Source of the DNA: Fusobacteriales bacterium | GTDB taxonomy: Bacteria; Fusobacteriota; Fusobacteriia; Fusobacteriales; Fusobacteriaceae | Assembly: GCA_020063625.1 (NCBI GenBank) | Contig: JAICDD010000004.1 | Span: 1-64,000, forward strand | Direction of reading: 5' to 3' | Length of the DNA: 64,000 nt | Shown: positions 1 to 64,000 of the stretch, piece after piece | How the letters are laid out: every line of letters starts with the position of its first letter | Position numbering within the stretch: the stretch's first letter is position 1 | The notes under the pieces: model-generated | The model's input: the letters and a program-made list of their open reading frames with translations, nothing else | The model's database searches: none | What the model was told of the DNA's origin: nothing | Translations under genes and position numbers: made by a program

Positions 1-348
1 TTTTAAATAATCTCCTTCTAAATTTTGAGGATAAATAGTTTTTATCTGTTTTTTTTCAATAGGTTTTAAATTATTTTTTAAATTTTTTAAAGAATTATAC
101 ATAATTGGATTTCTGTATTCTCTAATATATTCAATAAAATATTTAGTGTTTTCTTTTTTATTTTTTGATTTTAATGAAAATTTATTTAAAAACTCTATTA
201 AATCAATTTGTTTTATAGTAGTTAATTCATAAAAAAAATCTAAAATTTCTTTTAAATAAGAATAACTTAAATATAGATTTTCATTTAGATAATCAATTAA
301 AAATTCTTTATTTTTAAAATTGTAAGAATCTATAAGTTTATCTTTCAT
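1..348 (-). CDS. hypothetical protein, partial (C-terminus beyond window start)
   Basis: Open minus-strand frame from ATG at 348 (MKDKLIDSYNFKNKEFLIDYLNENLYLSYSYLKEILDFFYEL...) with no stop before position 1; overlaps the stop of the upstream rimI by ATGA. Confidence 0.6.
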   Translation of the reverse strand, partial: MKDKLIDSYNFKNKEFLIDYLNENLYLSYSYLKEILDFFYELTTIKQIDLIEFLNKFSLKSKNKKENTKYFIEYIREYRNPIMYNSLKNLKNNLKPIEKKQIKTIYPQNLEGDYLK

Positions 349-776
349 TTTGCCTCTCTTTTCATAATAAGTGCATCTTCATTTGTATCTTTGTAATAGT
401 TTTTTCTAATAGAAATATCTTTAAAATTAAAGTTTTTATATAAATTTATAGCATTTATATTGCTTGTTCTTACTTCAAGCATAAAATCTAAATTATATTT
501 CTCAATAACAAATTGTAATAAATGTGATGCAATACCCTTTTTTCTATAATCTTTTGAAGTAGCTATTTTAATTATCTCTATTATATCTACACTATCGTAA
601 AGTACAATATATCCTAGTAAGATATCATCTAAAAATGCACCATATAGATGATATCTATTATTTCTTAACATAGATAGATATAACTTTTCATCCCACGGCG
701 TAGGAAAAGAAGTTATTTCAATATCTAAAATATTTTTAATGTTATCTTTGTTAATTTTATTAATTTTAATATTCAT
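345..776 (-). CDS. rimI: ribosomal-protein-alanine N-acetyltransferase (GNAT, RimI-like)
   Basis: 143 aa GNAT protein; IATSKDYRKKGIASHLLQFVIE acetyl-CoA loop and LEVRTSNINAINLYKNFNF RimI-type signature. Confidence 0.85.
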   Translation of the reverse strand: MNIKINKINKDNIKNILDIEITSFPTPWDEKLYLSMLRNNRYHLYGAFLDDILLGYIVLYDSVDIIEIIKIATSKDYRKKGIASHLLQFVIEKYNLDFMLEVRTSNINAINLYKNFNFKDISIRKNYYKDTNEDALIMKREAK

Positions 777-777
777 A

Positions 778-1704
778 TTACTTTAATAATCCTATTCTAT
801 TTAATGGCCAAAATCTTAAAAATGGTTTTCCTTTAATTCTATGTTCTGCTAAAAATCCCCAAACTCTTGAATCCATACTATTATCTGTATTATCCCCAAG
901 TGCTAAATAATAATCCTCATTTATTGTAAATTTTAATGTTTCTCCATTTATTAATTTAGAAATAGTTTCTTTATTATGAATATAATCAGGAACTGGTCCT
1001 GTTTCTTTACCATTTATTTTAAAATGTACTCCTTTAAAAAATGTAGTAATTCTACCTGGGTGCTCATAAATTACTTGTTGAAATTTTTCTACATCAATAT
1101 TTTTTTCAATTAATACATCTTTTATATTAAAATCAGCATAAATTTCTAATGTATCACCTTTTTTAGGAATTATCCATTCAACTCCTGGTTGTAAGTCAGC
1201 TAAATTAGAATAATTTCTAGTTGTTATTTTTTCATTATTTATAAATAGATAATTATCTTTAATTTGAACAGTTTCACCAGGAAGTCCCATTAATCTTTTT
1301 GTATATAACACCTTATTATCAATAGGTTCTTTAAATACAATTATATCTTCTCTTTTAGGTTTAGTAAATTTATAAATTACCATATTTCCAAAAAGTCTAT
1401 CTTTTGGCATAATTGTAGGAATCATAGAACCAGTAGGGACTAAAAAATTTCCTAAATAAAATTTTTGAATAATAAGTACTAATATAATTGCACTAGTAAT
1501 AGTTTCAACAAAATCTACAGTTTTTCTTAAACTTGTTTGAGATTTTGGACTTTTTATATTAAAAGAATTTATTAAAAAATTTGAAAAAGAATCTCTATAT
1601 GATTTGATAGTAGCAGCTATTTGTTTTTCTTTTATCCATAAGTAAATAAATAGTGATGTAAGAATAATATAAAAAATACCATTTAAAATAATTTTTTTAT
1701 CCAT
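778..1704 (-). CDS. lepB: signal peptidase I
   Basis: Catalytic Ser motif PTGSMIPTI, Lys motif YTKRLMGLPGE, and GDNTDNSMDSR box E. Confidence 0.93.
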   Translation of the reverse strand: MDKKIILNGIFYIILTSLFIYLWIKEKQIAATIKSYRDSFSNFLINSFNIKSPKSQTSLRKTVDFVETITSAIILVLIIQKFYLGNFLVPTGSMIPTIMPKDRLFGNMVIYKFTKPKREDIIVFKEPIDNKVLYTKRLMGLPGETVQIKDNYLFINNEKITTRNYSNLADLQPGVEWIIPKKGDTLEIYADFNIKDVLIEKNIDVEKFQQVIYEHPGRITTFFKGVHFKINGKETGPVPDYIHNKETISKLINGETLKFTINEDYYLALGDNTDNSMDSRVWGFLAEHRIKGKPFLRFWPLNRIGLLK

Positions 1705-1865
1705 TTTTTTCTAGCACTCTCCTTTGTTTTGTTATATAATATATTATATAATAAATACTTAAAATTTTCTATAAATTTTATATTTTTAAATTTTTTTGTA
1801 GGAAAATACAAATATTTGTCGAAAAAGAGTACTGAGTAAAATTAATTAAGGGCGGTGGGAAATCG

Positions 1866-2252
1866 ATGTATACTTTTTTAATAGTAGATGATTTTGATGG
1901 AATGAGAGATAGACTTAGGGTTATACTAGAGGAAGTGGGACATAAAGTAGTAGGTGAAGCTATAAATGGAAAAGAGGCTGTAGAGAAATATAAAACTTTA
2001 AAGCCAGATTTTGTGACATTGGATATAACGATGCCAGATGTTGATGGACTAGAAGCACTTGAAAAAATAATAGAGTATGATGAAAATGCTAAAATTATAA
2101 TGGTAAGTGCTATAAGTGAAAAGAATTTAGTTCTTCAAGCAATTGATAAAGGAGCTAGACATTATATTTTAAAGCCGTTAAAAGCTAAGAGAGTTAAAGA
2201 GATAATAGATGAAGTAATAGAATATGAAAAAGAGTTTTTAGAATTTAATTAA
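1866..2252 (+). CDS. stand-alone CheY-like response regulator receiver
   Basis: 128 aa receiver only: VDDFDGMRDRLR, phosphoacceptor VTLDITMPDVDG, KPLK; no output domain. Confidence 0.9.
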   Translation: MYTFLIVDDFDGMRDRLRVILEEVGHKVVGEAINGKEAVEKYKTLKPDFVTLDITMPDVDGLEALEKIIEYDENAKIIMVSAISEKNLVLQAIDKGARHYILKPLKAKRVKEIIDEVIEYEKEFLEFN

Positions 2253-2259
2253 AAATAAA

Positions 2260-2295
2260 AGAAAGAGTCCTTTAAGTTAAAAGGACTCTTTTTTA
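2260..2295. terminator. bidirectional intrinsic terminator between convergent cheY-like and nhaC-like genes
   Basis: AAAGAGTCCTT-TAAGTTAA-AAGGACTCTTTTTT hairpin plus T-run; core resembles the inner hairpin of the dispersed palindromic repeat family. Confidence 0.85.
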
Positions 2296-2309
2296 GTTAA
2301 TAGAATAGT

Positions 2310-4022
2310 TTATGCAGTTTCTATTTTTTTCCCAAAAATTAATAGTAATAAATATACTGATAATATAGCTACAGGAAGAACTATATATATAGATAATCCC
2401 ATTCCAGCAGGAATATATCCAAATACTACAGCTAAAGCTCCTACAGCTAAAGCATAAATTAATTGAGTTTTAGTATGGTCTATATGGTCACAAGCAGAAC
2501 CCATAGATGATAGTATAGTAGTATCTGATATTGGTGAACAATGATCTCCAAATACAGCACCAGTAAGTACAGCACCAATAGTAACTATTATATAACTAAT
2601 AACAGCATCTCCACTTAAACCGGCATTTTGACCAATAGCATTTGCTAAAGGAATAGCAAGAGGCATTAATATTCCCATTGTTCCATAAGATGTACCAGTA
2701 GCAAAAGCTATACCAGAACCAAGTATAAATATAATAGCTGGAAGTAAAAATTTAGGAATACTATTAGATGCTAAATTTACTAAATATACACTTGTTCCAA
2801 GTTCTTTTATAACAGAGCTTAATGACCAAGCAAGTAATAAAATTACACCAGTTATTACAAGTGATTTCATTCCATGTACCCAAGTATCAATAGCATCATT
2901 TATATTAAATATTTTTTGTGAAATACCCATAATTATAGCTACTATTGATGCAAATAATGCTGCTTCAAATAAAACGATAGATGCATCAGAAGCTCCAAAA
3001 GTTTCTCTTATTGCAAACATTGAAAGAGGACTAGCTTGTACTTGTGCCAATACATCTCCTTCAAGAGCAGATAAACCATTAAAATAAAATCCAACAAATG
3101 CTGAAATGATAAGAGTACCAATAGGTATAATAGCATTCCATACATTTAATTTTACATTTTCATCAGGTTCAAGTGCAGTAGATTCTGCAGATATCATAGG
3201 TTTTGCGTTATGTGCTAATACTTTTCCTGTAGTTCTAGCTCTATTTTCAGCTTTTAACATAGGTCCAAATTCTCTCATCATAATAGCTGACATAGGAATA
3301 AATGCAAGCATTAATATATTATAAAATCTATAAGGAATAGTTTGTACAAAATAAGCATAAGCATTTATATTTTCAATTCCTATTAGAGAAAATCCATCTT
3401 TAATTAATGATATTTCATATCCTATCCATGTAGAAATAATGGCAATTCCAGCAATAGGTGCAGCAGTTGCATCTATAACAAAAGCTAGTTTTTCTCTTGA
3501 AATTTTCATTTTATCTGTAATTGGTCTCATAATAGGTCCAACAATTAGGGCATTAGCATAATCATCAAAGAAAATAAATATTCCAAGTATCCAAGTAATA
3601 ATTTGAGCTGATACTGGAGATTTTGCTCTTTTAGCTAATGATTCAGCAATAGCCTTAGCTCCACCCATTTTTGAAACAAGAGCTACAAGTCCACCAATTG
3701 TAAGAACTTGTAATACAATCCCAGCATTCCAAGAATCAGATAATGAGCCTAATATATTTTTTATTATATCTAAAAATCCATGAATAAAAGAAAAGAAAAA
3801 TCCTTTACCTTGGATATTTAATAAAAATGTACCAGAATAAATACCAATAAATAATGATAAAACAACATTTTTAGTCATAAATGCTAAAACAATAGCAACA
3901 ATTGGTGGTAAAAGTGTTAATAATCCAAATTTTGCAGCATTTTCATCTCCACCAGCAAATGAAAAAACTGAAATTAGTAAAAACATTAAAGTAATTAAGT
4001 TAATCCTTTTTTTAAACATCAT
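2310..4022 (-). CDS. NhaC-family Na+/H+ antiporter-type transporter, probable lysine transporter
   Basis: 570 aa polytopic protein; IFFDDYANALIVGPIMRPITDK and VFGDHCSPISDTTILSS NhaC-family motifs; preceded by a lysine riboswitch. Confidence 0.85.
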   Translation of the reverse strand: MMFKKRINLITLMFLLISVFSFAGGDENAAKFGLLTLLPPIVAIVLAFMTKNVVLSLFIGIYSGTFLLNIQGKGFFFSFIHGFLDIIKNILGSLSDSWNAGIVLQVLTIGGLVALVSKMGGAKAIAESLAKRAKSPVSAQIITWILGIFIFFDDYANALIVGPIMRPITDKMKISREKLAFVIDATAAPIAGIAIISTWIGYEISLIKDGFSLIGIENINAYAYFVQTIPYRFYNILMLAFIPMSAIMMREFGPMLKAENRARTTGKVLAHNAKPMISAESTALEPDENVKLNVWNAIIPIGTLIISAFVGFYFNGLSALEGDVLAQVQASPLSMFAIRETFGASDASIVLFEAALFASIVAIIMGISQKIFNINDAIDTWVHGMKSLVITGVILLLAWSLSSVIKELGTSVYLVNLASNSIPKFLLPAIIFILGSGIAFATGTSYGTMGILMPLAIPLANAIGQNAGLSGDAVISYIIVTIGAVLTGAVFGDHCSPISDTTILSSMGSACDHIDHTKTQLIYALAVGALAVVFGYIPAGMGLSIYIVLPVAILSVYLLLLIFGKKIETA

Positions 4023-4043
4023 ATAAGCCTCCTAATAAATAAA

Positions 4044-4077
4044 ATAAAAAAACCGGATATAAAATATATCCGGCATT
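4044..4077 (-). terminator. riboswitch expression-platform terminator
   Basis: Minus-strand GCCGGATATATTTTATATCCGGTTTTTTT. Confidence 0.85.
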
Positions 4078-4097
4078 AATTAAAATTAATATTTTTC

Positions 4098-4264
4098 CCG
4101 GATAGCTCATCACATAATTGTGACAGTGTTATAGATATTCTCTATAACCCCAATGTCAAGATTTTAGCATATCTTGCATTTCGGCAAAATTTCCTTTCAT
4201 TATACTTCACAGATTGCTAATCTCCATATAATTACTGATAAATTTTGCAGCCTCTATCTCTATT
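4098..4264 (-). promoter_or_regulatory. lysine riboswitch (L-box) aptamer
   Basis: Minus-strand landmarks in order: GATAGAGGCTGCAAA...CAGTAA...GGAGATTAG...GTGAAGTATAATGAAAGGAAATTTTGCCGAAATGC...ATTGGGGTTATAG...ACTGTCACAATTATGTGATGAGCTATC. Confidence 0.93.
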
Positions 4265-4486
4265 TTTTATTGATGTCGTATTATATCATAGATAAATAAT
4301 ATTGTAAATAGTAATATTTAGTTATATATTATCAGTTTTGATGCAACTTATTAAAAACGTCAACTTGATTAAAATAAGAGAGATATTCAAAAAATATATA
4401 ATCGACATTAATATTATTAATTATTAAAATTAGTACAGATATTGTATAATAATTCAGAAATCGTATTTTTGAAAGGAGAGTATGTT

Positions 4487-6535
4487 TTGAAGAGAAAGAA
4501 CAATAAAATTAATAAAAAAAAGAGAGAAAAAAAAGGAAATAAAAAGATTCAAAAAATAAGTGTCAAATTTAAAACAGTAATTTTAGTTGTGATAAGTATG
4601 ATAGTAATGTTTACTTATCTTTGTATTAATGATATTAAGAGGTTAGATGAGTCTAATAAAAGAAATCTTATTACATTAGCAAGTTTAAAAAATATTTCAC
4701 TAGATAATTATATTAATTCAAAGATAGAAAATAGTTCATTATTTTTAGAAAGTATAAATAAAAATTTAACTTTTGGAAAAGCAGTAAATGATACAGATAA
4801 TGAAGAGATAAAAAATATTACTCAAAGTGGATATTATCATTATAAAAATAGAATAGGAGTTGATAATTTTATTATTCTTGATACAAATAAAAATTTGTTA
4901 TTTTCATATAATAAGCCTAGAAAATCTCAAATAAATAATGAAATTATAAATGATAGTATAAAAAATAAAAAGAGTAATAGTGGTCTTATAATAGGTGATA
5001 GAGGAATTAAAATTTATACAACAACACCTATTATTTATATGGGGGATTTTTTAGGAATAGCAATTGTTGAAACAAAACTTGATATAACTGGAGTAAATAA
5101 TTTTATTAAAAAATTAGATAAAGATATTTTAAAAGGAGAGTATCAAGTATCTATTATTTATAGAAAAGAAGATAAAAATAAAATAGCAATATCAAATTTT
5201 GAAGCAGAGATAAAAGATAAGCAAGATATATATAATATAATAAAAAAAGAAAACCAGTATTTTAAAAAAGAAAATAATGATTTTTATGCATATTATTCAT
5301 TAAAAAATTATAATAATGAGATTATAGGATATAAAAAATACAAAATAAACATAAAAGATATTAATAATAAATTTAAAAAAGAGATAACTAATACTTTAAT
5401 ATTTTATTTACTAATTACTTTAATAGTTTCAATATTATTGACAATAATTATAAACAGAATAATTATTAAAAAATTAGAGATAATTTTTGATATAATAAAA
5501 AAAGTAGCAAATGGAAATCTTTCAGAAAAAGTAAAATTAAATTCTAATGATGAGATAGAGGATTTAGGAAATGAAATCAATAAAATGATTGATAAATTAA
5601 ATGAAATAATAAATAATCTAAAAAAAGATACAGTTGACCTAGAAAATGAATCAGAAAATTTAAAAGAAAATTCAGTGGAATTAAATAAAGAGACAGAGCT
5701 TATAAATGAAACAATAGAAAATATAACAGAAAGTTTTTTTGAAGTGTCAGATGCAACAGAAGAATTAAATGTAACAGTGGATAAAAATGCTGAAATTAAT
5801 GATTTTGTACTTGAAAATATAAATACAATTAAAGAGCAAAGTATAAATATAGAAAAATTAGCTAGTGAAAGTAATGATAGTATGGAGGATATAACTTTAT
5901 CAACACAAGAAGTAAAAGAAAAAATAGATGAGTCATCAATTTCAATAAATAAGTTATCAGAAGAGATAAATGAAATAATAGAAGTAATATCAAAAATAAC
6001 CGATATTTCAAATAAAACAAATTTATTAGCATTAAATGCAGCAATAGAAGCAGCAAGAGCAGGAGAAGCAGGAAAAGGATTTAGTGTAGTAGCAGAAGAG
6101 GTAAAAAAATTATCAATAGAAACAGGTGGATTTGTAAAAGAGGTAGAAGAACTTTTAATTGATATACAAAAAAATATGAAGATTATAGAAAAAGATATGG
6201 AAATAGAAAAAGAAAGAACAGAAAACAATATAGAGATAGTGAATAAAACAAAAAACAAATTTACTAATGTAAAGATTGAAATAGAAGATATAACATTAAA
6301 AATTAATAATATTACAGAAAAAATAAATGAACAAGTAGAAAGTTTTAATAAAATTGAATCAGGAATAAAATCAATTTCAACTTCAAATGAAATGTTGAAA
6401 GAAAAAACAGAAGAATTATCAGAAATATCAAAAAATAATTTTAATATAACTCAAAATGTACAAAAAATCTCAGATGAATTAAATGAAAAATCCAATAAAA
6501 TAGCAGAGATGATAGGATATTTTAATAAAAATTAG
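4487..6535 (+). CDS. methyl-accepting chemotaxis protein
   Basis: Signalling hairpin [33 protein letters not shown]; two TM segments around a ~260 aa sensor region; HAMP. TTG start at 4487, 8 nt after GAAAGGAG, preferred over ORF start 4442. Confidence 0.9.
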
Positions 6536-6564
6536 CACTCAAAAAAAAGAGTGCTAATTTTTTT
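6527..6564 (+). terminator. MCP terminator that contains a CIRCE-like inverted repeat
   Basis: AAAAATTAGCACTC-A8-GAGTGCTAATTTTTTTTT: 14-bp stem then T-run; arms identical to CIRCE arms, spacer 8 nt instead of 9. Confidence 0.85.
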
Positions 6565-6574
6565 TGAAAAAGTA

Positions 6575-6603
6575 TTGACAAACAAATAAAAAAGATGTAT
6601 ATT
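6575..6603 (+). promoter_or_regulatory. sigma70-type promoter of the hrcA operon
   Basis: TTGACA (6575-6580), 17 nt spacer, TATATT (6598-6603). Confidence 0.85.
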
Positions 6604-6614
6604 ATTATCAAAGA

Positions 6615-6641
6615 TTAGCACTCTTTTATGATGAGTGCTAA
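6615..6641 (+). promoter_or_regulatory. CIRCE operator (HrcA binding site)
   Basis: TTAGCACTC-TTTTATGAT-GAGTGCTAA, exact CIRCE arms with N9 spacer, just upstream of hrcA. Confidence 0.97.
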
Positions 6642-6656
6642 CAAGAGGTGATGGAT

Positions 6657-7673
6657 ATGAGTTTAAGTGAAAGAGAACGATTAGTATTAGGAGCAATAAT
6701 AGAGTATTATCTTACATTTGGAGATACAATAGGTTCTCGTACATTAGTAAAAAAATATAATTTTGATTTTTCATCTGCTACAATAAGAAATGTAATGGCA
6801 GACCTTGAAGAACTTGGGTATATAAAGAAAACTCATACTTCTTCTGGAAGAGTTCCAACTGATTTAGGATACAAATTTTATTTACAAGAACTCTTAAAAA
6901 TAAGAAAATTATCAAAATTAGAAAAAGAAAAAATAGAACTTGCTTATGAAAAAAGAATGTTAGAATTAGATGCTATATTTGAAAAAACATCTAAACTACT
7001 TTCTAAAATGAGTTCATATGCAGCTATAGTAATAGAACCGAAAGTAGAAAAAGAGTTCGTTAAAAAAATAGAAATAATGCAAGTAACAGATTATACTATA
7101 ATGACAATAGCTGTTTTAGATGATTGTAGTGTGAAAACTAGAAAAATCCATTTAGATTCACCAATAACTGATGAAGAAACAGAATATATAAAGCAAGAAA
7201 TAAAAAAAGAATTAAAAAATTCAGAAATGACTTTAAATCAATTTTATGAAAAAATAAAAGAGATGCTCTCTAATAAAATATTTGAAAATTTTGAAGAAAA
7301 AGATGATGAAGATGACGGATTATTTATTAGAGGAGAGTCAAACATATTAAAAACATTAAATAATAATAATGATGTACTTAATATGGTAGATATTTTTAAT
7401 AAAAAACAGCATTTAAGAAAAACTTTTGAAGAAATAGTAAAAAAAGGAAACTATGAAGAAGGTAAGGTTTATATTTTATTAGGAGAAGATCTTAATATAG
7501 AGGCTTTATCAGAATTTAGTTTTGTTTTTTCAACTTATAACTTAAGAGGTTCTAAAGGTGTTATAGGAGTAATAGGACCAAAACGTATGGAATATTCAAA
7601 AACAGTTAGTTTAGTAGAATATGTATCTGAAGAGGTAAATAGAGTAATCCAAAACTTAAAAGGAGAAGGTTAG
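6657..7673 (+). CDS. hrcA: heat-inducible transcription repressor HrcA
   Basis: LSERERLVLGAIIEYYL..GDTIGSRTL..SSATIRNVMADLEELGYIKKTHTSSGRVPTDLGYKFYL; CIRCE upstream. ATG 6657 preferred by RBS AGAGGTGAT. Confidence 0.97.
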   Translation: MSLSERERLVLGAIIEYYLTFGDTIGSRTLVKKYNFDFSSATIRNVMADLEELGYIKKTHTSSGRVPTDLGYKFYLQELLKIRKLSKLEKEKIELAYEKRMLELDAIFEKTSKLLSKMSSYAAIVIEPKVEKEFVKKIEIMQVTDYTIMTIAVLDDCSVKTRKIHLDSPITDEETEYIKQEIKKELKNSEMTLNQFYEKIKEMLSNKIFENFEEKDDEDDGLFIRGESNILKTLNNNNDVLNMVDIFNKKQHLRKTFEEIVKKGNYEEGKVYILLGEDLNIEALSEFSFVFSTYNLRGSKGVIGVIGPKRMEYSKTVSLVEYVSEEVNRVIQNLKGEG

Positions 7674-7675
7674 AT

Positions 7676-8266
7676 ATGAAAAAAAGGGATGAAATAAAAA
7701 ATAAGGAGATATTTGAAGAAGAGATGGAAGAATTAAAACAAGAAGAATTAGAAAAAGAAAATGAAGCTAAAGTAGAAGAAATAGGAGAGAATTTAGAAGA
7801 AACAAATGATTTAGAAAAACAATTAGAAAATGCAAATAAAGAAATTGAAGAATTAAAAAATGCATATGCTAGAAAAAATGCGGAATTTCAAAATTTTGCA
7901 AGAAGAAAAGAAAATGAATTTGAAGAATTAAAAAAATATGCTGCAGAAAAAATAATAGCGAAATTTTTAGAAGGTGTAGATAATTTAGAAAGAGCTATTG
8001 CAGCTTCATTAGAATCAAAAGATTTTGATTCATTAGTAAAAGGTGTAGATATGACACTTAATCAAATTAAAAATACTTTAAAAGCAGAAGGTGTAGAAGA
8101 AATAAAAGCAGTAGGTGAAAAATTTGACCCATATAAACACCAAGCTGTAATGGTAGAAAATGTAGAAGATGTAGAAAATGATCACATTATAATGGAACTT
8201 CAAAAAGGTTATACTATGCATGGAAAAGTTATTAGACCTTCAATGGTAAAAGTATGTAAAAAATAG
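7676..8266 (+). CDS. grpE: co-chaperone GrpE
   Basis: Coiled coil then FLEGVDNLERAI...GVEEIKAVGEKFDPYKHQAVM...LQKGYTMHGKVIRPSMVKV. Confidence 0.96.
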   Translation: MKKRDEIKNKEIFEEEMEELKQEELEKENEAKVEEIGENLEETNDLEKQLENANKEIEELKNAYARKNAEFQNFARRKENEFEELKKYAAEKIIAKFLEGVDNLERAIAASLESKDFDSLVKGVDMTLNQIKNTLKAEGVEEIKAVGEKFDPYKHQAVMVENVEDVENDHIIMELQKGYTMHGKVIRPSMVKVCKK

Positions 8267-8284
8267 TATAAAAAATATAAGGAT

Positions 8285-8590
8285 GTGATAAAAATGTCTC
8301 AAAAAATAGTAGTTTTAGAAAGATTTAATTTAGAAAGAGATGGAATAAAAGATTTTAAAGAGGAATTATTAAAAAATAAACCTCTAACACTAAATGAGAT
8401 AGGATGCGAAAATTATAGAGTGTTTATAAATCACGAGCTTCCAGAAGAGCTGATACTATTAGAGGAATGGGAGACAAAAGAAGATTATGAGAGACATTTA
8501 GAATCAAAACATGTAATAGAATTAGTAAAAAAATATGATGAATTTAAAGTAAAAAATGTAAAAAAAGAAATATTAAATTTAATTAAATAA
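8285..8590 (+). CDS. antibiotic biosynthesis monooxygenase (ABM) domain protein
   Basis: 101 aa; ENYRVFINHELPEELILLEEWETKEDYERHLESKHV matches ABM/YgiN-type ferredoxin-like fold pattern. Confidence 0.75.
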   Translation: MIKMSQKIVVLERFNLERDGIKDFKEELLKNKPLTLNEIGCENYRVFINHELPEELILLEEWETKEDYERHLESKHVIELVKKYDEFKVKNVKKEILNLIK

Positions 8591-10423
<1,833 letters not shown>

Positions 10424-10430
10424 TAAAAGA

Positions 10431-10458
10431 GGGGATAGAGCTGACTCTATCCCTTATT
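10431..10458 (+). terminator. hairpin downstream of dnaK
   Basis: GGGATAGAG-CTGA-CTCTATCCC followed by a weak T-run. Confidence 0.65.
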
Positions 10459-10483
10459 TTAAAGTATAAATAATTAAAATATA

Positions 10484-10554
10484 CTGGGAGACCAAAAAGT
10501 TAATTTCTATAAAAAATTTTTAATTGATTTTTTAGAGATACTTTTGGTCACCCT
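10484..10554. repeat. dispersed palindromic repeat copy A (short form)
   Basis: GGGAGACCAAAAAGT...ACTTTTGGTCACCC terminal inverted repeat; no inner ACGAGTCC hairpin. Confidence 0.75.
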
Positions 10555-10603
10555 TAGTTTAATTATTTTTTGCTTTAAATTTATAAAAAAGGGGTGTAAT
10601 TTT

Positions 10604-11056
10604 ATGATAGAATTAAAATTAATGTCAGAAGAAGACTTTCAAATCATAAAAGGTAAAATGATAGCCGATTATTCTAAATCTAAAGTAACTATAGGAGTAT
10701 GGGCAGAAGAAGAAGCATTAGAACTAGCAAAAGAAACTTTTAATACACTTTTAAAAAATGGTTTAGCAACGAAAAAACACTATTTTTATAATATCTATAA
10801 AAATAATGAAAAAATAGGATATACATGGAATGCTATTCCTGATAGAGAGATGTTTATCTATAATGTAGAAGTTTTTGAAAAATATAAAGATATGGAATAT
10901 GAAGATGAAATAATGAAAAAAATAGAAGAAAATGCTAAAAAATTAGGAGCAAATAGAATAACAGTACATTTATTTGGAAATTCAATAGAACTATTAAAAA
11001 TGTATCAAAAAATGGGATACCAATTAACAGATATAACTATATGTAAAAAAGTATAA
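10604..11056 (+). CDS. GNAT-family N-acetyltransferase
   Basis: NVEVFEKYKDMEYEDEIMKKIEENAKKLGANRITVHLFGNSIELLKMYQKMGYQ; ATG 10604 with GGGGTG RBS preferred, since the ORF-track start lies inside repeat A. Confidence 0.7.
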   Translation: MIELKLMSEEDFQIIKGKMIADYSKSKVTIGVWAEEEALELAKETFNTLLKNGLATKKHYFYNIYKNNEKIGYTWNAIPDREMFIYNVEVFEKYKDMEYEDEIMKKIEENAKKLGANRITVHLFGNSIELLKMYQKMGYQLTDITICKKV

Positions 11057-11067
11057 AGGGGAAAAAT

Positions 11068-11931
11068 ATGAATATTATAGAAAATGATTTTTTAAAAGTA
11101 GAAATAGCTGATAAAGGTGCTGAAATAAAAAAAATAATTAATAAGAAAAATAATCAAAATTATATATGGAAAGGTGATAATAACTATTGGGGGAAAACGG
11201 CACCAGTATTATTTCCTTTTATTGGTGGACAAAAAAATGGTAAATTTATTGTAGATGGAAAAGAGTATTCTCAATTAAAGCATGGATTTGCTAGAGATAA
11301 TGATTTTAAAGTAATAGAAAAAAATCAAACAAAAATAAAATATTTATTTAGTTATTCAGAAGATACATTAAAACAGTATCCTTTTAAATTTAATCTTTAT
11401 ATTATATATACATTAGATGAAAATAGATTAAAAACAGAATATATAGTAGAAAATCTTGATAATAAAGAGATGTATTTCTCTATAGGAGCACATCCTGCAT
11501 TTTCACTTTTAGTAAATGAAAATATAAAATATGAAGATTATTATTTAGAGTTTGAACAAGAAGAGGAATTAAAATCTTTTATTATAGATGGTGTTTTATT
11601 AAAAAAAGAAAAAGTAAACTTAGGGAAAAGAAAAATACTTGAATTAAAAAAAGATACATTTAAAAATGATGCATTTGTTTTTGAAAATCTTAAGTCTAAA
11701 GAGATAACATTAAAAAATAAAAAGGATAATAGACAAGTGAAAGTAATATTTGATAAATTTCCATATTTAGCACTTTGGAATGTAGTAAATGCAGAGTTTG
11801 TATGTATAGAACCTTGGTGTGGAGTAAATGACTTTACTGATTTTAATGGAGAATTAAAAGATAAAATAGGAGTAGAAAAATTAGAAGAATTAGGAAAATT
11901 TAAGAGAGAGTTAATTTTTGAGATAGTATAA
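11068..11931 (+). CDS. aldose 1-epimerase family protein
   Basis: KGAEIKKIINKKNNQNYIWKGDNNYWGKTAPVLFPFIGG...HGFARD...IGAHPAFSL...CIEPWCGVND. Confidence 0.85.
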   Translation: MNIIENDFLKVEIADKGAEIKKIINKKNNQNYIWKGDNNYWGKTAPVLFPFIGGQKNGKFIVDGKEYSQLKHGFARDNDFKVIEKNQTKIKYLFSYSEDTLKQYPFKFNLYIIYTLDENRLKTEYIVENLDNKEMYFSIGAHPAFSLLVNENIKYEDYYLEFEQEEELKSFIIDGVLLKKEKVNLGKRKILELKKDTFKNDAFVFENLKSKEITLKNKKDNRQVKVIFDKFPYLALWNVVNAEFVCIEPWCGVNDFTDFNGELKDKIGVEKLEELGKFKRELIFEIV

Positions 11932-11948
11932 TTTGGAGGAGATGAAAA

Positions 11949-13118
11949 ATGGCAAAAAAAGATTATTATGAAGTATTGGGAGTATCCAAAACTGCTAGTG
12001 ATGCCGAAATAAAAAAAGCATATAGAAAACTTGCTATGAAATATCATCCTGATAAGTTTACAAGTGCTAGTGATGCTGAAAAAAAAGAAGCAGAATTAAA
12101 ATTTAAAGAGATAAATGATGCATATCAAGTATTGTCAGATAAAGATAAAAGAGCAAAATATGACCAATTTGGACATGCTGCATTTGATGGAATGGGTGGA
12201 GCAGGAGGCTCTGGATTTGGAGGATTCTCAGATTTTGGAGGATTTGAAGATTTAGGCGATATATTTAGTTCATTTTTTGGAGGTGGATTTGGTGGAGGCT
12301 CTAGTAGATCTAGAGTTAGACCAGGTAGTGACCTTAGATATAATTTAGAATTAACATTAGAAGAAGTAGCTTTTGGAGTAGAAAAAGAGATAACTTATAG
12401 AAGAACAGGAAAATGTCATACATGTAATGGTACAGGAGCAAAACCAGGTACAAAAATAAAAACATGTAGTAAATGTAATGGTACAGGTAAAATAAGAGAA
12501 AGACAACAAACAATGTTTGGTATTTTTGAAAATGTAGCAGAATGTGATGTATGTCATGGAAAAGGTGAAATACCAGAAGAAAAATGTCATACATGTAATG
12601 GTACAGGAGTAGAAAGAGAAAAAGTAACTAAAAAAGTAAAAATACCTGCAGGAATAGAAGAAAATCAAAGATTAAGACTTAGTGGAATGGGAGATGCTAG
12701 TACAACTGGTGGTCCTAATGGTGATCTTTATATCTATATTACTGTAAAACCACATGAAATATTTGAAAGAATAGATGATAATGTAGTATGTGAAGTACCT
12801 ATTAGCTTTGCAACAGCTTCTCTTGGAGGAGAGATAGAAGTACCTACTTTAGAAGGAACAGTAAAAATAAAAATACCAGCAGGTACTCAAAATGGAAAAG
12901 TATTCAAACTAAAAGGAAAAGGAATAAATAATTCTAGAGGATTTGGTAGAGGAGACCAACTTGTAAAAATACTTGTAGAGGTGCCAACAAATCTTACAAA
13001 AGAACAAAAAGAATTAATAGAAAAATTAGATGAAACATTTAAAAAAGACAATAAACAACATAAATTAGGAAAAAAGTTTAAAGATGCAGTAGATAAATTT
13101 AAATCAATGTTTGAATAA
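11949..13118 (+). CDS. dnaJ: molecular chaperone DnaJ
   Basis: J-domain with HPD (KYHPDKF), G/F region, four CxxCxGxG zinc repeats. Confidence 0.98.
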
Positions 13119-13128
13119 AAATAATTTA

Positions 13129-13230
13129 GATAACCGAAAAGTTACTTTCATCATATAAATTAAAAACGAACTCTTTAAAATTAAGAGTTCGTTTAATTAA
13201 TTTATATTTTAGTGTTCTTTTTCAGTTATC
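13129..13230. repeat. dispersed palindromic repeat copy B
   Basis: GATAACCGAAAAGTTA...AAACGAACTCTTTAAAATTAAGAGTTCGTTT...CTTTTTCAGTTATC; starts 10 nt after dnaJ stop. Confidence 0.85.
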
Positions 13231-13305
13231 TTTAAATTATATTTGAAAAAAAAAAGTTACTGTGATATACTTTTTTATGAGTAAAATATATTATAGGAGG
13301 AAATT

Positions 13306-13620
13306 ATGTTAAATCAATTTATATCTTATGCAGCTGATGCGACTCAAAATCCTGCAGCAGGAATAATAAATTTAGTAGTAGTTCTTGTTGTATGGGGAGG
13401 AATTTTTTATTTTTTATTAATAAGACCAAACAAAAAAAGAGAAAAACAACATAAAGAAATGTTGTCAAATCTTAAAGTTGGAGATGTAGTAATAACTACT
13501 GGAGGGATAAAAGGAGAGATAGTAGCTATAACAGATGAATTTATCGAGCTTAGAGTAGATAAAGGTGTAAAAATAAGCTTTAAAAAATCTGTAATAGCAA
13601 CTGTATATAAAAGTAAATAA
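13306..13620 (+). CDS. yajC: preprotein translocase subunit YajC
   Basis: FYFLLIRPNKKREKQHKEMLSNLKVGDVVITTGGIKGEIVAI. Confidence 0.95.
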   Translation: MLNQFISYAADATQNPAAGIINLVVVLVVWGGIFYFLLIRPNKKREKQHKEMLSNLKVGDVVITTGGIKGEIVAITDEFIELRVDKGVKISFKKSVIATVYKSK

Positions 13621-13624
13621 ATAT

Positions 13625-13729
13625 TGGGAGACTGAAAAGATAAGTTTTATTGAATAAATTAGAAAAGGACTCTTTAAAATTAAGAACTTTTTAAACTGAT
13701 TTATTTTAAACTGTACTTTTCAGTCACCT
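13625..13729. repeat. dispersed palindromic repeat copy C
   Basis: GGGAGACTGAAAAG...AAAGGACTCTTTAAAATTAAGAACTTTTT...CTTTTCAGTCACC followed by T8; 5 nt after yajC stop. Confidence 0.88.
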
Positions 13730-13754
13730 TTTTTTTAGATAAAGGGGTAAATTA

Positions 13755-14777
13755 ATGAATAAACTAAAAATTGGTATACTTTATTTTCTGTGTTTTTTAT
13801 CTATATTTGGATTTGATATACAAAATATAAGATTTAATGATGAACCAAAACAAATAGTATTAGATATAAAAGGGGAAAACTCTCCTAAATATAGTGTAAA
13901 TTATGATGAAGTAACAAGGCTTATTTTTTTAGAAGTAGAAAATAGTAAATTATTAGAAAATATAGATAAAAAAATAGAAAAAGATGATGATTACATAGAA
14001 AAAATAGAAGCTATAGAATTAAATGAATCAACGGCTTTTTTTATAACACTAAAAGAAGAAGTAAAATATAAAGTAAGTACTTGGTATAATCCTACAAGAA
14101 TAGTTTTTAATTTACAAAAAGATAGTGATAAACCGATAATAGTAATAGATCCAGGTCATGGTGGACAAGATCCTGGAGCTGTAAATGGAAGGTATAAAGA
14201 AAAAGATCTTGTACTTAGTGTATCAAAATATTTAAGAGATATTTTAAAAAATGATTTTAAAGTTATTATGACAAGATCAACAGATGAATTTATTAGTCTA
14301 GGCGAAAGAAGTAGAATAGCAAATAAATATAATGCTAATTTATTAATAAGTATACATGCTAATGCAAGTCCATCAAAATCAGCAAATGGGTTTGAAGTTT
14401 TTTATTATTCAAAAAATCAAACAGAATATGCAAAACAACTTGCAAATTTTGAAAATAGTGTAGAAGAAAAGTTTGGTGGAAGTATTACAGCAACAGATTT
14501 AATAGTGAATGATATATTATATAGACAAAATCAAGAAAGGTCTGCCTTTTTAGCAAATAAATTAATAGAATATTATCCTATAAAATTAGGAATGGAAAAA
14601 AGAGGGAGTCACGGAGCTAATTTAGCAGTTTTAAGAGGAACAAATGCACCATCAATACTTATAGAATTAGGATTTATTACAAATAATAGTGAAGCAAGTA
14701 AAATGTTTAAAGAAGCTACTAAAAAAACAATGGCACAAAGTATAGCAAAAATAGTAAAAGAATATTTTGATAAATAG
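13755..14777 (+). CDS. N-acetylmuramoyl-L-alanine amidase (AMIN + Amidase_3)
   Basis: IVIDPGHGGQDPGAVNG...ISIHANASPS...VLRGTNAPSILIELGFITN. Confidence 0.93.
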   Translation: MNKLKIGILYFLCFLSIFGFDIQNIRFNDEPKQIVLDIKGENSPKYSVNYDEVTRLIFLEVENSKLLENIDKKIEKDDDYIEKIEAIELNESTAFFITLKEEVKYKVSTWYNPTRIVFNLQKDSDKPIIVIDPGHGGQDPGAVNGRYKEKDLVLSVSKYLRDILKNDFKVIMTRSTDEFISLGERSRIANKYNANLLISIHANASPSKSANGFEVFYYSKNQTEYAKQLANFENSVEEKFGGSITATDLIVNDILYRQNQERSAFLANKLIEYYPIKLGMEKRGSHGANLAVLRGTNAPSILIELGFITNNSEASKMFKEATKKTMAQSIAKIVKEYFDK

Positions 14778-14789
14778 TGAGGAGAAAAA

Positions 14790-15335
14790 TTGAAAAAATA
14801 TATTTGGATAAATGTTGTAATAGGAGTATTGTTGATAATTTCAATAGTCTTTCATAAAAAATATGTTTTAGATTATGATTTTACTAAGACAAAAAAGATA
14901 TATTCAAAAGAGGATAAAATAGAAAAAATAGAATATGAAAGTATAGACATATATATTCCAGATATAAATTTTAATAAATTAATTCCTTTAAGAACTAAAA
15001 TAGAAAAAACAGAAAATACAAGTAAAAAAATACGTATTATTTATAATGAAATAGTAGATAATACTCAGGATTTACCACAAGCTTTTATAAATAAAAATGT
15101 TATTTTGAAAAATATTTTTATTAAAAAAGGTGTTTTATATCTAAATTTTAATAAAAAGCTGGTGGAAAATATAAAAAATGAAAAACAAGAACTTTTAGTA
15201 ATTTACTCATTAGTAAATAGTTTTACAGGTGTAGAAGGAATTGAAAAAGTTAAAATTTTAATAGAAAACGAAGAACAAGAAAAATTAAAATTTTATAATA
15301 TAACTAATTATTTTGAAAAGGATTTAACTATTTAA
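14790..15335 (+). CDS. GerMN-domain protein, membrane anchored
   Basis: N-terminal TM plus LPQAFINKNVILKNIFIKKGVLYLNFNKKLVENI...LVIYSLVNSFTGVEGIEKVKILIE. Confidence 0.75.
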   Translation: MKKYIWINVVIGVLLIISIVFHKKYVLDYDFTKTKKIYSKEDKIEKIEYESIDIYIPDINFNKLIPLRTKIEKTENTSKKIRIIYNEIVDNTQDLPQAFINKNVILKNIFIKKGVLYLNFNKKLVENIKNEKQELLVIYSLVNSFTGVEGIEKVKILIENEEQEKLKFYNITNYFEKDLTI

Positions 15336-15347
15336 AAAAAGGAGAAA

Positions 15348-16700
15348 ATGATGCTTTTTATAATAGGAATTTTATTTGTTTCAATTGTAATATTTTTTGT
15401 ATATTTAATGATTTTTTATGGGAGACAAGTAATAATAGGTGATGCTGAAAATTTTTATAAAACAGGAAATATAGAAAAAGCAATAGAGAATTTAAAAAAT
15501 TATAAATCAACTAGACCAAATGATATAAAAGCTAGATTACTTCTTGCTAAAATATATTATGAACAAGGAAATAAAGTTGAAAGTTTAAAAGAATATATTA
15601 GTGTTTCATTAAATAAAAAAGCAACTCCTGAAGAAAAAGGAGATGCTTATGCGATGATAACTAAAATGTATTTAGAACAAAAAGATTATAATAAAGCAAT
15701 AGAGTATGTAATAAATGGATTAAAAGTTAATAATAGAAATCCTTTGTTATTTTGTTATTTAGGAATGATTTATGGTGTAATGGGAAAAGAAGCAAAAGCT
15801 ATTAGAGCATTTAATGAAGCTCTTACTTTAGATAGGTCACATATACTTACTAGATTAGAATTAGCAAAATTACATCTTAAAACAAAAAATAAATTTAAAG
15901 CTAGATTTCAATTAAAAAAAGTAATAGAGCTTGATCCATTTAATGATGAAGCAAAATATGAGTTAGCAAAAATTCATTATGAAGAAGATGAATTAGAAGA
16001 CGCTGCAAAATTAATGGAACAATTAAAAGAAATAGAAGGAAGAGAAGAGCTATATTATACAGTTTTATTAAAATATTATATTGAACAAGATAATCTAGAG
16101 AGACAAGAGAGTATAATAAAGAAAATGCTTGAATTAGATGATATATTTAAAGCTGAAAAACCTTCACTTTTATATGATTTAGGAATGATTTATGAAAAAC
16201 AAGATGAATATGAAAAAGCATTAGAATACTTTAAATTAGTAAAAGAATACAATCCGCGATATAAAGATATTGAAAGTAGAATTCAAAATATAATAAAAAT
16301 ATTAAATCCAGAAGAATATGAGAAAATGATAGATGGAATAGATTATGGAATATTAGAACTAGATGACTTATTAGATTTATTTAAAAGTGTAATAGAAAAA
16401 TTAGGACTAAAGTTAGCTTATGAAATAGAAGAGAGTAAAGATAAAATTATGGCAATGGCAGTAGACCAATATAATCCAAAAGACAAGTTTTTAGTACAAA
16501 TAATGAATATTGATAGAGATATTACAGTAAGAGACCTGCAGCTTTTTGTTGAACAATTTGAAATACATAAAGCTACAAATGGTATATTTATAACAACAAA
16601 AACATATAATGAGCAAGCTGTAACTTATGCAGAAGCATTAGAAAATGTAGAGTTATTAGACAAAATGCATTTATATGATTTAGTTGGTGAATTAGAATAA
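15348..16700 (+). CDS. membrane-anchored TPR protein with degenerate Mrr-like restriction endonuclease-fold C-terminus
   Basis: N-terminal TM, multiple TPRs, C-terminal ITVRDLQLFVEQFEIHKATNGIFITTKTYNEQAVTYAEALENVELLDKMHLYDL, Mrr_cat-like. Confidence 0.75.
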   Translation: MMLFIIGILFVSIVIFFVYLMIFYGRQVIIGDAENFYKTGNIEKAIENLKNYKSTRPNDIKARLLLAKIYYEQGNKVESLKEYISVSLNKKATPEEKGDAYAMITKMYLEQKDYNKAIEYVINGLKVNNRNPLLFCYLGMIYGVMGKEAKAIRAFNEALTLDRSHILTRLELAKLHLKTKNKFKARFQLKKVIELDPFNDEAKYELAKIHYEEDELEDAAKLMEQLKEIEGREELYYTVLLKYYIEQDNLERQESIIKKMLELDDIFKAEKPSLLYDLGMIYEKQDEYEKALEYFKLVKEYNPRYKDIESRIQNIIKILNPEEYEKMIDGIDYGILELDDLLDLFKSVIEKLGLKLAYEIEESKDKIMAMAVDQYNPKDKFLVQIMNIDRDITVRDLQLFVEQFEIHKATNGIFITTKTYNEQAVTYAEALENVELLDKMHLYDLVGELE

Positions 16701-16703
16701 TAA

Positions 16704-16746
16704 AAAACGGACCGAAAACAAGTTTATTAATAATTTCGGTCTGTTA
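16704..16746. terminator. hairpin after the TPR gene, possible minimal relative of the palindromic repeat family
   Basis: AACGGACCGAAA-ACAAGTTTATTAATAA-TTTCGGTCTGTT. Confidence 0.65.
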
Positions 16747-16770
16747 ATATTTTTTGAATGGAGTGATTTT

Positions 16771-17349
16771 ATGATAAATTATGCTAAAAAAAATAGATTT
16801 ATTAAAGAAAAAATAAAAGAGTTTGCAACAGAAAGAAGATATAAACATATACTTTCTGTTGTAGATATGGCAAAAAAATTAGCTAATCATTATAATGTAA
16901 ATGTAGATAAAGTAGAAACAGCAGCTCTTTTACATGATGTATCAAAACATTTTACTTTAAATGAAATGTTAAATTTTTTAGATAAAGAAGAGATAGAAAA
17001 AGAGTATTTATTAGGTGAGTTGTTACATGGTTATGCAGGTGCTGTATTTTCTAGAAATTTTTTTAAAATAAATGATAAAGATATATTAAATGCAATAAAA
17101 TATCATACAATTGGAAGAAAAGCTATGAGTATTTATGAAAAAATAATATATATAGCTGATGCGGTAGAAGAAACAAGAAATTATGAAGGAGTAGAAAAGA
17201 TAAGAAAATTAGCATTTGAAGATATAGATTTAGCTATTTTAAAAGAAGCTAATTTAAAAATAAAATTTTTAATAGATAAAAATGTAATAATTCATCCTAG
17301 TACGCTAGAGATGCGAAATTATTATTTAAATAAAATATATGGAAGATAG
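16771..17349 (+). CDS. yqeK: YqeK-type HD-domain hydrolase (diadenosine tetraphosphatase family)
   Basis: RYKHILSVVDMAKKLA...ETAALLHDVSKHF...HTIGRKAMSIYEKIIYIADAVEETRNY. Confidence 0.9.
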   Translation: MINYAKKNRFIKEKIKEFATERRYKHILSVVDMAKKLANHYNVNVDKVETAALLHDVSKHFTLNEMLNFLDKEEIEKEYLLGELLHGYAGAVFSRNFFKINDKDILNAIKYHTIGRKAMSIYEKIIYIADAVEETRNYEGVEKIRKLAFEDIDLAILKEANLKIKFLIDKNVIIHPSTLEMRNYYLNKIYGR

Positions 17350-17357
17350 GAGTAAAA

Positions 17358-19475
17358 ATGATAGATAGAGAATTAGAAATATTAAGAGAACATTTAAAAA
17401 TAAAAAAGAAAGCAGTGACAATAAAAGAGCTTTTTAGTATAGTAAGTTGGTCACCTAAAAAAAAGAAAAATAATATGAATATTATAGATAAATGGATAGA
17501 AAATGGTGATTTAGTAAAATTAAAAAGTGGAAAATATAATATACCAGAAAATATTGGATATATAAAAGGGACATTAGATGTAGTAAAAAATAGATTTGCA
17601 TTTGTTGATGGTGAAGAGTTTAGTGTATTTGTTCCAAAATCAAAATTTAATGGTGCATTTTCAGGAGATACTGTACTTGTAAAAATAACTAAAGAAAATG
17701 AAGATGGAAAAAACAAAGAGGGAGAAGTAGAAAAAGTATTAAAAAGAGAGAATGATAAAATAATAGGAATTTTACAAAGAAAACCTAATTTTGGATTTGT
17801 AGTTCCATTTCAAAATTTTGGTAAAGATATATTTATACCTAAAAATAAAATGCAAAATGCAAAAGATGGTGAATTAGTATTAGTTGAAATTACTTTTTGG
17901 GGAAATAATGATAAAAAACCAGAGGGAAAAATAGTAGATATATTAGGAGATCCATTTGATAGTGAGGTAATGATAGAAGCTCTTTTAAAAAGAGAAGGAA
18001 TACAAGAGGAATTTCCTTTAGAAGTAAAAAAAGAGATAAATAAATTAGTTTCAACTAATTATGAAATTGATGAAAATAGAGTAGACTTAAGAGATTATAA
18101 TATAATTACAATAGATGGTGCAGATGCAAAAGACCTTGATGATGCAGTATATGTAGAAAAAAATGGAGAAAATTATAGACTTATAGTAAGTATAGCAGAT
18201 GTTAGTTATTATGTAAAAGAGGGTTCAGCACTAGATGAAGAAGCATATAAAAGAGGAAATTCTATATATTTAGTAGATAGAGTAATACCTATGTTTCCAA
18301 AAGAGCTTTCAAATGGATTATGTTCTTTAAATCCATATGAAGATAAATTTACTTTTACATGTGATATGATAATAGATAAAAAAGGTAGAGTAATAGATCA
18401 TAAAGTATATAAATCTGTAATACGTAGTGTAGAAAGAATGACATATAGAGATGTAAATGAGATATATAAAGGAAATGAAGAATTAAGTAATAAATATTCA
18501 AATATAAAAGAAATGCTTTTTTTAATGTTAGAACTATCTAAAATTCTTAGACAAGTAAAAAAATCAAGAGGTGCTATAGATTTTGATTTACCAGAAATCA
18601 AAGTAGTATTAGATGAAAATAAAAAAGTTGATTATATAAAAACTAGAGAAAGAGGAGAAGCGGAAAAAGTAATAGAAGATTTTATGATTGCTGCAAATGA
18701 AACTGTTGCTGAAAAAATATTTTGGTTAGAAATACCTTCAATATATCGTACACATGATAAACCAGATGAAGAAAGACTTTTAAAACTTAATGAATCACTT
18801 TCAAAATTTGGATATAATTTGCACAATTTAGATGAATTACATCCAGGAAAATTTCAAAAAATAATAGAAGATTCAAAAGAAAAAGGTATAAATATGATAA
18901 TTCATAAACTTATACTTATGTCTTTAAAACAAGCAAGATATACAAAAGAAAATACAGGACATTTTGGATTATCGTCAACATATTATACACATTTTACCTC
19001 TCCAATAAGAAGATATGCTGATTTAGTTGTACATAGAGTACTTACAGATACACTTTCAAAGTATCCATCTAAAAAAAGAATAAAATATCTTGATAATACT
19101 CTTGATGAAGTAGGGAAACACATATCTAAAACTGAAAGAGCAGCAATGAGTATAGAAGAAGAAAGCATTAGAATAAAAGTAGTAGAATATATGAAAGATA
19201 AAATTGGTAATGAATACAGTGCTATAATTACAGGAATGAATAAAAATGGTATATTTATGGAAACAGAAGAGTATATAGATTGTTTTTATAATGTGATTCA
19301 ATCAAAATCATATCATGAATATGATGAAGAGAGCTTAACTATGATAGATACAGATAATAATATTACATATAAAATTGGTGATAAATTGAAAGTAATGATA
19401 GTAAGAGTAGATATGAAAGAATTAGAAATAGAAGTTATTCCTATTGAAATGATAGAAAAAAATAGTGAGAGTTAA
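17358..19475 (+). CDS. rnr: ribonuclease R
   Basis: RNB core ITIDGADAKDLDDAVYVEK...IYRTHDKPDEERL...HFTSPIRRYADLVVHR and C-terminal S1. Confidence 0.96.
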   Translation: MIDRELEILREHLKIKKKAVTIKELFSIVSWSPKKKKNNMNIIDKWIENGDLVKLKSGKYNIPENIGYIKGTLDVVKNRFAFVDGEEFSVFVPKSKFNGAFSGDTVLVKITKENEDGKNKEGEVEKVLKRENDKIIGILQRKPNFGFVVPFQNFGKDIFIPKNKMQNAKDGELVLVEITFWGNNDKKPEGKIVDILGDPFDSEVMIEALLKREGIQEEFPLEVKKEINKLVSTNYEIDENRVDLRDYNIITIDGADAKDLDDAVYVEKNGENYRLIVSIADVSYYVKEGSALDEEAYKRGNSIYLVDRVIPMFPKELSNGLCSLNPYEDKFTFTCDMIIDKKGRVIDHKVYKSVIRSVERMTYRDVNEIYKGNEELSNKYSNIKEMLFLMLELSKILRQVKKSRGAIDFDLPEIKVVLDENKKVDYIKTRERGEAEKVIEDFMIAANETVAEKIFWLEIPSIYRTHDKPDEERLLKLNESLSKFGYNLHNLDELHPGKFQKIIEDSKEKGINMIIHKLILMSLKQARYTKENTGHFGLSSTYYTHFTSPIRRYADLVVHRVLTDTLSKYPSKKRIKYLDNTLDEVGKHISKTERAAMSIEEESIRIKVVEYMKDKIGNEYSAIITGMNKNGIFMETEEYIDCFYNVIQSKSYHEYDEESLTMIDTDNNITYKIGDKLKVMIVRVDMKELEIEVIPIEMIEKNSES

Positions 19476-19491
19476 TCTCACTATTTTTTTG
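19461..19491. terminator. bidirectional terminator overlapping the rnr stop
   Basis: AATAGTGAGA-GTTAA-TCTCACTATTTTTTT. Confidence 0.85.
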
Positions 19492-19798
19492 GAATGGTTA
19501 ACATTAAAAAACCTAAAAAAGCAGGATTATTTGGAGCTAGAGAAGGAGTAACTTCTTTTTTTAAGTTGTTGATAAAATCTCTATATTTAGAGTAAAATTC
19601 ATAACTAGGTTTAGAATTATATTTTATATCTTCAACTTCAAAATAATTAAGAATAGATTTTGTTGTTGTAGGTTTAATTAATAAATCCTTTTCAAGATTA
19701 TGTTTTTTAGATACTTTAATCATTTCAGGGTCATTAAAACCTTCAGGATAAGTTTCAAAGAATTTTTCTTCTAAATTTTTTATTTTTTTGTTATTCAT
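19481..19798 (-). CDS. hypothetical protein, 105 aa
   Basis: ATG with upstream GGAGGTG on minus strand; ends in the shared terminator. Confidence 0.6.
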   Translation of the reverse strand: MNNKKIKNLEEKFFETYPEGFNDPEMIKVSKKHNLEKDLLIKPTTTKSILNYFEVEDIKYNSKPSYEFYSKYRDFINNLKKEVTPSLAPNNPAFLGFLMLTIPKK

Positions 19799-19874
19799 AA
19801 TACACCTCCACAGTTTAATATTAATATTATTTAGGGTAAAAAATCAAGTTTGAGATAAATAAAATTATTAAAAT

Positions 19875-19903
19875 TTGTAATAATAAAGAAAATATATTAT
19901 AAT
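19875..19903 (+). promoter_or_regulatory. promoter of the D-Ala-D-Ala carboxypeptidase gene
   Basis: TTGTAA-N17-TATAAT. Confidence 0.65.
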
Positions 19904-19935
19904 AAGTTTTGAAAATATAGTTTGGAGGTAATAAA

Positions 19936-21030
19936 TTGAAAAAAATTATTTTTTATATTTTTTTAATATTAAATGTAATAGTAAATGCAGATTATGTATC
20001 TAAATTGACAATGGATACAAATGGAAATATTATTGATGGTAAAAATATTTATTTAAAACATCCAACAGCATCTATTGCAAAACTTATGACATCGGTAATA
20101 GTAGTAGATGAAATAAGAAATGGAAATATAAAGTGGAATGATAAAGTTAAAATATCATTAAATGCAGCAAAAGTAGGAGGAAGTAGAATATCACTTAATA
20201 TAGGTGAAGTAGTAACAGTAAAAGATTTACTATATGCAACTCTTATTTATTCAGCAAATAATGCTGCATATGCACTTGCAGAGTATACGTATAAAGATGT
20301 AGAAAAGTTTGTAGAAAAAATGAATGAAAAAGCAAAAGAATTAGGTTTAAAAGATACAAAATATTATACACCAACTGGATTACCAAGTGATATGACAGGA
20401 AAAGGAATGGATATATCAACAGCTTATGACATATCAAAATTATCACTTGAAATATTTAAAAATTATAAAGAGATAATGGAAATTGTAAAACTAAAAACAG
20501 CAAAAATTAAAAATAATAAATATACAATAGAAACAAGAAATAATTTTTTAAAAAAAGATTTAGGAGTAGTAGGATTGAAAACAGGGCATCATGATAGTGC
20601 AGGGTATAATATGAGTGTTATTGTAGATAGAGAAAATTTTGATATTATCCTAGTAATTTTAGGAGCTCCTAGCGAAAAAAATAGAGATGAAGAAATAGAA
20701 AAAGAGATAAATTATGTATATGATAATTATGAAATAAAAACTTTAGTAAAAAAAGGTGATTTTATTATTCAAGCAAAAGTAATTGATGGTAAAAAAAATA
20801 CTATAGATTTATATGCTGATAGAGATTATGCTACATTAATAAAAAAAGATTGGAAATTAGAAAAAGTAGTTTATTTACCAGAAAATATTTATGCACCAAT
20901 AGAAGAAAATAAAGAGATAGGTACATATGTAATTAGATATAATAATAGAGAATTAGCAAGAATAAAATTAGTGAATAAAGAAAAGATGTTAAAGGGAAAT
21001 ATAATTGATGAAATTGTTAAAAAGTTTTAG
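19936..21030 (+). CDS. D-alanyl-D-alanine carboxypeptidase (PBP5/6 family)
   Basis: SxxK (SIAKLM), SxN (SANNAAYA), KTG (LKTGHHDSAG); signal peptide. Confidence 0.93.
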   Translation: MKKIIFYIFLILNVIVNADYVSKLTMDTNGNIIDGKNIYLKHPTASIAKLMTSVIVVDEIRNGNIKWNDKVKISLNAAKVGGSRISLNIGEVVTVKDLLYATLIYSANNAAYALAEYTYKDVEKFVEKMNEKAKELGLKDTKYYTPTGLPSDMTGKGMDISTAYDISKLSLEIFKNYKEIMEIVKLKTAKIKNNKYTIETRNNFLKKDLGVVGLKTGHHDSAGYNMSVIVDRENFDIILVILGAPSEKNRDEEIEKEINYVYDNYEIKTLVKKGDFIIQAKVIDGKKNTIDLYADRDYATLIKKDWKLEKVVYLPENIYAPIEENKEIGTYVIRYNNRELARIKLVNKEKMLKGNIIDEIVKKF

Positions 21031-21058
21031 AAAATAAAAAACTAAAAAAGGAGAAAAA

Positions 21059-22063
21059 ATGTATATTTTAGGAATAGAAACATCGTGTGATGAGACATCA
21101 ATATCAATATTAAAAGATGGGAAAGAGATTTTATCAAATATAATTTCATCTCAAATTGATATTCATAAAGAATATGGTGGAGTAGTACCAGAAATAGCTT
21201 CGAGACATCATATAAAAAATATTTCATATATACTAGATGAAGCGTTAGAAGAAGCAAAATTAAAAATGGAAGATATTGATTATATAGCAGTGACATATGC
21301 TCCAGGACTTATAGGAGCTTTATTAGTAGGGCTTTCTTTTGCAAAAGGACTCTCTTATTCATATAACATTCCTATTATACCAGTACATCATATAAAAGGG
21401 CATATATATGCTAGCTTTTTAGAGCATGATATAAAAACGCCTTTTATATCATTAGTTGTATCAGGAGGACATACAAATATTGTGTATATTGATGAAAATC
21501 ATAAATTTTACAATATAGGAGCTACTCTAGATGATGCAGTAGGAGAAAGTTATGATAAAGTAGCAAGAGTTTTAGGATTAGGATATCCAGGAGGGCCTAT
21601 TATTGATAAAATGGCTAAGTTAGGAAAAAATGTTATCTCTATACCAGAGCCAAAAGTAGATGGATATGATTTTAGTTTTTCAGGGATAAAAACAGCTGTT
21701 ATAAATTATGTAAATAAAATGAATATGAAGAAAGAGGAATTTTCAAAAGAGGATTTAGCTACATCATTTCAAAAAAAAGTAGTAGATATATTGTGTAAAA
21801 AAGTAATAGTTGCTGCAAAAGAAAAAAATGTAAATCAAATTGTTATAGCTGGAGGAGTTGCTGCAAATTCAGAATTAAGAAGTGAATTAACAATTAGAGC
21901 TAAAAAAGAAAATATAGATGTATTTTATCCAAGTTTAAAACTTTGTACAGATAATGCAGCAATGATAGCTATTGCAGGTTATTATAAACTAAAATATCAA
22001 AAAGATAAATTTGCTGATTTCAATTTAAATGGTATAGCTAGTTTAAATATAGAAAAAGATTAG
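21059..22063 (+). CDS. tsaD: tRNA N6-adenosine threonylcarbamoyltransferase
   Basis: ILGIETSCDETSISI...VVPEIASRHH...VVSGGHTNIVYI...VAGGVAANSELR. Confidence 0.97.
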   Translation: MYILGIETSCDETSISILKDGKEILSNIISSQIDIHKEYGGVVPEIASRHHIKNISYILDEALEEAKLKMEDIDYIAVTYAPGLIGALLVGLSFAKGLSYSYNIPIIPVHHIKGHIYASFLEHDIKTPFISLVVSGGHTNIVYIDENHKFYNIGATLDDAVGESYDKVARVLGLGYPGGPIIDKMAKLGKNVISIPEPKVDGYDFSFSGIKTAVINYVNKMNMKKEEFSKEDLATSFQKKVVDILCKKVIVAAKEKNVNQIVIAGGVAANSELRSELTIRAKKENIDVFYPSLKLCTDNAAMIAIAGYYKLKYQKDKFADFNLNGIASLNIEKD

Positions 22064-22074
22064 GTGATGATGAG

Positions 22075-23772
22075 ATGAAAAAAATAATATTGTATTTATT
22101 AATTTCAATAAATATATTTGCATCAGTTTCAAAATATGAGATAACTTCTTTTTTAGGTAAAAAAGTATATTTTCCTAAGAAAATATCAAAATATATATCA
22201 GATTTATTAGAGGATAAAGATACAGAATCATATTATGAGATAGCTAAAATATATGCAGAAATAGGTGAAAAAGACGCATCAATAAATTTTTTAGAAGAAT
22301 ATAAGAAATTATATCCAAGTGAGTATAAAAAAATCTCTAAAATATATCATAAATTAGGAGATTATGATAATGAAATAAAATATTTAGATAAATATATTGA
22401 AGAAAAAGCTGAGAAAAAAGAACTTTTAGATTTATATATGTATATTGTAGATTTAATTCAAAATAATAATTTAGCTATTGATATGAGTAAATATAGTTTA
22501 AATAAATTTCAAAAATTAGAACTATACTCTTATGATTCTCAAAAATATTATGAGTTTTTTCTTAATAATGAATGGAATACAGAAGAAAAACATAAATTAG
22601 TTGAAATTATAAAAAATAAAGATTTTGAAAATGATGAGTATTTAAAAGCTATATTATTAAAAATTGCTACGCCAAAAGAGATAAGTGAATTAGCTTATGC
22701 AAAAATTAAATCTTTAGAAAATCAAGATGGATATTATGAATATTTCTTATATGAAGAAAAATTAGCAAAACCAACAGGATTTAGAAATGATTTAGAAAAA
22801 TTATATTATTTAAAATATAAAAAATCAGAAGACTTTAATAAAGAGTTTAAAAGATTAGAAAATAGATATATAAAAGAAAAAGATATAGATAGTTTATATA
22901 AATTATATTTTTTAAATGAAGATTTTAAGATAATGTATAATTTATCATTTAATAATGAAGATATGTTTTATAAATTTTTTAATTATAGACTTCAAAATGA
23001 AATATCTGATAAAGATATTGTAAATCTTATATCTTTTTATGAAAATAATGATGAATTTAAAGGTAAATATAAAAAAGAGATGTTGAAACATAAATTAAAT
23101 TATGTAGCTGAAAATGAAGAAAAAATAAAAATAATAGATGATTACATAAATAAAACTTTTGATAAAGAACTATTTTTAATGAAAATTGATTTATTATTAA
23201 AATCTCAAAAAAGTTATGAAGCAGAAACACTTTTAGCAGAAAAAATATTTAAAGGATTTGAAAATAAAGAATTTATTCAAAAATATATAGAAATTTTAGA
23301 AAATTCAAATAGAATAGATGAATTAATCTCAAAATTAAAAGAACTATATAATAAAAAATATTATATAGATTATGCTATTAAATATGGGTTTGAGATAGAT
23401 AAAGCTTTTGAAAATGATTTAATACAATATTATTTTGAAAAAGGTGAATATGTAAAATTATTAATGTATAAAGATAAATTAAATTTCAATCAGTTAGATT
23501 ATTTATTAAAAAATGGTTGGCAAGAATATTTAGATACAGCATTAGAAAAATATGAATGCCAAAAAGATTGGATAATCCCAAATGAATTAAAATATTTTTA
23601 TTTTAATAAAGATAACATAGTTTTTGATAACTATTATGTAAGTGAAATAGAAAGAAAAACAGAAAAAACAGATGTTGAAATTTATTATTTATACTTATAC
23701 TATAAAAATAGAGGTAATGAAGAAGAATCAGAAAAGTATTATCAAACTTTAAAAAGAAATTATTTATTATAA
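22075..23772 (+). CDS. secreted TPR-like repeat protein, unknown function
   Basis: Signal peptide (MKKIILYLLISINIFA); repeated alpha-helical YxxIAKIYAEIGEKDASINFLEEYKKLYP units. Confidence 0.65.
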   Translation: MKKIILYLLISINIFASVSKYEITSFLGKKVYFPKKISKYISDLLEDKDTESYYEIAKIYAEIGEKDASINFLEEYKKLYPSEYKKISKIYHKLGDYDNEIKYLDKYIEEKAEKKELLDLYMYIVDLIQNNNLAIDMSKYSLNKFQKLELYSYDSQKYYEFFLNNEWNTEEKHKLVEIIKNKDFENDEYLKAILLKIATPKEISELAYAKIKSLENQDGYYEYFLYEEKLAKPTGFRNDLEKLYYLKYKKSEDFNKEFKRLENRYIKEKDIDSLYKLYFLNEDFKIMYNLSFNNEDMFYKFFNYRLQNEISDKDIVNLISFYENNDEFKGKYKKEMLKHKLNYVAENEEKIKIIDDYINKTFDKELFLMKIDLLLKSQKSYEAETLLAEKIFKGFENKEFIQKYIEILENSNRIDELISKLKELYNKKYYIDYAIKYGFEIDKAFENDLIQYYFEKGEYVKLLMYKDKLNFNQLDYLLKNGWQEYLDTALEKYECQKDWIIPNELKYFYFNKDNIVFDNYYVSEIERKTEKTDVEIYYLYLYYKNRGNEEESEKYYQTLKRNYLL

Positions 23773-23784
23773 ATAAAAAAAGAA

Positions 23785-23832
23785 AGACCGGAAAGCTAAA
23801 TTTTATTAAATAAATTAAGCTTTTTGGTCTTT
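23785..23832. repeat. palindromic repeat copy E (truncated), acting as terminator between convergent genes
   Basis: AGACCGGAAAGCTAAATTTTATTAAATAAATTAAGCTTTTTGGTCTTTTT. Confidence 0.7.
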
Positions 23833-23838
23833 TTAGTT

Positions 23839-25365
23839 TTATAACTTTATTTTTAAATATATTTTCTTTTCATTAGTTAAAGTTAGATGTTTTTTATAAT
23901 TATAATCTGGAATTGAAATGTCAATAGAATTAATATTTTCTTCAATATCTAAATAAATTAAACTATTACTATCAGGAATATATTTTTTGTTGTTAATATA
24001 AACAGGTTTATAAAATTTTTCAGGAAACTCTAGAATTAGTTTTTTATAGTTATAATTATAAAAAATATCAAATTCTTCATCAGATTCATTAATTAAAAAT
24101 ATATCTTTAGAAGTATAAATATTTCTATCTAGAGAATCTTTGATAATAATTTTATATGATTCAAAAAGAGGTAAACTTTCAAAAATGTAAAACCCGTTTT
24201 TACTAGTAGTTGTAGTAGCAATATGTTTATTATTTTGATATAAAAATAGATTTACATTACTAGCATATTCAGAATTTGCAATAACTCTACCTTTTAGATT
24301 AGTTAGTTTTTTAGCTAGTTTTATATAAATGTTTTCAATAGATGAATAATTTTTAATATTTTTAACAATTCCATTAGTTAAATATCCACTTTTTGTTACT
24401 TTTAATACATTAATCCCTGATGTTACTTTTACTTTAAAAAATCCTTTATCATTAGAGTAAATAGAAAAAGAATCAATATTATTATTTACTTCTATAAATG
24501 CATTGCTAATAGGATTATTTTTTTCATCAATAATATATCCTGAGATATATCCACCTAGTTCTTTTAAAGAAATTTCTAAATTATTAATATTATTTGTTAA
24601 TGATAGCTTTGTATTAGTTGTATCATAACCAATTTTTTCAATAGAAACATTATAATCATTTTTAGGAAGTTTTATATTAAAATTTCCTGTTATATCTGAA
24701 TATGTTTCAAAATTGTTATTATTAATATCAGTAAAAGTTATTTTAGCACCACCAATAAAATAATCATTTGATTTAACAATACCTTTAACTGAAAACTCCT
24801 CTTTTTTTATTGTAAAGAGTAAAAAAGATTTAGTTTTATCATTGATAACAATATTTTTATAAATAGTAGAGTTATAAGAATTAATAATTTCTACATTATA
24901 TACATTTGGTAATATATCAATATTAATAGGGGAATTATGATAATCAAAACTATAAACTAATTTTTCATTATTATAAAAATTAATAATACTATTAAATGAA
25001 AAATTATTTAAAATAACATTATCTAAAAAATAATAGTTATTAGTGTTGTCATATTTTAACCCTATAAATAATTTTTTTGTGTTTGTATTTTTTTTATTAA
25101 GCATTATATTTATATTTTGGGTATCACTTGAAACAAATATTTTTTTTGTTAGATATCCATTTTTTGAAATAGAAATAAAAAAAGAATCATTTGGAATATC
25201 TAATTTTAAGTATCCTTTTGAGTCTGTTAAATAACTATTAGTATTAACAATAATATTTGCAGAAGGGATAGGTGAATAATTTTCATTAAAAATATAAATA
25301 TTATATTCTTTTGCAAATAAAAAAATATTTATTATAAAAAAGAGGATAAAAATAAATTTTTTCAT
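23839..25365 (-). CDS. secreted multi-domain protein with carboxypeptidase-regulatory-like / PEGA-like beta-sandwich repeats
   Basis: Signal peptide and repeated GYISGYIIDEKNNPISNAFIEVNN..YSNDKGFFKVKVTSGINVLKVTKSGY units. Confidence 0.75.
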   Translation of the reverse strand: MKKFIFILFFIINIFLFAKEYNIYIFNENYSPIPSANIIVNTNSYLTDSKGYLKLDIPNDSFFISISKNGYLTKKIFVSSDTQNINIMLNKKNTNTKKLFIGLKYDNTNNYYFLDNVILNNFSFNSIINFYNNEKLVYSFDYHNSPINIDILPNVYNVEIINSYNSTIYKNIVINDKTKSFLLFTIKKEEFSVKGIVKSNDYFIGGAKITFTDINNNNFETYSDITGNFNIKLPKNDYNVSIEKIGYDTTNTKLSLTNNINNLEISLKELGGYISGYIIDEKNNPISNAFIEVNNNIDSFSIYSNDKGFFKVKVTSGINVLKVTKSGYLTNGIVKNIKNYSSIENIYIKLAKKLTNLKGRVIANSEYASNVNLFLYQNNKHIATTTTSKNGFYIFESLPLFESYKIIIKDSLDRNIYTSKDIFLINESDEEFDIFYNYNYKKLILEFPEKFYKPVYINNKKYIPDSNSLIYLDIEENINSIDISIPDYNYKKHLTLTNEKKIYLKIKL

Positions 25366-25381
25366 TAAAAAAACCTCCGTA

Positions 25382-25411
25382 TTGTACTTTCAAAAAAAAT
25401 TATGGTATAAT
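25382..25411 (+). promoter_or_regulatory. promoter of the histidine kinase gene
   Basis: TTGTAC-N18-TATAAT. Confidence 0.6.
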
Positions 25412-25467
25412 TTATTTGATAAATTAGTTTATCATTTTTTCTATTTATTATCAAGGAGGAACCTTGC

Positions 25468-27813
25468 ATGAAGGTGAGTATAAAAAGTAAATTTTCGATA
25501 ATTATTATTTTTACTAGTATTTTATCGCTAATTTTTGCTTATTTAATTTCTAGTGAAATTATATATAGAAATTTAGAACAAGAAAATATAGCTAAAATAG
25601 AAGAAAAAATAAATTATATACAGTATGAACTATATGAGTTTAAAGAAAATTTTAGACGTGAAACAGAGATGATGTCTAAAAATATAGATCTTATTAGATT
25701 ATTAAACAAGGCAGATATTGGATATAATGTAAAAAAAGGAGAGTATAATAATCTTTATAATTATTATAATGCTCTTACAAGTAATTATAGAGGATTTGAT
25801 ATAGCTATATATAGTAGCAGAGGGGACAGAATATTTAATAAAGGATTTAAAGAGGATGAGAAAATAGACTTTACAGAAGAAGGAATAAGATATAAAAAAT
25901 TAGGAAATGAGATATACATATATTCAATTATATCTATAAACATGAATAAATATATGGGAACAATTGTATACAGGTATAAAATATCAGAAAAAGAGATAAA
26001 TAGATATAAAAATATATTTGTAACAGAAGTAATTTTACTAGACAAAAATAAAATATTAAAAGGAACATTAGGAAATGATATTGTTCTTCAATTTAGAAAA
26101 GATAATTATTTAGAGATTGGAGAAAAAATATATTTTTATAAAATGATAGATATAGAAAATATAGATGATTTAAGTTGGTTATTTCTTTTTGATGTAACAA
26201 AATTATTTAGTGATATACAAAAAATAACTAGCTATCTTTTTATTGCTATGTTTTTAGTGTTTTCACTTATATTTTTAATATCTACAACAATGTTAAATAT
26301 TGTTGTAGATTCAATAAAAGAATTAATAAATAAAATAAATTCTTTAAAAGAGGGGAATCTAGATATTAATCTTGGAAAGCTAAAAGCTTCTGGAGATGAA
26401 ATTGGTATACTTGCTAGAGATTTTGAAGCAATGACAATTACTCTTCGTGATAAAATAAATGAGTTAGAGGAAGCAAATAATAATAATAAACATTATTCTC
26501 AAAGATTAGAACTTATGAATAAAGAGATGAAAGAAACTCAAAAGAAAATGCAAGAAAAAAATGAGAATATTGATAGAATAAATAAATTATTAAATAGTAG
26601 AATATCAGAAATTACAAATATATATTATTTAATTATAAATATTTCAAAATATATTATAGATGATAATTTTTATGAGATTGTAATTAAGGGAATTAGAGAA
26701 GGACTTATTCTTAGAAAAGTAGCTATTTATACAGTAAAAGAAGAAAGTAAAACTATAGTGTTAACAAAAAGTCTAGGAATAGGGGAAGCTCCAAAAGTTT
26801 TAGATATTTGGGATTATATTGATTATATGAAAAAACGAGATATATTACAAGCAAATGATATTATAGATTTATCTTATTATAAAGAGTTTAGAGAGCCATA
26901 TATCTTACCATTATTTAGTGAAAAAAGTGAATCTAAAGATTTATATGGAGTATTATTAATAGATAATGGAGATAAATTACAGCAAGAAACAAAAAAATCA
27001 CTTATTACATATGTAAAAACAATATTATTAGCTCTTGAAAATAGAAAATTATACTTAAAACTTATAAAAGAAAATCAAAAATTAGAAGAGGCTACAAAAG
27101 AGCTTCAAAAATCAGAAAAAACAAAAAATGTATTTATGGCAAATGTAAGTCATGAATTAAAAATTCCTCTTGTACCAATAAAAGGATATACAGAACTTTT
27201 ACTTGCTGGTAAAATAGGAAAATTAACAATAAAACAGAGAAAAGCTTTAAAAACTTCATTAAATAATATAGAAAGATTACAAGAAATAATAGAAAATATC
27301 ATTAGTTATAGTCGTATAGAAAGTGGAAAATATGAACTTCTAAATACTAAATTATATTTAACAGATGTAATAGAAGAAGTGTTAATGAGATTAGAAAATG
27401 TAATAGAAGAAGATAGAGTAATAATAAGAAAAAATTACAAAGTAGAAGAACCAGTTATATATGGAGACCAAGAAGCAATAAAACAAATATTTGTAAATCT
27501 TATATCAAACTCTTTAAAATTTTCTAAAAAGGATAGATTGATAATAGATATAACAATAAGTGAAGAAGAAAAAAAATATAAAATTAGCTTAAAAGATAAT
27601 GGTATGGGAATGGCAAAAGATAAAGTAAAAGAGATATTAAAAAGTTTTAGACAGTTAGAAGAGGGAAATACTAGAAAATATAGAGGATTAGGATTAGGAC
27701 TTACAGTAGTAGACAAAATTCTTTCAACATATAATGAAAAAATAAATATTATAAGTGAAATTAATAATGGAACAGAAGTGTATTTTTATTTTAAGAAATA
27801 TACAGAAGAATAG
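25468..27813 (+). CDS. membrane sensor histidine kinase (sensor, HAMP, GAF-like, HisKA, HATPase_c)
   Basis: HAMP DIGILARDFEAMTITLRDKI; H-box NVSHELKIPLVPIKGY; NLISNSLKFSK; DNGMGMAKDK; GLGLGLTVVDKI. Confidence 0.9.
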   Translation: MKVSIKSKFSIIIIFTSILSLIFAYLISSEIIYRNLEQENIAKIEEKINYIQYELYEFKENFRRETEMMSKNIDLIRLLNKADIGYNVKKGEYNNLYNYYNALTSNYRGFDIAIYSSRGDRIFNKGFKEDEKIDFTEEGIRYKKLGNEIYIYSIISINMNKYMGTIVYRYKISEKEINRYKNIFVTEVILLDKNKILKGTLGNDIVLQFRKDNYLEIGEKIYFYKMIDIENIDDLSWLFLFDVTKLFSDIQKITSYLFIAMFLVFSLIFLISTTMLNIVVDSIKELINKINSLKEGNLDINLGKLKASGDEIGILARDFEAMTITLRDKINELEEANNNNKHYSQRLELMNKEMKETQKKMQEKNENIDRINKLLNSRISEITNIYYLIINISKYIIDDNFYEIVIKGIREGLILRKVAIYTVKEESKTIVLTKSLGIGEAPKVLDIWDYIDYMKKRDILQANDIIDLSYYKEFREPYILPLFSEKSESKDLYGVLLIDNGDKLQQETKKSLITYVKTILLALENRKLYLKLIKENQKLEEATKELQKSEKTKNVFMANVSHELKIPLVPIKGYTELLLAGKIGKLTIKQRKALKTSLNNIERLQEIIENIISYSRIESGKYELLNTKLYLTDVIEEVLMRLENVIEEDRVIIRKNYKVEEPVIYGDQEAIKQIFVNLISNSLKFSKKDRLIIDITISEEEKKYKISLKDNGMGMAKDKVKEILKSFRQLEEGNTRKYRGLGLGLTVVDKILSTYNEKINIISEINNGTEVYFYFKKYTEE

Positions 27814-27836
27814 AATATTTAAAAAATAATAAAAAT

Positions 27837-27921
27837 AAAATAACTAAACGAGTTCTTAAATTAAAGGGCTCGTTTTTAAATTATTTAACAGAAATTAGAT
27901 TTTCAGTCTCCTAGTTATTTT
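27837..27921. repeat. dispersed palindromic repeat copy F (left arm shortened)
   Basis: AAACGAGTTCTTAAATTAAAGGGCTCGTTT inner hairpin and right arm ATTTTCAGTCTCC. Confidence 0.75.
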
Positions 27922-27959
27922 GTCGATAATAAAAAAAATAATTTTTTAGGAGGGGAAAA

Positions 27960-29093
27960 TTGAAGATTTCAATAATTGCAGATGATTTTACAGGAGCTAA
28001 TGATATAGGAATTCAATTAAAAAAATATGGATTAAAAGTAATAACTAAAACATATAATACTAAAATTAGTGTAAAAAGTGATGTAGAGATAATATCTACT
28101 GAAAGTAGAAATATAGATAAAAAACAAGCTTATGAACGAGTAAAAAATAGTTTTCTAGAAATAAAAGCTAGTGATAAATTTTTTAAAAAAATAGATTCTA
28201 CTTTACGTGGAAATATAAAAGAGGAGTTAAAAGCTATTCAAGAAAATATAGATAAAAAAGAAAAAATATTAGTGATAATAGGATTTCCAAATACTAATAG
28301 AAAAATTATAAATGGTAAACACTATATTGGAGAGACGCCACTTCATTTAACAGAATTTAAAAATGACCCATATCATCCTATAAAAACTAATGATTTATTA
28401 GAATATTTTCAAGGTGAGATTGTAAAAATAAATGATATTAGAGACAATTTAAAAGAGAAACTTGAGAATACTAAATCACAAATTATTATTTTTGATACAG
28501 AAAATAATAATGATTTAGATATAATAGCTAAATCAGTTATTGAATTGCAATTAGATAAGTATATAATAGGTTCATCAGGGATTATGGAATATTTAATGAA
28601 ATATTGGGGATACAGTAAACAACAAATAGCAATAATATCAGGTTCTTGTAATGCAAAAAATATAGAGCAAATTAAAATATTAGAAAAAGATAATAATATA
28701 GAAGTTGTAGATGTTGATTTTACTAAAAAAAATATAGATGTTGATATAAAAAAATATAAAAAAGATATATTAATTAGAAGTATAAAAGATATAGAGCAGT
28801 ATAACAAATCAAAATTAAATTATGAAATAGAAGAGATAACAGATATTTTTACAGAAATATCAAAAAAAATAATAAAGGAAAATAGTATAAAAAATTTAAT
28901 AATTAGTGGTGGAGAGATAAGTATTAATGTATTAAAAAAATTAAATATTGAATATTTAGAGGTAATAAAAGAGATTGAGCCTGGAATAGCTTATTTAAAA
29001 TATAAAGATTATAATATAATAACAAAACCAGGTGGATTTGGCAGTGAAAAATTTTATAAAAAAGCTTATGATTTTATGAAAAGTTTCCGATAA
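27960..29093 (+). CDS. four-carbon acid sugar kinase family protein (DUF1537/OtnK-like)
   Basis: IIADDFTGANDIGIQL...KKIDSTLRGNIKEE...ISGSCNAKNIEQI...GGEIS...KPGGFGS. Confidence 0.88.
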   Translation: MKISIIADDFTGANDIGIQLKKYGLKVITKTYNTKISVKSDVEIISTESRNIDKKQAYERVKNSFLEIKASDKFFKKIDSTLRGNIKEELKAIQENIDKKEKILVIIGFPNTNRKIINGKHYIGETPLHLTEFKNDPYHPIKTNDLLEYFQGEIVKINDIRDNLKEKLENTKSQIIIFDTENNNDLDIIAKSVIELQLDKYIIGSSGIMEYLMKYWGYSKQQIAIISGSCNAKNIEQIKILEKDNNIEVVDVDFTKKNIDVDIKKYKKDILIRSIKDIEQYNKSKLNYEIEEITDIFTEISKKIIKENSIKNLIISGGEISINVLKKLNIEYLEVIKEIEPGIAYLKYKDYNIITKPGGFGSEKFYKKAYDFMKSFR

Positions 29094-29121
29094 ATAATAG
29101 AGTAGAGATTCTATTATTGAG

Positions 29122-29370
29122 GTGATTAAAATGAGAAAAATAAAATGGGAGCTTTTTATATTAGTATTAATGTTAATGTACTCTAAAAATGTAAATTTAT
29201 ATGCTGAAAATAATTTTACTTCATTAGGAATTAGTAATAAAATTTATGAAAAATTAATTGGATTAATAAGTGCTATATCTACATTAGATTTTATTTATTT
29301 TATTTTAGGTGTTTTAGCATTTAGTATATTTATACTATTTTCTTTAGAATTAAATATTATAAAAAAATAA
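29122..29370 (+). CDS. small membrane protein, unknown function
   Basis: 82 aa with signal peptide and C-terminal TM; RBS GAGGTG. Confidence 0.55.
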   Translation: MIKMRKIKWELFILVLMLMYSKNVNLYAENNFTSLGISNKIYEKLIGLISAISTLDFIYFILGVLAFSIFILFSLELNIIKK

Positions 29371-29391
29371 AAAACAGAAAAATATTTAAGG

Positions 29392-29428
29392 AGTTGTTAT
29401 TTTAATAAAAATAGCAACTTTTTTTATT
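29392..29428 (+). terminator. intrinsic terminator
   Basis: GTTGTTATTTT-AAT-AAAAATAGCAACTTTTTTTATTTT. Confidence 0.8.
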
Positions 29429-29445
29429 TTAACTATGCAGTTTGC

Positions 29446-29474
29446 TTGAAATGAGCTATAAAATATGGTATCAT
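29446..29474 (+). promoter_or_regulatory. promoter of ftsY
   Basis: TTGAAA-N17-TATCAT. Confidence 0.6.
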
Positions 29475-29512
29475 TTTTTGGTATGTAAAATTAAGAGGGA
29501 GTGATATATATG

Positions 29513-30754
29513 TTTAAAAAAATAAAAAATATTTTTAAAAAAGAGAAAGAAATAGAGAAAGAAATAAAAGAAGAATTAGAAAAAATTAAAGAGTTTGAAG
29601 AAGTACATGAAGAAGTAGAAGAAACGATAAAAAAATTAGAAGAAGAAAAGAATGAATTTGAAAATTTAAAGGAAAAACTTCATGAATTAGAAGAAAAAAT
29701 AGAAGAGGAAAAAGCAAATGAAGTATATGAAAAAATAGAAAAAGAAAAAGAACTAAGAGAAACAGAAATGAAAATAATAGCTGAAAAAGAATTGGTAGAA
29801 AAAAAAGAAAAAGAATTAGAAGAGAAAAAGAAAAAAGGAATTTTTGGCTCATTAAAAGAAAAATTATTTAAAAGTGTGTCAAAAGATGGATTATTTGGAA
29901 AAATTAAAACATTATTTAGTGGTAGAAGTGTAATAGATGAAGAGATGTATGAAGAGTTAGAAGACCTTCTTATACAATCAGATATAGGAATGGATATGAC
30001 TCTTAAAATAGTAAATAAATTAGAACAAAGAGTAAAGGAATTAAAAGTTACTGATCCAGAAAAAGTGTATGATGTATTAAAAGATGTAATGAAAGAGTTT
30101 TTAATAAAAGAGGATACAGAATTAAAATTAGATAGAAAAGGATTAAATGTAATTTTAGTAGTAGGAGTAAATGGTGTAGGAAAAACAACAACAATAGGGA
30201 AATTAGCTTCAAAATTTGTAAAAGAGGGTAAAAAAGTAGTAATAGGAGCAGGAGATACATTTAGAGCAGCAGCTATTGAACAATTAGAAGAGTGGGCAAA
30301 TAGAGCAAATGCAGAAATTATTAAACATTCACAAGGAGCAGATCCAGGAGCAGTAGTATTTGATACATTAAAAGCAGCAGAAAATAGAGGAGCAGATATA
30401 GCAATAATAGACACAGCTGGTAGACTGCACAATAAAAACAATTTAATGGTAGAACTTGAAAAAATAAATAAAATCATAAAAAAACATCTTGGAGAAGGCG
30501 AATTTTATGAAAGTTTATTAGTAATAGATGGAACAACAGGACAAAATGGACTTACACAAGCAAAAGTCTTTAATGAAGTTACAGAACTTACAGGATTTGT
30601 AGTAACAAAATTAGATGGAACTGCAAAAGGAGGAATTATATTTGCAGTATCAGAAGAGATAAAAAAACCAATTAAATTTATAGGAGTAGGAGAAGGAATA
30701 GAAGATTTAAGAAAATTTGATGTAGATGAATACATAAATGCTATATTTGAATAA
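29513..30754 (+). CDS. ftsY: signal recognition particle receptor FtsY with long charged coiled-coil N-terminus
   Basis: VVGVNGVGKTTTIGKLA, GAGDTFRAAAIEQLEEW, IIDTAGRLHNK, TKLDGTAKGG. Probable start is the second Met (MFKKIKNIF) from RBS. Confidence 0.95.
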   Translation, partial: FKKIKNIFKKEKEIEKEIKEELEKIKEFEEVHEEVEETIKKLEEEKNEFENLKEKLHELEEKIEEEKANEVYEKIEKEKELRETEMKIIAEKELVEKKEKELEEKKKKGIFGSLKEKLFKSVSKDGLFGKIKTLFSGRSVIDEEMYEELEDLLIQSDIGMDMTLKIVNKLEQRVKELKVTDPEKVYDVLKDVMKEFLIKEDTELKLDRKGLNVILVVGVNGVGKTTTIGKLASKFVKEGKKVVIGAGDTFRAAAIEQLEEWANRANAEIIKHSQGADPGAVVFDTLKAAENRGADIAIIDTAGRLHNKNNLMVELEKINKIIKKHLGEGEFYESLLVIDGTTGQNGLTQAKVFNEVTELTGFVVTKLDGTAKGGIIFAVSEEIKKPIKFIGVGEGIEDLRKFDVDEYINAIFE

Positions 30755-30935
30755 ATTTTTAACAAATGTAGTAAAGTATGTATAAACTAATATAAAAATA
30801 ATATATTTTGTATAGAAATGGAGTATATTATATATATTATGTAAAAAAAGGTAAAAAAAACAACAAAATACTTTGAAAATATGTATAAAATGTGTTAAAA
30901 TTTACTTAACAAGTTTTAAATTGAGGAGGTAAATA

Positions 30936-31946
30936 ATGGGAATTATTGAACAAATTAGAAGTAAGGCTAAAGCTGATTTAAAAACTATAGTTTTACCTGA
31001 AACTAATGACGAAAGAGTAGTAAAAGCAGCAGCAAAAGTTTTAGAAGAGAAATTAGCAAAATTAGTACTAATAGGAGAAGAAAATACTATTAAGTCAAAA
31101 GCTTCTGAATTAAATGTAAATATAGAAGGAGCAGAAATAGTAAATCCTAAAAATTATTCAAAATTAGACAGTTATATAGCAGAATTTGTAAAACTTAGAG
31201 AAAAAAAAGGAATGACAGAGCAAGTAGCAAGACAAGTAATGGAAAACGATCCTAGATTTTTTGGAGCTATGATGGTAAGAATGGGAGATGCAGATGGAAT
31301 GGTAGCAGGATCTGATTCTCCAACGGCTGATGTACTTAGAGCAGCTATTCAAGTAATAGGGACAAAACCAGGATTAAGAACAGTATCATCATGTTTTGTA
31401 ATGGTATTACCAAAAGATAGCGAACCTGCAAAACTTTATGGAAAAGATGGAGTTCTTATATTCTCAGATTGTGGAGTGGTACCAAATCCAACTTCTGAAC
31501 AACTTGCAGATATAGCTACTTCAGCAGCAGCTTCAGCTAGATCAATAGTAGGAATGGAACCAAAAGTTGCACTTTTATCTTTCTCAACAAAAGGAAGTGC
31601 AAAACATGAAGATGTAGATAAAGTAATAGAAGCTGGAGAAATTTTAAGAAATAGAGCTGTAAACTTTGAATTTGAAGAAGAATTACAAGCAGATGCAGCA
31701 ATAGTACCAGCAATAGCTGCTAAAAAAGCACCTGAATCAAAAGTAGCAGGAAAAGCAAATGTATTAGTATTCCCTGATTTATCAGCAGGAAATATAGGAT
31801 ATAAATTAGTTCAAAGACTTGCAAATGCAGATGCTTACGGACCATTATTACAAGGATTAGCAAAACCAGTAAATGATTTATCTAGAGGATGTAGTGTACA
31901 AGATATAGTTGACATTGTTGCTATTACATCAGCTCAAGCAGAATAA
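30936..31946 (+). CDS. pta: phosphate acetyltransferase
   Basis: IVLPETNDERVVKAA...MVAGSDSPTADVLRAA...NVLVFPDLSAGNIGYKLVQR. Confidence 0.97.
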   Translation: MGIIEQIRSKAKADLKTIVLPETNDERVVKAAAKVLEEKLAKLVLIGEENTIKSKASELNVNIEGAEIVNPKNYSKLDSYIAEFVKLREKKGMTEQVARQVMENDPRFFGAMMVRMGDADGMVAGSDSPTADVLRAAIQVIGTKPGLRTVSSCFVMVLPKDSEPAKLYGKDGVLIFSDCGVVPNPTSEQLADIATSAAASARSIVGMEPKVALLSFSTKGSAKHEDVDKVIEAGEILRNRAVNFEFEEELQADAAIVPAIAAKKAPESKVAGKANVLVFPDLSAGNIGYKLVQRLANADAYGPLLQGLAKPVNDLSRGCSVQDIVDIVAITSAQAE

Positions 31947-31967
31947 TAAAAAGGAGAGGAGTTTTTT

Positions 31968-33152
31968 ATGAAAGTATTAGTACTAAATAGTGGGAGTTCA
32001 TCTCTAAAATATCAAGTAGTAGATATGATAAAAGAGGAAGCAATAGCAGAAGGGATATGTGAAAGAATAGGTTTAGAAGGTTCTCAAATGAAGTATAAAG
32101 CTAACGGAAAAAAAGAGGAAATACTTCATGAAATGCCAACACATAAAGAAGCAATTGATTTAGTATTAAAAACATTACAAGGTGAAAATGGTGTAATAAA
32201 ATCAGTAGATGAAATAGATGCAATAGGACATAGAGTAGTACATGGTGGAGAAAAATTTGACAAATCAGTAGTTGTAACTAAAGAAATATTAAAAGAAATA
32301 CAGGATTTATCGAGCTTAGCACCACTTCATAATCCAGCAAATGCATTAGGGATAGAAGTATGTATGGAGCTTATGCCAGATAAGAAAAATGTAGCTGTAT
32401 TTGATACTGCATTCCATCAAACAATGACAAAAGAAGCATTTATGTATGCGCTTCCATATGAAGATTATGAAGAATTAAAAGTAAGAAAATATGGATTCCA
32501 TGGGACATCACACTATTTTGTATCACAAGAAGCTACAAGAATATTAAATAATCCTGAAGCAAAAGTAATAGTATGCCATTTAGGAAATGGAGCTTCTATA
32601 TCAGCTGTAAAAGGTGGAAAATGTATAGAAACATCAATGGGCCTTACTCCTTTACAAGGTTTAATGATGGGAACTAGATGTGGGGATATTGATCCAGCAG
32701 CAGTTCTTTATGTAATGGAAAAAAGAGGTCTTACTGCAAAAGAGATGGATACTAGAATGAATAAAAAATCAGGTATATTAGGAGTATTTGGACCTAGTTC
32801 AGATTTTAGAGATTTATCAAAAGCTATAGAAGAAGGAAATGAAAGAGCTAAAACTGCTTATGAAATGTTTGTTCATAGAATAAAATCATATATTGGATCA
32901 TATGCAGCAGCACTTAATGGAGTAGATGCAATATGTTTCACTGCTGGAATAGGAGAGAATGCAACAAATGTAAGAGAAGATGTATGTAAAGGTCTTACAT
33001 ATTTAGGAATAGATTTCAACAGTGAAGAAAATGCAACTAGAAAAGATGGAATACAAGAATTAACAAATGAAGGATCAAAGGTTAAAGTATTTAAAATACC
33101 TACAAATGAAGAATTAGTAATTGCAAAAGATACATATGCATTAGTAAAATAA
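31968..33152 (+). CDS. ackA: acetate kinase
   Basis: VLVLNSGSSSLKYQ...GHRVVHGGEKF...FHGTSHYFVSQ...CFTAGIGENA. Confidence 0.98.
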   Translation: MKVLVLNSGSSSLKYQVVDMIKEEAIAEGICERIGLEGSQMKYKANGKKEEILHEMPTHKEAIDLVLKTLQGENGVIKSVDEIDAIGHRVVHGGEKFDKSVVVTKEILKEIQDLSSLAPLHNPANALGIEVCMELMPDKKNVAVFDTAFHQTMTKEAFMYALPYEDYEELKVRKYGFHGTSHYFVSQEATRILNNPEAKVIVCHLGNGASISAVKGGKCIETSMGLTPLQGLMMGTRCGDIDPAAVLYVMEKRGLTAKEMDTRMNKKSGILGVFGPSSDFRDLSKAIEEGNERAKTAYEMFVHRIKSYIGSYAAALNGVDAICFTAGIGENATNVREDVCKGLTYLGIDFNSEENATRKDGIQELTNEGSKVKVFKIPTNEELVIAKDTYALVK

Positions 33153-33216
33153 TCACATATTAATAAAAAGAATCAAATTAAACAGGTTAGTTATAAAAAT
33201 ATATAAATAAAAAATT

Positions 33217-33265
33217 AACAAAACATATGATTTTGTTTGACAAAAGTTAATAAATGCTGTATAAC
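33217..33265 (+). promoter_or_regulatory. promoter with upstream inverted repeat before pyruvate:ferredoxin oxidoreductase
   Basis: AACAAAA-CATATGA-TTTTGTT (33217-33237) touching -35 TTGACA (33237-33242), N17, -10 TATAAC (33260-33265). Confidence 0.75.
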
Positions 33266-33343
33266 TATAGTGTATGCGTTTAATCATAATTAACATAAAT
33301 TAATGATGTCACTATAATAAAATTATTTAGGAGGGAATAGTAA

Positions 33344-36300
33344 ATGGCAAAAAAAATGCAAACTATGGATGGTAACCAAGCTGCTGCATATGCATCATAT
33401 GCGTTTACAGAAGTAGCTGGGATTTATCCTATTACACCATCTTCACCAATGGCTGAATACACTGATTTATGGGCTTCACAAGGTAAGAAAAATTTATTTG
33501 GTGTACCTGTAAAAGTAGTAGAAATGCAATCAGAAGGAGGAGCAGCTGGAACTGTTCACGGATCATTACAAGCTGGAGCTTTAACAACTACTTATACAGC
33601 TTCACAAGGGTTATTATTAAAAATTCCTAATATGTATAAAATAGCTGGAGAATTATTACCAGGTGTTATACATGTATCTGCTAGATCATTATCAGCACAA
33701 GCGTTATCTATTTTTGGAGATCATTCAGATGTTTATTCTGCTAGACAATCAGGATTTGCTATGTTAGCAACTGGTTCTGTACAAGAAGTAATGGATCTTG
33801 CTGGAGTAGCTCATTTAGCAGCTATAAAATCAAGAGTTCCATTTATGCATTTCTTTGATGGATTCAGAACTTCACATGAAATTCAAAAAGTTGAAGTAAT
33901 GGATTATGAAGTATTTGATAGATTATTAGATAAAGAAGCTGTACAAGAATTTAGAAATAGAGCATTAAATCCAGCTCATCCAGTAACTAGAGGAACAGCT
34001 CAAAATGATGATATTTACTTCCAAACAAGAGAAGCACAAAATAAATTCTATAATGCTGTACCAGCAATAGTAGCTGAATATATGGCTGAAATTTCAAAAG
34101 TAACTGGAAGAGATTATAAACCATTTACTTATTATGGTGCAGAAGATGCTACTGATATAATAGTAGCTATGGGTTCTGTAACTCAAACAATAAAAGAAAC
34201 AATAGACTACTTAGTAGCTAAAGGTGAAAAAGTAGGATTATTAAATGTACATTTATATAGACCATTTTCAGCAGAATACTTTATGAATGTATTACCTTCT
34301 ACAGTAAAAAGAATAGCTGTATTAGATAGAACAAAAGAACCAGGAGCAATGGGAGAACCATTATACTTAGATGTAAGAAACTTATTCTATGGAAAAGAAA
34401 ATGCTCCATTAATCGTAGGTGGAAGATATGGATTATCTTCAAAAGATACTACACCAGCTCAAATTATAGCTGTATATAATAATTTAAAATCAGAAAATCC
34501 TAAAAATGGATTTACTATAGGTATAGTTGATGATGTAACTAATACTTCATTAGAAGTAGGAGAAGAAATATCTGTTGTACCAGAAGATGTAAAAGAATGT
34601 TTATTCTATGGATTAGGATCAGATGGTACAGTAGGAGCAAATAAAAACTCTATCAAAATTATAGGGGATAAAACAGATTTATATGCTCAAGGATATTTTG
34701 CATATGACTCTAAAAAATCAGGAGGAGTTACTAGATCACACTTAAGATTTGGTAAAGATCCAATAAGATCTACTTATTTAGTATCAAATCCACACTTTGT
34801 AGCATGTTCAGTACCTGCTTATTTAGGTAAATATGACATGATAGGTGGATTAAGAAAAGGTGGAACTTTCTTATTAAACTGTATTTGGGATAAAGATGAA
34901 GTTGTAAATTATCTACCAAACTCTGTTAAAAAAGTATTAGCTGAAAAAGAAGCTAAATTCTATATTATAAATGCAACTAAACTTGCTGAAGAAATTGGAT
35001 TAGGACATAGAACTAATACAATAATGCAATCAGCTTTCTTTAAATTATCAGAAGTAATACCTTTTGCTGAATCACAAGAATACATGAAAGAGTATGCTAA
35101 AAAATCATATGCTAAAAAAGGTGACGATATAGTTAAAATGAACTATGAAGCTATTGATAGAGGTGCTGGAGAATTAGTAGAGGTACCTGTAGATCCTTCA
35201 TGGAAAGATTTAGAAGTTGAAGAAGCTTCATGTGGAACAGATACAGCATGTAGACCAAGACCAGAATTCGTATCTAAAATAGCTGATCCAATAAATGCTA
35301 TAAAAGGAGATAGTTTACCAGTATCTGCATTTAATGGATATGAAGATGGAACATTTGAAAATGGAACAACAGCATATGAAAAAAGAGGAATTGCAGTTAA
35401 TGTACCTCACTGGGTAAAAGAAAACTGTATACAATGTAATCAATGTTCATATGTATGTCCTCATGCAGTAATTAGACCATTCTTAATAGATGAAAAAGAA
35501 ATGGAAAATGCACCAGAAGGTGTAAAAGAAAATAACTTAAAACCAATTGGAAAAGGATTAGAAGGATTACAATATAAAATACAAGTATCTCCATTAGATT
35601 GTACTGGATGTGGATCTTGTGCTAATGTATGTCCTGCACCAAAAGGTAAAGCATTAGAAATGAGACCAATTGGAGGAGAAATAGAAGCTGGAGAGCAAGT
35701 AAATGCTGATTACTTATTCAACGAAGTAACTTATAAAGACGATAAAATGCCTAAAACAACAGTTAAAGGATCACAATTTGCACAACCATTATTTGAATTC
35801 CACGGAGCATGTGCTGGATGTGGGGAAACTCCTTATATTAAATTAATAACTCAATTATTTGGAGATAGAATGATGGTAGCAAATGCTACAGGATGTTCAT
35901 CAATTTATGGTGGTTCTGCACCAGCTACTCCATATTGTAAAAATGCTAATGGAGAAGGTCCAGCTTGGGCATCATCATTATTCGAAGATAATGCTGAATT
36001 TGGATATGGAATGCATGTAGCAAGTGAAACATTAAGAAATAGAATAGAAGTAGTAATGGAAACAACTATGGATAAAGTACCTGCTGAAGTTGCAGAGCTT
36101 TATAAAGAATGGATAGAAAATAGAAATAATGGAGAAAAAACAAAAGAAATTAAAAATAAATTACTTCCATTATTAGAAGGAGCAGACTTTGAAGGAGCTG
36201 CGGAAATATTATCATTAAAAGATCACATTGTTAAAAAATCACAATGGATATTTGGTGGAGACGGATGGGCTTATGACATTGGTTATGGAGGACTTGACCA

Positions 36301-36907
36301 TGTATTAGCATCAGGAGATGACATCAATATCTTAGTAATGGATACAGAAGTTTACTCAAATACTGGTGGACAAGCATCAAAAGCATCACCTACAGGAGCT
36401 GTTGCTAAATTTGCTGCATCAGGAATGCCAGTACAGAAAAAAGACCTTGCAGCTATAGCTATGTCATATGGATATATTTATGTAGCTCAAGTATCTATGG
36501 GTGCAAATCAAGCTCAATACTTAAAAGCTATAAGAGAAGCTGAAGCTTATCCAGGGCCAAGTTTAATAATAGCTTATTCACCATGTATTAACCATGGAAT
36601 AAGAAAAGGTATGGGTAAATCTCAAACTGAGGAAAAATTAGCTACTGAATGTGGATATTGGCCATTATTTAGATACAATCCATTATTAGAAAAAGAAGGA
36701 AAAAATCCTTTACAAATAGATTCAAAAGAACCTGTATGGGATAAATATGATGAATTCTTAATGGGAGAAGTAAGATATGCTACATTAATGGCTTCAAATC
36801 CTGAAAGAGCAAAAGAATTATTTGCTAGAAACAAAGAAGAAGCTGCTAGAAGATGGAGACAATATCAAAGATTAGCTTCATTAGATTTCTCAACAGAAAA
36901 AAAATAA
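33344..36907 (+). CDS. nifJ: pyruvate:ferredoxin (flavodoxin) oxidoreductase
   Basis: 1187 aa; two 4Fe-4S sites CIQCNQCSYVCP and CTGCGSCANVCPAPKG; TPP region GGDGWAYDIGYGGLDHV. Confidence 0.98.
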   Translation: MAKKMQTMDGNQAAAYASYAFTEVAGIYPITPSSPMAEYTDLWASQGKKNLFGVPVKVVEMQSEGGAAGTVHGSLQAGALTTTYTASQGLLLKIPNMYKIAGELLPGVIHVSARSLSAQALSIFGDHSDVYSARQSGFAMLATGSVQEVMDLAGVAHLAAIKSRVPFMHFFDGFRTSHEIQKVEVMDYEVFDRLLDKEAVQEFRNRALNPAHPVTRGTAQNDDIYFQTREAQNKFYNAVPAIVAEYMAEISKVTGRDYKPFTYYGAEDATDIIVAMGSVTQTIKETIDYLVAKGEKVGLLNVHLYRPFSAEYFMNVLPSTVKRIAVLDRTKEPGAMGEPLYLDVRNLFYGKENAPLIVGGRYGLSSKDTTPAQIIAVYNNLKSENPKNGFTIGIVDDVTNTSLEVGEEISVVPEDVKECLFYGLGSDGTVGANKNSIKIIGDKTDLYAQGYFAYDSKKSGGVTRSHLRFGKDPIRSTYLVSNPHFVACSVPAYLGKYDMIGGLRKGGTFLLNCIWDKDEVVNYLPNSVKKVLAEKEAKFYIINATKLAEEIGLGHRTNTIMQSAFFKLSEVIPFAESQEYMKEYAKKSYAKKGDDIVKMNYEAIDRGAGELVEVPVDPSWKDLEVEEASCGTDTACRPRPEFVSKIADPINAIKGDSLPVSAFNGYEDGTFENGTTAYEKRGIAVNVPHWVKENCIQCNQCSYVCPHAVIRPFLIDEKEMENAPEGVKENNLKPIGKGLEGLQYKIQVSPLDCTGCGSCANVCPAPKGKALEMRPIGGEIEAGEQVNADYLFNEVTYKDDKMPKTTVKGSQFAQPLFEFHGACAGCGETPYIKLITQLFGDRMMVANATGCSSIYGGSAPATPYCKNANGEGPAWASSLFEDNAEFGYGMHVASETLRNRIEVVMETTMDKVPAEVAELYKEWIENRNNGEKTKEIKNKLLPLLEGADFEGAAEILSLKDHIVKKSQWIFGGDGWAYDIGYGGLDHVLASGDDINILVMDTEVYSNTGGQASKASPTGAVAKFAASGMPVQKKDLAAIAMSYGYIYVAQVSMGANQAQYLKAIREAEAYPGPSLIIAYSPCINHGIRKGMGKSQTEEKLATECGYWPLFRYNPLLEKEGKNPLQIDSKEPVWDKYDEFLMGEVRYATLMASNPERAKELFARNKEEAARRWRQYQRLASLDFSTEKK

Positions 36908-36921
36908 TTTGAGATAAACAT

Positions 36922-36952
36922 ATAAAAGGAGTGCGATTTGCACTCCTTTTAT
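36922..36952. terminator. bidirectional terminator
   Basis: ATAAAAGGAGTGC-GATTT-GCACTCCTTTTAT between convergent genes. Confidence 0.85.
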
Positions 36953-36983
36953 AGTTACTATTAATTTGAAAAGAAAAAATATT

Positions 36984-38174
36984 TTATAAATTTTTAAATA
37001 ATTCATTTTTATTATCTAAAAATTTATTATAATTTTCTAATAAAGATTCTTTAGGAATAATATTTTTATAATTATTACTTTCTAAATCATTTAAAATATC
37101 TTGCAAAGTAATATTATCTAAATTTTTATTTAATATATATTTTTTATCATCTATTTTAATTAAATAACCAATATTTTTTAGATTATCAGCAAAATATATT
37201 ATAAGATTAATTGGTAGATTGTATTTAAGAGCGATGTCATCTATTTTAGTATCTGTATTATTTAAAAAATTATTATAATATTCTTTTAAAATTAATATAG
37301 AATAATATTTAAATTCTATAATACTTATATTAAAATCTTTTTTATTTAAATTATATTGAAGGATATAAATAATATGCATTCCAGATAAAATAATAATCCA
37401 CATAATTCTTTGCCATATTAAAAAAATTGGAATAACAGCAAAACTTCCATATATTTTATTATAAGTAATGATACCTATTTGAAATTTTAAAAAGATATAT
37501 TGAAGAAGCTGAAATGAAAAACCTGTAATTATAGCAGAAATTGTAGCATATTTTATATTAATTTGTGTATTTGGAATAATATAATATAAAAAAGTAAAAG
37601 TTAATATTGTAAAAAAATACGGTACTAATTTCAAACTATTTATTAATAAAAAATTAAATAAAGATGAACTATAAAAAAATTTAGGAATATTTGTTTGAAA
37701 TAAAGTAAAAATAGCATTTGAAAGTATTAATGTAATAGGGAACATTATTATCAAAGTAATATAGTCAGTTACTTTTCTATAAATACTTCTACTATTTTGT
37801 ATATTCCAAATTTTATTAAAAGATTTTTCTATTTCTGAAAATATATTTATAATAGACCACAAAAGGGTGATTATACCAAATGTAGCTATAATACTACTTT
37901 TTGTATTATTTAATAATTTTATGGCAAATTGAAGTAAATATTCAATAGCATCTTTGTATATAGGAAGGGCATTTGTAATTTCTTTTTCTATAATTTCTTC
38001 AAATCCCATAGCTTTAGCTATACTAAAAATAAGAGCAATTATTGGCACAATAGAAAATATAGAATAAAAACTAATAGAGCTAGCTAAAAGAGTTGTGTTA
38101 TCTTTAGTATAGTTATACAAAAAAGAATTAAAAAATTTTTTAATAAAATTAAAAGTTTTCTTTAGTTTATTCAT
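36984..38174 (-). CDS. YihY/BrkB-family membrane protein
   Basis: TTLLASSISFYSIFSIVPIIALIFSIAKAMGF...YKIYGSFAVIPIFLIWQRIMWIIILSGMHI. Confidence 0.88.
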   Translation of the reverse strand: MNKLKKTFNFIKKFFNSFLYNYTKDNTTLLASSISFYSIFSIVPIIALIFSIAKAMGFEEIIEKEITNALPIYKDAIEYLLQFAIKLLNNTKSSIIATFGIITLLWSIINIFSEIEKSFNKIWNIQNSRSIYRKVTDYITLIIMFPITLILSNAIFTLFQTNIPKFFYSSSLFNFLLINSLKLVPYFFTILTFTFLYYIIPNTQINIKYATISAIITGFSFQLLQYIFLKFQIGIITYNKIYGSFAVIPIFLIWQRIMWIIILSGMHIIYILQYNLNKKDFNISIIEFKYYSILILKEYYNNFLNNTDTKIDDIALKYNLPINLIIYFADNLKNIGYLIKIDDKKYILNKNLDNITLQDILNDLESNNYKNIIPKESLLENYNKFLDNKNELFKNL

Positions 38175-38204
38175 TTGTTCCTCCAGTTTTATTTTTAGAT
38201 ATTA

Positions 38205-38310
38205 TAAAAGAATTAAAGATATTAATTTTAGTAAATAAATTAAAAACGAATCCTTTAAAATTAAGGACTCGTACAATTAATTTGTTTTAATGATATATTT
38301 CAATAACCTT
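38205..38310. repeat. dispersed palindromic repeat copy G
   Basis: Inner hairpin AAACGAATCCTTTAAAATTAAGGACTCGT; right end TTTCAATAACC; outer left arm degenerate. Confidence 0.75.
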
Positions 38311-38346
38311 TATTTTCTATTGATATTTTTTATTTTCATTTAAATA

Positions 38347-38931
38347 TTAAAATTCTAATTTATATCCTACATTTAAAGAGAGTAAATAGTTTGTAATATG
38401 TATATTTTCATCTGGGAAATTAGTATTTTCTGTTACAAAATAAGCATTAGATTGAGTAAGTTCATAGAGTATTTCTATGTTTAAATTATCTTTTTCACCA
38501 CTTAGACCAAATCCAGAATATATTCCAATAGTAGTTTTATAAAGATAAGGATATGAACCAACATCATTTATACTAAACCCTAAATTAGTTCTTCCACTAA
38601 TTGTAATACCGGCAATTTCTTTTGGAAAAGTATATTTAGCAGAAACAAAAATAGGATAAGATGTGATTAAGTCCATAGTACCATTACTACTTTGAGCAAG
38701 ATCTCTATTTACTACACCTAAAGGTCTAAAAGCAGCACCAAATCCAAGCTCTGTTTTATCCTGTATTTCAAACCACATTACTCCTTCTAATCGTAGACTA
38801 AAAGTACCGCTGTAATTACTACCATCTAAGTTATAACTATTCCAAGGTGCAATACCAGCTTTACTTTCAATTACTAAAGAATAGGATAATGTACTTAATA
38901 TTATTAATAAAGTTATAATTATTATTTTTTT
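38347..38931 (-). CDS. outer-membrane beta-barrel-like protein, unknown function
   Basis: Signal peptide MKKIIIITLLIILSTLSYS then alternating amphipathic strands ending YLLSLNVGYKLEF (terminal Phe). Confidence 0.65.
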   Translation of the reverse strand, partial: KKIIIITLLIILSTLSYSLVIESKAGIAPWNSYNLDGSNYSGTFSLRLEGVMWFEIQDKTELGFGAAFRPLGVVNRDLAQSSNGTMDLITSYPIFVSAKYTFPKEIAGITISGRTNLGFSINDVGSYPYLYKTTIGIYSGFGLSGEKDNLNIEILYELTQSNAYFVTENTNFPDENIHITNYLLSLNVGYKLEF

Positions 38932-39075
38932 CATAATATCCTCCAAAAAATAAACACTTTCACTTATAGATAATATCGGTTTATTAGATAAAAACCTTTA
39001 TTATAAAATAAATTAAAATATCTTTTTTATTATATCATAAATAATTTCTAAAAAATATATATTTTTTAGAAATAC

Positions 39076-39104
39076 TTGATTTTTTTGCTTTAATATGTTA
39101 GAAT
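39076..39104 (+). promoter_or_regulatory. promoter of rimP-nusA operon
   Basis: TTGATT-N17-TAGAAT. Confidence 0.7.
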
Positions 39105-39126
39105 AAATTAGAAAAAATATGAACTG

Positions 39127-39158
39127 ATAAAAGAGTGAGCAGCTGCTCACTCTTTTAT
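39127..39158 (+). promoter_or_regulatory. 32-bp perfect palindrome in the rimP-nusA leader (putative attenuator/terminator)
   Basis: ATAAAAGAGTGAGCAG|CTGCTCACTCTTTTAT, downstream of promoter and upstream of rimP RBS. Confidence 0.75.
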
Positions 39159-39184
39159 TTAGTAAAAGTAAAAAAGAGGTGAAA

Positions 39185-39649
39185 ATGTTGGGAAAACAAA
39201 TCGAAGAAAAAATTGAAAAGATTGTTGAACCATATTTAAAAGATTTAGATATTGAATTGGTAGATGTTGAATATTTACAAGATGGAGCTTCTTGGTATGT
39301 GAGAGTTTATATTGAAAAATCAAATTATGAAGAAAATATAACTTTAGAAGATTGTGCAAAAGTAAGTGGACTTATTGAAGATGATATTGACAAATTAATA
39401 GAAGAAAAATACTATCTAGAGGTATCTTCTCCGGGACTTGAGAGACCTTTAAAAAAATTAAAAGATTATGAAAGGTTTGTAGGAGAAAAAATAAAAGTTT
39501 TATTAAAACATAAAATTGAAGATAAAAGAAATTATACAGGTGTTTTAGAAAATGTAAATGGAGAAACATTATTTTTAAATGTTGATGGAAAAAAACTAGA
39601 AATACCTTTTAATGAAGTAAAAAAAGGAAATTTAGTATTTGAATTTTAA
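39185..39649 (+). CDS. rimP: ribosome maturation factor RimP
   Basis: IELVDVEYLQDGASWYVRVYIEK...DCAKVSGLIEDDID...YYLEVSSPGLERPLK. Confidence 0.96.
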   Translation: MLGKQIEEKIEKIVEPYLKDLDIELVDVEYLQDGASWYVRVYIEKSNYEENITLEDCAKVSGLIEDDIDKLIEEKYYLEVSSPGLERPLKKLKDYERFVGEKIKVLLKHKIEDKRNYTGVLENVNGETLFLNVDGKKLEIPFNEVKKGNLVFEF

Positions 39650-39676
39650 TTCAATACTATTTAGGGAGGAAATAAA

Positions 39677-40729
39677 ATGAAGAACAAAGAGCAAAAAATA
39701 TTTTTGCAAGCTTTAGATGAACTTGAAAAAGAAAAAGGAATAACAAAAGAAAGTTTATTGGAAACAATAGAACAAGCTTTACTTGCTGCATATAAAAAGC
39801 AATATAGTGATGATGATAATGTAGAAGTTGTTATTGATAGAAAAACAGGTGATATAAAAGTATATGCAACTAAAGAAGTAGTTGAAACTGTTTATGATGA
39901 AGCACATGAAATAGATATAAAAGAAGCTAAAAAAATTGATAAAAAAGTAGAACTTTATGATGAAATAAAAGTAGAAGTTAATTGTGAAGAATTTAGAAGA
40001 AATGCTATTCAAAATGGGAAACAAATTGTTATACAAAAAGTAAGAGAAGCAGAAAGAAAAAATATATTTGAAAAATTTAAAGAAAAAGAGCATAAAATAA
40101 TAAATGGAATAATTAGAAGAATAGATGAAAGAAACAATATTTATATAGAATTTGATAAAATTGAAGCAGTTCTTCCTATGGTAGAGCAATCACAATCAGA
40201 TGTATATAGAGTAGGAGATAGAATAAAAGTATATGTTGTAGAAGTACAAGAAACAGGTAAATTTCCTAAAATAGTAATTTCTAGAAAACATGAAGGACTT
40301 TTAAGAGAGTTATTTAAAATAGAGATACCAGAAATAGAAGAAGGTGTTATAGAAATAAAAAGTATTGCTAGAGAAGCTGGAAGTAGAGCAAAAGTAGCAG
40401 TATATTCTAGTGATGAAACAATCGATACAATAGGAGCATGTATTGGTCAAAAAGGATTAAGAATAAAAGAGATAGTAGATGAATTAAATGGAGAAAAAAT
40501 AGATATAGTTGAATATAAAGAAGATAAAAAGAAATTTGTTTCAGCTGCTCTTAGTCCAGCAAGAGTTTATTCAGTAGAATTATTAGAAGATGAAGTTACA
40601 GCAAGAGTATTAGTAGATCCTTCACAATTATCTTTAGCAATAGGAAAAAATGGACAAAATGCAAGACTTGCAGCAAAACTTACAGGAATGAGAGTAGATA
40701 TAAAAACATTAGGAGAGGCAAATGAATAA
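39677..40729 (+). CDS. nusA: transcription termination/antitermination protein NusA
   Basis: S1 and KH domains: EAGSRAKVAVYSSDETIDTIGACIGQKGLRIKEIVDELNGEKIDIV...PSQLSLAIGKNGQNARLAAKLTG. Confidence 0.98.
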   Translation: MKNKEQKIFLQALDELEKEKGITKESLLETIEQALLAAYKKQYSDDDNVEVVIDRKTGDIKVYATKEVVETVYDEAHEIDIKEAKKIDKKVELYDEIKVEVNCEEFRRNAIQNGKQIVIQKVREAERKNIFEKFKEKEHKIINGIIRRIDERNNIYIEFDKIEAVLPMVEQSQSDVYRVGDRIKVYVVEVQETGKFPKIVISRKHEGLLRELFKIEIPEIEEGVIEIKSIAREAGSRAKVAVYSSDETIDTIGACIGQKGLRIKEIVDELNGEKIDIVEYKEDKKKFVSAALSPARVYSVELLEDEVTARVLVDPSQLSLAIGKNGQNARLAAKLTGMRVDIKTLGEANE

Positions 40730-41252
40730 ACATGTACCACAAAGAACTTGTGTTATATGTAGAACAAAAAAAGATAAAAATGATTTTTTAAGATTAGTAA
40801 AAATAGATGGGAAGTTTATTTTTGATAAAGAAAAAAATAAACAAGCTAGAGGTTTTTATATATGTAAAGAAAAAGAATGTTTATTAAGAGTGTCAAAACA
40901 TAAAAAAATAAATATCTCTAGTGAAGAGATGTATAAAATGGCAAAAGAATTAGAAAAAATTAATACAGAAGAAAGATATATAAAAATATTAAATGTATTA
41001 TCTAAAAGTGATTCTTTATGTTTTGGAATGGAAATGACATTTGAAAATCAAAAAAAATTAGAGATGCTTATAATAGCAAAAGATGTTAGTCAAAAAAATA
41101 AAGAAAAATTGATAAAGTTATGTGCAGATAAAAATATTAAATATATAGAAGTAGCTACAAAAGAGATTTTAGGAAAATTCTTTGGTAAAGAGAGTATCAA
41201 TGTAATTGGAATAATGGATGAAAAAGTAGCTAATGGATTGAAAACACTTTAG
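40722..41252 (+). CDS. fused YlxR (DUF448) - L7Ae/YlxQ-like protein
   Basis: N-term PQRTCVICRTKKDKNDFLRLVK..KQARGFYICKEKECL (YlxR); C-term LEMLIIAKDVSQKNKEKLIKLCADKNIKYIEVATKEILGKFFGKESINVIGIMD (L7Ae-like). Confidence 0.88.
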   Translation: MNKHVPQRTCVICRTKKDKNDFLRLVKIDGKFIFDKEKNKQARGFYICKEKECLLRVSKHKKINISSEEMYKMAKELEKINTEERYIKILNVLSKSDSLCFGMEMTFENQKKLEMLIIAKDVSQKNKEKLIKLCADKNIKYIEVATKEILGKFFGKESINVIGIMDEKVANGLKTL

Positions 41253-41264
41253 GAGGTGTTGCGT

Positions 41265-43328
41265 TTGAGAGTACACGAATTAGCAAAAAAATATAATAAA
41301 ACAAATAAAGAAATATTAGAACTTTTAACAGAATTAGGAATAGAAGCAAAGTCGCATTTATCAAAAGTAGCTGAGGATGCATTAGAGATAATAGTGGATG
41401 AATTAGAAACAGTAAAAAAAGCTGAAAAACAAAAAGAGGTAAAAAGTGCAACTAAAAAAGAGGTAAAAAATACTTCTAAAAATAAAAAAGATGACAAAAT
41501 AAAAGATAATAAAAAAACTAAAGAAACAAAAGAAATAAAAGAAACAAAAGAAGAGAATGATATAAAAGTAATTAAAATAACAGGTGATGAAATTACTTTA
41601 AAAGAGTTTGCAGAACAATTAAAATTAAATCCAACAGATTTAATAAAAAAACTATTTCTAAAAGGGAAAATGTTTACTATAAACAGTGTATTATCATATG
41701 AACAAGCTGAAGAATTAGCTCTTGAATATGATGCATTAATAGAAAAAGTAGAAATAGTAGAAGAAAGTTTTGGAGAGAAATTTTCATTAGAAGAAGAAGA
41801 TAAAGAGGAAAATTTAGAAGAAAGAGCTCCTATTATTACAATAATGGGACATGTTGACCATGGAAAAACATCACTTTTAGATACAATAAGAAAAACTAAT
41901 GTAGCAGATGGAGAAGCTGGAGGAATAACACAAAAAATAGGAGCCTATCAAGTAGAAAGACATGGTAAAAAGATTACATTTATAGATACACCAGGTCATG
42001 AGGCTTTTACAGAAATGAGAGCTAGAGGAGCTGAAGTTACAGATATAGCTATATTAATAGTAGCTGCAGATGATGGAGTAAAACCTCAAACAATAGAAGC
42101 TATATCACATGCAAAAGCTGCAAATGTACCAATAATAGTAGCAATAAATAAAATAGATAAACCAGGAGCAGATCCTACAAGAGTAAGAACAGAATTAATG
42201 GAATATGGACTTATAGCACCTGAATGGGGTGGAGATACTGAATTTGTTGAAATATCTGCAAAATTTAATAAAAATATAGATGAATTATTAGAAACTATTT
42301 TATTAACAGCTGAAATTTTAGAACTAAAAGCAGATTTCAAAAAAAGAGCAAAAGGAATAGTATTAGAATCAAGACTTGATCCAAAACTAGGACCTGTTGC
42401 AGATGTTTTAATAAAAGAAGGAAATCTAAAAGTTGGAGAAGTATTTGTATGTGATGAAACATTTGGAAAAGTAAGAGCACTTATAAATGATAAAGGTGAA
42501 AGAGTAAAAAAAGTATATGCTTCTCAACCGGTAGAAATATTAGGATTTGATACAGTTCCAAATGCGGGAGATGTACTTTATGCTATAAAAAATGAAAAAC
42601 AAGCTAAAAAAATAGTTGAAGAAGTAATCAAACAGAAAAAATTAAAAGAACAAAATAGAACAAAACATGTTAGCTTAGAAAGTTTTTCTAAACAATTAGA
42701 AGCTGAAAAATTAAAAGAATTAAAATTAATTTTAAGAGCTGATTCAAAAGGGTCTGTTGAAGCATTAAGAGATTCGTTAAATAAATTATCAAATGATGAA
42801 GTAGCAGTGAATATAATTCAAGCAGCAGCAGGAGCTATAACAGAAAGTGATATAATGCTTGCTGAAGCATCTGATGCTATAATAATAGGATTCCATGTAA
42901 GACCTACAACTAAAGCTATAAAAGCAGCTGAAAAAGCAGGAGTAGAAATAAGAACTCATAATGTTATATATCATATAACAGAAGAAATAGAAAAAGCGCT
43001 TACAGGTATGCTAGAACCTGAATATAAAGAAGTATATCTTGGAAGAATAGAAATAAAAAAAGTGTTTAAAATATCTAAAGTAGGAAATATAGCTGGATGT
43101 TTAGTAGAAGATGGTAAAGTAAGAAGAACATCAAATGTAAGAGTACTTAGAGATAATGTTGTAATATATGATGGGAAACTAGCATCATTAAAAAGATATC
43201 AAAATGACGCAAGTGAAGTTGTAGCAGGACAAGAATGTGGATTACATCTTGAAAACTTTAATGATATTAAAGAAGGAGATGTAGTAGAAGCATATGAATT
43301 AGAAGAGGTAAAAAGAACATTAAGATAA
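41265..43328 (+). CDS. infB: translation initiation factor IF-2
   Basis: ITIMGHVDHGKTSLLDTIR, IDTPGHEAFTEMRARG, INKIDK. TTG start 41265 after AGGAGGTG. Confidence 0.98.
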   Translation: MRVHELAKKYNKTNKEILELLTELGIEAKSHLSKVAEDALEIIVDELETVKKAEKQKEVKSATKKEVKNTSKNKKDDKIKDNKKTKETKEIKETKEENDIKVIKITGDEITLKEFAEQLKLNPTDLIKKLFLKGKMFTINSVLSYEQAEELALEYDALIEKVEIVEESFGEKFSLEEEDKEENLEERAPIITIMGHVDHGKTSLLDTIRKTNVADGEAGGITQKIGAYQVERHGKKITFIDTPGHEAFTEMRARGAEVTDIAILIVAADDGVKPQTIEAISHAKAANVPIIVAINKIDKPGADPTRVRTELMEYGLIAPEWGGDTEFVEISAKFNKNIDELLETILLTAEILELKADFKKRAKGIVLESRLDPKLGPVADVLIKEGNLKVGEVFVCDETFGKVRALINDKGERVKKVYASQPVEILGFDTVPNAGDVLYAIKNEKQAKKIVEEVIKQKKLKEQNRTKHVSLESFSKQLEAEKLKELKLILRADSKGSVEALRDSLNKLSNDEVAVNIIQAAAGAITESDIMLAEASDAIIIGFHVRPTTKAIKAAEKAGVEIRTHNVIYHITEEIEKALTGMLEPEYKEVYLGRIEIKKVFKISKVGNIAGCLVEDGKVRRTSNVRVLRDNVVIYDGKLASLKRYQNDASEVVAGQECGLHLENFNDIKEGDVVEAYELEEVKRTLR

Positions 43329-43352
43329 TGTTTGAATTAGAAAGAAGAGTGA

Positions 43353-43712
43353 ATGACTATGAATCAAAAAAGAAAAGCTATTATAGAAAAAGAGATAATG
43401 AAAGTCATTTCAAACCTACTTTTTTTGGAGATAAAAAACCCAAAGATAAAAGAGGGGATGATATCAGTAACTAAAGTAGATGTAAGTAATGATATGAGAT
43501 ATGCTGATGTTTATTTCAGTATATTACCATATAAAGGTGAAGAAGTAGATAATGATAAAATACTCCAAGGATTAAATGAAGTAAGAAGTTTTATGAGAAA
43601 AAGAGTTGGAGAAGAAATAAATTTAAGATATACTCCAGAGATAAGAGTACATATAGATGATACTATTTCATATGGTGTAAAAATATCAAAACTAATTAAT
43701 GATTTGAAATAG
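43353..43712 (+). CDS. rbfA: ribosome-binding factor A
   Basis: IEKEIMKVISNLLFLEIKNPKIKEGMISVTKVDVSNDMRYADVYFSI. Confidence 0.93.
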   Translation: MTMNQKRKAIIEKEIMKVISNLLFLEIKNPKIKEGMISVTKVDVSNDMRYADVYFSILPYKGEEVDNDKILQGLNEVRSFMRKRVGEEINLRYTPEIRVHIDDTISYGVKISKLINDLK

Positions 43713-43725
43713 TAGGGGTGCTGTT

Positions 43726-45432
43726 ATGAAATGGGAATATAGTAAAGTGGATAATGAAACATTACTAAAAAAAGCTACTGAATTTAATAAAAGTTTATTT
43801 TTAACAACTCTATTGTTAAATAGAAATATGAATGAAAAATATGAAGTAGAAGATTTTTTAAATATAGATTTTACAAAGCTTCATAATCCTATGGAATTTG
43901 AAAAAATGGATGAAGTTGTTAAAAAAATAATCAAATTAAAAGAAGAAAAATCTAAAATATTTATTTATGGAGATTATGATGTAGATGGAATTACTGCTGC
44001 AGCTTTTTTAGTAATTGTCTTTAGAAACATTGGGATTGAGGTAAACTACTATATTCCTAATCGAATGGAAGAAGGATATGGATTAAATAAAAAAGCAATA
44101 AATGAAATAGCTACAAGAGAAGGTAAATTAATAATAACAGTAGATACTGGAATTAATTCTCTAGAAGAGATAAGATATGCAAAATCTTTAGGAATAGATA
44201 TAGTAATAACAGATCATCATAAATTAGTAGAAGAAGATGATAAATCAATAGTTACAATTAATCCCAAATTAAGTAAAAATTATAAATTTCAATTTCTTTC
44301 TGGAGCTGGAGTAGCTTTAAAATTAGCAGAAGCTGTATATATAGCACTTAATGAAGATTTAAATAAAATTTATGAATATATAGATATTATAATGATAGGA
44401 ACAGTGGCAGATGTAGTTCCTATGATAGATGAAAATAGAATAATAATAAAAAATGGATTAAAAAAAATAAAAAATACTAATGTAAAAGGACTTGTATATT
44501 TATTAAAGTATTTAAGATTTAATAAAAAAGATATTACAACAACAGATATTAGTTTTTTTATATCACCACTTTTAAATGCTCTAGGTAGAGTAGGAAATTC
44601 AAGAGTTGGAGTAGAATTCTTTTTAGAACAAGATGAATTTAATATATATGATATAATAGAAGAGATGAAAAAATTAAATAAAAAAAGAAGAGCTCTTGAA
44701 AAAATAATATTTAATGAAATAGATAAAAAATATGAAAATGTAGAGAACATAAAATATATATTTGAAGTATCAGAGAAATGGCACCCTGGGGTAATAGGAG
44801 TTGTTTCATCTAGACTTTCTATAAAATATAATGTTCCTGTATTTATTGTAAGTACAAGAAATGGAGTAGGGAAAGCTTCTTGTAGGAGTATATCAGGAAT
44901 AAATATATTTAATGTACTATCTCAAATATCTCATAAATTTAATAGATTTGGTGGTCATGATTTAGCCGCTGGATTTGTGGCAAATATTAATGATTTAGAA
45001 GAGATAAAAGAGTTAGTAGGAGAATATATTTTGAAAAATGGAGATAAAAAGCAAAAAAAACAAATAAATATAGATTGTGAATTAAAATTAGAAGATATTA
45101 ATGATGAAATATTAAAAGATTTACAAGAGTTATCACCTTATGGACTTGGAAATTTGGAACCACTTTTTTTAGATAAAGATGTAGAGTTTGTAAATACTAA
45201 AAAATTTGGGGTAGACGATAGACATTTTAAGACATTTATTAAAAAAGATAAAAAATTATATTCTGCAGTAGGATTTAATTTAGGTCATAAAATAGATGAA
45301 CAAAATTGTATAGTACAAAAATTTGATATAGTCTATTATCCCGAAAAAGTTTTTTATAAAGGTGAAGAGATACTACAAATAAAAATAAAAGATTTTAGAA
45401 TAAAAGATGAATTTTATAATATTTTTAAATAA
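43726..45432 (+). CDS. recJ: single-stranded-DNA-specific exonuclease RecJ
   Basis: IYGDYDVDGITAAAFL, ITDHHKL (DHH), DHHA1 KWHPGVIGVVSSRLS...RFGGHDLAAGF. Confidence 0.96.
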   Translation: MKWEYSKVDNETLLKKATEFNKSLFLTTLLLNRNMNEKYEVEDFLNIDFTKLHNPMEFEKMDEVVKKIIKLKEEKSKIFIYGDYDVDGITAAAFLVIVFRNIGIEVNYYIPNRMEEGYGLNKKAINEIATREGKLIITVDTGINSLEEIRYAKSLGIDIVITDHHKLVEEDDKSIVTINPKLSKNYKFQFLSGAGVALKLAEAVYIALNEDLNKIYEYIDIIMIGTVADVVPMIDENRIIIKNGLKKIKNTNVKGLVYLLKYLRFNKKDITTTDISFFISPLLNALGRVGNSRVGVEFFLEQDEFNIYDIIEEMKKLNKKRRALEKIIFNEIDKKYENVENIKYIFEVSEKWHPGVIGVVSSRLSIKYNVPVFIVSTRNGVGKASCRSISGINIFNVLSQISHKFNRFGGHDLAAGFVANINDLEEIKELVGEYILKNGDKKQKKQINIDCELKLEDINDEILKDLQELSPYGLGNLEPLFLDKDVEFVNTKKFGVDDRHFKTFIKKDKKLYSAVGFNLGHKIDEQNCIVQKFDIVYYPEKVFYKGEEILQIKIKDFRIKDEFYNIFK

Positions 45433-45477
45433 ATAATGAAATAAACTATATTTTTAAATAACTTTAAGGAGGAAAAA

Positions 45478-46767
45478 ATGTCAGTAGAAATTAAAAACTT
45501 AGAAAATTCTGTAGTAGAAATAACATTAAATTTAGAAGGTGAAGAAGTATCTAAAAAAAGAGAAGAGATACTTAAAAATATACAATCAAAAGTAGAAATG
45601 CCAGGATTCAGAAAAGGAAAAGCACCACTTTCATTAATTGAAAAAAACTTTGGAGCTAATATAAAAGAAGAATTAACAGATGAATTATTAAAAGCTAATT
45701 ATGAAAAAATAGTTATAGAAAATAACTTAAAACCAGTAGATTATTTAAAAACTGTAGAAATAAAATTAGAAGAAGATAAATTCCATGGAGTATTTACAGT
45801 AGAAGTATTCCCAGAAGTTGAATTAGGAGAATACAAAGGATTAGAAGTAACAAAAGAAGAAGTAGTAGTAACAGATGAAGATGTAGAAGATGAAATTAAA
45901 GCAATGTTAGATGCTGATGCTAAATTAGAAGATGCTGAAGATGATTATGCAGCTCAATTAGGAGATACAGTAAATATTGATTTTGAAGGATTTTTAGATG
46001 GAGTTGCTTTTGATGGTGGAAAAGGTGAAAATTATCCATTATCACTTGGGTCAAAAACTTTTATAGATAACTTTGAAGAGCAATTAGTAGGATATAAAAA
46101 AGGGCAAGAGGGAGAAATAAATGTAACTTTCCCTGAAAGTTATTTTAAACCTGAATTAGCAGGAAAACCTGTTATGTTTAAAGTAAAAGTAAATTCTATT
46201 AAGAAAAATGTAAAACCTGAATTAAATGATGAATTTGCAAAAGAAAAAGGATATGAATCAGTAGAAGATTTAAAAACTAAAAAAAGAGAAGAAATGGAAA
46301 ATAGAGAAAAAACAAGAGTAGAAAATGAATTTAGAAATAATGTAGTAGATGCAGCAGTAAATAATGCAAAAGTATCAGTACCATCATCTATGGTAGCTAG
46401 AGAAACTGAAGCTAGAATAAGAGATTTTGAAAATCAATTAAAAATGCAAGGTGCTACATTAGAAATGTATATGCAAATGTCTGGATTAACAAAAGATGCT
46501 TTAGTAAATCAATTACAACCATTATCTGAAAATAAAGTTAAAAGTGATTTAGTACTTGGAAAAATAGCTGAAGTAGAAAATGTAGAAGTAAATGAAGAAG
46601 AATTAAATGCAAAAGTAAATGAAATAGCTGCTATGTATAATATGGAAACTGAAAAATTAATAGAAGAATTAACAAAAGCTAAAACATTAGAAAACTTTAA
46701 AGAAAATTTAAAAGTTGATTTACAAATACAAAAAACTATAGATTTATTAGTAGGAAATGTAAAATAA
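45478..46767 (+). CDS. tig: trigger factor
   Basis: VEMPGFRKGKAPLSLIEKNFG...GDTVNIDFEGFLDGVAFDGGKGENYPLSLGS. Confidence 0.97.
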   Translation: MSVEIKNLENSVVEITLNLEGEEVSKKREEILKNIQSKVEMPGFRKGKAPLSLIEKNFGANIKEELTDELLKANYEKIVIENNLKPVDYLKTVEIKLEEDKFHGVFTVEVFPEVELGEYKGLEVTKEEVVVTDEDVEDEIKAMLDADAKLEDAEDDYAAQLGDTVNIDFEGFLDGVAFDGGKGENYPLSLGSKTFIDNFEEQLVGYKKGQEGEINVTFPESYFKPELAGKPVMFKVKVNSIKKNVKPELNDEFAKEKGYESVEDLKTKKREEMENREKTRVENEFRNNVVDAAVNNAKVSVPSSMVARETEARIRDFENQLKMQGATLEMYMQMSGLTKDALVNQLQPLSENKVKSDLVLGKIAEVENVEVNEEELNAKVNEIAAMYNMETEKLIEELTKAKTLENFKENLKVDLQIQKTIDLLVGNVK

Positions 46768-46787
46768 TTAAAATTTAAATAATTTAT

Positions 46788-46813
46788 AAAGGACAGAATG
46801 TATTCTGTCCTTA
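46788..46813. promoter_or_regulatory. palindrome between tig and clpP (operator or terminator)
   Basis: AAGGACAGAAT-GT-ATTCTGTCCTT; no strong T-run after it. Confidence 0.65.
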
Positions 46814-46846
46814 AATTCTAATTAAACATAACTAGGAGGTATTACT

Positions 46847-47437
46847 ATGTATAATCCTATGGTAATAGAGAATACAGGAAGAGGAGAAAGAGCCTATGAT
46901 ATATATTCTAGATTATTAAAAGATAGAATAGTATTTATAGGGACAGAAATAGATGATGTAGTTGCAAATTCAATAGTTGCACAACTTTTATTTTTAGAAG
47001 CAGAAGATCCAGAAAAAGATATAACAATGTATATAAATAGTCCAGGTGGAGTAATAACAGCAGGACTTGCTATATATGATACAATGCAATATATAAAACC
47101 AGATGTATCAACTGTATGCATAGGTCAAGCAGCAAGTATGGGAGCATTACTTCTTACAGCAGGAACTAAAGGAAAAAGATATGCACTTGAAAATTCTAGA
47201 ATAATGATTCATCAACCACTTGGTGGAGCTAGGGGACAAGCTACAGACATAGAAATACAAGCAAAAGAGATACTTAGAATGAAAGAGATAACATCAAATA
47301 TTATTGCAAAACATACAGGTAAAAAAATAAAAGATGTATATAAAGATACTGAAAGAGATAATTTTATGAGTGCTGAAGAAGCTAAAAATTATGGATTAAT
47401 AGATAAAGTTTTTTATAATGATAGAGGTGAAAAATAA
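46847..47437 (+). CDS. clpP: ATP-dependent Clp protease proteolytic subunit
   Basis: [30 protein letters not shown] (Ser), RIMIHQP (His). Confidence 0.98.
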
Positions 47438-48681
47438 TGCTAGATAGAAAACAACCTCATTGTTCATTTTGTGGGAAAAAAGAGAGTGAAGTATATAAAT
47501 TAATATCAGGAGTAGAAGCGTATATATGTGATGAATGTGTAGAAGCTTGTGAAGAGCTTTTAGCAATGGAATTTGAAACTGATGAAATAAAAGAGTTATC
47601 ATCATTTGCTAATGTAAATTTATTAAAACCTATTGAAATAAAACAAAAATTAGATGAATATGTAATAGGACAAAATGAAGCAAAAAAAACATTAGCAGTA
47701 TCTGTATATAATCATTATAAAAGAATTTTACATAAAGATACTAAAAAACATGACGATGATGTAGAATTACAAAAATCAAATGTATTATTAATAGGTCCAA
47801 CAGGTTCAGGGAAAACACTTCTTGCAGAGACACTAGCTAGAACTCTTAATGTACCATTTGCTATTGCAGATGCGACTACTCTTACAGAAGCAGGATATGT
47901 AGGAGATGACGTAGAAAATGTATTAGTAAGATTATTGCATGCAGCAGAAATGGATATAAAAGCAGCAGAAAGAGGAATAATATATATTGATGAGATAGAT
48001 AAGATTGCTAGAAAATCTGAAAATGTATCAATAACAAGAGATGTATCTGGAGAAGGAGTTCAACAAGCATTATTAAAAATAATAGAAGGAACTAAAGCTA
48101 CTGTTCCTCCTCAAGGTGGAAGGAAACATCCACATCAAGAACTTATAGAGATAGATACAAAAAATATTTTATTTATAGTTGGAGGAGCTTTTGAGGGACT
48201 AGATAAAAAAATAAAAGAAAGAACAGAAAAAAAATCAATGGGATTTGGTTCTGAAATCAAAAAAAATAAAGAGGAAGATGAAGGAAAAATAATCCAACAA
48301 GTTCTTCCAGAAGATTTGGTAAGACATGGATTAATACCAGAATTAATAGGAAGACTACCTATAATAACTACTTTAGAGAGTTTAAATGAAGAGGCGTTAA
48401 TTAGAATATTAACAGAACCTAAAAATTCTTTAGTAAAACAATATAAAAAGTTTTTTGAACTTGAAGATGTAGAGCTTGAATTTGAAGAGGAAGCATTAAA
48501 AAATATTGCAAAAAAAGCGATACAAAGAAAAATAGGGGCTAGAGGGCTTCGTTCTATAATGGAGCATGTAATGTTAGACTTAATGTATGATATACCATCT
48601 AATGAAAATGTAAAAAAAGTAATAATTACTAAAGAAGCAATTGACGATAGAAGTAAAGTTATTATAGAATATAATAGTTAA
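47437..48681 (+). CDS. clpX: ATP-dependent Clp protease ATP-binding subunit ClpX
   Basis: Zinc finger [19 protein letters not shown]; Walker [19 protein letters not shown]. Confidence 0.98.
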
Positions 48682-48714
48682 TTCTATAATTTAGAGAGAA
48701 AGGGAAGTGATAAA

Positions 48715-51024
48715 ATGAAGAAAGCAGCATTTATACCAACAAGAGATTTGATAGTTTTCCCTGGAATAATAACACCTGTTTTTGTAGGAAGAGATAAAAG
48801 TGTAGCAACACTTGAAAAAGCTCTTATAGATGATAATACTTTAATACTTTGTATGCAAAAAGATGCAAAGAAAGAAAATCCAAAATTACCTAATGATATA
48901 TATGATGTAGGTGTACTTGTAAATGTATTACAAACTTTAAAAATGCCTAATGGAAATATAAAAGTATTAGTTGAAGCAAAAAATAGAGTTAAAATAAATA
49001 ATATAGTAGTTGAAGAGGGGGCTTATTTTGCAGAATATGAAGAATTATATTCAGAGAAAATAAGTGAAGAGGAACAAGAAGCATTAAAAAGAAAAGTATT
49101 AGAAAATTTTGAAAAATATGCTAAACTTACAGGAAAAATATTACCAGATTTAATTATAAATTTACAAGGATTAAAAAATCTTGATAAAATATTAGATTTA
49201 ATAACATCTAACTTACAAATTTCAAATGAAAAAAAACAAACTTTATTAGAAGTAGTTAATATAGAAGAAAGAGCATATGAATTATTAGAAAGAATTAATC
49301 AGGAAGTGCAAATAGTAGGGATAGAAAAGCAAATAGATAATAAAGTAAAAGAAAAAATGAATGAAGTACAAAGAAATTACTATCTAAAAGAAAAAATAAG
49401 TGCTCTTAAAGAAGAACTTGGAGAAAGTGCAAATGAAAGTGATGAAGTAGCTGAATTTAGAAAAAAAGTAAAAAATTCTAAACTACCTAAAATAGTAAAA
49501 GATAAATTAGATAAAGAATTAGATAGATTTGCTAAAATGCCGTCATTTTCATCAGAAGCATCAGTAATAAGAAGCTATATAGAAACTCTTTTAGATTTAC
49601 CATGGAGTAAAACTACAAAAGAGATATTAGATATACAAAAAGCTTCTAAAATACTAGAAGAAGATCACTATGGATTAAAAACTGTAAAAGAAAGAATTTT
49701 AGAATTTTTAGCAGTTAAAAAATTAAATCCAAATATGAAAGGCTCTATTCTTTGTCTTGTGGGACCTCCAGGAGTAGGGAAAACTTCATTGGCAAACTCA
49801 ATAGCAAGAGCATTAAATAGAAAATTTGTTAGAATATCACTTGGTGGAGTGAGAGATGAAGCTGAAATTAGAGGTCATAGAAGAACATATATAGGAGCTA
49901 TGCCTGGTAGAATAATAAAAGGAATAAAAGAAGCGGGAAGTAAAAATCCATTAATGCTTTTAGATGAAATAGATAAAATGGCTACAGATTTTAGAGGAGA
50001 CCCAGCCTCTGCAATGTTAGAAGTACTTGATCCAGCTCAAAATATTCATTTTGAAGACCATTATGTAGATACACCATTTGATTTATCAGAAGTATTCTTT
50101 ATAGCAACAGCAAATGATTTAGGAAGAATACCTATGCCTCTTAGAGATAGAATGGAAATTATTAATCTTAGCTCATATACAGAATTTGAAAAAAAACATA
50201 TAGCTAAGAAATATTTAATACCAGCATCTAAAGAAGAAAATGGATTAAAAGATATAAATGTAAAAATTTCTGATGAAGCACTTAAAAGAATTATAAATGA
50301 CTATACAAAAGAAGCAGGAGTAAGAAATCTAAAAAGAGAAATAAATAAGCTTTTTAGAAGAGTAGCAAAAGAAGTAATAGATAAAGATAAGAAAAATATA
50401 ATTATTAATATAAATAATATACAAAAATATTTAGATAAACCTAGATTTAGACCTGATAAACAAAAATCAAAAGAATCTAGAGTAGGAATAGTAAATGGAC
50501 TTGCATGGACAGCTGTGGGAGGAACAGCACTTGAAGTACAAGCTATAAAAATGGAAGGTAAGGGTAAATTAACATTAACAGGTAAGCTTGGAGATGTAAT
50601 GAAAGAATCAGCACAAGTAGCTTATTCATATGTAAGAGCTAAAAGAGAAGCTTACAAAATAGAAGAAAAATTTTATGAAAAATATGATTTACATTTACAT
50701 TTTCCAGAAGGTGCTGTACCAAAAGATGGACCATCAGCAGGAATCACAATAACTACTGCAATTATCTCAGCATTATCAAATAGACCTGTAAGACAAGATG
50801 TAGCTATGACCGGAGAAGTAACTATTACAGGTGATGTATTACCAGTAGGTGGAATAAAAGAAAAAGTTATAGGAGCTCATAGAATAGGAGTAACAGATGT
50901 TATACTTCCTATTGATAACGAACCTGACACAGAAGAACTACCTAAAGAAATAAAAAAAGATATAACTATTCATTTTGTAAAACATTATGATGAAGTAGAA
51001 AAAATAATCTTTGATAATAAATAA
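48715..51024 (+). CDS. lon: ATP-dependent protease Lon
   Basis: LVGPPGVGKTSLANSIA; catalytic PKDGPSAGITI; GGIKEKVIGAHR. Confidence 0.98.
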   Translation: MKKAAFIPTRDLIVFPGIITPVFVGRDKSVATLEKALIDDNTLILCMQKDAKKENPKLPNDIYDVGVLVNVLQTLKMPNGNIKVLVEAKNRVKINNIVVEEGAYFAEYEELYSEKISEEEQEALKRKVLENFEKYAKLTGKILPDLIINLQGLKNLDKILDLITSNLQISNEKKQTLLEVVNIEERAYELLERINQEVQIVGIEKQIDNKVKEKMNEVQRNYYLKEKISALKEELGESANESDEVAEFRKKVKNSKLPKIVKDKLDKELDRFAKMPSFSSEASVIRSYIETLLDLPWSKTTKEILDIQKASKILEEDHYGLKTVKERILEFLAVKKLNPNMKGSILCLVGPPGVGKTSLANSIARALNRKFVRISLGGVRDEAEIRGHRRTYIGAMPGRIIKGIKEAGSKNPLMLLDEIDKMATDFRGDPASAMLEVLDPAQNIHFEDHYVDTPFDLSEVFFIATANDLGRIPMPLRDRMEIINLSSYTEFEKKHIAKKYLIPASKEENGLKDINVKISDEALKRIINDYTKEAGVRNLKREINKLFRRVAKEVIDKDKKNIIININNIQKYLDKPRFRPDKQKSKESRVGIVNGLAWTAVGGTALEVQAIKMEGKGKLTLTGKLGDVMKESAQVAYSYVRAKREAYKIEEKFYEKYDLHLHFPEGAVPKDGPSAGITITTAIISALSNRPVRQDVAMTGEVTITGDVLPVGGIKEKVIGAHRIGVTDVILPIDNEPDTEELPKEIKKDITIHFVKHYDEVEKIIFDNK

Positions 51025-51025
51025 T

Positions 51026-51127
51026 TTGGAGAACGAAAAGTTAGTTTTGTTGAACCAACTAAAAACGAGTCCTTTAAAATTAAGGACTCGTTAAATTAAT
51101 TAAATTTTTAATAATACTTTTTGGTCT
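51026..51127. repeat. dispersed palindromic repeat copy H
   Basis: GGAGAACGAAAAGTTAG...AAAACGAGTCCTTTAAAATTAAGGACTCGTT...ACTTTTTGGTCTT; 1-2 nt after lon stop. Confidence 0.85.
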
Positions 51128-51144
51128 TAAAAGGGGGATGAAAT

Positions 51145-51627
51145 ATGCAAGAATTTAATGTGTTTGATAAAATTGGAAAACAATGGATGTTAATTAGTGC
51201 AAAGCAAGGAGAAAAAATTAATACTATGACTGCGTCATGGGGCGGTATGGGTGTTTTATGGAATAAAGAGGTAGTTTATATATTTGTTAGACCTCAAAGG
51301 TATACGAGAGAGTTTATAGATGCTAGTGATTATTTTACATTATCATTTTTTGATGAGGAATATAGAAAAGAGCTATCTTATCTTGGAAAAGTAAGTGGAA
51401 GAGATATAGATAAAATAAAAGAAACATCTCTTATTCCTGCAATAGAAGATGATAAAGTATATTTTGAGCAAGCAAATATGGTAATACATTGTAAAAAAAT
51501 ATATAGACAACACTTAACACCAGAATCAATTATAGATAAAAAAATAGAAGAGTTTTATGAAAATGACTATCACATAATGTATATTGGTGAGATTTTAGAG
51601 ATTATGGAGAGTTATACTGGAGAATAG
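51145..51627 (+). CDS. flavin reductase-like FMN-binding split-barrel protein
   Basis: NTMTASWGGMGVLWNKEVVYIFVRPQRYTREFIDASDYFTLSFF. Confidence 0.8.
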   Translation: MQEFNVFDKIGKQWMLISAKQGEKINTMTASWGGMGVLWNKEVVYIFVRPQRYTREFIDASDYFTLSFFDEEYRKELSYLGKVSGRDIDKIKETSLIPAIEDDKVYFEQANMVIHCKKIYRQHLTPESIIDKKIEEFYENDYHIMYIGEILEIMESYTGE

Positions 51628-51672
51628 AGAACTGGCAATGGGAAATAGTGAGAAGTGAGAAGAATTAAAATT

Positions 51673-64000: not shown

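Follow-up and report, generated by a model that had tools for sequence, protein, structure and literature searches.

What is the nested palindrome that lies between lon and a small open-reading frame (ORF) in this Fusobacteriales genome, and how did it come to stand there? The preliminary description of the window, by which we mean the whole 64,000-nucleotide stretch analysed, had placed a palindrome with outer arms and an inner hairpin at 51026-51127 and had assigned it to a high-copy dispersed family. We found the palindrome at this place (covariance-model match 51027-51130), and a count with the same model yields ~80 copies in the draft genome, an assembly of 1.79 Mb in 56 contigs that is 93.6% complete. 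The repeat is real. Comparative sequence evidence makes it likely, in our assessment, that this is a lineage-specific interspersed repeat that multiplied to this number and now serves as a Rho-independent terminator at many gene ends, where it has displaced older ones.

Structure and copy number of the repeat

The repeat is a two-tier palindrome of ~105 bp, with outer arms GGGAGACTGAAAAGTTA / TACTTTTCAGTCTCCC and an inner hairpin AACGAGTCCTTTAAAATTAAGGACTCGTT; its ends read GGGAGACTGAAAAG. Its consensus, GGGAGACTGAAAAGTTAATTTCTATTGAATAAATTAAAAACGAGTCCTTTAAAATTAAGGACTCGTTTAATTAATTTATTTTTTAGTGGTACTTTTCAGTCTCCC, was written by eye from aligned copies and then used as the query. In the predicted RNA fold, an inner stem of ~11 bp is enclosed by an outer stem of ~14 bp. 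Alignment of 15 copies served to build a covariance model, which has the inner stem as its only structure and rough E-values; it gave 130 matches at E<=1. Some of these are the two strands of one palindrome, and 82 distinct places were retained. The copies are AT-rich and intergenic, and they take three forms: both tiers, outer arms only, or an inner hairpin alone with worn outer parts. RNA folding z-scores at seven sites range from -2.5 to -8.5, and the repeat stands well above chance.

Seven strong and two weaker sites fall within the window (Table 1), and a further copy lies just past it, at 65485. The site list first drawn up from the sequence holds for the seven strong sites and for the weaker ones at 23785 and 2260. 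Its entry at 16704 was dropped: the hairpin at 16706-16745 (minus strand) is an ordinary terminator, and its stem has an identity of 0.97 to that of a sister species in which no family copy stands at this place. The copy at 51027-51130 is flanked by lon (48715-51024) and the small ORF (51145-51627). Its inner hairpin, at 51064-51092, is a perfect match to the consensus, and its outer arms are worn (GGAGAACGAAAAGTTA / ACTTTTTGGTCTTAA). The family had been described as not obviously a named one, and we found no name for it in Rfam or in the literature searched. An Rfam scan of the window matched the repeat to no named RNA family and returned a lysine riboswitch (4095-4264, minus strand) as its sole hit; plasmid, phage and IMG/VR searches gave no match to the repeat.

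Table 1. Members of the repeat family in the window ("model match" denotes a match to the covariance model).
Feature	Position	Strand	Evidence	Same site in sister species
Probable member: inner-hairpin-like terminator	2262-2291	-	model match 2230-2329, E 0.034	
Outer arms only, 3' of the conserved dnaK terminator	10486-10553	+	model match, folding, sister comparison	
Two-tier copy, dnaJ / yajC interval	13127-13231	+	model match; folding z -8.5	another hairpin
Two-tier copy, yajC / amidase gene interval; outer stem, then T-tract	13626-13729	+	model match, folding, sister comparison	different hairpin
Weaker member: internally deleted outer-arm copy, terminator-like hairpin	23782-23842	+	E 0.061	hairpin not conserved
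Inner hairpin intact, single outer arm, following histidine kinase gene	27813-27912	-	model match, folding, sister comparison	
Inner-hairpin-only copy between two minus-strand ORFs	38207-38309	+	model match; U-tract on transcribed strand	
Two-tier copy, lon / small ORF interval	51027-51130	+	model match, folding	different hairpin, GGGTGGC..GTCGCCC
Outer arms with shortened interior, after engB	52989-53073	-	model match; folding z -6.6	

Placement, orientation and covariation of the stems

Three signals are strongest, namely placement at 3' ends, orientation and stem covariation, and all point to putative terminators. The 82 places comprise 47 co-directional, 28 convergent and 2 divergent intergenic contexts, with 5 unclassed (p 9e-7), counts whose accuracy is limited by a simple ORF caller and a draft genome in 56 contigs. 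Here and below, any p-value that treats copies as independent is too small given the common ancestry of the copies. Matches start within -35 to 60 nt of the upstream stop codon in 65 of 75 cases. Where inner-hairpin-only copies lie between co-directional genes, the strand with the U-rich GUUUUUAAUUU tail is the transcribed one in 25 of 26 (p 8e-7), and the T-run is 5.1 on the U-tract strand versus 2.85 on the opposite strand. Co-directional copies with outer arms read plus in 11 cases and minus in 4, without the orientation selection seen for inner-only copies. The arrangement expected of an intrinsic terminator, in which the transcribed strand has a stable hairpin and then a U-tract, is present.

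The stems vary in a way that preserves pairing. Across 22 copies, the outer stem has 27 double-change cells against 10.0+-2.5 in shuffles, an excess inflated by common descent. Both sides have changed in 8 of its 14 pairs, and 90% of cells are paired, compared with at most 57% when the arms are slid. The inner stem, read as transcribed, has 30 G.U against 6 A.C, or 20 against 6 when the commonest variant is removed, and common descent inflates these counts as well. The outer stem shows the same bias weakly (15 vs 9).

We infer from these patterns that termination is the function of the repeat. In the sequence of events that we propose, a short palindromic repeat would have multiplied to ~80 copies in the lineage of one species. 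Read on the strand that carries the GUUUUUAAUUU tail, the inner hairpin resembles a standard intrinsic terminator, and the outer stem with its adjoining T-tract resembles a second one. Copies would take the place of older, unrelated terminators; selection on the stems would then keep them, and parts that are not needed would decay. DNA uptake sequences offer another route to repeated terminators, and two papers cite pairs of such sequences as forming terminators in Neisseria and Haemophilus (PMC3049150, PMC2267715). That the arms are uptake sequences paired in this manner is extremely improbable and is contradicted by the lack of an excess of single arms: outside the copies, ~97 kb contain ACGAGTC, CGAGTCC and AACGAGTC 0 times each and CTGAAAAG 1 time.

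The same gene ends in the sister species

A sister genome of the same genus (G001) is syntenic across the window, with 87-91% identity. Each of the nine family sites in the window is occupied there by another hairpin, most often an ordinary intrinsic terminator, and further family sites on contigs C2 and C39 agree with this pattern. Of the non-family intergenic terminator-like stems that could be compared, 7 of 8 are 97-100% identical in G001. Stems are therefore conserved in 0 of 9 family cases versus 7 of 8 others (Fisher p 4e-4); when a CIRCE-like operator and the hairpin adjoining the lysine riboswitch are removed, the others stand at 5 of 6 (Fisher p 2e-3). At 13626-13729, the two species have different stems, yet they agree exactly in the downstream TTTTTAGATAAAGGGG, in the T-tract and in the sequence beyond it, so that the hairpin appears to have been swapped with the T-tract kept. 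Parsimony with one same-genus genome suggests that the change of terminators occurred in the lineage of the source species.

Several other features of the window may be recorded here. The CIRCE-like operator, AATTAGCACTC-N8-GAGTGCTAATT, is located at 6530-6559, upstream of a cluster with dnaK and dnaJ. At 57631-57669, a terminator outside the family also differs from that of the sister species. A block of ~750 bp with short degenerate repeats (CACGAAGARCACAAAGRAAAAG, ACCACGGGATT), at 51628-52375, is absent at the same place in the sister, and ~350 bp at 19520-19869, overlapping a small minus-strand ORF, are missing in that genome.

With stricter filters, under which weak matches are lost, the covariance model had no match at E<=0.01 in 60 relatives, the same-genus sister included, and a search of 98 genomes of the phylum besides the source genome gave none at E<=0.001. 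At a loose threshold, G001 has four weak model matches. The palindrome at its C9:74105, between leuS and proB (names read from translations, without a family search), is a genuine outer-arm palindrome, and the source genome has it in common at C36:12351-12439, as a diverged copy with a different interior. Given this common copy, the outer palindrome is older than the species split; the expansion of the repeat appears to be specific to the source species' lineage. Pairwise linker divergence among copies is 0.20, a value that may be partly saturated in such AT-rich linkers, and is lower than the divergence of 0.255 at four-fold sites between the two species. Such values accord with an expansion that took place near the time of the split or later.

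Alternatively, the family could have been ancestral and widespread and then lost by the sister species. The leuS-proB palindrome, with arms that predate the split, is in keeping with this scenario, as are the similar G-runs that end some sister stems (C2:10871, 52989). We nevertheless consider such a loss improbable: the other compared sites are without recognisable remnants although the leuS-proB copy can still be recognised, the other 97 genomes gave no match, and the copies diverge less than four-fold sites do between the species.

Copies may have spread as an element mobilised in trans, or through recombination between terminators; both are possible. One form of the first would be a classical MITE, a transposase-derived element with terminal inverted repeats that depends on a DDE-type transposase acting in trans and is merely tolerated after genes. 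Small size, AT-richness, intergenic position, high copy number and long terminal inverted repeats (the outer arms, in 22 copies) all accord with a MITE, and purifying selection would likewise lead to avoidance of divergent regions. To this extent the early label "MITE/REP-like" is apt, but the searches described next brought no other of its expected marks to light. No target-site duplication was found in 23 copies with both ends, and flank k-mer sharing was no better than in shuffled pairs. The Y1/REP transposase domain PF01797 had 0 matches in the source and sister genomes, against 5 positives among 14 control genomes. Among the arm hits from the 56-contig draft, read by eye, no inverted pair spaced like the ends of a transposon was convincing. 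One weak inverted pair (C7:65817/66672, 855 bp apart, two mismatches each) was not counted as an autonomous parent, since 66672 is an end of an ordinary family copy. Moreover, comparison with the sister gives, at several sites, the impression of a substituted hairpin and not of an interrupted one, and covariation together with U-tract orientation exceeds mere tolerance. A MITE origin seems doubtful to us.

The second route would need no dedicated mobility. Exchanges between hairpins, whether by ectopic recombination, gene conversion or template switching, could have homogenised terminators and so spread a single hairpin sequence over those already present. The T-tract and flanks that are kept where the hairpin differs (13626, 52989, C2:10871) are consistent with such events, as is the failure to find target duplications or a Y1 transposase, and tight convergent gaps accommodate inner-only copies. 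However, many sites have no visible common sequence to guide recombination, the sister has no such family within the ~95 kb compared, and entire 105-bp units were copied, linkers included. We regard homogenisation, too, as a conjecture with the odds against it. Returning to the reading of a multiplied repeat that became a terminator, a specific version can be offered tentatively. The repeat may spread by replacing existing intrinsic-terminator hairpins, with T-tract and flanks kept. Over the lifetime of a single species, many gene ends of a genome would then come to bear one hairpin sequence, with no target duplications left behind and no classical transposase involved.

Comparison with known repeats

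REP elements with Y1 (RAYT) transposases are, like this repeat, high-copy extragenic palindromes (PMC3733652, PMC2817692). REPs differ in being 20-40 bp long and mostly GTAG- or CGTC-tagged (PMC3733652, PMC2817692), and, unlike REP/RAYT systems, the source genome and its sister are without a Y1 transposase match. YPAL/RU-2 of Yersinia targets dyad symmetry, and both filled and empty sites are known (PMC2229807). It differs in its length of 168 bp, in not being AT-rich, and in its internal inverted repeats and target duplications of 3-26 bp (PMC2229807); none of the latter were found for our repeat.

The closest description is that of pneumococcal SPRITE, which our repeat resembles in kind, as judged from descriptions and not from sequence. 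The SPRITE report describes terminator-like elements near the 3' ends of coding sequences that are enriched between convergent genes (PMC3049150). Both repeats are interspersed and AT-rich, have a hairpin and a U-rich tract, and have a proposed co-option as terminators; both are nearly confined to one species group, with no duplication established (SPRITE as described in PMC3049150). SPRITE consists of one duplex of 18 bp whose ends are AAAA/TTTT, and no comparable empty site was found for it (PMC3049150). Interspersed repeats have often been proposed as terminators, and comparable sites free of the repeat are rarely available. The present repeat differs from SPRITE in that one stem encloses another, that its stems covary and that a syntenic sister genome has other terminators where the copies lie. 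Since the sister reveals what occupies these gene ends in place of the repeat, the idea that a repeat has replaced terminators can be put to a direct test.
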